Shown here: positions 1-64,000 of the stretch, piece after piece
Layout: every line of letters begins with the position of its first letter
Numbering within the stretch: position 1 is the first letter of the stretch
Origin: Vescimonas coprocola
Lineage (GTDB): Bacteria > Bacillota > Clostridia > Oscillospirales > Oscillospiraceae
DNA: 64,000 nt
Assembly: GCF_018408575.1 (NCBI RefSeq)
Contig: NZ_AP023418.1
Span: 2,322,415 to 2,386,414, forward strand
Reading direction: 5' to 3'
Program-made: the position numbers and the translations under genes
The notes under the pieces: model-generated
Database searches by the model: none
Seen by the model: only the letters and a program-made list of their open reading frames with translations
What the model was told of the DNA's origin: nothing

Positions 1-1
1 C

Positions 2-658
2 TCCATTCTGGCGCAGGTGGAGCAGTATGCCGCCCCGGACGCCCTGTACGCCAGCAGCACCTCCGGCCTGCTGATCTCCGATATCGTGGCCGAGGCGCTT
101 CACCCGGAGCGCTGCATCGGAGCTCACCCCTACAATCCCCCGCACCTGATTCCTCTGGTGGAGCTCACCCGCTGCGACAAGACGGACGATGACTGCGTCC
201 AATTGGCCTATGATTTCTATCAGTCCATTGGCAAGGAGGCCGTTCTGCTGCGTAAGGAGTGCCCCGGCTTCATTGCCAACCGTCTGCAGCTGGCCCTGTA
301 TCGTGAGGTGCAGGATCTGGTGATGCGGGGCGTATGCTCCGTGGAGGATGTGGACAAGGCACTGGTGTACGGTCCCGGCATCCGTTGGGCCATCTTTGGC
401 CACAACATGATCATGCAGATGGGCAACCCCGGCGGCCTCACCGGCATGGTGGAGATGCTGGGCAATTCCGGCGACCGCTGGCTGGAGGATATGGCCAGCT
501 GGACCCACCAGCCGGACAACTGGGCGCAGGTGGCCCAGCCCGGCGTGAATCAGGAGATGGCCAACTTCCCCGACTACATCGGCCACACCAATGCCGAGTG
601 TATCGCCTACCGGGATCAGATGCTCATCGACATCCTGAAGCTCCATAAGAAGCTGTGA
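2..658 (+). CDS. 3-hydroxyacyl-CoA / 3-hydroxy acid dehydrogenase, C-terminal part (5' end outside window)
   Basis: The reading frame is open to the first base of the window, so the N-terminal NAD-binding Rossmann fold is mostly missing; about 218 residues are seen. The motif HPYNPPHLIPLVELT and the later CPGFIANRLQLALYREV are hallmarks of the 3-hydroxyacyl-CoA dehydrogenase family. The PPHLIPLVE form is closest to the lambda-crystallin/carnitine dehydrogenase branch, which often works on free 3-hydroxy acids. The C-terminal helical domain follows. It is the first visible gene of an operon with an OFA transporter, two CoA-transferase subunits and a thiolase, so it probably oxidises a 3-hydroxy acid or its CoA ester to the 3-oxo form. 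The exact substrate cannot be read. Confidence 0.85.
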   Translation, partial: SILAQVEQYAAPDALYASSTSGLLISDIVAEALHPERCIGAHPYNPPHLIPLVELTRCDKTDDDCVQLAYDFYQSIGKEAVLLRKECPGFIANRLQLALYREVQDLVMRGVCSVEDVDKALVYGPGIRWAIFGHNMIMQMGNPGGLTGMVEMLGNSGDRWLEDMASWTHQPDNWAQVAQPGVNQEMANFPDYIGHTNAECIAYRDQMLIDILKLHKKL

Positions 659-666
659 GGCTCCCT

Positions 667-1899
667 ATGAACGACATCAACGGATTCCTCAAGCGCCGCT
701 GGCCGGCCATGATCGCCAGTCTCCTGATCTGCATCTGCGCCGGCTTCGGCTACGCATGGAGCGTGCTTCAGACCCCCATCATCGCCGCCCACGGCTGGCC
801 GGATCAGCAGGTCTCCCTGACGTATACGGTGACGGTGCTGTGCTCCACCATGGCGCCGCTGTTCTTCGGCGGCCTGATCCGCCGTCTGGGGACCCGGCGC
901 TGCGTGGTGGTGGGCGCCGTTCTGTTCGGGGCGGGCCTGATGGCCACCGGCTGGATCAGTGGCGGCGTGTGGCAGCTCTACCTGTTCTACGGCATTCTCT
1001 CCGGTCTGGGGACCGGCTTCGTCTACCCGGCCATGATGGCCTATGTGGTGCGCCTGTTCCCGGAAAAGTCCGGTATGGCCTCCGGCCTCGGCACAGCGGC
1101 CTACGGCTCCGGAGCCATTCTCTGGGCGCCGGTGGCAGCGGCCCTGATCCGCAGCGTGAATCTGCGGGGGACGTTCTGCATTCTGGGTGGTGCCTTTCTG
1201 GTGCTGATCCTGCTGGGCAGCACCCTGCTGGCAGAGCCCCCGCAGGATCTGCGGGAGGCCCTGTGCCCCCCCTCCGGCGACGCTCCCATTCAGGCGGAGG
1301 GACTGCGCCGGGGCCAGATGGTCAAAACGGCGGCCTTCTATGGGATGGTGGTCATCTTCACCTGCGGTCTGGTGGCCGGCGTCATCGTCATCAGCCAGGC
1401 TTCCCCCATTCTCCAGAACGCCTACGGCTTCACCAGCGCTACGGCGGCGGTGTTTGTCAGCGTATTTGCCGCCTGCAACATGGCGGGCCGCTTCCTGTGG
1501 GGCAGCCTGTCTGACCGACTGGGCCTGCGCCGTGTGGTGACGGCCGTGTCGGCGGTGTGCATCCTCGCCATGCTGCTGCTGACCCTCTGCCACGCCACCG
1601 TTCCCGCCGTGATCGCCATGGGTGTGGCGGCCAGCTGCTACGGCGGCTTTGCCTCCGTCCTGACGCCGCTGACGGCGCAGGTGTTCGGCAGCAAATATAT
1701 CACCGAGAACTACGGCGTCATGTACATCGTGTTCGGCTTGGCCAGCCTCATCGGCCCGGTGCTGGCGGTGCGTCTGCGCACCCCGGACGGGGCCTATACG
1801 TGGGCCTTTGCCGCTGCGGCCGTGCTGGCTGCCGTGGGGCTCATTCTCAACTGTATCGTCCCGCTTACCGCCGGAAAGGAGGCCCCACATGGAAAGTAA
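667..1899 (+). CDS. MFS transporter, oxalate/formate antiporter (OFA) family
   Basis: This is a 410-residue, strongly hydrophobic protein with about 12 membrane helices. It fits the OFA branch of the major facilitator superfamily, which carries small carboxylates. The N-terminal segment GFGYAWSVLQTPI is typical of that branch, and GRFLWGSLSDRLGLRR is the MFS loop motif between helices 8 and 9. A GTG at 655 would overlap the previous stop, but the ATG at 667 has a GAGG ribosome site 6 bases upstream, so 667 is used. The C-terminus overlaps the next start by 11 bases, which implies translational coupling. Its likely job is import of the acid handled by the neighbouring dehydrogenase, CoA-transferase and thiolase. 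Confidence 0.85.
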   Translation: MNDINGFLKRRWPAMIASLLICICAGFGYAWSVLQTPIIAAHGWPDQQVSLTYTVTVLCSTMAPLFFGGLIRRLGTRRCVVVGAVLFGAGLMATGWISGGVWQLYLFYGILSGLGTGFVYPAMMAYVVRLFPEKSGMASGLGTAAYGSGAILWAPVAAALIRSVNLRGTFCILGGAFLVLILLGSTLLAEPPQDLREALCPPSGDAPIQAEGLRRGQMVKTAAFYGMVVIFTCGLVAGVIVISQASPILQNAYGFTSATAAVFVSVFAACNMAGRFLWGSLSDRLGLRRVVTAVSAVCILAMLLLTLCHATVPAVIAMGVAASCYGGFASVLTPLTAQVFGSKYITENYGVMYIVFGLASLIGPVLAVRLRTPDGAYTWAFAAAAVLAAVGLILNCIVPLTAGKEAPHGK

Positions 1900-2539
1900 A
1901 GTCACTACACGGGAGAAGATCATCTCCTGCTTCAAGGATGGCCAGACCATCGCCATCGGCGGCCAGACCGGCCACTGGATGCCGGAGCGGCTCATCGACT
2001 GCATTCTGGAGAGCGGCGCCCGGCATCTGACCGTCTATTCCATCGATACCAGCGACCCCGGTGTGGGCATTGGCCGCCTGATCCGGGCGAAGGTCATCGA
2101 CCGCATCATCACCACCCATGTGGGTACCAACCCGGATACCAACGCACAGATCCAGGCTGGTACCCTTCAGGCGGAGTTCAGCCCCATCGGCAGCTGGATC
2201 GAGCGCATCCGCTGCGGCGGTATGGGACTGGGAGGCGTTCTCACCAAAACGGGACTTGGTACCGTGGTGGAGGAGGGCAAGCAGCTCATCACCGCCAACG
2301 GACAGCAGTACCTGCTGGAGACCGCCCTCCGGGCGGATATCGCCATCACACGGGCCCGCCGTGCCGACCCCATCGGCAATCTGGCCTACCGGGGCAGCAC
2401 CGGCCGGGCCTCCCACCCTATCGTGGCCACCTGCGGGGACCTGTCCATTGTGGAGTGCGACCACTTCTGCGATCTGGGAGAGATCACACCCGACGAGGTG
2501 GAGGTTCCCGGTATGTTCGTGGATATGATCCTGGTGTAA
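1889..2539 (+). CDS. 3-oxoacid CoA-transferase subunit A-like
   Basis: This 216-residue protein has the size and fold signature of family I CoA-transferase alpha subunits. The N-terminal segment DGQTIAIGGQTGHWMPERLI corresponds to the glycine-rich CoA-binding region, and GGMGLGGVLTKTGLGT lies mid-protein. The start ATG has an AAAGGAGG site 6 bases upstream, inside the end of the transporter gene. It pairs with the subunit B gene that follows after 12 bases. Together they should move CoA from a donor such as acetyl-CoA or succinyl-CoA to a 3-oxo acid. The acid could be acetoacetate, 3-oxoadipate or another; the sequence does not decide. Confidence 0.85.
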   Translation: MESKVTTREKIISCFKDGQTIAIGGQTGHWMPERLIDCILESGARHLTVYSIDTSDPGVGIGRLIRAKVIDRIITTHVGTNPDTNAQIQAGTLQAEFSPIGSWIERIRCGGMGLGGVLTKTGLGTVVEEGKQLITANGQQYLLETALRADIAITRARRADPIGNLAYRGSTGRASHPIVATCGDLSIVECDHFCDLGEITPDEVEVPGMFVDMILV

Positions 2540-2551
2540 GGAGGCACGACT

Positions 2552-3201
2552 ATGGATAACAGACATTTTATCGCCCGTCGTGCGGCCCGGTATTTCCACA
2601 GCGGTGACGTGGTCAATCTGGGCATCGGCATCCCCAGCCTCTGCGGCAACTACGCCGAGAGCGGTGTCCTGTTCCAGACGGAGAACGGCTTCATCGGCGT
2701 AGGGGCCACGGCGCAGGGCATCGAGATCAGCGACCGGCTCTTTAACGCCGGCGGCATTCCCTATCTCCCGGCGCTGGGGGGCTGCGCCTTTGACGTGGCC
2801 AAGTCCTTCGGCATCATCCGCTCCGGCCGCATGGCTGCCACGGTGCTGGGAGCGCTTCAGGTCTCCCAGCACGGAGATCTGGCCAACTGGGCCACCCCCG
2901 ACCGTGCCTTCGGCATGGGCGGGGCCATGGATCTGGTCAACGGGGCCAAGCAAGTCATCGTGGCCATGGAGCTGTGCGCCAAGGACGGCTCCCCCAAGCT
3001 CGTCAAGGAATGTACCCTGCCCTATACCGGGCGGCGGTGCGTGGATCATATCGTCACCGAGCGGTGCGTCATCGATGTGACGCCGGAGGGTCTGGTGCTC
3101 TCCGAGCTGCGCCGGGGCCACTCCGTGGAGGAGATCTGCTCCGCCGTGGAGCCGCCGCTCATTGTCTCTCCGGAGCTGAAAGAAATGGAGGAAGATTGCT
3201 A

Positions 3202-3202
<1 letters not shown>
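2552..3202 (+). CDS. 3-oxoacid CoA-transferase subunit B-like
   Basis: The 216-residue beta subunit of the CoA-transferase. Glu44 within TENG matches the SENG motif whose glutamate forms the covalent glutamyl-CoA intermediate in this family. NLGIGIPSLCGNY near residues 22-34 and GGCAFD further on are also characteristic. A strong AAGGAGG site precedes the ATG. The stop codon overlaps the start of the thiolase gene (TAATG), so the two are translationally coupled. It functions as a heteromer with the preceding gene product in the cytoplasm. Confidence 0.88.
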
Positions 3203-4371
<1,169 letters not shown>

Positions 4372-4486
4372 CTCCGGCAAAACCTCCTCAAACTTCAGCC
4401 GAAAGTCATGCATTCCTGATAGATATCTCCGGTCTGCTTTGTGTTTCCTTTCCCGTCAAAGCCCCTCTCTGCCGGAAGGATATCAA

Positions 4487-4528
4487 AAGCAGCGGGCTGC
4501 CGGATATACCGGCGGCCCGCTGCTTTTT
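4487..4528 (+). terminator. intrinsic terminator after the thiolase operon
   Basis: A 17-bp stem with one mismatch and a 5-base loop is followed by a run of five T. It lies 115 bases after the thiolase stop. Confidence 0.8.
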
Positions 4529-4581
4529 ACCCTATATCCCGTGGCCGGGACATGACGGCGTACCCTCGCCGCCACGCAGAA

Positions 4582-4621
4582 AGCCCCAGCTCCGGCGCAG
4601 TGCTGCGCCGGAGCTGGGGCT
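4582..4621. terminator. bidirectional terminator between convergent operons
   Basis: A perfect 19-bp inverted repeat with a 2-base centre separates the plus-strand thiolase operon from the minus-strand ABC exporter genes. It sits 20 bases after the last ABC stop codon. The T-tracts are weak on both sides. Confidence 0.65.
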
Positions 4622-4640
4622 GTTTGCTCTGATATGTGCT

Positions 4641-6482
4641 TTATTGGGCGCTGCCCTCGCCCAAGATGCGGGCGGCGCTCTCCTGAGTGAACTGCTTGCT
4701 GTACAGGTCGTGGTAGTACCCCTTGCGCCGCAGCAGCTCCTCATGCTTGCCTTGCTCCACGATGTGGCCGTCTTTCACCACCAGGATCACGTCCGCCTTG
4801 CGGATGGTGGAGAGACGATGGGCCACCAGAAAGGAGGTGCGGTTCGTCAGCAGATGGTCGATGGCGTTCTGGATCAGCTGCTCCGTCTGGGTGTCGATGG
4901 AGGAGGTGGCCTCATCCAGCACGAAGATGCGGGGGTCGGCCAGCACGGCACGGGCAAAGGAGATCAGCTGCTTCTCGCCGGTGGAGAGACGGTCGCCGCC
5001 CTCACCCACATCGCTGTCCCAGCCATTTTCCAGCTTGTCCACCACCGTATCCGCCGACACGGCCCGTGCGGCGGCCTCCACCTCCTCGTCGGTGGCGTCC
5101 AGCTTGCCGTAGCGGATGTTCTCCCGGACGCTGCCGGAGAACAGGTGGGGATTCTGCAGCACATAGCCGATGTTGGAGTGGAGCCACAGCTGGCTGCGCT
5201 GGCGGTAGTCCACGCCGTCAATGAGGATCTGTCCCTCCGTAGGCTCAAAGAACCGGCAGGCCAGATTGATGAGGGTGCTCTTGCCGGCCCCCGTCTCGCC
5301 TACGATGGCCACCGTGGTCCCCTGGGGGATGTGGAGGGAGAAATGCTCCAGCACGTTCTCGCCGCCGTCGGGATAGCGGAAGGTCACATCCCGGAATTCG
5401 ATCTCGCCCCGCAGCGGCTCCCAGTTCTCCCGCTTGGGGTGGAAGGCATCGCCGTATTTCTCGATGACCTCCGGGGTGTCCTGAATTTGCGGCTGTTCGT
5501 CCATCAGGTCGGTTACCCGCTCGATGGAGGCTTGCAGAGAGATGAACTCCGCCAGATTGGCGGCGGTCATCTGGATGGGGTCAAAGATACTGACAGCATA
5601 GGTGGTAAAGGCCGACAGAGTGGCCAGCTCCAGCGCCTGATCCAGCACCATATAGCCGCCCCGCAGCAGCACGATAGACACCGCCATGGTGCCGAAGAAC
5701 AGCACCAGCGGGATAAACACCGCATTAAGCCGGGCTGCCCGGATGCCGGAGTCGTGCATCTGTCGGGTGAGACTGCGGAAGGCGTCGGCGGTCTGCTCCT
5801 CCGTCACCAGCGTCTTGGTGGTGCGTGCGCCGGTGATGCCCTCGTTGAAGGCTCCGGTGATGCGGGAGTTCAGCTTACGCACCTTCCGGTTCCAGTGGAG
5901 GATGCGGTTCTGAAAATACCCAGTCAGAATGGCCATCACCGGCACAATGGCGATGACCGCCAGCGCCAGCTTCCAGTTCAGCGCCAGCATGGCGGCAAAG
6001 GTACCCAGCACATAGAACATTGCCCACAGGATATCCGTAAAGTTCCACGCCAGCATACTGGAGATGCGGTTGGTGTCGCTCATGACACGGGTCAGCAGAT
6101 AGCCCACCGGTGTCACGTTATAAAAGGAGAAGGACAGGGTCTGCAAATGGTGAAACAATGCCCCACGCATATCCTTGCCCAGATTCATCTCGATGTGCAT
6201 GGAGTTTCGGGCAAAGATCACCACCGACAGGGCCTGCACCAGAATGACCGCCAGATACGCCAGTGCATAGGGCAGCAGCCCTGTCAGGGTGTTCTTTTCG
6301 ATGAAGTTCTGGATGGCGTACTTCTGGAACAGGGGCAGCACCACGTCCACCAGAGCGCAGATGCCGTTGAACACCAGCATGGACACGAAGGCCCCCCGAT
6401 AGGGCCGCAGGAACGGCCCCAGCCGCTTCCAGATCCTCCAGTCGAAGGATTGGGTATATTCCTTTTCGTCAATGGCCGCCAT
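4641..6482 (-). CDS. ABC exporter half-transporter, second subunit of a heterodimer
   Basis: This 613-residue protein has a six-helix membrane domain followed by an ATPase domain. Walker A is GETGAGKST near residue 394, Walker B with the catalytic glutamate is IFVLDEATSSID, and the H-loop is VAHRLST. The signature is LSTGEKQ instead of LSGGQ, which marks a degenerate site. An in-frame extension upstream exists, but the ATG at 6482 has an AAGGGGGG site at the right distance. The gene starts 14 bases inside the preceding ABC gene. The pair resembles BmrCD/LmrCD-type multidrug exporters. The exported compound is unknown. Confidence 0.9.
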   Translation of the reverse strand: MAAIDEKEYTQSFDWRIWKRLGPFLRPYRGAFVSMLVFNGICALVDVVLPLFQKYAIQNFIEKNTLTGLLPYALAYLAVILVQALSVVIFARNSMHIEMNLGKDMRGALFHHLQTLSFSFYNVTPVGYLLTRVMSDTNRISSMLAWNFTDILWAMFYVLGTFAAMLALNWKLALAVIAIVPVMAILTGYFQNRILHWNRKVRKLNSRITGAFNEGITGARTTKTLVTEEQTADAFRSLTRQMHDSGIRAARLNAVFIPLVLFFGTMAVSIVLLRGGYMVLDQALELATLSAFTTYAVSIFDPIQMTAANLAEFISLQASIERVTDLMDEQPQIQDTPEVIEKYGDAFHPKRENWEPLRGEIEFRDVTFRYPDGGENVLEHFSLHIPQGTTVAIVGETGAGKSTLINLACRFFEPTEGQILIDGVDYRQRSQLWLHSNIGYVLQNPHLFSGSVRENIRYGKLDATDEEVEAAARAVSADTVVDKLENGWDSDVGEGGDRLSTGEKQLISFARAVLADPRIFVLDEATSSIDTQTEQLIQNAIDHLLTNRTSFLVAHRLSTIRKADVILVVKDGHIVEQGKHEELLRRKGYYHDLYSKQFTQESAARILGEGSAQ

Positions 6483-8328
6483 GCTCGCTCCCCCCTTCCT
6501 CCAGCAGCGCCCGGTCGGCACTCTGCATCTGAATGTGATAGATATCCCGGTAGATGCCGGGCTTTTCCACCAGTTGGGCGTGAGTCCCCAGCTCCGCCAC
6601 CCGGCCGCCGTCCAGCACCAGAATGCGGTCGGCCTGCATCAAGGTGGTGACCCGGTGGGAGATCAGCAGCACCGTGGCCTTGCCGGTAGACCGGCGCAGG
6701 GCGGTGCGGATCTTCTCGTCCGTCTCGGCGTCCACGGCGGACAGGGAGTCGTCGAAGATCATCACCGGGGCCTGCTGCATCAGCATCCGGGCGATGGCCA
6801 CCCGCTGCTTCTGTCCGCCGGAGAGAGTCACGCCCCGCTCCCCCACGATGGTGTCATACCCCTCCGGGAAGGAGGTCACCGCCTCGTCCACGCAGGCGAT
6901 GGCCGCCGCACGGCGCATGGCATCCTCCGGCGCATCGGGGCGCACAGCCCGGATGTTCTCCCCGATGGTCTGGGAGAACAGGAAGGGCTCCTGCAAAACA
7001 AGGCCAATGTGCCGCCGCAGGTCGCTGCGCCGGATGTGCCGCAGGTCCACACCGCCGATGGTGATGCGGCCGGAACCCTCCGGCACGTCGTACAGCCGGT
7101 CCAGCAGATGCACCAGCGTGCTCTTGCCGGAGCCGGTGCCGCCCAGCACGGCGAAGGTCTCCCCCTCCCGGATGGTGAAAGACACATCCTTCAGCACAGG
7201 CTGCCCCTCGTAGCCGAAGGTCACATGGTCAAATACGATGTCCCCGCCGGGGAAGGGAACGTCGTCGGGCTGCTCCTGCTCCTCCGGGGAGCGGAGGATG
7301 TAGCCCACACGGTCCATGGACACCCCGGCCTTGCTCATGTCCGACAGCACCCGGCCCAGAGAACGCACGGGCCACGCCAGGGACTCGTTGTAGCTGACGA
7401 AGGCCACGAAGGCGCCCAGAGTCATGGCTCCCGCCACGCTCTCATGGATGCCCGCCAGAATGATGACCATCACCTGCAGGCACGTCAGCAGCGTCCCCGA
7501 CGCCCAGTATACCGACAGGAGCTTTCCCAGATGGATCCACAGTCCGGCATATCGCTCGCTCTTGGCCTGAAACTTGTCCTCCTCATACTTCTCCCGGCCA
7601 AAGGCCCGCACCACCCGCACGGCGGTGAGGTTCTCCTGAGCGCAGGCGGTCACCTCGCCCTCGGCCTCGTCGGCAGTCTTGAACCGGGAGGAAATCTTCC
7701 GGTAGAATACCCCCGACGACAGGCCCACAATGGGGATAAAGGCCAGAGCGATCAGGGACAGTTTCACGTTCATGCGGAACATGATCCACAGATACAGGAT
7801 GATGAGGAACACCGTCCGCACCACCTCCACCAGCTGGTTGCACACGAAGGTGCGGATCACGTCCACATCGGAGGTGCAGCGCTGGATGATGTCGCCGGTG
7901 GGGTGCTGCTTGTGCCACGCAAAGGGCAGATACTGGATGCGCCGGTACAGGTCATCCCGCAGCCCCTTGACGTAGGCCTCGGACCCACGGGACAGCTGCG
8001 CCCGCTGCCCGAAGCTGCACAGGCCCCGCAGCAGCGCCGTCACCATGACGGCCCCCGCCGCCCACCACAGCGCCGTGACAGGCTCCTGCCGCAGCGTCTC
8101 CAGCGGCAGCACCCGCAGCACCAGCGCCGGCAGCTTGGCCTCCTCGGATCCCAGAATGGAGTCCACCGTGATACGGATGATCTGGGGCGTCAGGGCGTTG
8201 AGCGCCATGGACAGGCACGCACACAGCAGCGCCGCCGCAAAATGCCCCCAGCAGGGGCGCAGATAGTGCCAGATGAGCCCGGCCTTCTCCCGCCCCGACA
8301 GCTTGAATGTCGATCGATTCTCTTCCAT
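6469..8328 (-). CDS. ABC exporter half-transporter, first subunit of a heterodimer
   Basis: This 619-residue protein has a six-helix membrane domain and an ATPase domain. Walker A is GGTGSGKST near residue 393, the signature LSGGQKQR is canonical, and the H-loop is ISHRVTT. After Walker B the catalytic glutamate is replaced by aspartate (VMIFDDSLSAVD). That substitution, with the altered signature in the partner, predicts one active and one degenerate ATP site, the usual arrangement of heterodimeric exporters. The start at 8328 has AAGGAGG a few bases upstream. It is transcribed from the promoter at 8547-8575 through a leader peptide and a terminator. Confidence 0.9.
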   Translation of the reverse strand: MEENRSTFKLSGREKAGLIWHYLRPCWGHFAAALLCACLSMALNALTPQIIRITVDSILGSEEAKLPALVLRVLPLETLRQEPVTALWWAAGAVMVTALLRGLCSFGQRAQLSRGSEAYVKGLRDDLYRRIQYLPFAWHKQHPTGDIIQRCTSDVDVIRTFVCNQLVEVVRTVFLIILYLWIMFRMNVKLSLIALAFIPIVGLSSGVFYRKISSRFKTADEAEGEVTACAQENLTAVRVVRAFGREKYEEDKFQAKSERYAGLWIHLGKLLSVYWASGTLLTCLQVMVIILAGIHESVAGAMTLGAFVAFVSYNESLAWPVRSLGRVLSDMSKAGVSMDRVGYILRSPEEQEQPDDVPFPGGDIVFDHVTFGYEGQPVLKDVSFTIREGETFAVLGGTGSGKSTLVHLLDRLYDVPEGSGRITIGGVDLRHIRRSDLRRHIGLVLQEPFLFSQTIGENIRAVRPDAPEDAMRRAAAIACVDEAVTSFPEGYDTIVGERGVTLSGGQKQRVAIARMLMQQAPVMIFDDSLSAVDAETDEKIRTALRRSTGKATVLLISHRVTTLMQADRILVLDGGRVAELGTHAQLVEKPGIYRDIYHIQMQSADRALLEEGGSEHGGH

Positions 8329-8397
8329 AAGCCTCCTTCTCTCTCCCGGCGGCCCGCAGACCGCCTGTCCAAACGCCGCCGGCATCCGGCAGCGTAC

Positions 8398-8425
8398 AAA
8401 AAATGCGCCCCCGGACGGGGACGCA
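8398..8425 (-). terminator. attenuator-type intrinsic terminator upstream of the ABC exporter
   Basis: On the minus strand a 9-bp GC-rich stem (one G-T pair, 4-base loop) is followed by six T. It lies after the leader peptide stop and 70 bases before the first ABC gene, so it can stop transcription before the exporter genes. Confidence 0.8.
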
Positions 8426-8441
8426 CACAGAGTACGGTCAC

Positions 8442-8464
8442 ATCGGCCCCTTTATCGGGCCGAT
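8442..8464 (-). promoter_or_regulatory. hairpin overlapping the end of the leader peptide
   Basis: ATCGGCCC and GGGCCGAT form a perfect 8-bp stem with a 7-base loop that includes the leader stop codon. A ribosome stalled or terminating here would block this stem, and this could change folding of the downstream terminator. Confidence 0.55.
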
Positions 8465-8514
8465 CCGGCGGCGCACACGATGATCCCCTTACTGGTCAGC
8501 TTGATCTTCGTCAT
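8452..8514 (-). CDS. leader peptide of the ABC exporter operon (20 aa)
   Basis: A short ORF starts with ATG at 8514 and ends with TAA. Its product reads MTKIKLTSKGIIVCAAGSAR. The AAAGGAGG ribosome site is 7 bases upstream, as strong as any in the window, and the ORF begins about 30 bases after the predicted transcription start. It is followed by a terminator and then the exporter genes. This arrangement resembles the BmrB leader of the Bacillus subtilis bmrCD operon, where translation of a small ORF controls read-through. The peptide itself is not recognised. Expression and stalling are inferred. Confidence 0.6.
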   Translation of the reverse strand: MTKIKLTSKGIIVCAAGSAR

Positions 8515-8546
8515 GGTGTACGCCTCCTTTCGTTTATAGTGAGTAC

Positions 8547-8575
8547 AGTATAACGCCGTATGAGTATCCTGTCAA
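8547..8575 (-). promoter_or_regulatory. housekeeping sigma promoter for the ABC exporter
   Basis: On the minus strand TTGACA, a 17-base spacer and TATACT give a near-perfect promoter. Such strength upstream of an attenuator fits constitutive initiation with control at termination. Confidence 0.85.
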
Positions 8576-8617
8576 GAAAAGTTTTCCGCCCCGGCGGCGG
8601 AGAGTCGTCTCCCCCTC

Positions 8618-8645
8618 TTGCATTTTTGGAAAAATAGGGTATGAT
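8618..8645 (+). promoter_or_regulatory. candidate promoter for the COG0523 GTPase cluster
   Basis: TTGCAT, a 16-base spacer and TATGAT lie 54 bases before the start codon. No Zur-like palindrome was recognised in the region. Confidence 0.5.
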
Positions 8646-8698
8646 ATAAGAGAAAAATTGTCCTCTGCCATGGTGGAGGAGAAAAGAAGGGTTGTTTT

Positions 8699-9907
8699 AT
8701 GACAAAAATCGACATTGTATCGGGTTTTCTGGGCGCCGGTAAGACCACGCTCATCAAGAAGATGCTCAGCGAGGCCTATCAGGGCGAGAAGCTGGTACTC
8801 ATTGAAAACGAGTTCGGGGAGATCAGCATCGACGGCGGTTTCCTGAAGGATTCCGGCGTGCAGATCAGCGAGATGTCCTCCGGCTGCATCTGCTGCTCTC
8901 TGGTGGGTGACTTCAACAAGGCTCTGCGCCAGGTCCATGAGCAGTTCGCCCCGGACCGCATCCTCATCGAGCCCTCCGGCGTAGGTAAGCTCTCCGACGT
9001 TATCGTGGCGGTGGAGAACACCGTTCGGGACGAGCCGGATATGAAGCTGAACTCCTTCGTCACCGTGGCCGACGCCACCAAGGTGAAGGTGTATATGAAG
9101 AACTTCGGTGAGTTCTACAACAATCAGATCGAGTCTGCCGGCACCATCATCCTCTCCCGGACCCAGAAGCTGTCTCAGGAAAAGCTGGAGGCCGCCGTGG
9201 CTCTGCTGCGGGAGAAGAATCCCACCGCCGCCATCCTCACGACCCCGTGGGACCAGCTGGACGGCAAGACTCTGCTGTCCGCTGTGGAAAAGGTCTCTCT
9301 GGCCGATGAGCTGCTGGCCAGGATGCAGGCCGAGCACGAGGCGGAGGAGGCGGAGCACCACCATCACCACCACGACCATGATGAGCATGATGACCATGAC
9401 GAGCATCACCATCATCATGACCACGACGAGGACGAGGGCCACTGCTGCTGCGGCCATCACCACGACGATGATGACGATGACGACGAACATGAGCATCACC
9501 ATCACGAGGGCTGCTGCCACCATGACCACGAGGAACATGACCACCATCATGACCACGACGAGCATGAGCATCACCATCACCATGACGGCGAGTGCGACGA
9601 CCCGGAGTGCTCCTGCCACCACCATCACCACCACGCCGACGAGGTGTTCACCAGCTGGGGCGCCGAGACGGTCCACTCCTACACGGAGGAGGACATCCGC
9701 CGCATCCTGACGGCGCTGGATACCGGCGACTACGGCGCCATCCTCCGGGCCAAGGGCATCGTTCCCAGCGGCGGCAAGTGGCTGCACTTCGACTATGTCC
9801 CTGAGGAGCAGGACGTCCGCTACGGCAGCGCCGACTACACCGGCCGCCTGTGCGTCATCGGCGCCCAGCTGAAGGAGGACAAGCTCAAAGAGCTGTTCAG
9901 CCTGTAA
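8699..9907 (+). CDS. COG0523 (CobW/ZNG1-like) GTPase with long His/Cys/Asp-rich metal-binding tract
   Basis: This 402-residue protein begins with the P-loop GFLGAGKTT (residues 9-17). It has the metal-binding CxCC motif in SSGCICCSL and the Walker B region ILIEPSG. The G4 position reads SRTQ instead of NKxD, so guanine specificity is in doubt. Residues about 219-312 form a tract with roughly 44 histidines, 8 cysteines and many aspartates, which must bind several metal ions such as Zn, Ni or Co. The CobW C-terminal domain follows. It heads a three-gene plus-strand cluster. The likely role is GTP- or NTP-dependent metal delivery or storage in the cytoplasm; the metal is not determined. Confidence 0.9.
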   Translation: MTKIDIVSGFLGAGKTTLIKKMLSEAYQGEKLVLIENEFGEISIDGGFLKDSGVQISEMSSGCICCSLVGDFNKALRQVHEQFAPDRILIEPSGVGKLSDVIVAVENTVRDEPDMKLNSFVTVADATKVKVYMKNFGEFYNNQIESAGTIILSRTQKLSQEKLEAAVALLREKNPTAAILTTPWDQLDGKTLLSAVEKVSLADELLARMQAEHEAEEAEHHHHHHDHDEHDDHDEHHHHHDHDEDEGHCCCGHHHDDDDDDDEHEHHHHEGCCHHDHEEHDHHHDHDEHEHHHHHDGECDDPECSCHHHHHHADEVFTSWGAETVHSYTEEDIRRILTALDTGDYGAILRAKGIVPSGGKWLHFDYVPEEQDVRYGSADYTGRLCVIGAQLKEDKLKELFSL

Positions 9908-9929
9908 CACCTGTAAGGAGCGAGGAACT

Positions 9930-10859
9930 ATGGATATTCCTGTCTATCTCATCGCCGGGTTTCTGGATTCCGGAAAAACCGGCTTCATCAACGGTATCCT
10001 CCGGGACGGCTTTGCCGAGGAGGACCGCACCCTGCTGATCTGCTGCGAGGAGGGGGAGCTGGAGTACGACCCCCGTGTGCTGGGCAATGTGTTCACCTAC
10101 ACGGTGGACGAGCAGAGTCAGCTGACTCCGGAGCTGTTCAAGAAGCTGGAGAAGCAGTACCGGCCCAAGCAGGTCATCATCGAGTATAACGGTATGTGGA
10201 TGATCGAGCCTCTGTACCGGGACGGCCTGCCTGCCAACTGGATCCTCTACCAGATCATGTGTCTGGTGGACGCCAGAAGCTTCGAGATGTATGTGAAGAA
10301 TATGGGCCAGCTGATGATGGAGAAGATCAGCAACGCCGATATGCTGATCTTCAACCACTGCAACGAGGAGCTGCGGGCCCAGCTCCGCAGCCGCAACCTG
10401 CGGATGGTGAACCGCCGGGCCGATATCTATCTGGAGAACGAGGACGGCACCAGTGAGGAGTACGTCACTCCGGAGATGTCCCCCTTCGATCTCTCCGACG
10501 GCCATCTGGATGTGCCGGACGACGACTACGGTGTCTGGTATGTGGATATGATGGACAACCCCGACCGCTATGACGGTGTCACCGTGCGGTATAAGGCCGT
10601 CATGTGCCACTCCAAGAAGTTCAAGGGTGTCCACTGCCCCGGCCGCTTCGCCATGGTCTGCTGCGAGAACGATATGCAGTTTTTGGCTCTGGTGGCCAAG
10701 GGCGAGGGGCTGGAGAGGTTCAAGAACCGCCAGTGGGTGGAGATCACCGCCACGGTGAAGAAAGAGGCCAATGACGCCTATCAGGGCGAGGGCCCGGTGC
10801 TGTATGTCACCGCCATCGCCCCCTGCGAAAAGCCCAAGGAGGAGGTCGTCTCCTTCTGA
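9930..10859 (+). CDS. CobW-like P-loop protein fused to a TIGR03943/DUF1980-like C-terminal domain
   Basis: This 309-residue protein has an N-terminal P-loop AGFLDSGKTG (residues 9-18) related to CobW GTPases. The CxCC metal motif is absent; ICCEEGE occupies a nearby place. From about residue 185 it resembles the C-terminal half of YcgQ/TIGR03943 proteins (GVWYVDMMDNPDRYDG, RFAMVCCENDMQF). It follows the His-rich GTPase by 22 bases with its own ribosome site, so the two are probably cotranscribed. YcgQ/YcgR pairs are linked to zinc-dependent transport in other Firmicutes, which suggests a metal-chaperone partner here. The fusion call is from motif resemblance only. Confidence 0.65.
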   Translation: MDIPVYLIAGFLDSGKTGFINGILRDGFAEEDRTLLICCEEGELEYDPRVLGNVFTYTVDEQSQLTPELFKKLEKQYRPKQVIIEYNGMWMIEPLYRDGLPANWILYQIMCLVDARSFEMYVKNMGQLMMEKISNADMLIFNHCNEELRAQLRSRNLRMVNRRADIYLENEDGTSEEYVTPEMSPFDLSDGHLDVPDDDYGVWYVDMMDNPDRYDGVTVRYKAVMCHSKKFKGVHCPGRFAMVCCENDMQFLALVAKGEGLERFKNRQWVEITATVKKEANDAYQGEGPVLYVTAIAPCEKPKEEVVSF

Positions 10860-10918
10860 CGATCCTCCGGCCTAGTTGTGTGTAAACCATGTGAAAGAGA
10901 GAAAAGGAGAACTACCCC

Positions 10919-11896
10919 ATGACTCAAAAAGAAAAGACCTTTCTGGACCAGACCGCCCAGCGTCTGCATCTGACGGTGGACGGCGAGAGCAGCATCCTCT
11001 TCGGCAGCGTCGGCGGCTACCAGACCATGCTCTGGCGCAACGATCAGGGCCTTGCCGTTATGACCCTGTCCCTGCACAAGCTGGGGCAGGAGCCGGATCA
11101 GTCCGCCATCCGGCAATTCGTCAAGGGGACCCGTCTGGTGACGGGCGTCTCCGTCCGGCGCAGCCGGGTGGAGCTGACCCTGAATGTCCGCTTCGGCAAT
11201 CCCAATCAGGTGGAGAAGCTGGCGGAGGCCGTAGCCGCCGTGGTGGAGTTCCTGCACGCCTCCGGCTATGATAACTGCTGCCAGAACTGCGGCAGCGCCG
11301 TGGAGACGGACCCCTGCATCATGACCGGGGTCCCCTCCCTGCTGTGTGACAGCTGCTACCAGCAGCTGGGCCATCTGCAGGAGCAGAACCAGCAGGCGGA
11401 GCTGGGCAAGAAGGAGAACGTGGTGGCCGGCACCGTGGGTGCGCTGCTGGGTTCTCTGCTGGGCGTGGCGTGCATCGTGCTGCTGGGCCAGCTGGGCTAC
11501 GTGGCGGCAGTCAGCGGTATCGTCATGGCCATCTGCACCATGAAGGGCTATGAGCTGCTGGGCGGCCGGTTCTCCACCGTGGGTCTGGTGGTCAGCATCG
11601 TGCTGATGCTGGGCATGACCTACGTGGGCTACCAGCTGGATTGGTCCGTCGCCGTCTATAACGAGCTGAAGGACTACTACGAGCTGAGCCTGTTGGACTG
11701 CTTCCGCATGATCCCGGAGATGCTGCGTCAGGAGATCATCGATTCCTCCACCTACATCGGGGAGCTGGTGAAGCTGTATGCCTTCACGCTGCTGGGCGCC
11801 ATCCCCACGGCCATCAGCTCCATGAGAAGCCGGAAGCTGAAGAAGGTCACTTACCGTCTGCGCTCCCAGCGCACCAACGCCGCCCCGGAGCTGTAA
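10919..11896 (+). CDS. zinc-ribbon membrane protein of unknown function
   Basis: The protein has 325 residues. The N-terminal 115 residues are soluble. A four-cysteine zinc ribbon follows (CQNCG about residue 122 and CDSC about residue 142). At least three hydrophobic segments come next (for example GTVGALLGSLLGVACIVLLG) and the tail is basic. A ribosome site GGAGA is about 7 bases before the ATG. It is the third gene after the two CobW-like proteins and is closed by a strong terminator, so it may be a membrane component of the same metal-handling function. I do not recognise a named family. Confidence 0.75.
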   Translation: MTQKEKTFLDQTAQRLHLTVDGESSILFGSVGGYQTMLWRNDQGLAVMTLSLHKLGQEPDQSAIRQFVKGTRLVTGVSVRRSRVELTLNVRFGNPNQVEKLAEAVAAVVEFLHASGYDNCCQNCGSAVETDPCIMTGVPSLLCDSCYQQLGHLQEQNQQAELGKKENVVAGTVGALLGSLLGVACIVLLGQLGYVAAVSGIVMAICTMKGYELLGGRFSTVGLVVSIVLMLGMTYVGYQLDWSVAVYNELKDYYELSLLDCFRMIPEMLRQEIIDSSTYIGELVKLYAFTLLGAIPTAISSMRSRKLKKVTYRLRSQRTNAAPEL

Positions 11897-11907
11897 TAAA
11901 CCAAAAA

Positions 11908-11944
11908 AACAGGAGGCCGCAGGCATTGTCTGCGGCCTCCTGTT
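11908..11944. terminator. bidirectional intrinsic terminator
   Basis: A perfect 15-bp stem with a 7-base loop has an A-tract before and a T-rich tract after it. It serves the plus-strand metal cluster and the minus-strand lipoprotein gene. Confidence 0.85.
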
Positions 11945-11962
11945 TATTTGTTTCGCCTTGGC

Positions 11963-12601
11963 TTACGCCTGATAGAACAGCTCCGCCAGATCGGCGGTGA
12001 TATCCTCCGTCCAGCTGCACATGGTCACGCAGCACATATAGCCCTCCTGCTTGATGCACACCAGCGTCTCATACATGGGGACGCCGTCCATCTCGCCGGA
12101 GATAACAGCGCCCTCCCGAACCAGACCGGCGAACTGCACCGGAGTCTGCTCCACCTTCACGTTGGATAGCCCCATGGAGGCCAGAGCATCTTCCAGCTTG
12201 GGTACGGCGATCTCCAGATAGCCCGCCTCGTCCAGCAGCTTGCCGTACAGAGCGCCCAGATCCTCATACACCACGTTTATGGTCACAAGGCCCTCCATGG
12301 CGCTGGCGAACATATCATAGGTGCTCTTGCCATCCTCCATGGCCTTCTGCATCTCCTCGCTGCTCTCGGCCACCACGCCGGACAGCTCTGCCAGCTGCTC
12401 GTCGGTGTAGTAGGTCCAGTCATCGCTCAGCTGGCAGCCGATGCCCACGAAGGTGTTGGTGTAAATGCCGTTTTCAATCGTGCCACGCTGGAAGCCGGAT
12501 TGGCTGTCGCCGCCGTCTCCGTCCTTCTTACCGCAGGCGGCCATGCTCAGCACCAGTACCAGCGCCAGCAGCAGACCTGCGGCCCGTTTCATCTGCTTCA
12601 T
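11963..12601 (-). CDS. lipoprotein of unknown function
   Basis: This 212-residue protein begins with a basic stretch and the hydrophobic signal LLLALVLVLSMAAC, where the cysteine is a lipobox. A Gly/Asp/Ser-rich linker follows, so the protein should be anchored on the outer face of the membrane. The rest is soluble and acidic with no recognised domain. The ATG at 12601 is chosen because it starts directly at the signal peptide and has a GGAGG site upstream; the longer frame would add unlikely residues. It is transcribed alone from a promoter with a 16-bp palindrome at its start site. Confidence 0.8.
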   Translation of the reverse strand: MKQMKRAAGLLLALVLVLSMAACGKKDGDGGDSQSGFQRGTIENGIYTNTFVGIGCQLSDDWTYYTDEQLAELSGVVAESSEEMQKAMEDGKSTYDMFASAMEGLVTINVVYEDLGALYGKLLDEAGYLEIAVPKLEDALASMGLSNVKVEQTPVQFAGLVREGAVISGEMDGVPMYETLVCIKQEGYMCCVTMCSWTEDITADLAELFYQA

Positions 12602-12639
12602 CGCTTCTCTTTCCTCCGAATCATGTATTTGGGGGTCGC

Positions 12640-12655
12640 TATACCATATGGTATA
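12640..12655. promoter_or_regulatory. 16-bp perfect palindrome, candidate operator
   Basis: TATACCATATGGTATA is a perfect palindrome that overlaps the predicted transcription start of the lipoprotein gene. A repressor bound here would block initiation. No regulator is assigned; the TetR gene 470 bases away is one candidate. Confidence 0.55.
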
Positions 12656-12660
12656 CATCC

Positions 12661-12689
12661 ATCCTACCATATTTCGACACAGCCTGCAA
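12661..12689 (-). promoter_or_regulatory. promoter of the lipoprotein gene
   Basis: On the minus strand TTGCAG, a 17-base spacer and TAGGAT. The start site falls inside the adjacent palindrome. Confidence 0.6.
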
Positions 12690-12698
12690 GAGAAAAGC

Positions 12699-12736
12699 GC
12701 ATCAGGGGCGGGCGCAAATGCGCCCGCCCCTGATGC
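12699..12736 (-). terminator. intrinsic terminator after the 70-aa gene
   Basis: A perfect 18-bp GC-rich stem with a 2-base centre is followed on the minus strand by CTTTTCTCT. It separates the small gene from the lipoprotein promoter. Confidence 0.7.
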
Positions 12737-12756
12737 GTCTGCCCCGCAGACTTCCG

Positions 12757-12969
12757 CTACAAGTCCTCCAGATCGTCCTTTCCCAGACGCATGGTGCGCC
12801 AGCGCTCCGGCAGCTCCGGCCCGATGAGAGGAAACAGATTCTCCGTGTGGGAGGTGGGCTGGATGTTGTAGGTGCCGTACTGGTTTACCAGATCGAAGGT
12901 GCTCTCCGGAACGCCGGGAAAGTCGTGGATATCCGGCGCCGGGTCGTGAAAGGGCTTTTTCTTTCGCAT
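12757..12969 (-). CDS. small conserved-looking protein, 70 aa, unknown function
   Basis: The ORF encodes a 70-residue charged protein beginning MRKKKPFHDPAPDIHDFPGV and ending LGKDDLEDL. It has no membrane segment or signal peptide. An AGGAGG site is 8 bases before the ATG and a strong terminator follows the stop, which together support a real gene. A much longer frame on the same strand runs through the TetR gene and is a shadow. The gene is divergent from the TetR gene. A small hairpin lies at 12992-13013 in its leader. The function is not known. Confidence 0.65.
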   Translation of the reverse strand: MRKKKPFHDPAPDIHDFPGVPESTFDLVNQYGTYNIQPTSHTENLFPLIGPELPERWRTMRLGKDDLEDL

Positions 12970-13048
12970 GGCATGGACCTCCTGTTCTTGGCTGCCGTCG
13001 GTCGTGACGGCAGGGATAGTATGCCCCATTTTGGGCGCTTTGGGAGGG

Positions 13049-13077
13049 TTGTCAGCCGGGGAAAAATCTGTTATAAT
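13049..13077 (+). promoter_or_regulatory. promoter of the TetR-type regulator
   Basis: TTGTCA, a 17-base spacer and TATAAT lie 43 bases before the regulator start codon. Confidence 0.8.
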
Positions 13078-13119
13078 CAATTTTCCGAGAGAGTATGTGC
13101 AGAAGAGACGGAGGTATGT

Positions 13120-13680
13120 ATGGCAAATTTTACCAAGCAGGCCATTGAAACGGCGTTTTTGCAGCTGCTCAACGAAAAACCTCTGAACAAGATCAGCGTT
13201 CGGGATATTGTGGAAAAATGCGGCATCAACCGCAACTCCTTTTACTACCATTTTCAGGATATCCCCTCCCTCATCGCTGAGATCATCACCTCCTACACCG
13301 ACCAGCTCATTGAGGAGTACCCCACCATCTCCACGCTGGACGAGTGCTGCGAGATGGCCTTCCGCTACGCTCTGCAAAACCGCAGCGCCGTGATGCACAT
13401 CTACCACTCCGTGAACCGTGACCTCTTCGAGGAGAGCACCATGCGTCTGTGCGAGTACGCCGTCACCACCTACATCGATACCGCCTTCCCCCAGCACCAG
13501 CTGCCGGAGGCGGACCGCCGGGCGGTGATCCGCTTCATCAAGTGCCAACTCTTCGGAATGTGCATCGACTGGATCAGCGGCGGGATGCAGGATGAGGCGC
13601 TGGAGGAGCTGCGGCGTATCAGCCGCCTGTGCCACGGCCTGCCGGAGCTCATCATCGAGCGCAGCCGGGAGGACCATTGA
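13120..13680 (+). CDS. TetR/AcrR-family transcriptional regulator
   Basis: This 186-residue protein has the N-terminal TetR helix-turn-helix (KISVRDIVEKCGINRNSFYYHF, about residues 25-46). A helical C-terminal domain of about 140 residues, rich in His and Cys, probably forms the ligand pocket. The ATG at 13120 follows a GGAGG site; the upstream frame extension is non-coding. The gene has its own promoter and terminator and lies just before a DUF308/MMPL/heptad-repeat operon on the same strand. It is the best candidate regulator of that operon. It could also act on the divergent small gene or on the palindrome at 12640. Confidence 0.88.
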   Translation: MANFTKQAIETAFLQLLNEKPLNKISVRDIVEKCGINRNSFYYHFQDIPSLIAEIITSYTDQLIEEYPTISTLDECCEMAFRYALQNRSAVMHIYHSVNRDLFEESTMRLCEYAVTTYIDTAFPQHQLPEADRRAVIRFIKCQLFGMCIDWISGGMQDEALEELRRISRLCHGLPELIIERSREDH

Positions 13681-13729
13681 AAATTTAGGCAAATACCCCC
13701 TGACTGCCTAAAAACTGGGCAATTTGCGT

Positions 13730-13764
13730 CCGGGTGTCTGACTTTCAGACACCCGGCATTTTTT
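13730..13764 (+). terminator. intrinsic terminator after the TetR gene
   Basis: A perfect 12-bp stem with a 3-base loop is followed by six T. It isolates the regulator from the downstream export operon. Confidence 0.85.
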
Positions 13765-13829
13765 GTCCATTTTCTCCCGCCGCCGAAAGCGGTAAACTCA
13801 GACCATCAAAAGTGAGGGAGATGCGTATC

Positions 13830-14420
13830 ATGCGTTCTGTGACCCCTATGCGAGCGGCCAAAACAGGATACATCATCATGTCGGTGCTGCTGTGCGTGCT
13901 GGGCGTGGTGCTGTTTGTATGGCCCGGCGTGTCGGTGGCCGTCATCGGAGAGCTGCTGGGCATTGGGATGATCGTGTTTGGTGCCGTGAAGGTGGCGGGG
14001 TATCTGTCCCGTGACCTGTTTCGGCTGGCCTTCCAGTACGATCTGGCCTTCGGCGTGCTGCTGATGGCCTTGGGCATCGTAACACTGACCCATCCCGGCG
14101 AGACCATCGGCTTTCTGTGCGTGGTGTACGGCATTCTGGTGCTGTCGGACGGGCTGTTCAAGGTGCAGATCGCCGTGGACGCCAAGCGCTTCGGCATCGA
14201 CCGCTGGTGGGCCATCCTGCTGGCGGCGGCGTGCGCCGGTGTGCTGGGCGTGCTGCTGGTGCTGCGGCCCGGCGAGGGGGCGCAGGCGCTGACCATGCTC
14301 CTGGGTGCGTCGCTGTTTCTGGACGGCGTGATGAATCTGCTGGTGGCTCTGCTGACGGTGAAGATCATCCGCCACCAGCAGCCGGACGTCATCGAGACAG
14401 ACGAATTTGAGATCAAGTGA
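13830..14420 (+). CDS. DUF308 / HdeD-family membrane protein
   Basis: This protein of about 196 residues has six hydrophobic segments, in line with the HdeD/DUF308 family of small integral membrane proteins. The glycine-rich helices (LLGIGMIVFGAVKVAGYL) and the repeated three-helix layout are typical. Two ATG codons compete, at 13821 and 13830. The AGGG site is only 2 bases from the first and 11 from the second, so 13830 is preferred with doubt. It ends 17 bases before the MMPL gene, and the three genes to 18432 appear to form one operon. The role in the exporter is unknown. Confidence 0.75.
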   Translation: MRSVTPMRAAKTGYIIMSVLLCVLGVVLFVWPGVSVAVIGELLGIGMIVFGAVKVAGYLSRDLFRLAFQYDLAFGVLLMALGIVTLTHPGETIGFLCVVYGILVLSDGLFKVQIAVDAKRFGIDRWWAILLAAACAGVLGVLLVLRPGEGAQALTMLLGASLFLDGVMNLLVALLTVKIIRHQQPDVIETDEFEIK

Positions 14421-14437
14421 GAAAGGAACGAGATGCA

Positions 14438-16528
14438 ATGGGATTGTCTAAAGCGGTGGTAAAAAACCGTGTTCTGATCCTGATGATCGCATTGATCCTG
14501 CTGGTGCCGGCGGTGTTTGGGATGCTGGGTACCCGGATCAACTACGATATGCTGGATTATCTGCCCAGCGACATGGATACCGTCATCGGGCAGGAGACGT
14601 TGAAGGAGGACTTCGGCAAGGGAGCCTTCTCCTTCATCGTGGTGCAGGATATGCCGGTGCAGGAGGTGGCCCAGCTGAAGGAGAAGATCCAGCAGGTGGA
14701 CCACGTGGAGAGCGTGTTGTGGTACGATTCCGTGGCGGACCTCTCCATCCCCATGGAGCTGCTGCCGGATAAGCTGTATAACGAGTTCAATACCGATGAC
14801 GCCACCATGCTGGCGGTGTTCTTCGACTCCGCCACCTCGGAGGACGTGACCATGGACGCCATCCGTGAGATCCGCTCCATCGCCGGCAAGCAGTGCTTCG
14901 TGTCGGGTATGTCGGCACTGGTGACGGATCTGAAGGACCTGTGCGAGCAGGAGGAGCCTATCTATGTGGCGCTGGCCGTGGCCTGTGCCTGCGCCGCCAT
15001 GATGCTGCTGCTGGACGGCTGGCTGGTGCCCTTCGTGTTTCTGGCCAGCATCGGCATGGCCATCGTGTATAACCTTGGCAGCAACTTCTTTCTGGGAGAG
15101 ATCTCCTACATCACCAAGGCCCTGTCTGCGGTGCTGCAGCTGGCTGTGACCATGGACTACTCCATCTTCCTGTGGCACAGCTACAACGAGCAGCTGACCC
15201 TGCAGAGCGACCACAAGGAGGCCATGGCGGTGGCCATCCACAACACCTTTACCTCCGTCATCGGCAGCTCTGCCACCACCATTGCCGGCTTCATCGCCCT
15301 GTGCTTCATGTCCTTCACGCTGGGCCGTGACCTGGGTATCGTCATGGCTAAGGGCGTGCTGCTGGGCGTGCTGGGCTGCGTGACCATCCTGCCGTCCCTG
15401 ATCCTGGTGCTTGATAAGCCTCTGCAGCGGACACGGCATAAGTCCCTGATCCCCGATATGGGAGGCTTTGCCAAGGGCGTGTGCAAGATTTTCCCCGTGT
15501 TTTTGGTGATCTTCGCCCTGCTTGTTGCCCCGGCCTACATCAGCTATGATAAGACCAACGATGAGGTGTACTACGACATGGGCCAGTGCCTGCCGGAGGA
15601 CATGGAGTACGTCATCGCCAACAAGAAGCTCTCCGAGGAGTTTGACATCGCCTCCACCCATATGCTGCTGGTGAACGCCGATCTGCCGGACAGCGACGTC
15701 CGGGCCATGATCGACGAGATGGAGCAGGTGCCGGGCGTGAAGTATGTGTTGGGCATGGAGAGCGTGGTAGGTCCCATGATCCCCATGGAGGTGCTGCCGG
15801 ATTCCGTGCGCTCCATGCTGGAGAGCGACCAGTGGGAGCTGTTGCTCATCAACTCCGAGTATAAGGTGGCCTCCGATGATGTCAATCAGCAGATCGATCA
15901 GCTGAACGCCATCCTGAAAAAGTACGACGAGGGCGGAATGCTCATCGGTGAGGCCCCCTGCATGAAGGACATGATCGAGACGACGGACCACGACTTCAAG
16001 GTAGTCAACGCCATCTCCATCGCCGCCATCTTTATCATCATCACGCTGGTAGAGGGAAGCTTCTCCCTGCCCTTCATCCTGATCGCCGTCATCGAGCTGG
16101 CTATCTTCATCAATCTGGGCCTGCCCCATGTGCTGGGTCAGTCGCTGCCTTTCATCGCCCCCATCTGTATCAGTACCATCCAGCTGGGCGCTACGGTGGA
16201 CTACGCCATCCTGATGACCACCCGCTACAAGGCGGAGCGGCTCAATGGCGAGGACAAGAAGAAGGCCGTCATGACCGCCCTGCGGACCTCGGCCCCTTCC
16301 ATCATCGTCAGCGGCATGGGCCTGTTCGCCGCCACCTTCGGCGTGGCGCTGTATTCCAACATCGATATCGTGGGCTCCATGTGTATGCTGATGGCCCGTG
16401 GCGCTATCATCAGCGTGCTGCTGGTGCTGCTGGTGCTGTCGGCTCTGCTGATCCTGTGCGACGGCATCGTGTGCCGCACCACCCGTGGTATGACCCATCT
16501 CATTGGTAAACAGGAGGTTGTAAAATGA
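14438..16528 (+). CDS. MMPL/RND-family exporter
   Basis: This 696-residue protein has two repeats, each one membrane helix, a periplasm-like extracellular loop of about 150-170 residues and five more helices. This is the 12-helix layout of MMPL/RND transporters (SSD-like). The extracytoplasmic loops contain DMLDYLPSDMD and VYYDMGQCLPEDMEY at matching places, showing the internal duplication. In-membrane acidic motifs AVTMDYSIFLWH and GATVDYAILMTT carry the Asp used for proton coupling in this family. The ATG at 14438 has AAAGGA upstream. The stop overlaps the next start (ATGA). The substrate may be a lipid, peptide or drug. Confidence 0.9.
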   Translation: MGLSKAVVKNRVLILMIALILLVPAVFGMLGTRINYDMLDYLPSDMDTVIGQETLKEDFGKGAFSFIVVQDMPVQEVAQLKEKIQQVDHVESVLWYDSVADLSIPMELLPDKLYNEFNTDDATMLAVFFDSATSEDVTMDAIREIRSIAGKQCFVSGMSALVTDLKDLCEQEEPIYVALAVACACAAMMLLLDGWLVPFVFLASIGMAIVYNLGSNFFLGEISYITKALSAVLQLAVTMDYSIFLWHSYNEQLTLQSDHKEAMAVAIHNTFTSVIGSSATTIAGFIALCFMSFTLGRDLGIVMAKGVLLGVLGCVTILPSLILVLDKPLQRTRHKSLIPDMGGFAKGVCKIFPVFLVIFALLVAPAYISYDKTNDEVYYDMGQCLPEDMEYVIANKKLSEEFDIASTHMLLVNADLPDSDVRAMIDEMEQVPGVKYVLGMESVVGPMIPMEVLPDSVRSMLESDQWELLLINSEYKVASDDVNQQIDQLNAILKKYDEGGMLIGEAPCMKDMIETTDHDFKVVNAISIAAIFIIITLVEGSFSLPFILIAVIELAIFINLGLPHVLGQSLPFIAPICISTIQLGATVDYAILMTTRYKAERLNGEDKKKAVMTALRTSAPSIIVSGMGLFAATFGVALYSNIDIVGSMCMLMARGAIISVLLVLLVLSALLILCDGIVCRTTRGMTHLIGKQEVVK

Positions 16529-18432
16529 AAAAGAATAAATTTCTGGCTGTGATCTTAGCCATGGCGGTGGCCGTAGGCGCCGCCGGCGTCACCACCTACG
16601 CCGTGGGCAAGGACGCCAATGATACCGAGGCCCCGTCCGCCGTGGTGACGGCTGCCTCCGCCTCCGACACGGAGGCCGTCAAGGACGAGACGGTTTACGT
16701 CATGACCGCTGCCGACGGCAGCACCCAGAAAATTCTGGTCAGCGACTGGATCAAGAACGCCCTGCCTGCCGAGGCCCAGAAGGCCATCGAGAGCCTGAAC
16801 GACGCCCAGCAGGTGAAGGACGACTGCTGGACCGGCACCATCCAGAAGGAGCTGCCGGTGAGCATGAGCATCCACTATACCTTGGACGGCAAGACCGTCA
16901 CCCCCAGCGAGCTGGCGGGCAAGAGCGGCAAGGTGACCATCCGCTTCGAGTATGAAAACAACCAGTATGAGGTGCGTACCGTCAACGGCGTCAGCCAGAA
17001 GGTGTATGTCCCCTTCGTGGCCCTTACCGGTGCCCTGCTGGATACCTCCCACTTCTCCAATGTCACCGTCTCCAACGGTAAGCTCATCAACGACGGCGAC
17101 CGCATCGCCGTCATGGGCATGGCCTTCCCCGGCCTGCAGGAGGATCTGGGCATCAGCAAGGAGCAGCTGGACCTGCCCGACTATGTAGAGATCAGTGCCG
17201 ATGTGACGGACTTTACGCTGGAGACCACCCTCACCGTCGTCTCCAACAGCCTCCTCAACGAGGTGGATACCGACGACCTTACCTCCGGCGATCTGGGGAG
17301 CCTGTCCGATTCTCTGGGCAAGCTCACGGATGCCATGGATCAGCTGATGGACGGTTCCTCCCAGCTGTATGACGGACTCTGCACGCTGCTGGACAGCTGC
17401 GGACAGCTGTCTGACGGCGTGGATCAGCTGACGGACGGTCTGGATCAGCTCAGCTCCAACAGCAGCGCCCTGAACGCCGGGGCCAAGCAGGTCTTTACCT
17501 CCCTGCTGGCTATGGCCGATGAGCAGCTGCAGCCCCAGCTGGCGCAGGCGGGCATCACCATCCCCTCCCTGACCATTGACAACTACACCACCGTGCTGAG
17601 CGGCGTGCTGGCCCAGCTGGACGAGGCCGGTACGCTGGCCGAGCAGGCCGCCCGTGAGCAGGTGACTGCCGCCGTGGAGGCCGCACGGGATCAGATCCGT
17701 GCCGCTGTGACCGAGGCCGTGCAGCAGCAGGTAACGGCGCAGGTGACGGAGCAGGTGCGCCAGCAGGTGCTGGGGCAGGTGCTCAACGCCATGGGCTACA
17801 CCATGGAGCAGTATCAGCAGAGTCCTGAACTGAAGGCGCAGGTGGATGCCGCCGTAGAGATGCAGGTGCAGACTCCGGCTATGCAGCAGACCATCTCCGA
17901 GAATGTGACGGCCCTTATGGGGACGGAGGAGATCCGGCAGAAGATCGACGCCGCCACGGAGCAGCAGGTGCAGCTGAAGATCGAGGAGACCATGGCCTCC
18001 GACGAGGTGCAGCAGAAGATCATGGCCGCTACGGAGCAGGCCTCCGCCGGTGCCGTGCAGATCCGCAGCCTGAAGCAGCAGCTGGACCAGTACAACGTGT
18101 TCTACATGGGCCTGAATAGCTACACCGCCGGTGTGGATCAGGCTGCCGCCGGTGCTCAGCGGCTCCAGAGCAATATGCCCGCCCTGCTGGATGGCGTGAA
18201 GCAGCTGCGGGACGGCGCCATGCAGCTCTCCGATGGATTGAAGCAGTTCAATGAGGAGGGCGTGGAGAAGCTGGTCAGCGTGCTGGGCGACGACGTGGAG
18301 GGTCTGGCGGAGCGCCTGACCGCCACGGTGGAGGTCTCCCGCAACTACCGCAGCTTCTCCGGTCTGACGGACGGCATGGACGGCGCTGTGCGCTTCATCT
18401 ACCGCACCGAGGCTGTGGAAAAGGCCGAGTGA
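16525..18432 (+). CDS. exported heptad-repeat protein (YhgE/Pip-type QLxDG repeats), MMPL partner
   Basis: This 635-residue protein has a signal peptide (VILAMAVAVGAAGVTTYAVG) and no later membrane helix. The middle and end contain repeats of the type QLxDGxxQL (for example around residues 265-315 and 550-575) known from YhgE/Pip proteins. A long Gln/Glu/Ala-rich helical stretch at about 365-515 is probably coiled coil. It overlaps the MMPL gene by 4 bases, so the two are coupled. An attractive role is an extracellular adaptor that extends the MMPL pump across the cell wall, as membrane-fusion proteins do in Gram-negative bacteria. That role is inference. Confidence 0.75.
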   Translation: MKKNKFLAVILAMAVAVGAAGVTTYAVGKDANDTEAPSAVVTAASASDTEAVKDETVYVMTAADGSTQKILVSDWIKNALPAEAQKAIESLNDAQQVKDDCWTGTIQKELPVSMSIHYTLDGKTVTPSELAGKSGKVTIRFEYENNQYEVRTVNGVSQKVYVPFVALTGALLDTSHFSNVTVSNGKLINDGDRIAVMGMAFPGLQEDLGISKEQLDLPDYVEISADVTDFTLETTLTVVSNSLLNEVDTDDLTSGDLGSLSDSLGKLTDAMDQLMDGSSQLYDGLCTLLDSCGQLSDGVDQLTDGLDQLSSNSSALNAGAKQVFTSLLAMADEQLQPQLAQAGITIPSLTIDNYTTVLSGVLAQLDEAGTLAEQAAREQVTAAVEAARDQIRAAVTEAVQQQVTAQVTEQVRQQVLGQVLNAMGYTMEQYQQSPELKAQVDAAVEMQVQTPAMQQTISENVTALMGTEEIRQKIDAATEQQVQLKIEETMASDEVQQKIMAATEQASAGAVQIRSLKQQLDQYNVFYMGLNSYTAGVDQAAAGAQRLQSNMPALLDGVKQLRDGAMQLSDGLKQFNEEGVEKLVSVLGDDVEGLAERLTATVEVSRNYRSFSGLTDGMDGAVRFIYRTEAVEKAE

Positions 18433-18456
18433 TTCCGTTTCCCTACAGAGTAAGAA

Positions 18457-18552
18457 GGCGGCAGCCCATAGGGCTGCCGCCTCAGCGTATCGAAAAAGTC
18501 TTTTCGACACGCTGAGGCATTTTTCAGAACTTCAAAAAAGTTCTGAAAAATG
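18457..18552. terminator. cluster of three hairpins after the MMPL operon
   Basis: Three stem-loops follow each other: an 11-bp stem at 18457-18481, a 16-bp stem with one mismatch at 18481-18516, and a perfect 15-bp stem at 18518-18552. The last ends in an A/T-rich arm. They probably end transcription. The first hairpin is repeated exactly at 18647-18671. Confidence 0.6.
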
Positions 18553-18646
18553 GGGATCATCATCGTGCAGGACACCCTTCCCGGGTTTCCCGCACACACC
18601 CTTCCTCCCCGTTGACGAGAGGTTCTCACTTTTCTCGACAGACTCA

Positions 18647-18671
18647 GGCGGCAGCCCATAGGGCTGCCGCC
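18647..18671. repeat. second copy of the 25-bp hairpin GGCGGCAGCCC-ATA-GGGCTGCCGCC
   Basis: This is identical to 18457-18481. The region 18553-18831 between the MMPL operon and feoB holds no gene; it contains this hairpin and the terminator-like stem at 18715-18741. Confidence 0.7.
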
Positions 18672-18714
18672 TTTGGCGTCGGGAGGGCATTGCCCGCCAT
18701 CCTCTCCGTCATCG

Positions 18715-18741
18715 CAAAAGCCCGCCGCTGGCGGGCTTTTG
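18715..18741. terminator. terminator-like hairpin upstream of feoB
   Basis: A perfect 12-bp stem with a GCT loop ends in CTTTTG. It lies about 90 bases before the feoB start, and no promoter was found between, so it may be a read-through control point or simply a second terminator. Confidence 0.5.
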
Positions 18742-18831
18742 TGCGCTCTTGGAGGCCCTTCCGCACCCTCCCCGCACCCAACGGAGGTGGGCGGCATACA
18801 ATGGTCTATCCTTAGGGAAGGGGGAGGCGTG

Positions 18832-20826
18832 GTGGAGCATACATATACCGTGGCGCTGGCGGGAAACCCCAATGTGGGAAAAAGCACCGTGTTCAACCGC
18901 CTGACAGGGCTGCGCCAGCACACGGGCAACTGGCCCGGCAAGACCGTGGAGCGGGCAGAGGGGTATTTTTCGCAGGCGGGGCAGCGGTTCCGGCTGGTGG
19001 ATCTGCCGGGGACCTATTCTCTGGCGGCGGATTCGCCGGAGGAGGAAGTGGCCGGGGCGTTTTTGCAGAGCGGGCAGGCGGATGCCGTCATTGTGGTAGT
19101 GGACGCCTCCTGCCTGCGGCGGGGGCTGATCTTGGCCCTACAGCTCCGCCAGCAGACCCAGCGGCTGGTGCTGTGCGTGAATCTCATGGACGAGGCGGCC
19201 CGCCGGGGTGTCACGCCCCAGATCCGGCGCTTGGGGCAGCTGCTGGATGTGCCGGTGGTGGCCACCGCCGCCCGCAGCGGGAAGGGCTTGGCGGAGCTGC
19301 GGCATCAGGCGGCGGAGGTGTGCCGCCGGGAGCCATGGGAGGACGGCTGGAAGCTGACCTACGCCCCTCCGGTGGAGGCGGCGCTGGGACTGCTGGAGAC
19401 GGGAATGTCCCGCCGCCGGGCCGTGGCGCTGCTGTGGGGAAGCCCGCCCACAGAGGGGGAACAGTCCCTGTGGCAGCGGGCGCAGCAACGGCTGGGAGCG
19501 CTCTCCGGGCAGGCCCTGCGGGACAGCCTGACAGCGTCGGTGGTGGCGCTGGCGGAGGAGATCGGGCGGCAGTGCGTCCGGTGCGCCGGGCCAGACCCCC
19601 ACGCCCCGGACCGGCGGCTGGATCGGCTGCTGACCTCCCGGCTTACAGGCTTTCCGGTGATGCTTCTGCTGCTGGGGCTGGTGTTCTACCTGACCATACA
19701 GGGGGCCAATGCCCCCTCCCGGCTGCTGAGCCGGTGGCTGACGGCGCTGGAGGAACCACTGCGGGGTCTGCTGGCAGGAGCGCCGTGGTGGGTGCAGGGG
19801 GCTGTGGTGGACGGCATCTACCGGACGGTGGCGTGGGTGGTGGCGGTGATGCTGCCTCCCATGGCCATCTTCTTCCCCCTGTTCACGCTGCTGGAGGACG
19901 CCGGGTATCTGCCCAGAGTGGCCTTCTGCATGGATCGGTGCTTCCGGGCGGCGGGCGCCTGCGGGCGGCAGAGCCTCACCATGGCCATGGGCTTCGGCTG
20001 CAACGCCTGCGGCGTCACCGGCTGCCGCATCATTGCCAGCCCCAGAGAGCGGCTGGTGGCCATCCTCACCAACTGCTTCGTTCCATGCAACGGCCGCTTC
20101 CCTACGCTGATCGCCCTGATCGGCCTGTTCTTTCTGGGGGATGCCGCCGGGCCGGGGCGGTCGGCACTGGCAGCGGCGGTGTTTTTAGGGGTCATCGTGT
20201 TCTGCGTGGCCATGACGCTGGCCATGTCCAAGCTGCTGAGCGCCACGGTGCTGCGAGGACAGCCCTCCTTTTTTTCACTGGAGCTGCCGCCCTATCGCCT
20301 GCCCCAGGTGGGGCGGGTGCTGGTGCGCTCCCTGCTGGATCGGACGGTGTTTGTGCTGGGACGGGCGCTGACGGTGACGGCCCCGGCGGGGCTGCTGATC
20401 TGGGGGATGGGGAACATGGACGCCGGGGGCGTCTCTCTGCTGGAGCGGGCCGCCGGGGTACTGTCCCCGCTGGGACGGCTCATGGGGCTGGACGGCATGG
20501 TGCTGCTGGCCTTTCTGCTGGGCTTTCCCGCCAATGAGATCGTGCTGCCCATTCTGCTGATGGGCTATCTGCACACCGGGACGCTGACGGAGTGCGGCGG
20601 GCTGGAGGCGCTGCGGGCCATTTTGCTGCACAGCGGCTGGACCACGGAGACGGCCCTGTGTATGATGGCCCTGTGCCTGCTGCACTTCCCCTGCGGCACC
20701 ACCTGCCTCACCATCCGCCGGGAGACCGGCGGCTGCCGGTGGACGCTGCTGGCCATGGTGCTGCCGACGGCGGTGGGGATGGCGGTCTGTATGCTGATCC
20801 ATGGAGCCTTCGGGCTGCTGGGATAA
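18832..20826 (+). CDS. feoB: ferrous iron transport protein B
   Basis: This 664-residue protein imports Fe2+. The N-terminal G domain has G1 GNPNVGKST, G3 DLPGTYSL and G4 NLMD. The membrane part carries the family motif GFGCNACGV and the second Gate-type segment GFPANEIVLPI. No ATG is in frame near the G domain. Two GTG codons stand at 18829 and 18832, and GGGGGAGG just upstream favours 18832 (product starts VEHTYTVALAG). No feoA is adjacent, and the gene appears to stand alone between terminators. Iron control by Fur or DtxR is likely, but no operator was identified. Confidence 0.92.
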   Translation: MEHTYTVALAGNPNVGKSTVFNRLTGLRQHTGNWPGKTVERAEGYFSQAGQRFRLVDLPGTYSLAADSPEEEVAGAFLQSGQADAVIVVVDASCLRRGLILALQLRQQTQRLVLCVNLMDEAARRGVTPQIRRLGQLLDVPVVATAARSGKGLAELRHQAAEVCRREPWEDGWKLTYAPPVEAALGLLETGMSRRRAVALLWGSPPTEGEQSLWQRAQQRLGALSGQALRDSLTASVVALAEEIGRQCVRCAGPDPHAPDRRLDRLLTSRLTGFPVMLLLLGLVFYLTIQGANAPSRLLSRWLTALEEPLRGLLAGAPWWVQGAVVDGIYRTVAWVVAVMLPPMAIFFPLFTLLEDAGYLPRVAFCMDRCFRAAGACGRQSLTMAMGFGCNACGVTGCRIIASPRERLVAILTNCFVPCNGRFPTLIALIGLFFLGDAAGPGRSALAAAVFLGVIVFCVAMTLAMSKLLSATVLRGQPSFFSLELPPYRLPQVGRVLVRSLLDRTVFVLGRALTVTAPAGLLIWGMGNMDAGGVSLLERAAGVLSPLGRLMGLDGMVLLAFLLGFPANEIVLPILLMGYLHTGTLTECGGLEALRAILLHSGWTTETALCMMALCLLHFPCGTTCLTIRRETGGCRWTLLAMVLPTAVGMAVCMLIHGAFGLLG

Positions 20827-20833
20827 ACGGGCG

Positions 20834-20870
20834 AAGGGAGCCGGGAGAGCATCGCTCTCCCGGCTCCCTT
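20834..20870. terminator. bidirectional terminator between feoB and spoVT
   Basis: A perfect 17-bp stem with a 3-base loop lies between the convergent stops of feoB and spoVT. It ends in CCCTTT. Confidence 0.75.
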
Positions 20871-20875
20871 TGCAG

Positions 20876-21415
20876 TCAGGTCTCCATGTGCTTGCCCAGA
20901 AAACCCGCCACGGCTTGGGCCAGCTTGTACTCCCCCTCGCCGGGGAGACGATCCTCCGCCGAGACAAAGAGTACCAGCCCCAACACGTCGCCGCCGCACA
21001 GGATGGGGGCGGCCACCGCCGCCGCATACTGCCCGGTGCTCTCGGAGACCGGCAGCCGCTCCTGCCCGGAGCGGTACTGATAGATGCTGCGCTGCTCCAT
21101 GATCTGCTCCAGCTGCGGAGAAAGGTTCTTGCCCAGCAGCTCCCGCTTCCCGGCCCCGGCTACGGCCACGATGCCGTCCCGGTCGGTGACAGCGGCGGTG
21201 AAATCCGTGTTGCGGGACAGGGTGTCGCAGAATTGGGCGGCAAAGTCCTCCAGCCCGCCGATGAGGGAGTACTTCTTGAAAATGACTTCCCCGTCCCGTG
21301 TGGTGTAGATCTCCAACGGGTCGCCCTCACGGATACGCATGGTGCGGCGGATCTCCTTGGGGATCACGACCCGGCCCAGGTCATCGATGCGCCGCACGAT
21401 CCCAGTTGCTTTCAT
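20876..21415 (-). CDS. spoVT: stage V sporulation protein T
   Basis: This 179-residue protein has an AbrB-type swapped-hairpin DNA-binding domain at the N-terminus (MKATGIVRRIDDLGRVVIPK) and a GAF-like C-terminal domain. Length and order match SpoVT of Bacillus subtilis (178 residues). SpoVT controls forespore genes late in sporulation, so the organism is an endospore former or descends from one. GGAGG lies about 8 bases before the ATG. A clear sigma-G promoter was not identified upstream. Confidence 0.95.
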   Translation of the reverse strand: MKATGIVRRIDDLGRVVIPKEIRRTMRIREGDPLEIYTTRDGEVIFKKYSLIGGLEDFAAQFCDTLSRNTDFTAAVTDRDGIVAVAGAGKRELLGKNLSPQLEQIMEQRSIYQYRSGQERLPVSESTGQYAAAVAAPILCGGDVLGLVLFVSAEDRLPGEGEYKLAQAVAGFLGKHMET

Positions 21416-21604
21416 CTATATACATCCTCCAGCTGTTGAGTTTTGTTACCGGCGATGGTGGGTGTGCTTGCCCTTCTTCATCGGCGGTATGCCTATTTTC
21501 TGCAATGGCGGCAAAAATATGTAGCCGCCGCTGTTGGGGGTTTCTGGAAAATGCAGGGGCTGCGGGATCGTGTGCGGGTTGGAGGGATGTGCTGTATCCG
21601 CTGA

Positions 21605-21993
21605 AAAGACCGGGAAAACCAGCGCAAAATTGAGATCATTCCCAAGCTACTGAAAACGCTTTATGAGGACAAGCTCAGCGGCAAGACCTCGGAGGATAAC
21701 TACTGTGTTCTTTCGCAGGAATATTCCGATGAGCGTGAGCAGCTGCAAAAGAAGATTCTGAAGCTGCGCAGGAAGCTGACCGAAATGGGCGAAAAGGAAA
21801 ACGAGCGGAAGAATTCATTCATGCGATACGCAAGTTCATGGAAATGCGGACGCTGACCAAACAGGTGTTGAACGAGCTGATCGACCACATCGATGTGTAC
21901 GAAACGCAGGGGACGGGCAAAACCGGAGCAGGCGTAAACCTGCTCCGGACACAAAAACCTATTCATCACAATTCTCATTATAACAAGCATTGA
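21605..21993 (+). pseudogene. C-terminal remnant of a large serine recombinase, frameshifted
   Basis: The frame beginning at 21605 reads KDRENQRKIEIIPKLLK, then LYEDKLSGKTSEDNY, then LSQEYSDEREQLQ. This is the coiled C-terminal segment of TnpX/DUF4368-type site-specific recombinases. The frame is lost near 21812 and continues in another frame as EFIHAIRKFMEMRTLT, then VLNELIDHIDVYET, to a stop at 21991. No catalytic domain remains. This marks an older mobile element beside spoVT. The stretch 21416-21604 holds no gene that I can see. Confidence 0.75.
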
Positions 21994-22615
21994 CCGCTTC
22001 GGCGAATAGTGAACGGGAATGCTTGTTTGGGTCATCATTGTTATTTTTCCTGCGGATGTATAGTGTGTACAGCGCACCTTTCAATCCATTATCTTTTATC
22101 CATTGAAAGCGTTCCGGAAGCATATAGAATCCTTGAGACTGTTCTGACCATGAATAAGCATTTTGTTTCTTGTTATAGTGAATGTACTCCTGACAATCGT
22201 ATCCATCGTCGTCTTCATAGTCATTTACAAAAGCAAAATCAACGCTGTGAAGTATACGGGAATTTTTTCGGTCCTTAACTTTGATGGTTAAGACGCGAGT
22301 TGAGTCTTCGGCAAAGTCGTAGCCATACCGATGCGCAAATTTATCCAATGATTGTTTGAATAGTAATTTGATCTGTTTTGCAGTGAAGCGATTTTCTTCA
22401 TCGTTGGGATAAATATTGATGTCAAAATCGAAACCGATATTTGATTTTGCATCATAGGTTATCATATTTCGAGAGTAACTGCCAACCGGCTTATGCTGAA
22501 AAGTGTATTGCTTCCGCAAGTCATCATGAACAAGACTGAGAATTTCCATAAGGTCAGAATAGGCAGACTTAACCTGTGGGGAATGTTTGGATATGAACTT
22601 GAAATCGTGTTTCAT
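21959..22615 (-). CDS. putative nucleotidyltransferase-fold protein
   Basis: This 218-residue protein carries GSYSRNM at about residues 47-53 and DFDINIY about 13 residues later. That is the GS...DxD pattern of minimal nucleotidyltransferases and related antibiotic or cyclic-nucleotide enzymes. The rest is charged and unassigned. It is AT-rich compared with the core genes, has a consensus promoter of its own, and lies between a recombinase remnant and a tRNA-targeted island, so it is probably acquired. ATG at 22615 with AAAGGA 8 bases upstream is preferred to the longer frame. Whether it is a defence, resistance or tRNA-modifying enzyme is open. Confidence 0.6.
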   Translation of the reverse strand: MKHDFKFISKHSPQVKSAYSDLMEILSLVHDDLRKQYTFQHKPVGSYSRNMITYDAKSNIGFDFDINIYPNDEENRFTAKQIKLLFKQSLDKFAHRYGYDFAEDSTRVLTIKVKDRKNSRILHSVDFAFVNDYEDDDGYDCQEYIHYNKKQNAYSWSEQSQGFYMLPERFQWIKDNGLKGALYTLYIRRKNNNDDPNKHSRSLFAEAVNACYNENCDE

Positions 22616-22673
22616 ATTGTGAATCCTTTCTCTTCCCATGCCGCCCATTCAGCGTTTCTCGCTAAATCATTAT

Positions 22674-22702
22674 AATATACTCACGAATGATGCCCGTGTC
22701 AA
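22674..22702 (-). promoter_or_regulatory. promoter of the nucleotidyltransferase gene
   Basis: On the minus strand TTGACA, a 17-base spacer and TATATT, with the start codon about 58 bases downstream. Confidence 0.8.
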
Positions 22703-22712
22703 TACTTTCAGG

Positions 22713-22753
22713 TAAAAAAGAAGTGGATGTAACTGAAATCAGTTACATCCACT
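22713..22753 (-). terminator. terminator next to the displaced tRNA 3' end
   Basis: A perfect 15-bp stem with a 2-base centre is followed on the minus strand by a T-run. It lies six bases beyond the CCA end of the tRNA fragment, so it is probably the original terminator of a tRNA unit that was cut by the island. Confidence 0.7.
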
Positions 22754-22758
22754 CGATC

Positions 22759-22803
22759 TGGTTGCGGAGGGAGGACTTGAACCTCCGACCTCCGGGTTAT
22801 GAG
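22759..22803 (-). repeat. att site: 45-bp 3' fragment of initiator tRNA (distal island end)
   Basis: On the minus strand this runs from the CAT anticodon loop to the CCA end of tRNA-fMet and stops abruptly upstream of the anticodon. It matches 28863-28907 with two differences, which lie opposite each other in the T stem and keep the pair. The 18 bases at 22786-22803 are identical to 28890-28907 and are the likely recombination core. Confidence 0.85.
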
Positions 22804-22918
22804 GCAGTCTCAAGGGCAAATCGGAGTCATTTCGGCTCCGATTTGTGCTTTTTACCACCGTCCGCTCGGCGGATCTTCCATTGTTTCCGTCCAGCCCTGC
22901 CCGCTCCAATTCTATTCT

Positions 22919-22935
22919 GGGTCAAAAATGGGTCA
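22919..22935 (+). repeat. paired GGGTCA repeats, candidate integrase arm sites (left end)
   Basis: GGGTCA occurs at 22919 and 22930, 11 bases apart, followed by GAGAAAA. A matching pair 12 bases apart lies near the other end at 28771 and 28783. No gene is seen between 22804 and 23063; besides these repeats a hairpin ending in TTTTT lies at about 22816-22855. Confidence 0.45.
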
Positions 22936-23063
22936 GAGAAAATTTTGAAATTACAAAACAAAAGTTGTCAAGCGTTTGTCCAATATAATTTTTATCACGT
23001 TGACACACGTAACTTAGAGTGTGGGTGTCGATTGTCCATACTACGTTTCAGAGCACCCTAAGA

Positions 23064-23981
23064 TCATACTTTTTGAGTTCGCTTCCCGGTGTTCTCAGAG
23101 CCGCGTACTTCCTCGTGGTAAAAATAATCCACAATGACCGGATGTCCCGGCTCTGCCCGGCCGTAGGGGAGTTCGTTGTCCACAAAGGGACAACCGCATT
23201 CTCTTGCAAGGTGCTCCGCCTGTTCTTCCAGACCACGGAAGTAGCTTCTGTCTCCCTTGTTGTAGATGGTGTCGTACAGGGGGAGCAGGTGGGGATATTT
23301 CTCCTGGATATAGTCTAAGATGTCTTTTTTGAAACCGCCCCGCAGATTCAAATTTTCCAGCCACACCAGGTCGCACTGGTCCTTCACCCGGTGGAAGATG
23401 GCCTCGAAATCCGTGATACCGGGAAAAACCGGAGCGATAAAGCACACGGTGCGGATACCTGCGTCATAAACCTGTTTCATGGCATCCAGCCGCCGCTTGA
23501 TGCTGACGGCATTGTCCATATCGTTTTTGAAATCCTCGTCCAGCGTATTGATCGACCAGGAAACCGTGACCTTTCCCAATTCTTTCAGAAGGTCGATATC
23601 ACGGATTACCAAGTCTGACTTGGTACAGATGAGAATTTCCGCCTCGCTGCCCCGAAGCTGCTCAAGAAGCTTTCGGGTGTTCTGAAACTGAGCCTCCTGG
23701 GGCAGATAGCCATCGGTCACAGAACCGATGACTACGCGCTGCCCTTTGTACTTTTGCGGATTTTTGATTGCCGGCCAATGCTTCACATCCAGGAATGTAC
23801 CCCACGGTTCGGTGTGCCCGGTAAATCGCTTCATGAACGAAGCGTAGCAGTATTTGCAGCCATGGGTACAGCCTACATAAGGATTGACCGAATAGCCGCC
23901 CACCGGCAGGGTGGATTTTGTCATGATATTTTTTGTCTCCACATCCCGGATCAGGATGCCGTTGTTGTTCACTTCCGCCAT
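23064..23981 (-). CDS. radical SAM protein, SplB-like (mobile pair B type)
   Basis: This 305-residue enzyme has the [4Fe-4S] motif CTHGCKYCYA near residue 37. The following sequence SFMKRFTGHTEPWGTFLDVK resembles the SplB/Rv2578c branch of radical SAM proteins (COG1533). It overlaps the second radical SAM gene by 13 bases, and such a duo on mobile DNA matches what is annotated elsewhere as the radical SAM mobile pair. ATG at 23981 has GGAGGTG 8 bases upstream; a longer in-frame extension is not protein-like. The substrate is unknown. Confidence 0.8.
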   Translation of the reverse strand: MAEVNNNGILIRDVETKNIMTKSTLPVGGYSVNPYVGCTHGCKYCYASFMKRFTGHTEPWGTFLDVKHWPAIKNPQKYKGQRVVIGSVTDGYLPQEAQFQNTRKLLEQLRGSEAEILICTKSDLVIRDIDLLKELGKVTVSWSINTLDEDFKNDMDNAVSIKRRLDAMKQVYDAGIRTVCFIAPVFPGITDFEAIFHRVKDQCDLVWLENLNLRGGFKKDILDYIQEKYPHLLPLYDTIYNKGDRSYFRGLEEQAEHLARECGCPFVDNELPYGRAEPGHPVIVDYFYHEEVRGSENTGKRTQKV

Positions 23982-24658
23982 GTTTTTTGCACCTCCAATA
24001 CCCGGTAAAAGGCCGGGGGAAATTCCTGTACCATTTGTGCCTCTCCCATGATAGGAAGTAGATCTTCCTTCATGAATACAGGGATGCCCAGTGTGTGAGC
24101 TTGATCGGTCAAATTCCGTACCCACTCCGGTTTGGATACGGTTTTACCCTTCCTGCGTCCGGTCTCAGTACCGATGACGATCCATTCGATGCCGGTAAGA
24201 TCTACTGTGCCGATGTCGTCAAACATAGGTTCAAAGGTCACATGATAGTGTCCGCCATGGATATGCTCCCGTAAAGCCTGGATGCGGTCCTTTTCCTTGC
24301 TGGAGGCAACAGTTACACCAAACCAAGCGTTGTCTAATGAGGTGGAAAAGACGATGCCCTCCGGTCTCTTAGTCAAGAACAGATACTGATGCTGTGGGTT
24401 TTCAGTCATCTTGGCAAATATCTGTTCCCGCCACTCTGACTTCCAGTGGGAAAAATCGCTCATGCCGGTGAGTAGAAAATTCTGTGGGCGCTTTTTCTCC
24501 ATCAGCCGCAGCTTATCGGGGAAGAACTCCGGCTTTTCAAAATCATCAATCATGTGGAACCGGCGGACATTGTTTCTGGCGTAGCAGTAGCTGCAACCAA
24601 TAGTACAGCCAATCACCAGATTCATGTTCTGAATACAGTCTTTGATACAAACAGCCAC
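23969..24658 (-). CDS. radical SAM protein, DUF5131-like (mobile pair A type)
   Basis: This 229-residue protein has the cluster motif CTIGCSYCYA about residue 18 and the downstream block FLLTGMSDFSHWKSEWR. It resembles the DUF5131/phage Gp37-type radical SAM proteins. No ATG fits; the GTG at 24658 lies 8 bases after AAGGAGG and is preferred to the GTG at 24667, which overlaps that site. It is coupled to the SplB-like partner. The pair may form one complex acting on a nucleic acid or peptide. This is a guess from family resemblance. Confidence 0.75.
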   Translation of the reverse strand: MAVCIKDCIQNMNLVIGCTIGCSYCYARNNVRRFHMIDDFEKPEFFPDKLRLMEKKRPQNFLLTGMSDFSHWKSEWREQIFAKMTENPQHQYLFLTKRPEGIVFSTSLDNAWFGVTVASSKEKDRIQALREHIHGGHYHVTFEPMFDDIGTVDLTGIEWIVIGTETGRRKGKTVSKPEWVRNLTDQAHTLGIPVFMKEDLLPIMGEAQMVQEFPPAFYRVLEVQKTWRK

Positions 24659-24686
24659 CGCTGACACCTCCTTACCGTTTTAAGAT

Positions 24687-25190
24687 TTAGCCTTCTGCCG
24701 CAGGTGCAACTTTCCCGAAGCCGTTCCAGGCATACAGGCCCTTCTTGTCCTCATTGCCCAGGAACTTGTCCACCTGACAGATGTGCAGGATATGGTCGCC
24801 CACCTCCACCGACTGCTGCAAGGTAGCCACCATCGCCAGCCGGGTGTCCGCCGGAATCTGGATGTCGCTGCCCCCTACAGCCATCATCTCGATGTTGTTG
24901 GCGGCCACCTTGTCGGTCTCGGCACCGGTAGATGCTCCGCAGGCCATTACTGCGCCTGCCAGACTCTCACAGGGAACAGTGACAATGACTTTGCCGGTCT
25001 CACGCACACGCTTGCCGGTGTGGGACTGTTTGCCAGTGGCGAAACCCACCATAGGCGGATTGAAGGAGAGGTAAGACACAAAGCAAATGGGAGCCAGGTT
25101 CGTAGAACCATCCTCCTTTTTAGAGCAGATCAATGTCAGCGGATTGGGGGAGGTCAGAACAGTAGCCTCCATAATGTTCAGTTCTTTCAT
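24687..25190 (-). CDS. flavin reductase-like (FMN-binding split barrel) protein
   Basis: This 167-residue protein fits the flavin reductase-like domain. The segments TNLAPICFVSYLSFNPPMV and TGKRVRETGKVIVTVP are typical of the FMN-binding split-barrel fold (DIM6/NTAB). It ends 28 bases before the radical SAM pair and is likely cotranscribed with it, so it could supply reduced flavin or electrons. It is divergent from an HxlR regulator, a common pairing for redox genes. ATG at 25190 opens the conserved part; the upstream frame to 25238 looks non-coding. Confidence 0.8.
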   Translation of the reverse strand: MKELNIMEATVLTSPNPLTLICSKKEDGSTNLAPICFVSYLSFNPPMVGFATGKQSHTGKRVRETGKVIVTVPCESLAGAVMACGASTGAETDKVAANNIEMMAVGGSDIQIPADTRLAMVATLQQSVEVGDHILHICQVDKFLGNEDKKGLYAWNGFGKVAPAAEG

Positions 25191-25252
25191 ATCATTCAGA
25201 CCTTTCTGAGAAATTTCAGTCGTTGACTGCATGGCCAACCAGTGATATATTT

Positions 25253-25280
25253 ATTATACCTGATAGCAATTTTTGTTCAA
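25253..25280 (-). promoter_or_regulatory. promoter of the flavin reductase/radical SAM operon
   Basis: On the minus strand TTGAAC, a 16-base spacer and TATAAT. A copy of the 13-base direct repeat (25257-25269) lies in the spacer and -10 region. Confidence 0.7.
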
Positions 25281-25309
25281 GTACGCAAATTATTTGTACC
25301 TGGTATCAA
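25257..25309. promoter_or_regulatory. candidate HxlR operator: two 13-base direct repeats
   Basis: TACCTGATAGCAA at 25257-25269 and TACCTGGTATCAA at 25297-25309 match at 11 of 13 positions and are 40 bases apart, close to four helical turns. They lie between the divergent flavin reductase and HxlR genes. Similar spacing is used by HxlR/QorR-type redox regulators. Confidence 0.5.
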
Positions 25310-25344
25310 AAAATATACTACAAAAGACGAGGAAAGATCCAATC

Positions 25345-25698
25345 ATGACTTATGAAGAATTCAAAGAAAAGGTTAGCAGTGTCATTCTAACCGATGATGG
25401 AAACTGCCCGGTCACGCCGGTGGTTCAAATGCTGCAGGGCAAATGGAAACTCCAAATTCTCTATGAACTATGCATCAAGTGTCCCATGCGGTTTGGGGAA
25501 CTGAAAAAGATGCTAAAGCCAATTACAAATACGGCGCTGACAAATGCCCTCAAAGAGTTGGAAGCCGATGATTTGATACAACGAATCCAGTACAATGAGA
25601 TGCCGTTGCGAGTAGAATACTCCCTAACACTGAAAGGGCAAGATTTGTTGCCGGTATTTTATGCCATTATGCAGTGGGGAATAAAATATATCCCTTGA
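25345..25698 (+). CDS. HxlR-family winged-helix regulator
   Basis: This 117-residue protein has the HxlR/MarR-like winged helix. CPVTPVVQMLQGKWKLQILY precedes MRFGELKKMLKPITNTALT and the wing region MPLRVEYSLTLKGQ. Cys25 lies just before the domain at the place where several HxlR proteins carry a redox-sensing cysteine. ATG at 25345 follows AGGAAAG. It is divergent from the flavin reductase and radical SAM genes and probably controls them through the direct repeats between. Confidence 0.88.
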   Translation: MTYEEFKEKVSSVILTDDGNCPVTPVVQMLQGKWKLQILYELCIKCPMRFGELKKMLKPITNTALTNALKELEADDLIQRIQYNEMPLRVEYSLTLKGQDLLPVFYAIMQWGIKYIP

Positions 25699-25757
25699 AT
25701 TTCTAAAACAAATGATTTCAATAAATTACTGGTGTAATTTACCCTTGACAAATCTCA

Positions 25758-25941
25758 TCACAATGCTCCTTTGACTTCGACCACCAACTTTTTCATCAGT
25801 TTTGCTTTCCTTCTTCATCAGATGGGCAAAGTTGGTTGTAGTCATAACAAAGATCCTTTGTCCGAGCCAGATCATCTGATAGCTCTTTAGCGTCATTCGC
25901 GTCATGAAGCATTTGCTCAGCATTTTTTCCTTTTCTGTCAT
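25758..25941 (-). pseudogene. decayed sugar O-acetyltransferase, N-terminal fragment with frameshifts
   Basis: Starting MTEKEKML at 25941, the reading continues after a frameshift as MLHDANDAKELSDDLAR, then TKDLCYDYNQLCPSDEE, and after another shift as AKLMKKLV to a stop at 25758. This order matches the N-terminal segment of maltose/galactoside O-acetyltransferases. The hexapeptide-repeat body of the enzyme is absent. Confidence 0.65.
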
Positions 25942-26155
25942 TCTGGCTCACCCTCATCTCCGAAAAGTCCGGATTTGTGGGACTTATCATACCATAACGC
26001 AAAAGCGTTTGCTACTGAAATTACCGACAGGGATATCTGTATATCAGCAGAAAAAGTGACCGCACAGGGAGTGCTGCTCGGCAACCTCAGAAAACGACAA
26101 ATGAGCCGCTTTGACAAGCGGACGTCCGGCGTTTCGGCAGCACGCAAAGCACGCC

Positions 26156-26176
26156 GGGGGTAGTGATACCACCCCC
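26156..26176 (+). repeat. hairpin unit 1: GGGGGT-N9-ACCCCC
   Basis: The first of three copies of a GGGT-AGTGAT-A-N-C-ACCC hairpin in the non-coding part of the island. Related copies lie at 26421-26437 and 26907-26927. Confidence 0.6.
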
Positions 26177-26243
26177 ACCTCGCACGTTCAGAAAGTACTG
26201 CGCACAGAGTGAAAAAACAGCGACATCACCAAGTTGCAAACAG

Positions 26244-26565
26244 ATCACGCAGCCCAGCGGGGCCGCGGCGCCTCGGAACAGCGACGCACATGAGCGCATC
26301 GCTGTCCCGGAGGCTCTTTGCGTTCTTCGGGAGTACCCTCGACCCAGACCTCAAAGGGGCAAAGTACGCCGTTTTACCCCCTGACCACGCAGGGGTTCCA
26401 AAACGCATGAAACAGTCCGAGGGTAGTGATACCACCCCCATCCGAAATGCCCCATGTTTCGCCCTGTGAACGCCTGTGTGCGATCCTTTGAGCAAAGCCG
26501 AGCGTGTACCCACTTTTGCCCGTGAAAGCGAACGTGGGGCGTTTGTGCGAGAAGTTGAAAAGCGG
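26244..26565. repeat. non-coding duplicated block, copy A (about 320 bp)
   Basis: This block is about three-quarters similar to 26732-27055 in the same orientation. Both copies hold a long hairpin (26275-26308 here) and the shorter GGGT...ACCC hairpin (26421-26437 here), and both end with a match to CGAAAGCGAA-GTGGG. Reading frames through it are not conserved between copies, so it does not look protein-coding. Confidence 0.65.
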
Positions 26566-26731
26566 AATGAAAAGCGGTTGGGAGATAAAATTTATGGTAG
26601 CAACTTTGCAGGATTTTCTCCCTCTGCTGATGGTGATGGGTCACAGAGAACCGGGAAATGTATGTATATAAAAGCGTGGCGGAATCAAGGGTTACAAATG
26701 CTTACCACATAATCCATGGCGCACTCACCGA

Positions 26732-27055
26732 ATCACGCAGCCCGGCGGGGCCGCGACGCCTCGGAACAGCGACGCGCATGAGCGCATCGCTGTCCCGCAG
26801 GCTCTCTGCGTTCTTCGGGAGTACACCAGATCAAGACCCCAGAACCGGCAAAGTTTGCCGTTTTGACACCCGGCCCGGGGATGTTTGTGAACGTGCGGAA
26901 CGCTCCGAGGGTAGTGATAGCACCCTCTGTCCGAAACGCCCCTGTTTCGGCGTGTAAGCCGCTGTGTGCGCGGTTAGGGGCTGGGGTGGCGTGTGTACCC
27001 GATTTCATCCGCGAAAGCGAATGTGGGCCATTTGTGCCAGAGGTGTTGAAGCCCG
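26732..27055. repeat. non-coding duplicated block, copy B (about 320 bp)
   Basis: The second copy of the block at 26244. Its hairpins lie at 26763-26796 and 26907-26927. In the second hairpin the outer pairs are GAGGGT/ACCCTC, where unit 1 at 26156 has GGGGGT/ACCCCC, so the pairing is kept while bases change. From 27056 to 27593 I see no gene, only a short palindrome at 27181-27199 and a run of weak open frames leading into the integrase. Confidence 0.65.
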
Positions 27056-27593
27056 TATGGCCGATGCATTGGAAGCATTGATATGACTGCATTTCTTGCG
27101 CTTTTCGATCCTTTTTCGAGGACGAAAAAGAAAGCAGGATAAAGGGCTGGCGTCGGAACCGACGCTTTGCCCAATCACTTCTGCCCGCAGTGCGGGCAGT
27201 TGACGGGGGTTTCAGCGCAGTCGGTTGTGGCGCCTTTTGAAGAAAATTTCAGAGCGGCTGGCGTCTTGGTTCCCGCAAACGCAGATGTCCCAAGGATTTT
27301 GGTGGTGCCTTGTGGCCGTTTCGGAAGGAAATCGAGGTAATCACCTTCGCGTGATCAATGGTGCAGGGCAAGCGTGTTTTGAGTCACCGCAGTCAATGAA
27401 AAGAAACTTTCGACCGTTCAAAAATCGCACCGCTGTAACCAAAGAAGAGCGTCTCCGGCAGCGCAGAAATTGCGCCGCCATAGACAAAGATAGGGCGTCC
27501 CCTTCAAATGATAACTTTCTGATAACTGTTCCGTTTTCTGGTAGCTTTTCCCTCTTGGCTACGGTATTGTTCGTTGCGAAAGGGGCTGATACC

Positions 27594-28745
27594 ATGCCAA
27601 AACGACGAGCAAACGGAGAAGGCAATATCCGAAAGCGCAAGGATGGACGATGGGAGGGCCGCTACACAGTCGGCCACGATCCGGAAACCGGCAAAGCCAT
27701 CATCAAAAATGTCCTCGGCAAGACACAGGCAGAAGTCAAGGAAAAGCTGAAGAAAGCCATCGAGGAAAACGTGGGCATCGACTACGGGCGGGCCAAGACC
27801 TACACGGTGGGTAACTGGTTAGAAGTGTGGTACGAGAACTATGCCAAAATCAAAATGCGCCCATCCACCTACCTGACCTATCATGGCTACATCGAAAACC
27901 ACATCAAGCCGCAGCTCGGAAAGATCCCGTTGAATAATCTGACGACGCTGCATCTGCAACAGTTCTACAAGAAATTGTTGGCGGAAGGGTGGGTAGAGCG
28001 AATCGAAGCACAGAAGCAGCCCGAGGGACTGAGCGCCAAAACAGTACGCAACATCCATCAAATCATTTCCGCTGCCCTGAAGTTGGCAAACGAGCAGCGG
28101 CTGATCGCCCGCAATCCGGCAGACGGCTGTGCCTTGCCGAAGGCGGAGCGCAAGGAAATGCAGACGCTTCCTGTTGAGCAGCTGACGTCCTTCCTCTGCG
28201 AGGCAAAAGACAGCGGCGTGTTCGCCCTGTACTACATCGACCTGACCACCGGCCTGCGGCGGGGCGAGTTGCTCGGATTAAAATGGCCGGACATTGATTT
28301 GGAAAAAGGAGACCTTCGGGTTCAACGGCAGATTGGGCGCATCGACGGCAAAATCATTGAGATGCCGCTGAAAACGAAAAACGCCTACCGCACACTGCCC
28401 CTGTCGACAGATGCGGTAGATGTTCTGATGCAACAAAGAAGAAAAACGGGTAACAGCGAGTGGGTGTTTCCCTCGCCCACCGGAGGCCCCATGTCCCCGG
28501 ACAGCGTGTTGCACATGCTGCACCGCGTCCTGAAGCGGGCAGGGCTGCCGAAGGTGCGTTTCCATGACCTGCGCCACACCTTCGCAACGCTGGCACTGCA
28601 AAACGGTGTGGACATCAAAACCGTGTCCTCGATGCTCGGTCATTTTTCAGCAGGCTTCACGCTGGACACCTATGCGCATGTAACGACCTCAGCCAAGCGT
28701 GAAGCGGCAAAGACAATGGGTAACATTCTCTCTGGTGCGGTATAG
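27594..28745 (+). CDS. tyrosine recombinase / phage-type integrase
   Basis: This 383-residue protein has an N-terminal arm-binding segment (GEGNIRKRKDGRWEGRY), a SAM-like core-binding domain and a catalytic domain. The catalytic residues appear as Arg in TGLRRGELLGL, His-x-x-Arg in HDLRHTFATLA, His in MLGHFS and the nucleophile Tyr in DTYAHVT. It is of the Tn916/phage integrase type. ATG at 27594 follows AAAGGGG; the long in-frame extension to 27225 has no family sequence. It points towards the tRNA-fMet gene 118 bases further on and should have catalysed insertion there. Confidence 0.92.
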   Translation: MPKRRANGEGNIRKRKDGRWEGRYTVGHDPETGKAIIKNVLGKTQAEVKEKLKKAIEENVGIDYGRAKTYTVGNWLEVWYENYAKIKMRPSTYLTYHGYIENHIKPQLGKIPLNNLTTLHLQQFYKKLLAEGWVERIEAQKQPEGLSAKTVRNIHQIISAALKLANEQRLIARNPADGCALPKAERKEMQTLPVEQLTSFLCEAKDSGVFALYYIDLTTGLRRGELLGLKWPDIDLEKGDLRVQRQIGRIDGKIIEMPLKTKNAYRTLPLSTDAVDVLMQQRRKTGNSEWVFPSPTGGPMSPDSVLHMLHRVLKRAGLPKVRFHDLRHTFATLALQNGVDIKTVSSMLGHFSAGFTLDTYAHVTTSAKREAAKTMGNILSGAV

Positions 28746-28770
28746 TGCTTTCCGCTATCCGCTCCCGTTG

Positions 28771-28788
28771 GGGTCAGCGTTTGGGTCA
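28771..28788 (+). repeat. paired GGGTCA repeats, candidate integrase arm sites (right end)
   Basis: GGGTCA at 28771 and 28783 lies between the integrase stop and the att site, in the same orientation as the left-end pair at 22919/22930 and again followed by a G and an A-run. Confidence 0.45.
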
Positions 28789-28827
28789 GAAAAAACGGCA
28801 AGCAAGTTATCTGACAAAAAAGTGCGG

Positions 28828-28861
28828 AAAAAGTCCTGATTTCGCAAGAAATCAGGACTTT
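28828..28861 (-). terminator. terminator of the tRNA-Leu/tRNA-fMet unit
   Basis: A perfect 14-bp stem with a GCAA loop starts just after the CCA end of tRNA-fMet on the minus strand and runs into a T-run. Confidence 0.8.
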
Positions 28862-28862
28862 C

Positions 28863-28938
28863 TGGTTGCGGAGGCAGGACTTGAACCTGCGACCTCCGGG
28901 TTATGAGCCCGACGAGCTGCCAACTGCTCTACTCCGCG
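28863..28938 (-). tRNA. initiator tRNA-fMet (CAT)
   Basis: This is a 76-base cloverleaf including the encoded CCA. Initiator features are the unpaired C1-A72 ends of the acceptor stem and three G-C pairs in the anticodon stem (GGG-CTCATAA-CCC). The T arm is GCAGG-TTCAAGT-CCTGC. The 3' half was exchanged by insertion of the island but the gene remains whole. It is transcribed after tRNA-Leu from the promoter at 29060-29088. Confidence 0.95.
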
Positions 28939-28956
28939 ATATTCAGAAGAACCGGA

Positions 28957-29042
28957 TGGTGCCGGTGACCGGACTCGAACCGGTACGGTATCGCTACCGG
29001 GAGATTTTAAGTCTCCTGTGTCTGCCATTCCACCACACCGGC
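28957..29042 (-). tRNA. tRNA-Leu (TAA)
   Basis: An 86-base class II tRNA with CCA encoded. The anticodon loop CTTAAAA sits in a GGAGA/TCTCC stem, and the variable arm CGGTAGCGATACCG forms its own stem. It lies 18 bases before tRNA-fMet in the same transcript. Confidence 0.95.
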
Positions 29043-29059
29043 GGATATCGGCAACACTT

Positions 29060-29088
29060 AATATACCACATCCCCGGCCCGGTGTCAA
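29060..29088 (-). promoter_or_regulatory. promoter of the tRNA-Leu/tRNA-fMet unit
   Basis: On the minus strand TTGACA, a 17-base spacer and TATATT lie 17 bases upstream of tRNA-Leu. Confidence 0.88.
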
Positions 29089-29201
29089 CACTTTTTCCCG
29101 AAAACATCAAAAATCGTGGAGTGCCCCGGCTAAATATGCGGTCTGCCTCATTTTGCTGGATAAATAGATGTTGTATCCAACGGAGTTTGCGGAAAAAATC
29201 G

Positions 29202-29230
29202 TTGTATCTTATGTTAAAATGCTGTATAAT
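29202..29230 (+). promoter_or_regulatory. promoter of the sodium symporter gene
   Basis: TTGTAT, a 17-base spacer and TATAAT lie 44 bases before the start codon. Confidence 0.75.
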
Positions 29231-29274
29231 ATTTAGGGTTTTATGCGTTATGCACCGGAGAGGAGAAACACACG

Positions 29275-30717
29275 ATGAACGATCGCAAGGGCTTCGGTTC
29301 AAACTTCGGTTTTCTGATGGCCGCTGTGGGCTCGGCTGTGGGGCTGGGCAATATATGGGGCTTCCCCAACAAAATGGGTGCCAACGGTGGCTTCCCCTTC
29401 CTGATCCTGTATCTGGCGCTGGCGCTGTGCTGCGGCGTTATCATCATGCTGGGTGAGCTGGCGCTGGGCCGCAAGACGGGCCATGGCGCTGTGGGCGCTT
29501 ACCAGAGCATCTCCAAGCGCTTCAAGTGGCTGGGCTGGCTGGGCATTGCCGCTGCGGCGCTGATCTTCAGCTTTTACAGCGCTCTGGGCGGCTACTGTCT
29601 GCGCTATGTGGTGGTGAACTTTGGCAACCTCATCGGTGCCGAATTTGGCACTAACGGAGTGGGCGGCGCCGACGTGTTTCAGGGGCTGCTGAGCCAGCCC
29701 GACGTGTCCATCGCCTTTGCGCTGGCCTTCATGCTCATCACCATGCTGGTGGTCATGAGCGGCGTAGGCGGCGGCATCGAGCGGGTCTGCTCCGTGGGGA
29801 TGCCGGCTCTGTTCTTCATCCTCATCATCTGCATCATCCGCTCCTGCACCCTGCCGGGTGCGGCGGACGGCCTGAAGTATATGTTCGTCCCCGGCTGGGC
29901 CGTGGCCAACGGCATCATCGACGAGGCCCCCGGCTTCTGGAGGGTCCTCACCGCCGCCGGCGGGCAGATGTTCTTCTCCCTGTCTCTGGGCGCCGGTGTC
30001 ATGATTACCTACGGCTCCTATCTGGATAAGAAGCAGGATCTGGGCAAGAGCACCATGATCATCGTGGGCATGGACACCGTGGTGGCCCTGATGGCCGGTC
30101 TGTGTGTCATTCCCGGACGCTTTGCCCTAGACCCCAACGGAGCTTTGGGCGGCCCGGAGCTGCTGTTTATCACCATGCAGAACGTGTTCGATAAGATGGG
30201 ACCCGCCGGTCCCGTGTTCGGCATCCTGTTCTACCTGCTGGTGTTCTTTGCCGCCATCTCCTCCTCCATCTCCATGCTGGAGGTCATCGTGGCCCATTTC
30301 TGCGATAAGGCACGGGAAAAGGGCAAGGGCGACCGCCGCAAGCTGTATTCCGCCATCGTGGTGGTGATCTGTGCGGCCCTGTGCGCTCTGGTCTGCGCCG
30401 ACGGTATGGGCAACAATCACATCTCCCCGGCGGAGCTGCTGGGTCTGGCCGGCGCCAAGCTGCCCGGCTGGAGCACCAGCTGGCTGGGTCTGTTCGACAG
30501 CGTGGCCGAGGGCCTGCTGATGCCCTTGGGGGCGCTGCTCATGTGCCTGATGATCAGCTGGGAGCTGAAGCCGGATACCCTGCGGCAGGAGATCCTCCTC
30601 AACGGCGAGAACCGCCCTTGGGTCTATGATTTCTTCCGTCTCTGCGTGAAGTATATCACGCCGCTGTGTATGCTGATGATCCTGTACGGGCAGATCTCCG
30701 ATTTCTTCATTGTCTGA
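29275..30717 (+). CDS. neurotransmitter:sodium symporter (NSS/SNF) family transporter
   Basis: This 480-residue protein has about 12 membrane helices. The first helix GSAVGLGNIWGFP is the conserved unwound segment of LeuT-like transporters that binds Na+ and substrate. Helix 6 shows FFSLSLGAGVMITYGSY, also a family hallmark. These proteins import amino acids or similar amines with Na+. AGGAG lies 10 bases before the ATG. The gene is monocistronic with its own promoter and a long terminator. Confidence 0.92.
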   Translation: MNDRKGFGSNFGFLMAAVGSAVGLGNIWGFPNKMGANGGFPFLILYLALALCCGVIIMLGELALGRKTGHGAVGAYQSISKRFKWLGWLGIAAAALIFSFYSALGGYCLRYVVVNFGNLIGAEFGTNGVGGADVFQGLLSQPDVSIAFALAFMLITMLVVMSGVGGGIERVCSVGMPALFFILIICIIRSCTLPGAADGLKYMFVPGWAVANGIIDEAPGFWRVLTAAGGQMFFSLSLGAGVMITYGSYLDKKQDLGKSTMIIVGMDTVVALMAGLCVIPGRFALDPNGALGGPELLFITMQNVFDKMGPAGPVFGILFYLLVFFAAISSSISMLEVIVAHFCDKAREKGKGDRRKLYSAIVVVICAALCALVCADGMGNNHISPAELLGLAGAKLPGWSTSWLGLFDSVAEGLLMPLGALLMCLMISWELKPDTLRQEILLNGENRPWVYDFFRLCVKYITPLCMLMILYGQISDFFIV

Positions 30718-30720
30718 TAA

Positions 30721-30765
30721 ATAAAACCAATAGGGGGACGCCATGCGTCCCCCTATTGGTTTTAT
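30721..30765. terminator. intrinsic terminator after the symporter
   Basis: A perfect 21-bp stem with a CAT loop ends in GGTTTTAT. Confidence 0.88.
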
Positions 30766-30952
30766 GGGGCCGGGTCATCAGACCCCGGCGTGCTTTCCGA
30801 CTGCGGACGCCCGTATCCTTCTTGTCATCCCCTCTGGTCAGACGCAATGTATTTTTCGTCTCCGTGGAGAAAAATTCCGGGAGTGCCGGTATCGAAACAG
30901 GCCCCGTCCATCGGACGGGCATACGGTACTGTGAGATATGCAGTATTTTCAT

Positions 30953-30981
30953 TTGCATATCTCGCCAAATTATGATAATAT
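30953..30981 (+). promoter_or_regulatory. promoter of the zinc-ribbon membrane gene pair
   Basis: TTGCAT, a 17-base spacer and TAATAT lie 55 bases before the first start codon. Confidence 0.6.
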
Positions 30982-31035
30982 TGCTTTCGTAACTTCTTTT
31001 TATCATAACGTGTTTTTGACAAGGGGAGACAGAAT

Positions 31036-31629
31036 ATGAATAAGCTGATGGGGACGAAATGGTTTACCTTCTATACAAAAGTGCGGCCTGTTCTAAGTGG
31101 CCTTTTTTTGCTTGTCGTTCTGGAAAGCTTCCGTCTAAACTTGGCTATATACACAAAAATATGGTGGTTAACACTCTTTTTCGCCGGTGCAGTGGCACAA
31201 TTTGTTCTCTGCATACTCATCGCAGTTAAGTCTGGCGGCGATTATCCCCATTTTGTGCGTTTTACTCGCAAGGTTCTTCTTTTTGAAACAATCTATACCG
31301 CATACCAGCAGGGTGTTGAAACCTACGTGAGAAATTTTGATGTGATTTCCGCACTTATCGTATTTTTTGTTATCTCGATTGTATTATATTTTATATGGTA
31401 TCGGCTAAATGTCAAATATTTTGAAAAGCGTCTGTTGCCACAGCGGGACGAGACTTCCGCCTCTTTGGGCGATGCCCCTTCGTCCGGCTTTCATGAAGGA
31501 GAGACTGGGACTGCTGGCGAAAGTGGACAAATTCTATTTTGCCGAAAATGCGGCGCAAAACTCATAGCCAACAGTAAATTTTGCAGCCGATGTGGCACAC
31601 GAGTTTTGGAGGAGGAATCGTCATCATGA
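31036..31629 (+). CDS. membrane protein with C-terminal zinc ribbon
   Basis: This 197-residue protein has three to four hydrophobic segments (LSGLFLLVVLESF, WWLTLFFAGAVAQFVLCILI, ALIVFFVISIVLYFIWY) and a C-terminal zinc ribbon CRKCGAKL...FCSRCG. The zinc-ribbon tail should be cytoplasmic. Its GC content is clearly lower than that of core neighbours, hinting at transfer. It overlaps the next gene by 4 bases (ATGA), and that partner also has a zinc ribbon, so the two probably form one complex. The function is unknown. Confidence 0.75.
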   Translation: MNKLMGTKWFTFYTKVRPVLSGLFLLVVLESFRLNLAIYTKIWWLTLFFAGAVAQFVLCILIAVKSGGDYPHFVRFTRKVLLFETIYTAYQQGVETYVRNFDVISALIVFFVISIVLYFIWYRLNVKYFEKRLLPQRDETSASLGDAPSSGFHEGETGTAGESGQILFCRKCGAKLIANSKFCSRCGTRVLEEESSS

Positions 31630-32309
31630 TTTGCAGCAAATGCAACCACAATCTGCCTGATGATAGCGAATTTTGCCAGTACTGCGGAAGCAAAATCCAG
31701 AAAGTCACCAACATCACAGATAATATTCCCGCAGCATCTCCAGCCACCCATTCTGCCAATATGTCGGCTGATACAGAGACTGTGTCCGTGAGAAGTGAGA
31801 CTGCGTCTGAAGGCGCATCCAATGAGCCCATCGAGGTGATGGCGCCCATAAATCCGACCTCCATATCTTCACAGACGCCGCATCAAACCTCCGCTAAGGA
31901 GCCTACTAAGCGGTTTGCCCTAAACAAGCACACGATCGTTTACATTGGCCTATCGCTGCTCATTGTGCTTGCTGTTGGATTTGGAATCCTCCAAACCGTA
32001 AGTGTGCAAAAGCTGAAAACCGAGGTGACTGATCTGGAGAAGCAGATAACCACGAAAGAATCTACTATGCTTCATCTGGAAAAACAGATTGTACGCCTGA
32101 ATGCGGATATCCGCTCCTTGGATCGCGACATTGCCAGCTATGAGAAACTTGCATCCTTTATAGATGACTATGTGGTTTTTATTGAAGATGACGGCACAAA
32201 CCTATATCACAAGTTCAGCTGCTACAAGTTTAGAGGGGATTCCTTTTGGGTATACAATACCGAAAATGCTGTACAGCAGGGCTTCTCGCCCTGCCCCATT
32301 TGCAATTGA
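31626..32309 (+). CDS. zinc-ribbon, coiled-coil membrane protein with Ada-like metal-binding end
   Basis: This 227-residue protein starts with a zinc ribbon (CSKCNHNLPDDSEFCQYCG, residues 3-21). A Ser/Thr-rich linker, one membrane helix (IVYIGLSLLIVLAVGFGIL, about residues 113-131) and a coiled coil of about 50 residues follow. The C-terminus YHKFSCYKF...AVQQGFSPCPICN has the spacing of the Ada-type Cys4 site seen at the end of many surface proteins. The domain order places one metal site on each side of the membrane. It is coupled to the preceding gene. The function is unknown. Confidence 0.75.
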   Translation: MICSKCNHNLPDDSEFCQYCGSKIQKVTNITDNIPAASPATHSANMSADTETVSVRSETASEGASNEPIEVMAPINPTSISSQTPHQTSAKEPTKRFALNKHTIVYIGLSLLIVLAVGFGILQTVSVQKLKTEVTDLEKQITTKESTMLHLEKQIVRLNADIRSLDRDIASYEKLASFIDDYVVFIEDDGTNLYHKFSCYKFRGDSFWVYNTENAVQQGFSPCPICN

Positions 32310-32314
32310 TAAGG

Positions 32315-32348
32315 AAGCAGGCCCCGTCCTATGGACGGGGGCCTGCTT
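32315..32348 (+). terminator. intrinsic terminator after the zinc-ribbon pair
   Basis: A 15-bp stem with one bulged G and a TAT loop ends in CTTTCTTATT. The same stem core recurs at 32642 and, incompletely, at 30899. Confidence 0.75.
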
Positions 32349-32437
32349 TCTTATTACATTTTTTCGATTATTTTTGCGTGCAGTGATGCGGTATAATGTA
32401 ATAAGAAAACAAATTCAAAGGAAAGGAGGCAACGGAT

Positions 32438-32635
32438 GTGCAAAGATATCTCTGTAATGGACAGGTTCATTTACACAGCCCCTATGAACCGGATATGACT
32501 TTTGTACTTACACATAGAGTCATCGAAGCGTGGGACGATATGGATGCCGAGGACATTTACTTGAACCATCTTGTGGAAAGCGATATCGCTGACCACATTC
32601 GGTTTATCGAAACGAAAATCACACCGTTAGCTTAA
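32438..32635 (+). CDS. small protein, 65 aa, unknown function
   Basis: The ORF begins with GTG, eight bases after AAAGGAGG, and encodes an acidic 65-residue protein (product begins VQRYLCNGQVHLHSPYEP). A competing ATG at 32436 gives only 20 codons in another frame. A TATAAT box lies about 45 bases upstream without a good -35. A terminator follows directly. There is no signal peptide or membrane segment and no recognised family. Confidence 0.5.
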   Translation: MQRYLCNGQVHLHSPYEPDMTFVLTHRVIEAWDDMDAEDIYLNHLVESDIADHIRFIETKITPLA

Positions 32636-32641
32636 TGCCGG

Positions 32642-32670
32642 ACAGGCCCCGTCCATCGGACGGGGCCTGT
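32642..32670. terminator. bidirectional terminator
   Basis: A perfect 13-bp stem with an ATC loop sits between the 65-aa gene and the convergent DUF3810 gene. Confidence 0.75.
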
Positions 32671-32716
32671 TCTTGCGCTTTTGGGGAATTTGCAGCTCCT
32701 CTTACCGCAACCTGAC

Positions 32717-33799
32717 TTACCCGTAGTACGCCATGAGCATATCCACCACGGTGCCGTAGCTCTGGACGCCACGGCTCTCGCCGTTGCTTTTGAGGAAGGA
32801 GTCGTAGACCCTGCTGGCAGCGTCGTTCACCGGCCCCTCGAAGGCCGCCCAATAGGCGCTGTTCTGCCGCAGGTCTGCCACCACCGTATCCGGCAGTGTA
32901 TCCCGGATGACCTGCCACCGGTCCGGGTCCGCCCGGTACAGGGCGTTGCCCAGATGCACATACCCCATCAGCAGCCCGGAATACCGGTACACCGGGTCGC
33001 CGCTGGCCAGAGACACCGCAATGGCAATGAAGTTGCACTCCTGCTCCGAGGCGATGCCCCGCTGATGGGCCATCTCATGGACGATGGTGGAGGGCAGAAA
33101 GCTGGCGGGGCAGTCCACATTGAGGTTGGCCTCCCCGGTGAAGGGGAAGTAGAAGCCCGTGAAGTCCATGGCGCTGAGCGCTGTGGAGCAGCTGATGGCC
33201 TTGGGCGTGTGATCCTTCATCCGCAGACAGGGGAACTCCTCATAGGAGGGGGCGTACACCGACGTGGCGGCGGCGAAGATCTCCTGCCGGGACACGGCAA
33301 AGCAGCCATTCTCATCCCGCTGCACATTGTCTGCCGCCTGTGCCAGCTGGCGGGCAAAGTCCGCCGTGACGGCCTCTAACTCCTCCACGGTGCAGGAGCG
33401 GGCATAGATGCCGGACTGCTGCTGGAAGGAGTCGGCATAGTAGTTGACGCCCCACAGCAGGCAGAAGCCCGCATAGATGCTCAGCCCGCTGCACACCACC
33501 GTCAGGAAGAAGCGGTACAGAGTCCGGCCCCGGTGGGGCTGAGTCACCATCCGTCGGAGGACATTGGCCACATAGAAGATACCCACCGATAGCAGCACGA
33601 TATATGCCACCTCTGCCATAGAGGTGCGGAACAGATAGCAGACGCTGGCCACCGCCCGCTCCCAAGGCATGATGACGTGGCGGCTGAGCCAGTTCATCAG
33701 CCCCGGCACCGGCCGCAGGGCGAAATACACTGCCAGCAGGGCTACCACGGCCAAAAGCCACCGGTGCAGTCCCCGGTGGCGTCTGTAAAACTCCCTCAT
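32717..33799 (-). CDS. DUF3810-type membrane protein with HExxH zinc-protease motif
   Basis: This 360-residue protein has an N-terminal part with three membrane helices. A soluble domain follows that contains HEMAHQRG about residue 244 and the nearby acidic stretch SEQECNF. HExxH with a downstream glutamate is a metallopeptidase signature, and this matches the DUF3810 family. It is the last gene of a seven-gene minus-strand run that starts with an ABC binding protein; only 5 bases separate it from the thioesterase gene. It may process or sense peptides. No substrate is known. Confidence 0.78.
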   Translation of the reverse strand: MREFYRRHRGLHRWLLAVVALLAVYFALRPVPGLMNWLSRHVIMPWERAVASVCYLFRTSMAEVAYIVLLSVGIFYVANVLRRMVTQPHRGRTLYRFFLTVVCSGLSIYAGFCLLWGVNYYADSFQQQSGIYARSCTVEELEAVTADFARQLAQAADNVQRDENGCFAVSRQEIFAAATSVYAPSYEEFPCLRMKDHTPKAISCSTALSAMDFTGFYFPFTGEANLNVDCPASFLPSTIVHEMAHQRGIASEQECNFIAIAVSLASGDPVYRYSGLLMGYVHLGNALYRADPDRWQVIRDTLPDTVVADLRQNSAYWAAFEGPVNDAASRVYDSFLKSNGESRGVQSYGTVVDMLMAYYG

Positions 33800-33804
33800 A
33801 GCGC

Positions 33805-34227
33805 TCACAGCTCCAGCGGGCGGCCCGTCAGATCCATCACCGTCCGCAGCGTCGCCAGCAGGCGGCCCGTTTCGTCGGTGATGTCCGTGTGGCAGAAGCA
33901 GAGGGACTTGCCCATGCGATCCACGTGGCCCACGGCGATGAGGGTGCTGCCCAGCCCCGCCGCATCCAGAAAGTCGATGGAGGCGTTGACGGTGAGGCAC
34001 ACTTCCTGCCGCAGGGTCAGGACCGCCGTTCCGGCGGCGATGTCCGCTAAGGCAAACAGGATGCCGCCGTGGGCCGTCCCCCAGCGGTTCAGGCTCTCCG
34101 GCTGAAGCGTCAGCTCCACACGGGCCTCGCCGTCCTGCAGGTCCGTCACCCGGATGTGATTGTGTACGGTAAATGGCTCGGCCTTGGTGCCGTAGGCCAG
34201 TAATTTCTCTTTCAGTTGGTTGGTCAT
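33805..34227 (-). CDS. PaaI-type hotdog thioesterase
   Basis: This 140-residue protein has the hotdog motif NRWGTAHGGILFALADIAAG at about residues 47-66, where the HGG and the Asp are typical of PaaI/YbgC-like acyl-CoA thioesterases. It lies 6 bases after the ABC ATPase gene, so it is cotranscribed with a peptide/nickel-type importer, for which the metabolic reason is not clear. It probably hydrolyses an aromatic or branched acyl-CoA in the cytoplasm. Confidence 0.88.
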   Translation of the reverse strand: MTNQLKEKLLAYGTKAEPFTVHNHIRVTDLQDGEARVELTLQPESLNRWGTAHGGILFALADIAAGTAVLTLRQEVCLTVNASIDFLDAAGLGSTLIAVGHVDRMGKSLCFCHTDITDETGRLLATLRTVMDLTGRPLEL

Positions 34228-34233
34228 ATGCTC

Positions 34234-34965
34234 TCACTCCGCCGCTGCTAACAGCGCCTTGGTATAGTCCTCTCTGGGGTGGTCGTAAAGCTCCTCTACC
34301 GGCCCCTGCTCCACGATGCGTCCCCGGTGCATCACAAGGCACCGGTCGCAGATCTCATACACCACGTTCAGATCGTGGGAGATAAACAGGTACGACAGCC
34401 CGTACTCTCGGCGCAGCCGGGCGATGAGCTCCAATATCTGGGCCTGAATGGTGACGTCCAGCGCCGACACCGCCTCGTCAGCGATGATGAGCCCCGGCTT
34501 CTGGATCAGCGCCGTGCCGATGCACACCCGCTGCCGCTGGCCGCCGGACAGCTCCGACGGGTACATTTTGCTGCACTCCGGCGGCAGATCTACCAGCTCC
34601 ATAATTTCCGCCACTCGCCGCCGTACCTCGGCGGCGTCGTATTTCCCGTAGATCCGCAGGGGTTCGGACAATATCCACTCCACCGTGCGGCTGGGGTTCA
34701 TGGCGCTGGCCGGGTCCTGAAACACCATCTGAGGGCGCTTGCTGTGATGGATGATCTCCCCCTCACAGTCCGGCAGCATCCCCAAAATGGCACGGGCCAG
34801 CGTGGATTTGCCGGAACCGGACTCCCCCACCAGCCCCAGTATCTCGCCCTGGTACAGGTCAAAGCTCACGTCGTGGAGCACCTGCTGCCGTCCCCGGCGC
34901 AGCACGCCGGAGGGCCGATACCACACGTTCAGGTGCCGTACCTCCAGAATGGGTTCGCTGTTCAT
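34234..34965 (-). CDS. peptide/nickel-type ABC transporter, ATP-binding protein 2
   Basis: This 243-residue ATPase has Walker [10 protein letters not shown], signature LSGGQRQRV, Walker [13 protein letters not shown] and the H-loop ISHDL. It is shorter than OppF (about 330) and close to NikE (about 268), lacking the C-terminal oligopeptide extension. It overlaps the preceding ATPase gene by 4 bases. Confidence 0.9.
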
Positions 34966-35741
34966 AGCTTCCTCCTTGTGGGAATGGCGGCAATGAGCCG
35001 CTGGGTATAGGGAGCCTGCGGGTGGAAGAAGATCTGGTCCACCGGCCCCGTCTCCACGATGCGGCCCTTTTCCATCACCGCCACACGGGTGCAGAGCTTA
35101 CGCACCACATGGAGGTTGTGGGAGATGAAGAGAATGGACATTCCCATCTCCCGGTTCAGCCGCTTCAGCAGGGCCAGTATCTGGGCCTGAATGGTGACAT
35201 CCAGCGCCGTGGTGGGCTCGTCCGCCAGCAGCAGACGGGGCCGGGCCACAATGGCGGCGGCGATCATCACCCGCTGGAGCATTCCGCCGGAGAGCTCGTG
35301 GGGGTACTTGCGGTAGACCCCCTCCGGGTCCGGCAGCTCCACGTCCCGCAGAGCCTGCAGGGCCCGCTGCCGCCGCTCCTGCGCCGACAGGTCCGTGTGG
35401 ACCCGCAGGCACTCCTCCACCTGCTTACCGATCCGCATGGTGGGGTCCATGGCGCTCATAGGCTCCTGAAACACCACACAGATATCCTTGCCCTGAATGG
35501 CACGGATGCGCTGGCCGCCGGCGTGGAGCAGATCCTCGCCGTCCAGCAGGATGCGGCCCCGGAAATCCGCCTGCTCCGGCCGCAGCAGGCCAGACACCAT
35601 CATGGCCGTTACGGTCTTGCCGGAGCCGGATTCGCCCACCAGCCCCATAATTTCACCGTCCTGCACCGTCAGGTCGATGCCCCGTACCGCCTCGTGGTCG
35701 GAGGTATGGAACTGCACATGAAGGTCCTTGATCTCCAGCAT
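34962..35741 (-). CDS. peptide/nickel-type ABC transporter, ATP-binding protein 1
   Basis: This 259-residue ATPase has Walker A GESGSGKT, signature LSGGMLQRV, Walker [13 protein letters not shown] and the H-loop ISHNL. The size fits NikD (about 254) better than OppD. It works with the second ATPase and the two permeases of the same operon on the cytoplasmic side. Confidence 0.9.
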
Positions 35742-35745
35742 GGCG

Positions 35746-36558
35746 CTACCTCCCCCATTTCTTCTGCTGCAGGCCCTCGCCGATAAGGCTGACCCCTAAG
35801 ATCAGCAGCACGATGACACTGCCGCAGGTGAGCATATACCACGGCGCACGAACCATGTAGCTCTGGGACTCGGACATCATGTAGCCCAGAGACACCTCCG
35901 GCGGCTTGACACCAATGCCCAGAAAGCTCATGCTGGCCTCCGCCAGAACGGCGTTGTTAAACCCGATGGCCAGCGTCGGCAGCAGCACCTGCCGGGTGTT
36001 GGGCAGGATGTGTACCAGCATGATCCGCAGGTGGCTGGCCCCCATGAGCCGAGCGTTTTTCACATAGTTCATCTCCCGCTGCCGGGCGAACTCCCCCCGG
36101 ATGACACGGGCGTAGCTGGGGATGAAGGCGATGCCCAGCGCCAGAATGACGTTGTAGGTGCCGAAGCCCAGCAGGGAGATGAACACCAGCGCCAGCAGGA
36201 TACTGGGAAAGGCGGTGACAGCGTCGTTGACCCGCATCAGCAGCTCGTCCACCAGCCCGCCGAAGTAGCCGGTGAGGGCGCCCACCAGCGTTCCCACCAC
36301 GGCGCCGATGGTCACGGTGCAGGCGCTGATGAAGAAGGTGGTGCGGGCGCCCACCATGACCCGGCTGAAAATATCCCGGCCGAAATTGTCCGTACCGAAC
36401 AGGTGCCGCAGGGAGGGCGCAGCGAATTTCTCGCTGCCGGACATGGCCGTGGGGGCATAGGGCGTCCAGAAGCAGCCCACCAGCGCCATGGCCGTGATGA
36501 CCGCCGTGATGGCAAGGCCGATGCGGAGATAGTGATTCTTTTTCTGGTGCAGCAACAC
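35746..36558 (-). CDS. peptide/nickel-type ABC transporter, permease C
   Basis: This 270-residue protein has six membrane helices. The N-terminal segment RHLFGTDNFGRDIFSRVMVG and the EAA loop EASMSFLGIGVKPPE are family hallmarks of DppC/NikC. The start is a GTG at 36558 preceded by a GGGGGTAGG-like site. The ATPase gene starts 4 bases after its stop. Confidence 0.9.
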   Translation of the reverse strand: MLLHQKKNHYLRIGLAITAVITAMALVGCFWTPYAPTAMSGSEKFAAPSLRHLFGTDNFGRDIFSRVMVGARTTFFISACTVTIGAVVGTLVGALTGYFGGLVDELLMRVNDAVTAFPSILLALVFISLLGFGTYNVILALGIAFIPSYARVIRGEFARQREMNYVKNARLMGASHLRIMLVHILPNTRQVLLPTLAIGFNNAVLAEASMSFLGIGVKPPEVSLGYMMSESQSYMVRAPWYMLTCGSVIVLLILGVSLIGEGLQQKKWGR

Positions 36559-36607
36559 GGAGCCTACCCCCTTTCCATAGAAAATTTTCTTTACAAATGT
36601 GTGCGGC

Positions 36608-37552
36608 TCAATCCGTCAGCCGCAGACGAGGGTCCAGCCGCTGATTCAGCAGATCCCCCAGCAGGTTCACCAGCACCACCCAGAAGGCCACCAGTACCAC
36701 GATGGCCTGCACCACCGGATAGTCCCGGTTGGAAATAGAGGTCAGCAGTAGCCGCCCCAGCCCCGGAATGGCAAAGACCTGCTCGATGACCACAGAGCCC
36801 GCCACGATATCTGCCACCGTCATGGCCAGAAAGCTCACCACCGGCGGCAGGGCGTTTCGCAGCACATGGAGGTACAGGGTGGCCCGTCGGTCGTTGCCCC
36901 GGCTGTACGAGGTGCGGACGTAGTCCTTGTTCATCTCCGCCAGCAGCGCCGAGCGCAGCATCTTCACCGTCATGGCGATGCGGGGGATGGCGATGGCGGC
37001 GGCGGGGAAGACCAGATAGCCGGCGCTCTGCCAGAAGCTCTCCGCCGGTGAGACGAAGCTCCCCGGCACGAACCACCGCAGCAGCAGGCCGAACAGGTAC
37101 GTCAGCAGGATACCGGTAAAGAAGGCCGGTACCGCCATCAGTACCTGATTCACCACCGTCAGGGCCTTATCCAGCGCCCCGCCGCTGTGGCGGGCGGTGA
37201 AGAGTCCCAGCGGGATGGACAGCACCACGATCAGCAGAAACGACAGCAGGGTCAAAAGTCCCGTCACGGGAATTTTCCCCTGCAGCATCTGGCTCACCGG
37301 CATACTGTAATTGTACGACGAGCCCATGTCCCCCCGGACGAAATCCCCCAGCCAGCTGACGTACCGCTCCAGAAACGGGCGGTCCAGCCCCAGCTCCTGC
37401 CGCAGGGCCTCCACCCGCTCCGGAGTGGCCTGCTCGCCCAGCAGCTTGGCGGTGGGATCGCCGGGAATGATGCGAAAGGCCAGAAAGGCCAAAAATGAGA
37501 CGATGACCATGGTCAGCAGCATCCACACGATCTTCTTTGCCGCATATTTCAT
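36608..37552 (-). CDS. peptide/nickel-type ABC transporter, permease B
   Basis: This 314-residue protein has six membrane helices. IIPGDPTAKLLGEQATPE near the N-terminus and VIEQVFAIPGLGRLLL near the C-terminus are typical of DppB/NikB. Two ATG codons stand at 37558 and 37552; GAGG is 2 bases from the first and 8 from the second, so 37552 is used. Confidence 0.9.
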   Translation of the reverse strand: MKYAAKKIVWMLLTMVIVSFLAFLAFRIIPGDPTAKLLGEQATPERVEALRQELGLDRPFLERYVSWLGDFVRGDMGSSYNYSMPVSQMLQGKIPVTGLLTLLSFLLIVVLSIPLGLFTARHSGGALDKALTVVNQVLMAVPAFFTGILLTYLFGLLLRWFVPGSFVSPAESFWQSAGYLVFPAAAIAIPRIAMTVKMLRSALLAEMNKDYVRTSYSRGNDRRATLYLHVLRNALPPVVSFLAMTVADIVAGSVVIEQVFAIPGLGRLLLTSISNRDYPVVQAIVVLVAFWVVLVNLLGDLLNQRLDPRLRLTD

Positions 37553-37591
37553 GGTCATCGCCTCATTTCTATGGGGACGGTCTCGCCGTCC

Positions 37592-39130
37592 TTATTTCAC
37601 AAAATGCACCGTGGACAGATCCAGCACATAGATGGGGTAGAACTCCAGCCCCGCCAGATTCTGACGCATGGCCACCAGATCCGCCAGATCCTGAATGTAC
37701 AGGTTGGCGGCGGTGTCGGAGAGCATGGTCTCCATTTGCTTGTAGATCTCCGCCTGCTGCGTGTCGTCGGAGGCGTTCATGGCCTGCGTGAACAGCGCAT
37801 CGTAGTCGGGATTGTTGTAGTTGACAAAGTTCTTGGCGTGATCCGAGGTAAAGCGCTCCAGCAGCGCACGGGCCGTCATGGCACTGGCATCCAGGCCCAC
37901 CAGCGTGGCCTGGAAGTCCCGGCCCTTATAGACCTGCTCATGCCACACGCCCCACTCCATGGGCTGGATGGTGACGTTGACGCCCACAGCACGCAGCTGC
38001 TCGGCCACCACCTCCGCCGTGTCCATATGGGGCTGATAGTTGGAGGGAACGGAGATGGTCATGTCAAAGCCGTTGGGATAGCCGGCCTGTGCCAGCAGCT
38101 CCTTGGCCTTGGCGGGGTCATAGGGGTACTTCTGCACCAGCTCCGGCAGGAAGTACTTGGTGAAGGCCGGATAGATGCTGCTGCCCAGCGCCGTACCGTG
38201 GCCGTCAGCGATCATGTCCATGATGCTCTGGCGGTCAATGGCGCAGCACAGGGCCTGACGCACCTGCTGGTTGTCAAAGGGTGCCACGGCGTTGTTCAGA
38301 TACACCGCCTGTACCAGATTCATGGTACCCTCCAGAATCTGGAAGTCGCTGTCCAGCTGCGCCGTCTGAGACGAGGTCAGATGGGCGCACAGGTCGATGG
38401 ACTTGCCCTTCAGGGCCGTCACCAATGCATCGGCGCTCTCGTAAATTTTATAGGTCACCTTATCCAGATAGGCGGGGGTCCCCCAGTAATCGTCAAAGCG
38501 CTGGATGACGAAGTTCTCCTGCGGGGAGCGGGACACGTACATGAACGGGCCGGTACCCACGGGATGGGTCGCCTGATCGTCGTAGCCCTTGGGGATGATG
38601 GCGCTGGTGAGATAGCTGATGAACTCCAGATCCCGCTGGGCAATGGTGATGGTCACGGTCTTTTCGTCAACGGCCTTGACCTCCTGGATAACAGAAAACG
38701 CCGGCACCAGAGGCGTACCCTCCGATGTATCGGCGCAGCGTTCGATGGAATATACCACATCCTCCGCCGTTACCGTTGCGCCATTATGGAACTTCACACC
38801 CTCACGCAGGGTAAAGGTATAAGTCCTTCCGTCCTCAGACAGCTGGTAGCGCTCCGCAACAGCGGGGATCAATTCACCCTTGGAATTGGGCTTTACCAAG
38901 CCCTCAAACAGGTTGAACAAGACCTCTCTGGTTCCTGCGGTCACCATCCGGTGAGGGTCAAGACTGTCATCCAGGTCCTTGGCGATGCCAACGGTGATCT
39001 CTCCGCCGCTGACTGCTTCGCCGCCGTTATTTCCTTGTCCGCCCTGGCCTTTGCTGCCGTCTCCGCAAGCGGTGAGTACGGTGCAGACCAGTCCCAGCGT
39101 CAGGAAAAGAGCCAATAGTCTCTTCTTCAT
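37592..39130 (-). CDS. peptide/nickel-type ABC transporter, substrate-binding lipoprotein
   Basis: This 512-residue SBP_bac_5 family protein has the signal LLALFLTLGLVCTVLTAC, whose Cys is the lipobox, then a Gly/Asn-rich linker. The family segments TFTLREGVKFHNGATVTAED and VRQALCCAIDRQSI follow. It is anchored outside the membrane and hands substrate to the permeases. ATG at 39130 has AAGGAG upstream; the huge in-frame extension beyond is a shadow through intergenic DNA and part of the next gene. It is the first gene of the operon. Its ligand (peptide, nickel complex, glycoside) is not determined. Confidence 0.92.
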   Translation of the reverse strand: MKKRLLALFLTLGLVCTVLTACGDGSKGQGGQGNNGGEAVSGGEITVGIAKDLDDSLDPHRMVTAGTREVLFNLFEGLVKPNSKGELIPAVAERYQLSEDGRTYTFTLREGVKFHNGATVTAEDVVYSIERCADTSEGTPLVPAFSVIQEVKAVDEKTVTITIAQRDLEFISYLTSAIIPKGYDDQATHPVGTGPFMYVSRSPQENFVIQRFDDYWGTPAYLDKVTYKIYESADALVTALKGKSIDLCAHLTSSQTAQLDSDFQILEGTMNLVQAVYLNNAVAPFDNQQVRQALCCAIDRQSIMDMIADGHGTALGSSIYPAFTKYFLPELVQKYPYDPAKAKELLAQAGYPNGFDMTISVPSNYQPHMDTAEVVAEQLRAVGVNVTIQPMEWGVWHEQVYKGRDFQATLVGLDASAMTARALLERFTSDHAKNFVNYNNPDYDALFTQAMNASDDTQQAEIYKQMETMLSDTAANLYIQDLADLVAMRQNLAGLEFYPIYVLDLSTVHFVK

Positions 39131-39248
39131 GTCTTCTCCTTCCTTGCCGCCCTTTCGGCGGCAGGCCAGAAATAATGGTCGCCCCCGGCCTGTGTGATCG
39201 TGTGGCATCACCCGGCGAGGGCCTGTCGATATGCAGTTGTCGAAGTGC

Positions 39249-39277
39249 AATGTACCACATTTCCCCACGGTTTGCAA
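39249..39277 (-). promoter_or_regulatory. promoter of the ABC importer operon
   Basis: On the minus strand TTGCAA, a 17-base spacer and TACATT. The leader of about 110 bases contains a GCCGCC-GAAA-GGGCGGC hairpin just before the ribosome site; I do not recognise a riboswitch in it. Confidence 0.65.
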
Positions 39278-39348
39278 GAGAAAGTTTCGTTTTTGCAAAA
39301 AAATGCGGGGAAAGCGCTCACACCTCCCCGGCAAAACCCGGCGGCCCG

Positions 39349-39384
39349 CAAAAAAGCACCGGCATCCCCTGAGGGGATGCCGGT
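39349..39384 (-). terminator. terminator of the AI-2E family gene
   Basis: A perfect 12-bp stem with a 3-base loop is followed on the minus strand by six T. Confidence 0.85.
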
Positions 39385-39399
39385 ACGGGAGCTGCGCTG

Positions 39400-40665
39400 T
39401 CAGTTGGTCTCCGTTGGCGGAGCGGGAGGCTCCTCCGGCGGCATGGGCTCCTGATCCCGGTGGACGTATTCGCAGGCCTCCAGCGGCATATGACGCTTTT
39501 CCAGCCGCCGGTCGGTGAGGTACTTTACCAGCGTCTGCAGGCAGGCGAAGATGGGGACGCCCAGGAACATTCCCAGCACCCCGGCAAAGCCGCCGCCCAC
39601 GGTGATGGCCACCACCACCCAGAAACTGGAGATGCCGGTGGCATCGCCCAGGATCTTGGGGCCGATGATGTTGCCGTCGATCTGCTGCAGAACGATGATG
39701 AACACGATGAAGATCAGGCACTGCTTGGGGCTCACCAGCAGGATCAGGAACGCACTGGGCGCAGCACCCAGGAACGGCCCGAAGAAGGGGATCATGTTGG
39801 TGACGCCCACCACCACGCTTACCAGCGGCGTATAGGGCAGTGAGAAGATGGAGCAGCCGATGAAGCACAGAATGCCGATGATGAGGGAGTCCAGCATCTT
39901 GCCCCGGACGAAGCCGCTGAAGATCTGATCCGTCTTGCGGGTGGCCCGCACCACCCAGCGGGCCTGCTCCTCCTGCAGGAGGGCATACAGCAGCTTGCAG
40001 CACCGGGCCAGACTCTTCTCCTTCATGGCCAGCAGGTACACGGAGATGATGATGCCCACCAGGAAGTTGGTGGTGAAGGTCACAAGACCCCAGATGCCTG
40101 TCCAGATGCCGCCGGTGATGGTGGTGAGCATCTGTTGGGCGCCAGGCAGTACCTGCTCCGTCAGCACCTTCATGAGGTCATTGTAGTAGTTCTCCAGATT
40201 CGTCTCCATCCAGCCGGCGATCTCCGGGTTCTTCTCCAGCAGATTGGTGACCCAGACATATATCTTATTATAGTAGCTTTCGGCGTTGTTGATAAGCATG
40301 GCCACGCTGTCGATGAGCTGGGGGATCAGCACGCTCATCAGCAGATACAGCAGGTACGCCACCACGGCCCACGTCAGCAGGATACTGACACCCCGCAGCA
40401 GACCGCCCCTGATCTTTGGCTCCTGACCCTTGCTCAGCCGCTTCAGCCCCTTACGGATCAAGCCCTCGATCCAGTTGACGATGGGTGCCAGCAGATAGGC
40501 CATGGCGAAGCCGTACAGCACCGGGGCCAGCACCGTCACCAGCTTGCTCAGATAGCGCTGGAGGGTGCCGTTCATATAGAATGTATCGTAAAAAGCAAGG
40601 ATGGCGCAAACGGTGAGAAACACCGTCAGGCCCCATTTGAAATAGTGGCTTTTTTGCTGCTTCAT
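39400..40665 (-). CDS. AI-2E family (PerM-like) transporter
   Basis: This 421-residue protein has about eight membrane helices in the AI-2E/PerM pattern. The conserved part GFVRGKMLDSLIIGILCFIG and GVTNMIPFFGPFLGAAPS is easily seen. The C-terminus is Pro/Glu-rich. Family members export small molecules or work as Na+/H+ antiporters; the name does not fix the substrate. ATG at 40665 has AAGGAG 8 bases upstream. Confidence 0.9.
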   Translation of the reverse strand: MKQQKSHYFKWGLTVFLTVCAILAFYDTFYMNGTLQRYLSKLVTVLAPVLYGFAMAYLLAPIVNWIEGLIRKGLKRLSKGQEPKIRGGLLRGVSILLTWAVVAYLLYLLMSVLIPQLIDSVAMLINNAESYYNKIYVWVTNLLEKNPEIAGWMETNLENYYNDLMKVLTEQVLPGAQQMLTTITGGIWTGIWGLVTFTTNFLVGIIISVYLLAMKEKSLARCCKLLYALLQEEQARWVVRATRKTDQIFSGFVRGKMLDSLIIGILCFIGCSIFSLPYTPLVSVVVGVTNMIPFFGPFLGAAPSAFLILLVSPKQCLIFIVFIIVLQQIDGNIIGPKILGDATGISSFWVVVAITVGGGFAGVLGMFLGVPIFACLQTLVKYLTDRRLEKRHMPLEACEYVHRDQEPMPPEEPPAPPTETN

Positions 40666-40718
40666 GGGTGGACTCCTTCCGCCGAAGTAGGTACGCACAA
40701 CGTACCATAATATCTTAT

Positions 40719-40747
40719 ATCATACCGAAAGCCCGCCGCCAATGCAA
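40719..40747 (-). promoter_or_regulatory. promoter of the AI-2E family gene
   Basis: On the minus strand TTGCAT, a 17-base spacer and TATGAT. Confidence 0.7.
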
Positions 40748-40815
40748 GCCCGCCGGGCAAATTTTTCTTTAAGAATGTGTGCAGAAACCGTTCAGGACTT
40801 CTCCGGCGGCACCCA

Positions 40816-40844
40816 TTGCTTTTTCCGGCAGAGAGGAGTATAAT
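40816..40844 (+). promoter_or_regulatory. promoter of the lipid kinase gene
   Basis: TTGCTT, a 17-base spacer and TATAAT lie 67 bases before the start codon. Confidence 0.7.
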
Positions 40845-40911
40845 AAAAATGCTATGCTGTCTTCTGTGGAAACACAAAACCGAGAACCGTGTGCAAAAGA
40901 GGAGAACCGGT

Positions 40912-41802
40912 ATGGATAAAAAGCTTCTGTTTATCGTCAATCCCCGTGCGGGGCGCACCAAATCCTTTGCGCCGCTGTTTGATGCGGTGGCCTGCTTTTC
41001 CAAGGCGGGCTATCTGGTGAAGGTATTCCTCACTGAGGGCCGTGGAGACGCCACCCGTGCGGCGGCAGAGCTGGGCGGAGCATACGATCTGGTGGTCTGC
41101 GCCGGCGGCGACGGCACCTTCAACGAGATGGTGTCCGGCCTGATGCAGCTGCCTGAGTGTCCGGAGGTGGGCTATCTCCCCAACGGCAGCACCAACGACT
41201 TTGCCGCCAGCCTGCACCTCCCCGCCACGCCGCTGAAGGCGGCGGAGAGCATCGTAAACGGCCACCCCTTCTATCTGGATGTGGGCCGCCACAACGACCG
41301 ATACTTTGCCTATGTGGCTTCCTTCGGGGCCTTTACCCGCAGTTCCTACTCCGTGCCACAGGCCACCAAGAACGCTCTGGGTCACTTCGCCTATATTCTG
41401 GAGGGCATGAAGGATCTGGACTCCCTGCGGCCCTACCGCTGCCGGGTGGAGACGGGAGAGGAGACCTTCGAGGGGGAGTTCATCTTCGGAGCCGTGTGCA
41501 ACTCCACCTCTCTGGGCGGCATCATGAAGCTGGACCCCAGCCGGGTGCAGATGGACGACGGAGCCTTTGAGCTGCTGCTGCTGCGGATGCCCAAGACGGC
41601 CATCGACCTGCAAAGCCTCATCGCCGCCATCAGCCGCATGGACTACAACGGCCCCGGCGTCATTTTCCGCCATGTACAGCAGGTGACCGTCACCACCGAT
41701 GAGGACCTGCCCTGGTCGCTGGACGGGGAGTACGCCCCCAGCGCCCCCCGTGTAGAGCTGCGGAACCTCCCCGGTGCCATCCCCCTGATGCTGTGCCGGT
41801 GA
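40912..41802 (+). CDS. diacylglycerol/lipid kinase family protein
   Basis: This 296-residue protein has the DAGK catalytic motif CAGGDGTFNEMVSGL near residue 65 and the following NGSTNDFA. The N-terminal FIVNPRAGR is the nucleotide-binding loop. It should phosphorylate diacylglycerol or a related lipid at the inner membrane face (YegS/DgkB class). ATG at 40912 follows GAGGAG; the upstream frame extension is not family-like. It stands alone and is closed by a terminator. Confidence 0.9.
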   Translation: MDKKLLFIVNPRAGRTKSFAPLFDAVACFSKAGYLVKVFLTEGRGDATRAAAELGGAYDLVVCAGGDGTFNEMVSGLMQLPECPEVGYLPNGSTNDFAASLHLPATPLKAAESIVNGHPFYLDVGRHNDRYFAYVASFGAFTRSSYSVPQATKNALGHFAYILEGMKDLDSLRPYRCRVETGEETFEGEFIFGAVCNSTSLGGIMKLDPSRVQMDDGAFELLLLRMPKTAIDLQSLIAAISRMDYNGPGVIFRHVQQVTVTTDEDLPWSLDGEYAPSAPRVELRNLPGAIPLMLCR

Positions 41803-41823
41803 GCGGACAGAGCGAGCCTGTGA

Positions 41824-41856
41824 AAAAGCCGAACAGACGCCGTCTGTTCGGCTTTT
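41824..41856 (+). terminator. intrinsic terminator after the lipid kinase
   Basis: A 16-bp inverted repeat around a single central base ends in GGCTTTT. Confidence 0.75.
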
Positions 41857-42010
41857 GTGCGGGGCGGAGGATACTCCTCTTGTGTTTCGGCAAAGTTTCG
41901 CTACCCTTTTTCAAGCTTCTATGTTAATATATAGTCGTATTTTTTGAGCGCCGGGCGTAGAACAACAAACCGGAAGAAATACCGCCGCCGATCGGACCTC
42001 TTCAACAAAG

Positions 42011-42168
42011 CGAAAGCGGCAGCGTGGCTGTTACTGAGTCAATTCCCGTCACGGCTGATAACAAGCGGGGCTCTTGAGAGTACAGGAAGCTTTGAAACCA
42101 TCGGTTTCAAACGGCTCTTTTGCCCACTTTTCCAGCTGCTGGGAAAAGTGGGCCGCCGGAGGCACAAA
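42011..42168 (+). repeat. dispersed intergenic repeat, copy R1
   Basis: This shares with the other copies GAGTCAATTCCC, CTCTTGAGAG-A-AGGAAG, the GAAACCATCGGTTTC palindrome and a long hairpin. Here the palindrome is TTTGAAACCATCGGTTTCAAA (42091-42111) and the hairpin CCCACTTTTCC...GGAAAAGTGGG (42123-42152). The interval 41857-42253 has no gene beyond this repeat. Confidence 0.65.
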
Positions 42169-42253
42169 ATGCAGAGTTTTTCTTTTGGGAGCCGATCTCA
42201 TAGAATGATCCCGGAAAATTTTATATAATTCACACGGCAAAGGATGTGGACCT

Positions 42254-42844
42254 ATGATCTTTCAGCGCAAGGGCAGCGGCGTCAGCTGGCTGCTGGTGGG
42301 GCTGGGCAACCCCGGCTCCAAATACGAGAGTACCCGCCACAACATGGGCTTTCTGGCGGTGGACGGGCTGGCCCGGCGGAAGGGCTTCCGCTTCAATAAG
42401 CTGCGCTTCCGGGCGTGGACGGCGGAGTGGATGGTGAACGGGGAAAAGGTGCTGGTGATGAAGCCCCAGACCTATATGAATCTCTCCGGCGAATCCGTAG
42501 GCGAGGCGGCCCGGTTCTATAAGATCCCGGCGGACCATGTGGTGGTCATCTCCGACGATATCTCCCTGCCGGTGGGTAAGCTCCGCATCCGCACCGGCGG
42601 CAGTGCCGGCGGCCACAACGGCCTGAAGAACATCATCCAGCATCTGGGAACCGATCAGTTCCCCCGCATCAAGGTGGGGGTAGGCGCTCCGGGGCAGGCG
42701 GGCTATGACGTGGTGGACTGGGTCATCGGCCGCCCTCTGGGCGAGGATCAGAAGGTGCTGATGGAGGCGCTGGACCGTGCCGGTGACGCTGCGGAGGTAT
42801 TGATCTCGCAGGGGCCTGACCGGGCCATGAACCGGTTCAACTGA
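42254..42844 (+). CDS. pth: peptidyl-tRNA hydrolase
   Basis: This 196-residue enzyme recycles peptidyl-tRNA. Family landmarks are LVGLGNPGSKYESTRHNMGF with the catalytic His, KPQTYMNLSG, and SDDISLPVGKLRIR...GGSAGGHNGLK. The length is normal. It lies before mfd on the same strand, the usual pth-mfd order of Firmicutes, but about 600 bases of repeat-containing DNA separate them here. Confidence 0.95.
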   Translation: MIFQRKGSGVSWLLVGLGNPGSKYESTRHNMGFLAVDGLARRKGFRFNKLRFRAWTAEWMVNGEKVLVMKPQTYMNLSGESVGEAARFYKIPADHVVVISDDISLPVGKLRIRTGGSAGGHNGLKNIIQHLGTDQFPRIKVGVGAPGQAGYDVVDWVIGRPLGEDQKVLMEALDRAGDAAEVLISQGPDRAMNRFN

Positions 42845-42920
42845 TTCATTTGCTTTACCTTTGAAGGGAAGTTTTCCGACAGCCTTTTCTGTTTTGCCTC
42901 CGGCGGCCCATCATCCTTTT

Positions 42921-43022
42921 TGTCTCCGACGGCATACTTTTTGCCAACAGCAGCAAAAAGTATGCAAAAAATGCCGCCAGAAACCGATGGTTTCTGGACT
43001 TCCTTTTGTGTGCAAGAGTTGC
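42921..43022 (-). repeat. dispersed intergenic repeat, copy R2 (inverted)
   Basis: On the minus strand this reads as copy R4: AACTCTTG, AGGAAGTCCAGAAACC, ATCGGTTTCTGGCGGC, then a CATACTTTTTG...CAAAAAGTATG hairpin. It is in opposite orientation to R3, which lies 140 bases further on. Confidence 0.7.
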
Positions 43023-43114
43023 TTCCTAAATTCCGCCGAAGCAGGGAATCGGCGTTCTTCTACTCACGCTGCCGCTACATTGGGTGGTTGAAGGGGGTAG
43101 TTCTTCTACCGGGG

Positions 43115-43295
43115 GAATCCATACTCCCAAGCGGCAGAACCACCAGTTTCTTCATCTGGGCGGGAGCGGCAGCGGGGCTGCTGCTGAGTCAATTCCCACG
43201 ACATCTCATATCGAACGAAACTCTTGAAGGTAAAGGAAATCCAAAAACCATTGGTTTCTGCTGGCGTTCTTTGGTGCCTTTCTGCCCGGAGGCAA
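43115..43295 (+). repeat. dispersed intergenic repeat, copy R3
   Basis: This has the consensus start GGAATCC-TACTCCC, the GGGAGCGGCAGCGGGG and GAGTCAATTCCCACGA parts and a diverged end. Between pth and mfd (42845-43441) there is no gene, only R2, R3 and a palindrome at 43351-43376. Confidence 0.65.
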
Positions 43296-43350
43296 ACACA
43301 CATCATTTTTCACGCATATTTCTCTGCTTTTTCAGGTAACTTACAGCATA

Positions 43351-43376
43351 GGGGCGTATACTGCCGTATACGCCCC
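43351..43376. terminator. hairpin GGGGCGTATAC-TGCC-GTATACGCCCC upstream of mfd
   Basis: A perfect 11-bp stem with a TGCC loop lies 65 bases before the mfd start. It has no T-run, so it may be a regulatory stem or operator rather than a terminator. Confidence 0.45.
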
Positions 43377-43441
43377 CCGAAGGCGTTCCCGTCCCATGTG
43401 CGCCGGGAACGGACATTTCATCATCGGAAGGAGGCGGCAGG

Positions 43442-46400
43442 ATGGAAGCTCTGCTGCGGGAGCTGTGGCAGCTCCGGGAGATACAGGAGCTGGCGCAGCT
43501 GATGGAGAGCGGCGGCGGACCGGCACTGGTGACGGGCCTGAGCCCGGTACACCGGGCCATGACGGCGGCAGCGCTGCGGTTGAAGTCCGGGCGTCCCCTG
43601 CTGATGCTCTGCGCCGACGAGGGGGAGGCCCGGCGGCAGGCGGCGGACCTGCGGTCCCTCACCGGCCGGGAGCCTGTCCTGCTGACGGGCCGGGAGCTCC
43701 ACTGGCGGGAGCTGGCGGCGGTGAGCCGTCAATGGGAATACCGGCGGCTGGAGGCCCTGTACCGCATCCGGCAAGAGGAGTCCCCGGTGATCGTTACCAC
43801 CGCCGATGCACTGGCCCTGCGATGCATTCCCCCGCAGGTGCTGGATCGGTGCAGCTTCACCCTCCGCTCTGACGGGCGGTATCAGGTGGAGGAGCTGGCC
43901 CGGCGGCTGACGGCGGCGGGCTATACCCGCACGGAGCAGGTGGAGGGGCCGGGACAGTTCGCCCTGCGGGGCGGTATTCTGGACGTCTACTCCCCCGGCG
44001 CCGAGGCCCCGGTGCGATGCGAATTTTTTGACGACGAGGTGGACTCGCTGGGCTTCTTCGACGTCGCCACCCAGCGGCGGACGGAGAACTGTCGGGAGGC
44101 GCTGCTGCTGCCGGCCGGCGAGGTACTTCCTCTGTGGCGGGACGGTGCGGCGGAGGAGACCGCCGAACGGCTGGAGACGCTGGCGGGACGGATGAAGGAT
44201 AAGCCCGTGGCCCGGCAGCTGCTGTCGGATGCTGATCTGCTGTGTCAGGGCATCATCCCCAACGGCAGCGACCGGTTTCTGGCAGCGGTATACCCGGAGA
44301 TGGTGACGGCCATGGACTATCTGCCCAAGGAGTGTCTGGTGTGCGTCAGCGAGAGCGGGCGCACAGCAGAGGCCCTGAAGGGCTGGCTGAGCCAGCTGAA
44401 GGCGGACGTCACCTCCGCCATGGAGAGCGGCATCCTGTGCGGCCCCATGGCAGAAGCAGCCCTGCCGGAGACGGACTTTGCCCGGCAGCTGGAGCGCTTC
44501 CCCGTGTGCCAACTGGAGAGCCTGCCCACCAGCCGGTATCTGCTGGCGCCCAAGGCCCTGCTGCAGATCGACGCACGGCAGCTGTCCGGCTACGGTGGAT
44601 CGCTGGAGACGGCGGTGACGGACCTGACCCACTATCTCACCAGCGGCTGCCGGGTGATGGTGCTGTGCGGCGGACAGGTGCGGGCCAGAAATCTGCTGGA
44701 GCTGCTGGAGGCCCGGAGGATCCCGGCGGCACTGGATCTGGAGGGGGAGCGCTCCCCAGTGCGGAATGTGGTGCTCATTACGCTGGGTACTCTGTCCGCC
44801 GGGTGCGAGTACCCGGCCCTACAGCTGGCGGTGCTGACGGAGGGTCAGCTGACTACGCCGCTGGCAGGCAAGGCCAAAAAGGCCCGCCCCAAGCGGGACA
44901 GCAATCAGCAGAGACTGCAATCCTACGCCGACCTGACCCCCGGCGATCTGGTGGTGCATCAGCACCACGGCATCGGCCGCTTCGTGGGGATGATCCGGAT
45001 GCCCACCGACGGAGTGGAGAAGGACTACATCAAGATCGCCTATGCCGGCAGCGACTGCCTGTATGTGCCGGCCACGGCGCTGGATCTGGTGAGCAAGTAT
45101 ATCGGGGCCGGGGAGGATACCGAGCACACCCGGCTCAATAAGCTGGGCGGCACGGAGTGGGCCAAGACCACCCACCGGGCCAAGGCGGCCGCCAAGGATC
45201 TGGCGGAGGGCCTCATCAAGCTCTATGCCCAGCGACAGCGGGAGGCGGGTCACGCCTTCTCCCCGGACTCCCCGTGGCAGCAGGAGTTCGAGGATGCCTT
45301 CGACTACACGGAGACCGACGATCAATTACAGGCCATCCGGGAGATCAAGGCGGATATGGAAAAGCCCGTACCCATGGACCGGCTGCTGTGCGGCGATGTG
45401 GGCTACGGCAAGACGGAGGTGGCCCTGCGGGCGGTGATGAAGTGCATCCTGGACGGCAAGCAGGCTGCCATTCTGGTACCCACCACGGTGCTGGCCCAGC
45501 AGCACTATGCCACCGCCATGAACCGCTTCCGCTCCTTCCCGGTGACGGTGGAGGTGCTGAGCCGGTTCCGCACCCCCAAGCAGACCAAGGAAATTCTGGA
45601 GCGGGCGGCGCAGGGAAAGATCGACCTGCTCATCGGCACCCATCGTCTGCTGGCGAAGAATCTGGTGTTCAAGGATCTGGGACTGCTGATCATCGACGAG
45701 GAGCAGCGCTTCGGCGTGACCCACAAGGAGAAGCTCCGGGAGCGGGTGCGTCAGGTGGACACCCTGACCCTGTCCGCCACCCCCATTCCCCGGACGCTGA
45801 ACATGGCCCTGTCGGGCATCCGGGATATGTCCACCATCGAGGAGCCCCCCAGGGACCGCCAGCCGGTGCAGACCTACGTCATGGAGCACGAGTGGCCCGC
45901 CGTGGCGGAGGCCATCCGGCGGGAGCTGAACCGGGGCGGGCAGGTCTACTACCTGCACAACCGGGTGGAGAACATCGAGTCCACCGCCGGACGGCTGCGC
46001 CAGTGGCTGGGGGAGGATGTGCGCCTCGCCATGGCCCACGGCAAGATGTCCGAGCAGGAGCTGAGCCGGGTGATGCAGCAGATGGCCGACGGCGAGGTGC
46101 AGGTGCTGGTCTGCACCACCATCATCGAGACGGGCATCGACATCCCCAACGTGAACACCCTCATCATCGAGGACGCCGACCGGCTGGGGCTGGCGCAGCT
46201 GCACCAGATCCGGGGCCGCATCGGGCGCTCCTCCCGCCGGGCCTACGCCTATCTCACCTACCGCCCCGGCAAGGTGCTGACGGAGGTGGCCAGCAAGCGG
46301 CTGTCCGCCATCCGGGAATATGTGGACTTCGGCGCAGGTTTCCGCATCGCCATGCGGGATCTGGAGATCCGTGGTGCCGGGAATCTGCTGGGGCCTGAGC

Positions 46401-46981
46401 AGTCCGGCTACATGATGAGCGTGGGTTATGATATGTATCTGAAGCTGCTGAACGACGCCGTGCTGGAGCAGCAGGGGAAGGGCCGGGAGATCCGGCCGGA
46501 GTGCTCTGCCGATCTGACGGTGGCGGCGTACATCCCGGAGCGGTATGTCCCCTCCGACCGGCAGCGGATGGACCTGTACCGGCGCATTGCCGCCCTACGG
46601 GATAACGATGCGGCGGCGGACCTCATCGACGAGCTGACGGACCGCTACGGCGACCCGCCCCGACCGGTGACGGCGCTGCTGGATGTGGCGCTGCTGCGGG
46701 CGGCAGCCGCCGACACCGGGGTGACGGATATTACCCAGAAGGGCCAGACGCTGCTGCTGAGCCTGGGCCAGCGGATGGACGTCCCCAGTCTCATGGCGGT
46801 ATGCACTCTGCCTGCCTACCGCAGCCGCCTGCTGCTGTCGGCGGGGGAGCATCCCAAGCTGACGCTGCACCTGAAGCCCGGCGAGGAGGCGCTGGACGCC
46901 GCCGGGCATCTGGTGGAGGCACTGTCTCTCAAACGCAAGGAAATTTCGGGCGAAACGCCCGCAGAAGGAGGAACCCTATGA
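43442..46981 (+). CDS. mfd: transcription-repair coupling factor
   Basis: This 1179-residue translocase removes stalled RNA polymerase and recruits UvrA. Domain order is the UvrB-like N-terminal part, the CarD-like RNAP-interaction domain (YADLTPGDLVVHQHHGIGRF, about residue 490), the helicase motor with GDVGYGKTEVALRA and the DEEQ box DEEQRFGV, and a C-terminal TRCF domain. It starts with ATG after AAGGAGG. The stop overlaps the next start (ATGA), so the isomerase gene is coupled. Confidence 0.96.
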   Translation: MEALLRELWQLREIQELAQLMESGGGPALVTGLSPVHRAMTAAALRLKSGRPLLMLCADEGEARRQAADLRSLTGREPVLLTGRELHWRELAAVSRQWEYRRLEALYRIRQEESPVIVTTADALALRCIPPQVLDRCSFTLRSDGRYQVEELARRLTAAGYTRTEQVEGPGQFALRGGILDVYSPGAEAPVRCEFFDDEVDSLGFFDVATQRRTENCREALLLPAGEVLPLWRDGAAEETAERLETLAGRMKDKPVARQLLSDADLLCQGIIPNGSDRFLAAVYPEMVTAMDYLPKECLVCVSESGRTAEALKGWLSQLKADVTSAMESGILCGPMAEAALPETDFARQLERFPVCQLESLPTSRYLLAPKALLQIDARQLSGYGGSLETAVTDLTHYLTSGCRVMVLCGGQVRARNLLELLEARRIPAALDLEGERSPVRNVVLITLGTLSAGCEYPALQLAVLTEGQLTTPLAGKAKKARPKRDSNQQRLQSYADLTPGDLVVHQHHGIGRFVGMIRMPTDGVEKDYIKIAYAGSDCLYVPATALDLVSKYIGAGEDTEHTRLNKLGGTEWAKTTHRAKAAAKDLAEGLIKLYAQRQREAGHAFSPDSPWQQEFEDAFDYTETDDQLQAIREIKADMEKPVPMDRLLCGDVGYGKTEVALRAVMKCILDGKQAAILVPTTVLAQQHYATAMNRFRSFPVTVEVLSRFRTPKQTKEILERAAQGKIDLLIGTHRLLAKNLVFKDLGLLIIDEEQRFGVTHKEKLRERVRQVDTLTLSATPIPRTLNMALSGIRDMSTIEEPPRDRQPVQTYVMEHEWPAVAEAIRRELNRGGQVYYLHNRVENIESTAGRLRQWLGEDVRLAMAHGKMSEQELSRVMQQMADGEVQVLVCTTIIETGIDIPNVNTLIIEDADRLGLAQLHQIRGRIGRSSRRAYAYLTYRPGKVLTEVASKRLSAIREYVDFGAGFRIAMRDLEIRGAGNLLGPEQSGYMMSVGYDMYLKLLNDAVLEQQGKGREIRPECSADLTVAAYIPERYVPSDRQRMDLYRRIAALRDNDAAADLIDELTDRYGDPPRPVTALLDVALLRAAAADTGVTDITQKGQTLLLSLGQRMDVPSLMAVCTLPAYRSRLLLSAGEHPKLTLHLKPGEEALDAAGHLVEALSLKRKEISGETPAEGGTL

Positions 46982-48114
46982 AACGTTTTGCTGCGATGCT
47001 GGTGGTCTCGGTGCTGATGGTGCTGTGGATCGCCTCCGGCGACCGGATGAGCGCCGGCCAACGAACGGACGGCCTTTATTACGAGGTCACCGGCATCCAT
47101 CCGGACGCCGTGCTGATGCGCATCAACGGCGAGGACATCTCGGCGGAGGAGTACCTGTACTGGCTGGCCTATGACTGTGAGTACCTGACCTCCTATGTGC
47201 CGAATCTGGATTTCAGCGCCGAGGTGTCGGACGGCATGACCTACGGCTCCTATGCCAAGGCCGACGCCGTGGAGACGGTGAAGCTCTATGCCCTGCTGCG
47301 GCAGTGGGCCAAGCAGTACAATGTATCGCTGACGGAGGAGGACGAGGCCCGGCTTCAGCAGCAGCGGCAGCAGTATGTCACCTACTACGGCGGTGAGGAG
47401 GGCTATCAGCAGCAGCTGCAGCTGCTGGGCATCAGCGAGGATACCTTCGACAGCATCAACCGGATGTACCTGCTGTATGCACGGATTCACGACCTGTATA
47501 CCGCCGACGGCAGCGCCATGCACCCCACGCAGGAGGCCATCGACGCCTTCGCTCAGGAAAAGGGCTATGTGACGGTGAAGCTGCTGTACTGGCCCGCCTC
47601 CGGCGGTGAGAACTCTCAGGCGCAGGCACAGGACTTCGCCGCCCGGCTGTCCACCGCCGAGGATAAGGACGCCCTGTATGCGGAGATGGCCCAGCAGTTG
47701 GGCATCGAGGCCGGGGACACCGGCCGGACCTTCAGCGCCGAGACGCTGGGGGATACCCTGTCCGCCGCCTTCTCTGCGCTGGAGCCGGGACAGGTCAGCG
47801 ATGTCATTGCCACCGACGAAGGCTGGTATGTGGCCATCGGCCAGACGCTGGACGAGGGTTCCGTGCTGGACGAGATGTTCACGGAAAACGTGACTCAGGC
47901 CCGCAGCGAGCTGACGGTGGAATACAACCAGGGTCTCTATGACAAGCTGGACGCCGGGGACTTTTACAGCCGCCTCACGGCCCGGCAGTCCGAGCTCAGC
48001 AGCCAGTTCAGCTCCGGCAGCGCCGATCCCGGCACGGACAGCGGTACGGGCAGCAGTACGGACAGCGATAACTCCGGCGAAAAGGAGGGCGGCAGCACCG
48101 GCTCCGGGGACTGA
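46978..48114 (+). CDS. SurA/PrsA-like exported peptidyl-prolyl isomerase
   Basis: This 378-residue protein has an N-terminal signal segment (MLVVSVLMVLWIASG) without a lipobox. A SurA_N-like helical chaperone region (INGEDISAEEYLYWLAYD) and a parvulin-like rotamase part with LEPGQVSDVIATDEGWYVAI near residue 280 follow. The C-terminus is a Gly/Ser/Asp-rich tail. It should help fold exported proteins outside the membrane. The mfd-isomerase order is common in Clostridia. Confidence 0.85.
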   Translation: MKRFAAMLVVSVLMVLWIASGDRMSAGQRTDGLYYEVTGIHPDAVLMRINGEDISAEEYLYWLAYDCEYLTSYVPNLDFSAEVSDGMTYGSYAKADAVETVKLYALLRQWAKQYNVSLTEEDEARLQQQRQQYVTYYGGEEGYQQQLQLLGISEDTFDSINRMYLLYARIHDLYTADGSAMHPTQEAIDAFAQEKGYVTVKLLYWPASGGENSQAQAQDFAARLSTAEDKDALYAEMAQQLGIEAGDTGRTFSAETLGDTLSAAFSALEPGQVSDVIATDEGWYVAIGQTLDEGSVLDEMFTENVTQARSELTVEYNQGLYDKLDAGDFYSRLTARQSELSSQFSSGSADPGTDSGTGSSTDSDNSGEKEGGSTGSGD

Positions 48115-48172
48115 TTTTCTCCCGAAACAAGGGAACTCTGGAATTATTTCCTATTTTTATGAGATTCTCCCC

Positions 48173-48200
48173 TTGACTATTTTGCTAAAAATGGTACGAT
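48173..48200 (+). promoter_or_regulatory. promoter of the thiolase gene at 48276
   Basis: TTGACT, a 16-base spacer and TACGAT. The downstream gene has a strong AGGAGG site and biased codons, consistent with high expression. Confidence 0.65.
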
Positions 48201-48275
48201 AGATAAGGTAATGGAAACCAAGGCAAATCGGAAAGCCAAAAAGGGACCCAAAACAAATTAGGAGGAAAAGATACT

Positions 48276-49532
48276 ATGAAAGACTTGTACGTCGTCAACT
48301 GCTGCAGAACCGCTATCGGTTCCTTCGGCGGTTCCCTGAAGAACACCCCCGCCACCGAGATGGGCGCCATCGTGGTGAAGGAGGCCCTGAAGCGGGCCAA
48401 TGTTGCTCCCGAGAACGTGGATGAGCTGATGTTCGGCTGCATCCTGACCGCCGGTCTGGGCCAGAACGTGGCCCGTCAGGTCTCCGTCAAGGCCGGTATC
48501 CCCTACTCCGTTCCCGCCTACACCATCGGCATGGTCTGCGGCTCCGGCATGAAGTCCGTCATCGAGGGTGCCCGTGCCATTCTGTCCGGCGATGCCAACA
48601 TCGTGGTCTGCGGCGGTACCGAGAACATGAGCGCTGCTCCCTTCGCCTCCCCCGATGCCCGCTGGGGCGCCCGCATGGGTGACAAGAAGATCGTGGACAC
48701 CATGATCCGTGACGGTCTGTGGGATGCTTTCAATAACTATCACATGGGTACCACTGCCGAGAACATCAATGATATCTGGGGCATCACCCGCCGTGAGCAG
48801 GACGAGTTCGCCGCTGCCTCCCAGCAGAAGACCGAGGCCGCTCAGGCCGCCGGCCGCTTCGACGACGAGATCGTTCCCGTCCCTGTGAAGGTCAAGAAGG
48901 AGATCGTGGAGTTCAAGCGTGACGAGTTCCCCAAGGCCGGCGTCACCGCCGACGGCATCGCCAAGCTGCGTGGCGCTTTCCCCGTTGGTCCTGAGTCCCC
49001 CAACCCCGAGGTCGTTCACACCTTCGAGGTCACCGGCGCCAAGGAGACCGAGGACAAGGGTACCCAGCGTGTCACCGCTGCCAATGCCTCCGGCATCAAT
49101 GACGGTGCTGCCGCCATCGTGCTGGCTTCCGCCGAGGCCGTGGAGAAGTACGGTCTGAAGCCCATGGCCAAGCTGATTGGCTGGGGCCAGGGCGGTGTGG
49201 ATCCCAAGATCATGGGCGTTGGCCCCGTGCCTGCCTCCCGTGCCGCTATGGCTAAGGCTGGCCTGACCATCGACGACATCGACCTGGTTGAGGCCAATGA
49301 GGCCTTTGCCGCTCAGTCCATCGCCGTGGCCCGTGAGCTGCACTTCGATATGAGCAAGGTCAACGTCAACGGCGGTGCCATCTCTCTGGGCCACCCCGTG
49401 GGTGCTTCCGGCGCTCGTATCATCGTCACCCTGCTGCATGAGATGCAGAAGCGTCCCGAGGCCAAGCGTGGTCTGGCTACGCTGTGCATCGGCGGCGGCA
49501 TGGGCGTTGCCACCATCTACGAGAAGTGCTGA
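48276..49532 (+). CDS. thlA: acetyl-CoA acetyltransferase (thiolase)
   Basis: This 418-residue thiolase condenses two acetyl-CoA to acetoacetyl-CoA, the entry to butyrate formation. Catalytic residues are Cys88 in GMVCGSGMKS, the His in GHPVGASGAR and the Cys in LCIGGGMG. It is about 25 residues longer than clostridial ThlA because of an extra segment, PESPNPEVVHTFEVTGAKET and a few residues more, before the ANASGINDG motif. It is monocistronic with its own promoter and terminator and strongly biased codon use. The other thiolase of this window (3202-4371) lacks the insertion. Confidence 0.93.
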   Translation: MKDLYVVNCCRTAIGSFGGSLKNTPATEMGAIVVKEALKRANVAPENVDELMFGCILTAGLGQNVARQVSVKAGIPYSVPAYTIGMVCGSGMKSVIEGARAILSGDANIVVCGGTENMSAAPFASPDARWGARMGDKKIVDTMIRDGLWDAFNNYHMGTTAENINDIWGITRREQDEFAAASQQKTEAAQAAGRFDDEIVPVPVKVKKEIVEFKRDEFPKAGVTADGIAKLRGAFPVGPESPNPEVVHTFEVTGAKETEDKGTQRVTAANASGINDGAAAIVLASAEAVEKYGLKPMAKLIGWGQGGVDPKIMGVGPVPASRAAMAKAGLTIDDIDLVEANEAFAAQSIAVARELHFDMSKVNVNGGAISLGHPVGASGARIIVTLLHEMQKRPEAKRGLATLCIGGGMGVATIYEKC

Positions 49533-49560
49533 AGCGCTGAGGCGTAACAAAAATCAAAAT

Positions 49561-49589
49561 AGCCGGGGACGGAGCTTCCGTCCCCGGCT
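49561..49589. terminator. intrinsic terminator after the thiolase
   Basis: A perfect 13-bp stem with a GCT loop, flanked by A/T-rich DNA on both sides. Confidence 0.75.
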
Positions 49590-49613
49590 ATTTCATCGAC
49601 AGGCCTGCGCCGG

Positions 49614-49661
49614 TGCATAAAAAATCTGCCGGAAGTGCTCTCCCGGCAGATTTTTTATGCA
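49614..49661 (-). terminator. terminator of the 136-aa gene
   Basis: A perfect 19-bp stem with built-in A and T runs lies just after the stop codon of the minus-strand gene. Confidence 0.82.
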
Positions 49662-49666
49662 GTGCG

Positions 49667-50077
49667 TTATTCCATGTCCACGGAGATGTGGTCGGTGCCG
49701 TGGGCCTCGAACTCCCCCAAATAGGCGTTCATGCGGTTCATGACCTCGTCGTAATTCTCCTCCGTGATGGGGGGATCATCCATGTCCCGCAGGGCCAGCT
49801 CCTGCGCCAGTATCTCGAAGAAGGTAGTGTCCTCATAGGCCATGATGGCCTCGTGGATGCCGCCCTCGGCAAAGGCCTGCGAGGGGATCAGCTGCCCCTG
49901 ATACAGCTCCGTCAGCGGCGCCATCCCATGGGCCAGACACTGGGAGAACACCAGACTCTCCACCTCATCATACTGGCGGATGCGGTCATCGCCCCGAGTG
50001 GAATTGAGGATCCAGTTGCCGATATACACCAGATCCAGCAGACGCCGGAACTGCTTCTCTGTCATTTTGATCTCCAT
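49667..50077 (-). CDS. conserved-looking hypothetical protein, 136 aa
   Basis: This acidic 136-residue soluble protein begins MEIKMTEKQFRRLLDLVYIG. It has no signal peptide, cysteine cluster or known motif. ATG at 50077 has GGAGGTG 8 bases upstream, and a dedicated terminator follows, so it is a real monocistronic gene. A TATACT box near 50120 and an inverted repeat TACTGT-N5-ACAGTA nearby may form its promoter. I cannot name a family. Confidence 0.7.
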   Translation of the reverse strand: MEIKMTEKQFRRLLDLVYIGNWILNSTRGDDRIRQYDEVESLVFSQCLAHGMAPLTELYQGQLIPSQAFAEGGIHEAIMAYEDTTFFEILAQELALRDMDDPPITEENYDEVMNRMNAYLGEFEAHGTDHISVDME

Positions 50078-50186
50078 ACGGATACACCTCCACGCCGCCG
50101 ATAGGGCCTTTACTGTATGCAACAGTATAACAGACCCGGCGGGAAAATACCACTGAAAAAACCGGGGAAATCCGCCAAATTTTCAC

Positions 50187-50215
50187 TTGAGAAAGGAGAG
50201 CTTCCATAGTATAAT
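50187..50215 (+). promoter_or_regulatory. promoter of the murI-argS operon
   Basis: TTGAGA, a 17-base spacer and TATAAT lie 68 bases before murI. Confidence 0.75.
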
Positions 50216-50282
50216 ATGATTGTTTTATTATGCAGCGTGATACACTGCGGCGTCATAGGGACGCCGGAAAGGAGGCCCAGTC

Positions 50283-51095
50283 ATGGACCAACGGCCCATC
50301 GGAGTGTTCGACTCCGGTCTGGGGGGACTGACCGCCGTGCGGGAAATGCGGCGGCTGATGCCCTCTGAAAACATTATATACTTCGGAGACACGTCCCGTG
50401 TCCCCTATGGCGGGCGCTCGCCGGAGATCCTGCTGAAATACGCCCGGCAGGACGTCCACTTCCTGCGCTCCTTCGATATTAAGGCAGTGCTGGTGGCCTG
50501 CGGCACCGTATCCACCACGGCCCTGCCCCAGCTGCAGGCGGAGAACGACCTGCCCATTCTGGGGGTGGTGGAGCCCGCCTGCCGGAAGGCGGCGGCCATG
50601 ACCCGGAACCGGCGGGTGGGGCTCATCGCCACCGCTGCCTCCGTCCGCAGCGGCGCCTATGAGCGGACGCTGCACCGGCTGGATGAAACCATCCATGTGG
50701 TGAGCCGGGCCTGCCCGCTGCTGGTGCCGCTGGTGGAAAACGGCCGCTATCAGCCCGGCGACGTGGTCATCGAGACGGTGGCCCGTGAGTATCTGGAGCC
50801 TCTGCGGCAGGAGGGGCTGGACGTGCTGATCCTGGGCTGCACCCACTATCCCCTGCTGACGGATATCATCCGGGAGATCATGGGGCCGGAGGTGTCGCTG
50901 GTGAACGCCGGTGCAGAGTCCGTCCACACCCTGCATGATGCGCTGGCCCGGCGGCAGCTGCTGGCCCCAGAGGGGACCGGACAGGCGCTGCTGTGTACCA
51001 GCGACCGGCCGGAGGGCTTCGGCCAGATGGCCCGCCGCTTCCTGCAGGAGGAGCCTACGGCTCCCGTGCGGCTGGTGGACATCGAGGGATACTGA
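50283..51095 (+). CDS. murI: glutamate racemase
   Basis: This 270-residue enzyme makes D-glutamate for peptidoglycan. FDSGLGGLTAVREM opens the protein, YFGDTSRVPYGGRS follows, and the two catalytic cysteines are Cys73 in VACGTVST and the Cys in GCTHYPLL. The first motif is usually CNTA(S/T); here Asn and Ala are replaced by Gly and Val, which is unusual but leaves the Cys. It begins an operon with a DUF1934 protein and argS. Confidence 0.92.
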   Translation: MDQRPIGVFDSGLGGLTAVREMRRLMPSENIIYFGDTSRVPYGGRSPEILLKYARQDVHFLRSFDIKAVLVACGTVSTTALPQLQAENDLPILGVVEPACRKAAAMTRNRRVGLIATAASVRSGAYERTLHRLDETIHVVSRACPLLVPLVENGRYQPGDVVIETVAREYLEPLRQEGLDVLILGCTHYPLLTDIIREIMGPEVSLVNAGAESVHTLHDALARRQLLAPEGTGQALLCTSDRPEGFGQMARRFLQEEPTAPVRLVDIEGY

Positions 51096-51105
51096 GGAGG
51101 CCGTT

Positions 51106-51525
51106 ATGGAAGGAAATGTGAAGGTCCATGTGGAGAGCCGCACCCGGCTCCCGGACATGGAGGATGTGCTGCACTTCCGGGGCAGCGGCACGCTGGAGCG
51201 CACCCCGTCGGGGTGGCAGCTGCGGTATCAGGCCCGCAGCGATGAGGACGGCAGTCTCATGACCTCGGAGCTGTGGCTGGAGGACTGCGGCTGCGTGACT
51301 CTCCGCAGCGGCAACAGCTACCGGATGCGGCTGGACCCCGCCGCCCCCACCGCCCTGCACCTGCCCACGGAGGAGGGCGTGCTGGCGCTGGACGTAGCCG
51401 CCCATGAGCTGCTGTGGGAGTTGGAGCAGGAGGAACAAGGACACATTACGCTGGATTATTCCCTGCACATGGGACAGACGCCGGTGTCGGCGCTGACGGT
51501 CCGGCTGGAGCTATATCAAGAATGA
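51106..51525 (+). CDS. DUF1934 (YwiB-like) beta-barrel protein
   Basis: This 139-residue protein has alternating polar and hydrophobic strands compatible with the calycin-like barrel of DUF1934. In Bacillus subtilis the homologue YwiB lies next to argS, as here. ATG at 51106 follows GAGGAGG and comes 10 bases after murI. The function is not known. Confidence 0.82.
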   Translation: MEGNVKVHVESRTRLPDMEDVLHFRGSGTLERTPSGWQLRYQARSDEDGSLMTSELWLEDCGCVTLRSGNSYRMRLDPAAPTALHLPTEEGVLALDVAAHELLWELEQEEQGHITLDYSLHMGQTPVSALTVRLELYQE

Positions 51526-51539
51526 AGGAGGACCCCGCA

Positions 51540-53282
51540 ATGAATATGATCCAAAGCGCAAAGGACCAGGTGCTGGCCCTGACCACCGCCGCCTATCAGA
51601 AGGCGGCCGCCGCCGGCCTGCTGCCGGAGGGCGTGACGGTGACCCCCTCGGTGGAGATCCCCAAGGATACCGCCAACGGCGACTATACCACCACCTTCTG
51701 CCTGGCTGCCGCCAAGGCCATGAAGATGAACCCCCGGCAGGTGGCCCAGATCCTGACGGAGCAGATGGACCTGACGGACACCTATTTCACCTCCGTGGAG
51801 CTGGCCGGCCCCGGCTTTCTGAACTTCCGGCTGGGCAGCCGCTGGTTCGGCGATACCGTGGCCTGTGTGGAGGCGGAGGGCGCCGACTACGGGCGCAACG
51901 ACACGCTGACCGGAAAGAAGTACATGGTGGAGTTCGTCTCCGCCAACCCCACCGGCCCCATGCACATGGGCAACGCCCGTGGCGGCGTGCTGGGCGACAC
52001 GCTGGCCTCCGTGCTCCAGAAGTCCGGTGCCGACGTGTGGCGGGAATTCTACGTCAACGACGCCGGCAACCAGATCGATAAGTTTGCCCGGAGTCTGGAT
52101 GCCCGGTATCAGCAGCTGATCCGCGGCGAGGACGCCGTGGAGTTCCCGGAGGACGGCTATCATGGCGACGATATCCGGGAGTTGGCCCGGCTGTTTTATC
52201 AGCAGGAGGGCGAGAAGTATCTGGACTGCGACGAAAAGACCCGGCACGATGCGCTGGCCAAATTCGGTCTGGATCACAACATCCCCAAGATGAAGACCGA
52301 TCTGGCCCGGTACGGCATCCAGTACGACGCATGGTTCTTCGAGTCCACCCTCCACGAGAGCGGCTATGTGGCAGACTCCGTGAAGGCGCTGACCCAGCGG
52401 GGCTATACCTATGAGAAGGACGGCGCTCTGTGGTTGGCCACCAGCCGGATCCTGGCGGAGAACCTGAAAAAGGCCGGCAAGTCCGACGAGGACATCGAGA
52501 AGCTGGGCCTGAAGGACGACGTGCTGCGCCGTGCCAACGGGTTTTACACCTACTTCGCCGCCGATATTGCCTATCACCGCAACAAATTCGCCGTCCGGGG
52601 CTTCGATAAGGTCATCAACGTCTGGGGCGCCGACCACCACGGCCATGTGGCCCGCCTGAAGGGTGCCATGGACGCTTTGGGGCTGGACGGTGAGCACCGG
52701 CTGGATATCGTGCTGATGCAGCTGGTGAAGCTGGTGCGGGACGGCGAGGTGGTGCGGATGTCCAAGCGCACCGGCAAGGCCATCAGCCTGACGGACCTGC
52801 TGGACGAGATCCCCGTGGACGCCTGCCGCTACTTCTTCAACGCCAAGCCGGAGACGCAGATGGAGTTCGATCTGGGTCTGGCCGTCCGGGAGGACAGCGA
52901 GAACCCGGTGTACTATGTGCAGTACGCCCACGCCCGCATCTGCACCCTGCTGAAGAATCTGGAGGCCGAGGGCTATACCGTCCCGGCCGCCGATGCCGTG
53001 GACTTCAGCCTCCTGACCGACGAGACGGAGCAGGCCCTCATCAAGCAGATCGCCTCCTATGGTCAGGTGGTGCTGCTGGCGGCACGGGACTACGACCCCA
53101 GCCACATCAACCGCTACCTTACCGCTCTGGCGGCGGCGTTCCACAAATTCTACGCCGCCTGCCGCATCAAGGGCGAGGAAGAGCCGGTGCTGCTGGCCCG
53201 GCTGAAGCTGGCGGATACCACCCGTGCGGTGCTGAAAAACGCCATGACCCTCATTGGCTGCAGCGCCCCGGAGAAAATGTAA
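51540..53282 (+). CDS. argS: arginyl-tRNA synthetase
   Basis: This 580-residue class I enzyme has the HIGH box within SANPTGPMHMGNARGG and a KMSKS-type loop VVRMSKRTGKAISL. The N-terminal Arg-tRNA-synthetase additional domain and the C-terminal DALR anticodon-binding domain (VQYAHARICTLLKNLE onward) are both complete. ATG at 51540 follows GAAGGAGG. It is the last gene of the murI operon and is followed by a strong terminator. Confidence 0.96.
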   Translation: MNMIQSAKDQVLALTTAAYQKAAAAGLLPEGVTVTPSVEIPKDTANGDYTTTFCLAAAKAMKMNPRQVAQILTEQMDLTDTYFTSVELAGPGFLNFRLGSRWFGDTVACVEAEGADYGRNDTLTGKKYMVEFVSANPTGPMHMGNARGGVLGDTLASVLQKSGADVWREFYVNDAGNQIDKFARSLDARYQQLIRGEDAVEFPEDGYHGDDIRELARLFYQQEGEKYLDCDEKTRHDALAKFGLDHNIPKMKTDLARYGIQYDAWFFESTLHESGYVADSVKALTQRGYTYEKDGALWLATSRILAENLKKAGKSDEDIEKLGLKDDVLRRANGFYTYFAADIAYHRNKFAVRGFDKVINVWGADHHGHVARLKGAMDALGLDGEHRLDIVLMQLVKLVRDGEVVRMSKRTGKAISLTDLLDEIPVDACRYFFNAKPETQMEFDLGLAVREDSENPVYYVQYAHARICTLLKNLEAEGYTVPAADAVDFSLLTDETEQALIKQIASYGQVVLLAARDYDPSHINRYLTALAAAFHKFYAACRIKGEEEPVLLARLKLADTTRAVLKNAMTLIGCSAPEKM

Positions 53283-53332
53283 GAGGACCCTGCATCAGCA
53301 ATTTCTGCAGATACGGTCGATCCCTGCATAGA

Positions 53333-53371
53333 AAAGGGACCCCTGCGGCCTCGCCGCAGGGGTCCCTTTTT
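53333..53371 (+). terminator. intrinsic terminator after argS
   Basis: A perfect 18-bp stem with a CTC loop and a terminal T-run. Confidence 0.9.
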
Positions 53372-53504
53372 AGGCTGCGAATGGACGCAGCGCCCGTCGC
53401 CGCATCGCACCCATCCGAAAAAATTTCCCCAAACGGGAGAAGCATCTTGTGTTTGCACGGAACTGGCAGTACGATCCATATAAATAAGACAGACAGCTTA
53501 TGGG

Positions 53505-53527
53505 AAGGCCGCTGACGGCGGCCTTTT
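53505..53527 (+). terminator. isolated terminator-like hairpin
   Basis: An 8-bp GC stem followed by TTTT. From 53372 to 53682 I see no convincing gene; one weak ORF from 53575 runs through the tRNA terminator and is rejected. Confidence 0.45.
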
Positions 53528-53682
53528 GAAAGCACGGAAGTTGGTCTATTCTAACCGAAGGGAGTTGACCGGATATGGAGGAACAAAGCTGCGTGCTGCT
53601 GGAAAACGGCAGACGGATCAGCGCATTTGCATCGCAGCTGCCATTTATGAGAGGAACCGCCCTGACCCCTGACCCGGGCATA

Positions 53683-53720
53683 AAAAACCGGCAGGCCCCC
53701 TGTGGCGCCTGCCGGTTTTT
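53683..53720 (-). terminator. terminator of tRNA-Leu (TAG)
   Basis: A 14-bp stem with A- and T-runs begins exactly at the CCA end of the tRNA on the minus strand. Confidence 0.85.
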
Positions 53721-53804
53721 GGTGCGGGCGGCGGGACTCGAACCCGCACGCCGTATGGCAATGGAACCTAAATCCATCGAGTCTACCAATTCCACCACGC
53801 CCGC
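53720..53804 (-). tRNA. tRNA-Leu (TAG)
   Basis: An 85-base class II tRNA with encoded CCA. The anticodon loop TTTAGGT lies in a TGGA/TCCA stem, with a variable arm TTGCCATACGGCG and a standard T arm GCGGG-TTCGAGT-CCCGC. Confidence 0.95.
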
Positions 53805-53815
53805 ATACAGTGATC

Positions 53816-53844
53816 AGTATAGCACACCCGCCGCCGTTACTCAA
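53816..53844 (-). promoter_or_regulatory. promoter of tRNA-Leu (TAG)
   Basis: On the minus strand TTGAGT, a 17-base spacer and TATACT lie 11 bases before the tRNA. Confidence 0.8.
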
Positions 53845-53977
53845 GCAAAAATCCCCGCCGCCGCAGAAAAATCTCCCCCGGCGGCGAAAAAAGTCTCGTA
53901 TTTTCCCGAAACTGTGATACAATACAAGGCAAAGAATACCGGTATCCTGCGGGATGCCTGATACAGGAGGAACCACC

Positions 53978-55186
53978 ATGCAAGTGACCGAACGTTTTTT
54001 GAAATACGTCTCCTTTGACACCACCTCCAGCGAGACGTCCGACACCGTCCCCACCACCGCCCACCAGAAGGAGCTGGGCCGGTATCTGGCCGACGAGCTG
54101 GCCCGTCTGGGGCTGGAGAACGCCCATATGGATCAGCTGGGCTACGTCTACGCCGTCCTGCCCGCTACACCGGGTCAGGAGCACGTCCCGGCGCTGGGTC
54201 TCATCTCCCATATGGATACCTCCCCCGCCGTCAGCGGTGCCGATATCCACCCCCAGATCGTCACCTATCAGGGCGGCGACCTGCCGCTGGCCAAGACCGG
54301 ATGCCTGCGGGTGAAGGACTTCCCCTTCCTCAGCCGCTACGTGGGGCAGCAGCTCATCGTCACCGACGGCACCACCCTGCTGGGTGCCGACGACAAGGCT
54401 GGCGTGGCGGAGATCGTCACCGCCTGCGAGTACCTGCTGGCCCACCCGGAGATTCCCCACCGCACCGTGGCCGTCTGCTTCACCCCCGACGAGGAGGTGG
54501 GCAAGGGCGCCGACCACTTTGACCCCGCCAAATTCCCCGCCAAGGCCGCCTATACCGTGGACGGCGGAGAGCTGGGCGAGATCGAGTATGAGAACTTCAA
54601 CGCCGCCGCCGTGACCCTCACCGTCCACGGCGTCAACATCCACCCCGGCTCTGCCAAGGATAAGATGAAAAACGCCGTCCTCATGGCCCACCAGTTCATC
54701 TCCCTGCTGCCGGAGGCGGAGACTCCCGCCCACACCGAGGGCTACGAGGGCTTCTACCACGTCACCGACGTCTCCGGCAACGAGACGGAGGTGGTGCTCC
54801 ACGCCATCATCCGTGACCACGACCGTGAGAAGTTCGAGGCCCGCAAGACCTTCGTGGAAAACGCCGTCCGCTACCTCAACGGCGTTTGGGGCGATGGGTC
54901 CTTCCAGCTGGAGCTGAAGGACAGCTACTATAATATGAAGGAAAAGCTGCTGCCCCACATGGAGCTCATCGACAACGCCTGCGCCGCCATGCGGGCCGTG
55001 GGCGTGGAGCCGGAGATCGTCCCCATCCGGGGTGGCACCGATGGAGCCCGCCTCTCTTGGGAGCGGGATATCCCCTGCCCCAACCTCTGCACCGGCGGCG
55101 CCAACTTCCACGGCGTCCATGAGTTCGTCCCCGTGGCCTCCATGGAGAAAATGGTGCAGGTGCTGGTGGAGCTGGTCCGCTGCTGA
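53978..55186 (+). CDS. pepT: peptidase T (tripeptide aminopeptidase)
   Basis: This 402-residue M20 metallopeptidase has zinc ligands in GLISHMDTSPAVSG and LLGADDKAG, the catalytic acid pair in FTPDEEVGKGADHF, and the C-terminal ligand in GGANFHGVHEF. It removes the N-terminal residue of tripeptides in the cytoplasm. ATG at 53978 follows AGGAGG. It appears monocistronic, closed by a hairpin. Confidence 0.95.
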   Translation: MQVTERFLKYVSFDTTSSETSDTVPTTAHQKELGRYLADELARLGLENAHMDQLGYVYAVLPATPGQEHVPALGLISHMDTSPAVSGADIHPQIVTYQGGDLPLAKTGCLRVKDFPFLSRYVGQQLIVTDGTTLLGADDKAGVAEIVTACEYLLAHPEIPHRTVAVCFTPDEEVGKGADHFDPAKFPAKAAYTVDGGELGEIEYENFNAAAVTLTVHGVNIHPGSAKDKMKNAVLMAHQFISLLPEAETPAHTEGYEGFYHVTDVSGNETEVVLHAIIRDHDREKFEARKTFVENAVRYLNGVWGDGSFQLELKDSYYNMKEKLLPHMELIDNACAAMRAVGVEPEIVPIRGGTDGARLSWERDIPCPNLCTGGANFHGVHEFVPVASMEKMVQVLVELVRC

Positions 55187-55206
55187 TCCTGCCCATATAC
55201 CGCCTG

Positions 55207-55235
55207 AGCGCCCCTCTCCCTGCGAGAGGGGCGCT
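55207..55235 (+). terminator. intrinsic terminator after pepT
   Basis: A perfect 12-bp stem with a 5-base loop followed by TTTAT. Confidence 0.8.
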
Positions 55236-55294
55236 TTATGTGAAATCGCTGTAAAATCGCTATGTAAAAAACGGCAAAAAAATGTCAACTCCTC

Positions 55295-55323
55295 TTGCAA
55301 TTTGCCGTAAGGAGTGCTAACAT
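55295..55323 (+). promoter_or_regulatory. promoter of the TasA-like gene
   Basis: TTGCAA, a 17-base spacer and TAACAT. The predicted start lies about 7 bases before the structured leader. Confidence 0.6.
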
Positions 55324-55336
55324 GCGTGTATAGACA

Positions 55337-55421
55337 GTGTGACGAACCGCCCATGGGCGGTTATCGTTTCAGGCGAGACGATAAGGAGTTATTCCCCGTG
55401 CGAGCGCTCCATCGGTCACAC
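55337..55421 (+). ncRNA. structured 5' leader of the TasA-like gene, unidentified
   Basis: The ends GTGTGAC (55337-55343) and GTCACAC (55415-55421) pair to close a multi-branch RNA. Inside are an 8-bp hairpin AACCGCCC/GGGCGGTT (55345-55362), an 8-bp hairpin ATCGTTTC/GAGACGAT with one G-U pair (55363-55382) and a short GGAG/CTCC stem (55385-55410). It lies 9 bases before the AGGAGG ribosome site. It does not match the cyclic di-GMP or other riboswitch consensuses I can recall. Confidence 0.55.
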
Positions 55422-55444
55422 GCAAAAAATAGGAGGCAGATACT

Positions 55445-56665
55445 ATGACAAACCGCAAGAGTACCAAACGGGCCTTGCTGGGCAGCGTCATGGCCATGGT
55501 TCTGTGCCTGGCCATGCTGGTAGGCGCTACTTTCGCATGGTTCACCGACACCGCAAGCACGGGTGTCAACAAAATTCAGGCCGGTAATTTGGATATCGAG
55601 ATTCAGGATGAGGCTGGCAAGGCGATCGACACTCTGGCATGGGCAACGAAAGACGGTACCGCTTTCGCCGAAGATGGAAAAACGCCCCTGTGGGAGCCGG
55701 GCTGCACCTACACCCTGACCCCCTTCCAGATCGTCAACAAGGGCAATCTGGCCCTGAAGTATAAGATCGTCGTCACCGGTCTGGAAGGCGACACTGGCCT
55801 GCTGAAGGTCATCAAGTTCACCTATAAGACTGGCGAGGAAACCTTTGACATGAACACCGAGGGCCATCTGACTGCCAACGGCGGTGCTTCCAAAGTGATC
55901 ACCGTATCCGCCCATATGGACGAGGCCGCCGGCAACGAGTACATGAATAAGACGCTGGAGGGTGTCAAGTTCACCGTCTACGCCACGCAGGACACCGTGG
56001 AGAGCGACAGCTTCAATAACACCTATGACGCCAACGCCACTTACCCTGTGGTGAACGTTACGGAACTGAAGGAGGCTCTGACCAACGGCGGCGTTGTCAA
56101 TGTTGCAACGGACATCCGCACCAACAATAGTGAGGACACCGCAGCTGCCCGCATCGTTATCTCCCAGCCCACCACGCTGAATCTGGAGAAGAAGATCATC
56201 ACCCCCGATAACATGGGCAACAACAATACGAACTTCTGCGCCCTTATCGTCGATGCGGATACCACCATCAATGCGGGCGAGAACGGCGGCATTGATACCG
56301 GCGTCAACGGCGGCTATGGCATCAACGTCCGGAATGGCGCTACCCTCACCATCAACGGCGGCTACTATTACGGCGGCGGTACTGCTGTGCAGGTCCAGAA
56401 GGGTACCCTCATCATCAACGGCGGTACCTTCGCCTGCGAGCCGTACAGCAACCCGACTTACGGTTACAACTTCTTGATCAACTGCTTGGACAGCGCTTAC
56501 AAGAATGGTACAGCTAAGGTCATCATCAACGGCGGTACCTTCGTGAACTTCGACCCGTCCAACTGCACGGCCGAGGGCGCACACACCAACTTCGTGGCCG
56601 ATGGCTACAAGGTGGTGTCTGAGGCCCATGGTAACGACACTTGGTACACCGTGGTCAAGGGCTAA
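55445..56665 (+). CDS. TasA/CalY-like exported protein with beta-helix C-terminus
   Basis: This 406-residue protein has the signal SVMAMVLCLAMLVGATFAWF followed by TDTASTGVNKIQAGNLDIEI. That is the SipW-type processing site and first strand of TasA/CalY (camelysin) family proteins. Residues up to about 200 form the TasA-like domain. From about 210 to 380 repeats such as TINGG and IINGGTF indicate a right-handed parallel beta-helix as in surface proteins. It should be secreted and could form fibres or bind glycans. No sipW or tapA gene is adjacent. It is transcribed alone behind the structured leader. Confidence 0.83.
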   Translation: MTNRKSTKRALLGSVMAMVLCLAMLVGATFAWFTDTASTGVNKIQAGNLDIEIQDEAGKAIDTLAWATKDGTAFAEDGKTPLWEPGCTYTLTPFQIVNKGNLALKYKIVVTGLEGDTGLLKVIKFTYKTGEETFDMNTEGHLTANGGASKVITVSAHMDEAAGNEYMNKTLEGVKFTVYATQDTVESDSFNNTYDANATYPVVNVTELKEALTNGGVVNVATDIRTNNSEDTAAARIVISQPTTLNLEKKIITPDNMGNNNTNFCALIVDADTTINAGENGGIDTGVNGGYGINVRNGATLTINGGYYYGGGTAVQVQKGTLIINGGTFACEPYSNPTYGYNFLINCLDSAYKNGTAKVIINGGTFVNFDPSNCTAEGAHTNFVADGYKVVSEAHGNDTWYTVVKG

Positions 56666-56704
56666 GCCTACCGCTGCAAGTTAGACTCTGATATTTTTCC
56701 ATAC

Positions 56705-56741
56705 AAAAGGGCGCTCTCCCCACCGGGGAGAGCGCCCTTTT
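56705..56741 (+). terminator. intrinsic terminator after the TasA-like gene
   Basis: A perfect 17-bp stem with an ACC loop, with A-run before and T-run after. Confidence 0.9.
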
Positions 56742-56792
56742 CCAGCCTTGCCACCCCCTGTCATTCCGAGACCAGTCCGCAGACTGGTCGTG

Positions 56793-57003
56793 GGAATCCG
56801 TACTCCCCCAGCGGTAGACCCACACGCCCCTTCACCTGAGAGGGAGCGGAAGCGGGTTTGTTGCACAGTCGATTCCCTTTACGGCCCATAACGAACGCAA
56901 CTCTTGAGAGGAAAGGAAGTCCAGAAACCATCGGTTTCTGGCGGCGTTTTTTGCATACTTTTTGTCGCTGTTGACAAAAAGTATGCCGCCGGAGACAAAA
57001 AGA
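56793..57003 (+). repeat. dispersed intergenic repeat, copy R4 (longest)
   Basis: This copy runs from GGGAATCC-TACTCCC through GAGAGGAAAGGAAGTCC, the palindrome CAGAAACCATCGGTTTCTG (56922-56940) and the hairpin CATACTTTTTG...CAAAAAGTATG to GGAGACAAAAAG. The rest of 56742-57160 holds no gene; GGCGGCGCTTCGGCGATT occurs twice there (about 57032 and 57138). Confidence 0.7.
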
Positions 57004-57160
57004 AAGAACTGCTGGGAAAAGTATGCCACAGGCGGCGCTTCGGCGATTCGGAACACCGTCGTGTCAGCCGGTTTCCAGCCCCTTTGGGGCGTGAAAACCG
57101 GGACACTTCCTCGAAATCGCCTCGCTTTCTCCGCCACCGGCGGCGCTTCGGCGATTATCC

Positions 57161-57188
57161 TTGCATTTTCCCGCCGATGTGCTATACT
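57161..57188 (+). promoter_or_regulatory. promoter of the folT transcript
   Basis: TTGCAT, a 16-base spacer and TATACT, 21 bases before the riboswitch. Confidence 0.75.
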
Positions 57189-57208
57189 AAACCCATCACA
57201 CATACAAA

Positions 57209-57323
57209 GGCAGAGTAGGGATCTGCGTGTCGCCCCCATGGGGGCATAGTGCCGGCGGAACGGGGAGTTGTCCGCCGGACGAAATGGCATCGCCTTGCAG
57301 TGTAGGTCCCGCATCCCGCTGCC
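57209..57323 (+). ncRNA. THF (tetrahydrofolate) riboswitch
   Basis: GGCAG...CTGCC closes P1. The conserved AGAGTAGG follows the 5' strand, and the 3' side carries GCATCCCGCTGCC, matching the AGUAG and GCAUCC-GCU elements of the folT THF riboswitch. It stands in front of a FolT-type gene. Downstream, CTCCTCTG (57360-57367) can pair with CAGAGGAG (57401-57408), which covers the ribosome site and precedes seven T, so it could act as sequestering stem or terminator. Confidence 0.88.
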
Positions 57324-57416
57324 GCATAGCGGCTATCTCCGGGGCAGCACGCCCCGGCGCTCCTCTGTGCGGCTGTCCGGCCTGTCCGGTCTGCCCGAAT
57401 CAGAGGAGGTTTTTTT

Positions 57417-58013
57417 ATGCCACTTTATCCCCACCCCCTGTCCCCCGGCTATTGGCGCAGCGCCGCCGGGGAGCTGAAGGACCTGCGCCGTCTGGTGTTC
57501 ATGGCCCTGATGATCGCCGCCTGCATCGTCCTGAGCCACTGCTCCATCCGTCTGGGCGAGAGCCTGTCCCTCAGCGTTACCTTCCTGGCCAGAGCCCTTT
57601 GCTCGCTGGTCTGCGGCCCGCTGGCGGTGATCGTGTTCGGCGCCGCCGAGGATACCCTCAGCTTCTTCCTGTCCTCCGGCGGCTACCCCTATTTCCCCGG
57701 CTATATGCTGACCACCATCACCGGCTGCATGATCTACGCCCTGTTTTTCTACCGGGCCAAGATCACGTGGCGGCGCATCATTCTGGCCAAGCTCCTCACC
57801 AATATCCAGAATGTGCTGCTGGGCGCCCTCTGGAGCGCCATCCTGTACAGCAAGGGCTACCTCTACTACCTGACCCAGAGCGCTGTGAAAAACGCCCTGT
57901 ATCTGCCGCTGCAAATTCTGCTGCTGGGCTTTCTGTTTCAGGCGGTGCTGCCGGTGATGCAGCGGCAGCGCTGGCTCCCGGAGCAGCTGCCGGGCGGCCG
58001 CCTGCGCTGGTAA
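57417..58013 (+). CDS. folT: folate ECF transporter S component
   Basis: This 198-residue protein has six membrane helices and the S-component layout of FolT. The basic segment ELKDLRRLVFMALMIAACIV starts the first helix, and AEDTLSFFLSSGGYPYFPGY is typical of the folate-binding loops. It takes up folate with the shared ECF module, which is not in this window. AGAGGAGG lies 7 bases before the ATG. The THF riboswitch directly upstream supports the assignment. Confidence 0.9.
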   Translation: MPLYPHPLSPGYWRSAAGELKDLRRLVFMALMIAACIVLSHCSIRLGESLSLSVTFLARALCSLVCGPLAVIVFGAAEDTLSFFLSSGGYPYFPGYMLTTITGCMIYALFFYRAKITWRRIILAKLLTNIQNVLLGALWSAILYSKGYLYYLTQSAVKNALYLPLQILLLGFLFQAVLPVMQRQRWLPEQLPGGRLRW

Positions 58014-58047
58014 GCGACGTGTTTACAAATAATTAAAATTGCGGGTA

Positions 58048-58076
58048 TTGACTTTACCTGCCCACGGTGGTAAACT
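58048..58076 (+). promoter_or_regulatory. promoter of the heat-shock operon
   Basis: TTGACT, a 17-base spacer and TAAACT, immediately before the CIRCE element. Confidence 0.85.
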
Positions 58077-58080
58077 CCAT

Positions 58081-58107
58081 TTAGCACTCAGGAGATAGGA
58101 GTGCTAA
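58081..58107 (+). promoter_or_regulatory. CIRCE operator (HrcA site)
   Basis: TTAGCACTC and GAGTGCTAA separated by nine bases give a perfect CIRCE element. HrcA, encoded next, binds it and represses the operon until heat stress. Confidence 0.97.
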
Positions 58108-58120
58108 ATGGAGTTTTATC

Positions 58121-59170
58121 ATGGAATTGACAGACCGGAAAAAGCAAATATTAAAGATCGTGGTGGACGGCTATGTGGCCACGGCGGAGCCGGTGAGCTC
58201 CAAGGCCATTGCCGAGAAGATGCCCGGCAGGATCAGCTCCGCCACCATCCGCAATGAACTGGCGGATCTGGTGGAGATGGGCTATCTGGAGCAGCCCCAC
58301 ACCTCCGCCGGGCGGGTCCCCTCCGCCAAGGGCTACCGGCTCTACGTCAACGAGCTTATGGAGCGCCGTGCGCTGCCGGAGGCGGAGGCCGAGAGCATCC
58401 GCCGCTCCCTCACCGGGAAAATGTCTCAGGTGGATCAGGTGATGGCTCAAGCGGGCCAGATGGTCTCCAGCATGGTGGGCTACCCCGCCTATGCCATGGC
58501 GGACCACACGCAGGCGGTGACGGTGCAGCGGTTCGACCTCATTGCCGTGGACGATGACAGCTTCATCGCCGTGGCCATGCTGTCGGACAGCCGGGTCAAG
58601 AGCCAGCTGCTTCGCTGGCAGCTGCCGGTGGAGCGGGAGGCCCTGACGGAGATAAGTCACCTGCTGAATACCCACTTTACCGGCCTTGGGCCGGAGGAGA
58701 TGAACGCCCGGCTCATGAGCCTGTCGGATCAGGTGTCCGGCAAGTGGTTCCTGCTGCTGAATCAGGTGTGCGAATACGCCGGACAGCTGTTGAAGGACGC
58801 TGCCGGGCAGGAGGTCTATCTGGGCGGCACCACCCAGCTGCTGAAATTCCCGGAGTACCGGGACGCCGACAAGGCCCGTGACCTGATGACCTTCATGGTG
58901 GACAACAAGCAGAACCTTCCGGTGCCGTCAGGCAACGCCCCGGTGCAGATCCTCATCGGGCCGGAGAATGTGGATGCCGCTCTGAAGGAGAGCAGCGTGG
59001 TCATTGCCAGCTATGATATCGGTGACGGTATGCGTGGGCTGGTAGGGGTGGTAGGTCCCACCCGCATGGACTATGCATCCGTGGCGGCCCGGCTTACCTG
59101 CTTTGCCGAGAGCCTGAGTCATATGTTTGAAAAGCGGCAGCTGCCGCCTACCAAGGAGGAACAGTCATGA
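58121..59170 (+). CDS. hrcA: heat-inducible transcription repressor HrcA
   Basis: This 349-residue protein has the N-terminal winged helix (KIVVDGYVATAEPVSSKAIA, then SSATIRNELADLVEMGYL and HTSAGRVPSAKGYRLYV) and a GAF-like C-terminal domain with IGPENVDAALKESSVVIASY. It represses its own operon through CIRCE. ATG at 58121 follows GGAG at 58109-58112. Its stop overlaps grpE by 4 bases. Confidence 0.97.
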   Translation: MELTDRKKQILKIVVDGYVATAEPVSSKAIAEKMPGRISSATIRNELADLVEMGYLEQPHTSAGRVPSAKGYRLYVNELMERRALPEAEAESIRRSLTGKMSQVDQVMAQAGQMVSSMVGYPAYAMADHTQAVTVQRFDLIAVDDDSFIAVAMLSDSRVKSQLLRWQLPVEREALTEISHLLNTHFTGLGPEEMNARLMSLSDQVSGKWFLLLNQVCEYAGQLLKDAAGQEVYLGGTTQLLKFPEYRDADKARDLMTFMVDNKQNLPVPSGNAPVQILIGPENVDAALKESSVVIASYDIGDGMRGLVGVVGPTRMDYASVAARLTCFAESLSHMFEKRQLPPTKEEQS

Positions 59171-59733
59171 GCGAGAAGGAAAAGAAGAACGCCCCTCAGG
59201 AGGAGCAGCCGCAGGCCAATACCACTCCGGAAACGGAGCAGGCTGCGGAAAAGGCCGCCGAGGAGGAGACCTTTACCGTCACCCGTGAGCAGATGGAGCA
59301 GATGGAGCAGCTGGCCAAGATGGTCAGCGATGCCAGCGACAAGTATCTGCGTCTGGCGGCGGAATACGACAACTACCGCAAGCGCACCACCAAGGAAAAG
59401 GAAAATACCTACGCCGATGCCAAGGCGGACACCGTCAAGGAGTTTTTGGGGGTGCTGGATAACCTGGAGCGTGGCCTTGCCCAGTTTGACGAGGGCGACC
59501 CCCACCGTCAGGGCATGGAGCTGATCTGCCGGCAGTTTCTGGCAGTGCTGGAGAAGTTGGGCGTCACCCGCATTGAGGCGCAGGGCCAGCCCTTCGATCC
59601 TCAGAAGCACGATGCCGTGATGCACGTGGAGGACGAGAACGTCGGTGAGAACACCGTGGTGGAGGTGCTCCAGCAGGGCTACCAGCTGGGCGATAAGGTT
59701 CTCCGGTTCGCCATGGTCAAGGTAGCCAACTGA
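59167..59733 (+). CDS. grpE: nucleotide exchange factor GrpE
   Basis: This 188-residue DnaK partner has a charged Gln/Glu-rich N-terminus, a long coiled coil with LRLAAEYDNYRKRTTKEK, and the C-terminal beta domain ending QQGYQLGDKVLRFAMVKV. It is coupled to hrcA by an ATGA overlap. Confidence 0.96.
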   Translation: MSEKEKKNAPQEEQPQANTTPETEQAAEKAAEEETFTVTREQMEQMEQLAKMVSDASDKYLRLAAEYDNYRKRTTKEKENTYADAKADTVKEFLGVLDNLERGLAQFDEGDPHRQGMELICRQFLAVLEKLGVTRIEAQGQPFDPQKHDAVMHVEDENVGENTVVEVLQQGYQLGDKVLRFAMVKVAN

Positions 59734-59746
59734 AAGGAGAAGCATC

Positions 59747-59944
59747 ATGGAAAGAAAGAGACTGTATCGCAACGTCAACGATAAAATGCTGTGCGGCGTG
59801 TGCTCCGGCCTTGCCGACTACTTCAACATCGACCCCACGCTGGTGCGTCTGGCTTGGGTGGTGCTGGGCTTCATGGGTGGCAGCGGCCTGCTGGCCTATA
59901 TCATCGCTTCCATCGTGATCCCCGTGAACCCGGACCAGCAGTAA
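59747..59944 (+). CDS. PspC-domain small membrane protein
   Basis: This 65-residue protein is almost entirely a PspC domain: KRLYRNVNDKMLCGVCSGLA, then ADYFNIDPTLVRLAW and a hydrophobic helix ending in IVIPVNP. It lies 13 bases after grpE and 49 before dnaK, each with its own ribosome site, so it sits inside the heat-shock operon. PspC proteins are linked to envelope stress, and this position would place it under HrcA control. Confidence 0.88.
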   Translation: MERKRLYRNVNDKMLCGVCSGLADYFNIDPTLVRLAWVVLGFMGGSGLLAYIIASIVIPVNPDQQ

Positions 59945-59993
59945 CGATCCGTAAAAAATCAATCTATATATATCTTATCAGGAGGCAATCATT

Positions 59994-61838
<1,845 letters not shown>

Positions 61839-61977
61839 GCATCCTGCGCCCCGCAGCGCAGCTTGACCACCGGAAAGGGGCAGGGCTTCCTGTCCCTTCC
61901 TGTGGCGTTTGGAACCAGATGATATCCGGCCGTCTTTCCGGCCGCCGGATATTCCCGGAGAAGGGAGAAACGCCGGT

Positions 61978-63099
61978 ATGGCAGAAAAACGAGACTATTA
62001 CGAGGTCCTTGGCGTAGACAAAAACGCCAGCGAGGACGAGATCAAACGGGCCTATAAGAAGCTGGCCCGCAAATATCACCCGGACATGAACCCCGGCGAC
62101 AAGGAGGCCGAGGAGAAGTTCAAAGAGATCAACGAGGCCAACGAGGTCCTGTCCGACCCGGAGAAGAAGGCCCGCTATGACCAGTTTGGCTTTGCCGGCA
62201 CCGATCCCAACTATGGCGCCGGTCAGGGCGGCGGCTTCGGCGGCTTCGACTTCGGTGATCTGGGGGACATCTTCGGCAGCTTCTTCGGCGGTGGCTTCGG
62301 CGGCCAACAGCAGCGCCGCAACGGCCCCCAACGGGGTGAGAGCATCCGGGTCAGCGTATCCCTGAGCTTTACGGAGGCCGCCTTCGGCTGCGAAAAGGAG
62401 CTGGCGGTGGAGCGCATGGAGCAGTGCACCACCTGTAAGGGCAGCGGCTGCGCCCCCGGCACCACGCCGGAGGTCTGCCCCGAGTGCCACGGCAGCGGCG
62501 TGGTGCAGACCCGCCGCCAGACGCCCATGGGGGTGTTCGCCTCCAGCAACCCCTGCCGCAAGTGCGGCGGCACGGGCCGCATCATCCACCAGCCCTGCCC
62601 CGACTGTCACGGCGGCGGCTTCACCCGCAAGCGCAAGACCATCAAGGTCTCCATTCCCGCCGGCATCGACCACGGTCAGACCATCTCCCTGCGGGGACAG
62701 GGCCATGCCGGGAAGAACGGCGGCCCCGCCGGCGACCTGCTGGTCACGGTGATGGTGCAGCCCCACGACGTGTTCCGCCGGGACGGCACCGCCGTGTTCT
62801 GCGAGGCCCCCATCACCTTCACGCAGGCGGTGCTGGGCGCCGAACTGGAGATCCCCACCATCGACGGTAAGGTGAAGTACACCATCCCGGAGGGGACGCA
62901 GACCGGCACCGTGTTCCGCCTGAAGGGCAAGGGCATCCCCGTCCTCAACGGCCGTGGCCGTGGCGACCAGTACGTCACCGTCACCATCGAGACGCCCCGG
63001 AACCTGAACCGGGAGCAGAAGGACGCCCTGCGGAAATTCAGCGAGACCTTGAGCGAGGGCAACTATGAGAAGCACCGCAGCTTCTTCAAGAAGAAGTAA
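61978..63099 (+). CDS. dnaJ: chaperone protein DnaJ
   Basis: This 373-residue protein has a J domain with the HPD motif ([11 protein letters not shown]), a Gly/Phe-rich linker, four CxxCxGxG zinc repeats ([32 protein letters not shown]) and the C-terminal peptide-binding domains. ATG at 61978 follows AAGGGAG; the frame extension to 61909 is non-coding. The 139-base gap after dnaK contains a GC-rich hairpin at about 61920-61952. Confidence 0.97.
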
Positions 63100-63104
63100 C
63101 GCCT

Positions 63105-63917
63105 ATGTATCTGGCAGATTATCACGTACATTCTACCTGCTCACAGGACGGCCGGCAGACCATGGCACAGGCGGCACAGGCCGCCGTGGACGCCGGGCTG
63201 GATGAGCTGTGCCTGACGGATCACGTGGACACCGTCTACTGGGGCCCGGAGCAGAAGCCCCGCTGGGACTTCGACTGGGACGCCGTCCGCCGCCAGTTCC
63301 GTCAGGCGCAGGAGCAGTGGGGCCACCGCATTACCCTGCGGCTGGGAGCGGAGCTGGGAGAGGCCGCCATGAGCTTTCAGCGGGCGGAGCATTTGATGCA
63401 GAATGCCCCTCCGCTGGACTTTGTCATCGGCTCCGTCCACATGGCGGGAAAGAAATTTCACCACAAAGATCTCTATTATATTGAAAAAGCCGACGAAGCG
63501 TATTATGATAGTATCATCGACAGCTATCTGGAGGACGTGCTGGCGCTGGCCCGATGGGGCAAGTTTCAGGTGCTGGGCCACTTGACCCTGCCCCTGCGGT
63601 ATATCAACGAAAACTACGGTGAGCACATGACCTTCGCCCACCACATGGATCAGGTGGAGGAGATCTTCCGTACCATCATCCCCAAGGGGCTGGGCATCGA
63701 GTGCAACACCAACCGTGGAAACGAGCCATTGCCCGGCGCCGATATCCTGCGGCTCTACCGCCGTCTGGGGGGCGAGATCATCACCTTGGGCAGCGATGCC
63801 CACCGTCCGGCGGACGTGGGCTGCTTCATCCGCCAGCGGCAGGAGCTGCTGCGGGAGTGCGGCTTCCGCTACTTCACCACCTTTACCGGCGGAAAGCCGG
63901 AGTTCAAAGAATTGTAA
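63105..63917 (+). CDS. PHP-family phosphatase (histidinol-phosphatase HisJ-like)
   Basis: This 270-residue enzyme has the PHP metal-binding motifs DYHVHSTCSQDG, LTDHVD, GSVHMAG and a C-terminal GSDAHRPADVG. The family hydrolyses histidinol phosphate or other phosphate esters with a trinuclear metal site. It starts 5 bases after dnaJ, so it may be read through from the heat-shock operon. No other histidine genes are nearby, so the biosynthetic role is uncertain. Confidence 0.88.
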   Translation: MYLADYHVHSTCSQDGRQTMAQAAQAAVDAGLDELCLTDHVDTVYWGPEQKPRWDFDWDAVRRQFRQAQEQWGHRITLRLGAELGEAAMSFQRAEHLMQNAPPLDFVIGSVHMAGKKFHHKDLYYIEKADEAYYDSIIDSYLEDVLALARWGKFQVLGHLTLPLRYINENYGEHMTFAHHMDQVEEIFRTIIPKGLGIECNTNRGNEPLPGADILRLYRRLGGEIITLGSDAHRPADVGCFIRQRQELLRECGFRYFTTFTGGKPEFKEL

Positions 63918-63931
63918 GAGGAGAATACACC

Positions 63932-64000
63932 ATGAAAATTGCCATCGGCTGCGATCACGGCGGCTATCTGCTGAAGCAGGACATTCTCATCTGGCTGGAG
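63932..64000 (+). CDS. rpiB: ribose-5-phosphate isomerase B-like, N-terminal part (cut by window end)
   Basis: Only 23 codons are visible. MKIAIGCDHGGYLLKQDI matches the start of RpiB/LacA/LacB sugar-phosphate isomerases, with the conserved CDHGG. GAGGAG lies 8 bases before the ATG. Confidence 0.8.
   Translation, partial: MKIAIGCDHGGYLLKQDILIWLE

Follow-up and report, generated by a model that had tools for sequence, protein, structure and literature searches.

Ribosome-read leaders and the exporter locus

In amino-acid attenuators of the trp type, a ribosome reads mutually exclusive 1:2, antiterminator and 3:4 structures. Three described leaders lie closer to the element analyzed here. In the vmlR leader of Bacillus subtilis, a 3-codon upstream ORF (uORF; MIN) lies in a 5′ anti-antiterminator hairpin, with its Shine–Dalgarno element (SD) ahead of the hairpin, and a stalled ribosome opens this structure. 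The leader also has an antiterminator, an intrinsic terminator and a further hairpin between anti-antiterminator and terminator, and the gene it controls encodes an ABCF ATPase (PMC9226507). In the cplR leader of Clostridioides difficile, a 5′ hairpin sequesters a tripeptide uORF (MR[I/M]) whose start codon is needed, stalling forms an antiterminator, the terminator also hides the cplR SD, and the target is likewise of the ABCF type (PMC10201436). The bmrB leader of B. subtilis precedes bmrCD, which encodes a heterodimeric multidrug ABC exporter, and its inducers are chloramphenicol, erythromycin and lincomycin. This leader ORF has 53 codons; a predicted anti-antiterminator, antiterminator and terminator fall within nt 60–162 of bmrB, the terminator being inside the ORF (PMC4191407). 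A 2010 survey of premature terminators gives 205 attenuation candidates before ABC transporters. Among the literature matches listed, whose scope takes in few subscription papers, no comparable exporter leader was described in the bacterial group considered here.

The window is a 64,000-nucleotide stretch of the Vescimonas coprocola genome (contig NZ_AP023418.1). Its minus strand carries the following elements:

8547..8575 (-): promoter TTGACA-17-TATACT, matching the consensus at 11/12 positions
8530-8523 (-): SD AAAGGAGG, read directly
8516..8530 (-): ribosome-binding site AAAGGAGG plus region 1 (GGAGGCGUACAC), proposed 5′ strand of an anti-antiterminator
8452..8514 (-): leader ORF from an ORF scan, 20 codons, MTKIKLTSKGIIVCAAGSAR, stop codon TAA
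8480..8489 (-): segment a (AGGGGAUCAU), proposed 5′ strand of an antiterminator, partner being the terminator 5′ arm plus loop (from coevolution over 28 clusters)
8470..8478 (-): region 2 (GUGUGCGCC), pairing with the SD strand 8524-8516 and containing TGCGCC
8442..8464 (-): stop-codon hairpin ATCGGCCC-gataaag-GGGCCGAT, 8 bp
8398..8426 (-): intrinsic terminator plus T tract; hairpin 8426-8403, made of region 3 (8426-8417), loop (8416-8413) and region 4 (8412-8403), with the T tract at 8403-8398
6469..8328 (-): ABC exporter half 1, 619 aa, Walker B IFDDS (Asp replacing the catalytic Glu), signature LSGGQ
4641..6482 (-): second ABC exporter half, 613 aa when counted from its ATG at 6482; Walker B VLDEA has the Glu, and the signature, LSTGE, is degenerate

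The initial annotation of this DNA had placed a near-perfect promoter, a 20-codon ORF with a ribosome site, a hairpin over its stop codon and an intrinsic terminator with six T ahead of the exporter genes. All of these were recovered: the promoter by direct reading and by scan, the ORF (8514-8452) with its SD, the stop-codon hairpin with a fraction of 1.0 of 200 shuffles below it, and the terminator, followed by the exporter ATG at 8328. The segment 8541-8320 (222 nt) folds better than its shuffled versions (z –4.4; 0/200). The helix with the best conservation was absent from that annotation; it joins the SD strand (8524-8516) to 8478-8470, inside the ORF. Searching Rfam with the leader gave no match at the gathering score, the sole hit being ncS54 (E 0.48, 17.4 bits versus 43). 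Downstream of the terminator and ahead of the exporter SD is a second GC-rich hairpin, CGCTGCCGG-ATG-CCGGCGGCG (8393-8373), which has no T tract.

The exporter genes overlap by 14 bases. Both products contain ABC_membrane and ABC_tran domains and match the B. subtilis YheI/BmrC and YheH/BmrD chains (E 2.7e-83 and 2.3e-90), with other ABCB (ABCB1-type) proteins outscoring these chains. One degenerate ATP site can be read from the sequence, given by IFDDS in half 1 and LSTGE in half 2. Heterodimers with one such site typically show a Walker B of the IFDDS type together with a degenerate signature. From family resemblance, we infer that the pair exports drugs. On the plus strand, 8699-10859 contains a divergent pair of CobW-family genes; a long stretch rich in His and Asp marks the first, and a DUF1980_C domain the second.

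How does this leader compare with the described systems? The parts of an attenuator, namely a promoter, a translatable leader ORF and an intrinsic terminator before the gene, are all present, and we collected 50 leaders of this kind. As in vmlR, a uORF in a putative 5′ anti-antiterminator hairpin is followed by an antiterminator and an intrinsic terminator, with a further hairpin between anti-antiterminator and terminator (PMC9226507); as in cplR, a 5′ hairpin sequesters the uORF, and stalling would form the antiterminator (PMC10201436). The start region of the ORF lies in the putative anti-antiterminator, the 1:2 helix including the SD strand, a role that we assign from folding. In vmlR, by contrast, the SD precedes the hairpin, whereas here the SD strand itself is the 5′ arm. 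Very short uORFs with conserved codons and an ABCF target, which mark vmlR and cplR, are not seen; the ORFs at the equivalent place have 20–39 codons across the 50 leaders, without evident peptide conservation, and the product is a membrane exporter with ABC_membrane and ABC_tran domains. A terminator that hides the gene's SD likewise sets cplR apart. With bmrB the locus shares a leader ORF and attenuator before a pair of ABC half-exporters, here probably a heterodimer, and the three predicted structures, but the terminator comes after the stop codon (PMC4191407). The initial annotation likened the layout to BmrB-bmrCD; this stands for the exporter, which is BmrCD-like, whereas the switch logic is closer to that of vmlR and cplR. 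Unlike trp-type attenuators, the leader has no control codons, and its SD is one of the arms. It shares parts of vmlR/cplR and of bmrB and has the full set of defining features of neither. Our best reading is a switch of the vmlR/cplR kind, made of anti-antiterminator, antiterminator and terminator, whose ORF is long and poorly conserved and which precedes a BmrCD-like exporter.

Conservation and distribution

Leaders were found via relatives of the exporter proteins, by reading the DNA upstream of their genes. The parser required an SD, an ORF of 12–45 codons, a terminator and the best SD:ORF pairing. Parsing of 64 upstream regions gave 54 candidates and 10 regions without a leader; L042, L093, L100 and L101 were dropped as doubtful, leaving 50. 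In 43 of these 50, the window's included, an 11-of-12 promoter lies at most 110 nt from the SD.

Conservation in related genomes was the main check that the initial annotation proposed, and it came out in favor. Wherever the upstream DNA could be read, exporter orthologues with an identity of 66% or more had a leader (47 of 47), a count that includes the window's own and the later-fetched L162; L026, L033 and L079, also at or above 66%, had too little upstream DNA and stand outside the 47. On the antisense strand of the same regions, the arrangement was parsed in 0 of 50. At 60–64% exporter identity, leaders were seen in L082, L083, L089 and L091 and were absent or doubtful in L042, L087, L088 and L090. 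No clear leader was found in 28 loci below 60% identity. The parsed upstream regions of L043–L059 and L102 showed no clear leader. Relatives without a locus (all but G329 at most 54% identical) and L009–L020 (23–32%) were left out. On a tree of 48 rows, from 50 that were chosen less L031 and L047, the leader label needs 2 changes, versus a mean of 15.7 when shuffled. Leaders occur in taxon groups f1, f13, f23 and f26; the three closest named exporter loci are from Clostridia/Ruminococcaceae MAGs, two from animal gut and one placed in Oscillospiraceae. Taken across these relatives, the element is real and conserved, and it is very probably an attenuator.

When 300 genomes of the family were searched for DNA resembling the leader, 4 short matches turned up outside its own genome, 0 of them before this exporter, and none of the leaders located by other routes within those same genomes was recovered. 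A covariance model, run on 300 family genomes, gave 13 strong matches (E up to 2.6e-8), all before this exporter; 10 of these 13 genomes had contributed rows to the model. This search scored 10 of several hundred first-look candidates per family genome and 150 of 755 in the own genome, so rarer copies of the leader before other genes may be missed. The sole other match among the scored candidates of the own genome (E 7.7e-5) lacks the leader layout, and the gene after it is presumably Obg-like. Sixteen matches with E of 2e-5 to 1e-3 were inspected singly and judged to be ordinary gene starts or terminators, except for L122, at a metN gene. A weak match, L124, concerns a gene in which an in-frame TGA, probably encoding selenocysteine, occurs close to the start; we take this gene to be selD-like.

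L122 (G207), L132 (G152) and L133 (G077) have methionine-rich leader ORFs, with 8 Met in 29–30 codons (e.g. MAGRDGMMMAMGMMRMPTLPRARFPHVTR), which combine with a promoter and a terminator before a MetN-like importer gene. Such leaders occur in all 3 genomes of genus g77 that were read and in 0 of 28 other metN loci read; on inspection by eye, L122 alone shows a clear SD:ORF pairing. Judged by its sequence, a Met-rich leader before metN looks like a methionine attenuator, and a related layout may here be adapted for amino-acid control. No description of a Met-rich metN leader was found among the literature matches listed.

Among 32 genomes of the genus, some of them incomplete, an orthologue of this exporter is found in the own genome only; the remaining genomes have at best a 51% relative (E up to 1e-100). 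The operon may therefore have arrived horizontally. The tree places the window's exporter with f13 rows (L084, L085) as well as with f1, which suggests that exporter and leader (4641-8575) were transferred together. Plasmid records searched for the exporter yielded one 44% relative.

Pairing strands and ribosome position

All of the first 22 leaders show 1:2 pairing, between the SD strand and the 3′ part of the ORF, at a mean energy of –21.2 kcal/mol for cognate and –16.9 for swapped partners. Leaders were then grouped into 28 clusters by average linkage, in place of 8 single-linkage clusters that were too loose. Over the 28, cognate 1:2 pairing differed from swapped pairing with z –10.4, and shuffle z was below –1 in every cluster. 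In a covariation alignment that took in 31 of the 50 leaders, 7 of 10 pairs of the 1:2 helix had changed on both sides (90.9% of cells paired), as had 6 of 7 terminator pairs. Overall, 91.4% of cells were paired, compared with 83.1% after shuffling and at most 65.5% in slid controls. In 13 of 28 clusters, a hairpin at the stop-codon position outdoes at least 90% of the shuffles made from it; as a universal leader element it fails in the other 15.

For pairings able to compete with the terminator, we compared cognate with swapped partners across the 28 clusters, seeking segment a in the last 20 nt before region 2. Coevolution was clear between segment a and the combined arm 3 and loop (z –5.7, p 5e-5), and weaker with arm 3 alone, the loop excluded (p 0.002). 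Loop-less pairing using the whole ORF gave p 0.05 over 50 leaders and 0.52 over the 8 loose clusters. The remaining upstream ORF showed no coevolution with arm 3 plus loop (p 0.78), and neither did four gap-segment controls (p 0.36 to 0.997); one gap control reached p 0.034 in the 8 loose clusters. Examples of a:3 are CUCAGAGG:CCUCUGAG in L008, UUCUGGGA:UCCCAGAA in L032 and AGAGGGGC:GCCCCUCU in L027. L162, added after the test and outside it, carries CCAGAGGG immediately 5′ of its region 2, and its terminator contains CCCUCUGG. The pairing is modest in the window itself (–12.2 kcal/mol; shuffle z –1.2), poor in L007 (near segment), L035 and L082, and below shuffle z –1 in 15 of 28 clusters.

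Partial leaders were folded up to, and excluding, arm 4, and the energy holding region 3 (arm plus loop) was recorded. Averaged over the 28 clusters, the hold rose from 6.4 kcal/mol in the ribosome-free state to 11.7 under a start ribosome, an increase seen in 26 of 28, and stood at 10.9 when the ribosome covered a and region 2. The start state was cognate-specific (11.7 versus 8.4 for swapped partners; z 7.9, p 5e-5), and no cognate specificity was seen for the late ribosome (p 0.45) or without a ribosome (p 0.72). On these models, a ribosome held on the start codon or first codons is probably the inducing state.

Could a ribosome stalled late, over a and region 2, instead free the SD strand so that 1:3 pairing blocks termination? 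Such a late ribosome leaves region 3 pairing mainly with the SD strand in most of the 22 leaders, and it gives the window's strongest hold, 12.7 kcal/mol versus 10.6 with the start ribosome; the window's 1:3 pairing (–16.9) is also stronger than its a:3. Against shuffles, 1:3 reaches z below –1 in 25 of 28 clusters when the SD strand is shuffled and in 18 when the arm is; by this measure a:3 appears no stronger than 1:3, and coevolution alone separates the two. There, 1:3 gives no clear signal (p 0.07–0.11), in line with late-state holds that are the same for cognate and swapped partners. The pairing is weak in L039–L041 and L032 (–5.3 to –9.4), the window's terminator wins at equilibrium with a ribosome on any of codons 9–20, and a freed SD strand would also be accessible to a second ribosome. 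We consider the late stall unlikely.

Full-length folds of the window were computed with a ribosome on each leader codon, as the initial annotation had suggested, and they predict a ribosome-position switch. P(terminator) is 0.97 without a ribosome and 0.06, 0.16, 0.14 and 0.34 with one on codons 0, 1, 2 and 3, respectively; it is 0.96–0.97 on codons 4–7, 0.48 on codon 8 and 0.89–0.97 on codons 9–20. With a smaller or larger ribosome mask the start effect covers codons 0–2 or 0–4, and other mask sizes give dips to 0.31 on codon 9 and 0.73 on codon 7. In silico, then, the RNA has an alternative fold that precludes the terminator and depends on where the ribosome sits, but the equilibrium folds of most homologues do not switch. 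The full-length fold keeps the terminator despite the start ribosome in 24 of 28 clusters; antitermination would therefore have to be kinetic. Only 4 clusters, the window's among them, fall below P 0.5 with the start ribosome, and one of these (L082) is low in every state.

The structure that displaces the window's terminator under the start ribosome is 2:4, the pairing of TGCGCC (8475-8470) with GGCGCA (8409-8404) that the initial annotation had put forward as the antiterminator. It coevolves weakly at best, giving p 0.014 both in the 28 clusters and in the 50 leaders and p 0.05–0.27 under other definitions or in smaller sets. Region 2:4 would also compete late, because arm 4 is made after the neighbouring arm 3, and, as noted, few clusters lose the terminator at equilibrium. 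The proposed pairing thus holds for the window's fold with an early ribosome and does not generalize; that 2:4 is the antiterminator in all such leaders seems improbable. As a conserved antiterminator, both 1:3 and 2:4 were rejected for want of clear coevolution.

The initial annotation also spoke of a leader peptide. Its ORF and ribosome site stand, and the peptide is doubtful as a sensor. Across 23 pairs of related leaders, substitutions fell 90/85/99 by codon position (86/69/75 upstream of region 2), and no codon-position constraint on the peptide was seen; this absence could also reflect little translation of the ORF. Peptide-specific arrest of the ErmC-like kind, or amino-acid counting by the ORF, would account for the strong ribosome site, for a C-terminal Leu-Arg-Ala or Leu-Cys-Ala that recurs among the peptides and for the frame of region 2, which at one alignment column is identical in 23 of 31 aligned leaders. 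Yet the peptides are otherwise mostly dissimilar between clusters and lack homopolymeric runs, the pairing bases themselves encode the recurring residues, and the frame differs in 8 of 31, all of which makes this explanation very unlikely. The frame shared by the 23 leaves room for some peptide preference there. An even spread of region 2 over the three frames (20/17/13) was discarded, as the count depended on each duplex's starting point. In 49 of 50 leaders, the distance between the end of region 2 and the stop codon is –1 to 16 nt. Openness of the ORFs in frame 0 is partly imposed by the parser, and in-frame indels were not used as proof of translation, ORF lengths being multiples of three by construction. 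These comparisons suggest that the conserved part of the leader is mainly RNA, not peptide.

Least credible is an ordinary terminator of a small transcript, with an exporter unregulated by the leader and expressed from its own promoter downstream of 8398: the further hairpin between terminator and exporter start might fit it, but in a sigma-70-type scan of window positions 4000-12000 the leader promoter is the sole minus-strand site of 2 reaching 9 of 12 (shuffled DNA gives 1.9 at that threshold), and the leader array is kept just before this exporter clade.

A proposed switch and its meaning

The explanation we favor, and hold to be probably correct, is a ribosome-read transcription attenuator in which a:3, joined by 2:4 in the window, captures the terminator under a start-held ribosome. 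The strong promoter would give a leader of about 140 nt, counted from the predicted start site. While no ribosome occupies the start region, the SD strand (1) would form an anti-antiterminator with the 3′ part of the ORF (2); arms 3 and 4 could then pair with each other, and transcription would stop at 8398. A ribosome translating to the end of the ORF would cover a and region 2, with mostly the same result. A ribosome held at the start or first few codons, for example by drugs that block the first peptide bonds, would cover strand 1 and free a and region 2. Freed a would then capture arm 3 plus loop in most homologues, and in the window region 2 would also pair with the loop and arm 4. With the terminator captured while being made, polymerase would read on into the exporter. 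We infer translation of the ORF, the order of events and the inducing state from sequence and folding, and the role of ribosome-targeting drugs as inducers from family resemblance.

That the exporter is regulated by ribosome-mediated attenuation is, in our judgment, highly likely. A switch kept in dozens of relatives without peptide conservation has the appearance of a genuine sensor for blocked protein synthesis. More tentatively, and at longer odds, the leaders may form a peptide-independent attenuator class of the Oscillospirales type, in which the SD strand serves as anti-antiterminator and reports a start-codon-held ribosome whatever the drug, the long ORF being a track for the switch strands.

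If this is true, many uncultured gut-type bacteria would silence an export pump until ribosomes become stuck as translation begins, and RNA pairing would make the sensor recognisable despite DNA too diverged for a DNA search. The 28 divergent leader clusters would offer a natural set for asking how start-codon occupancy becomes antitermination. Inducible efflux in the group would then be predictable from genomes and testable with simple reporters.
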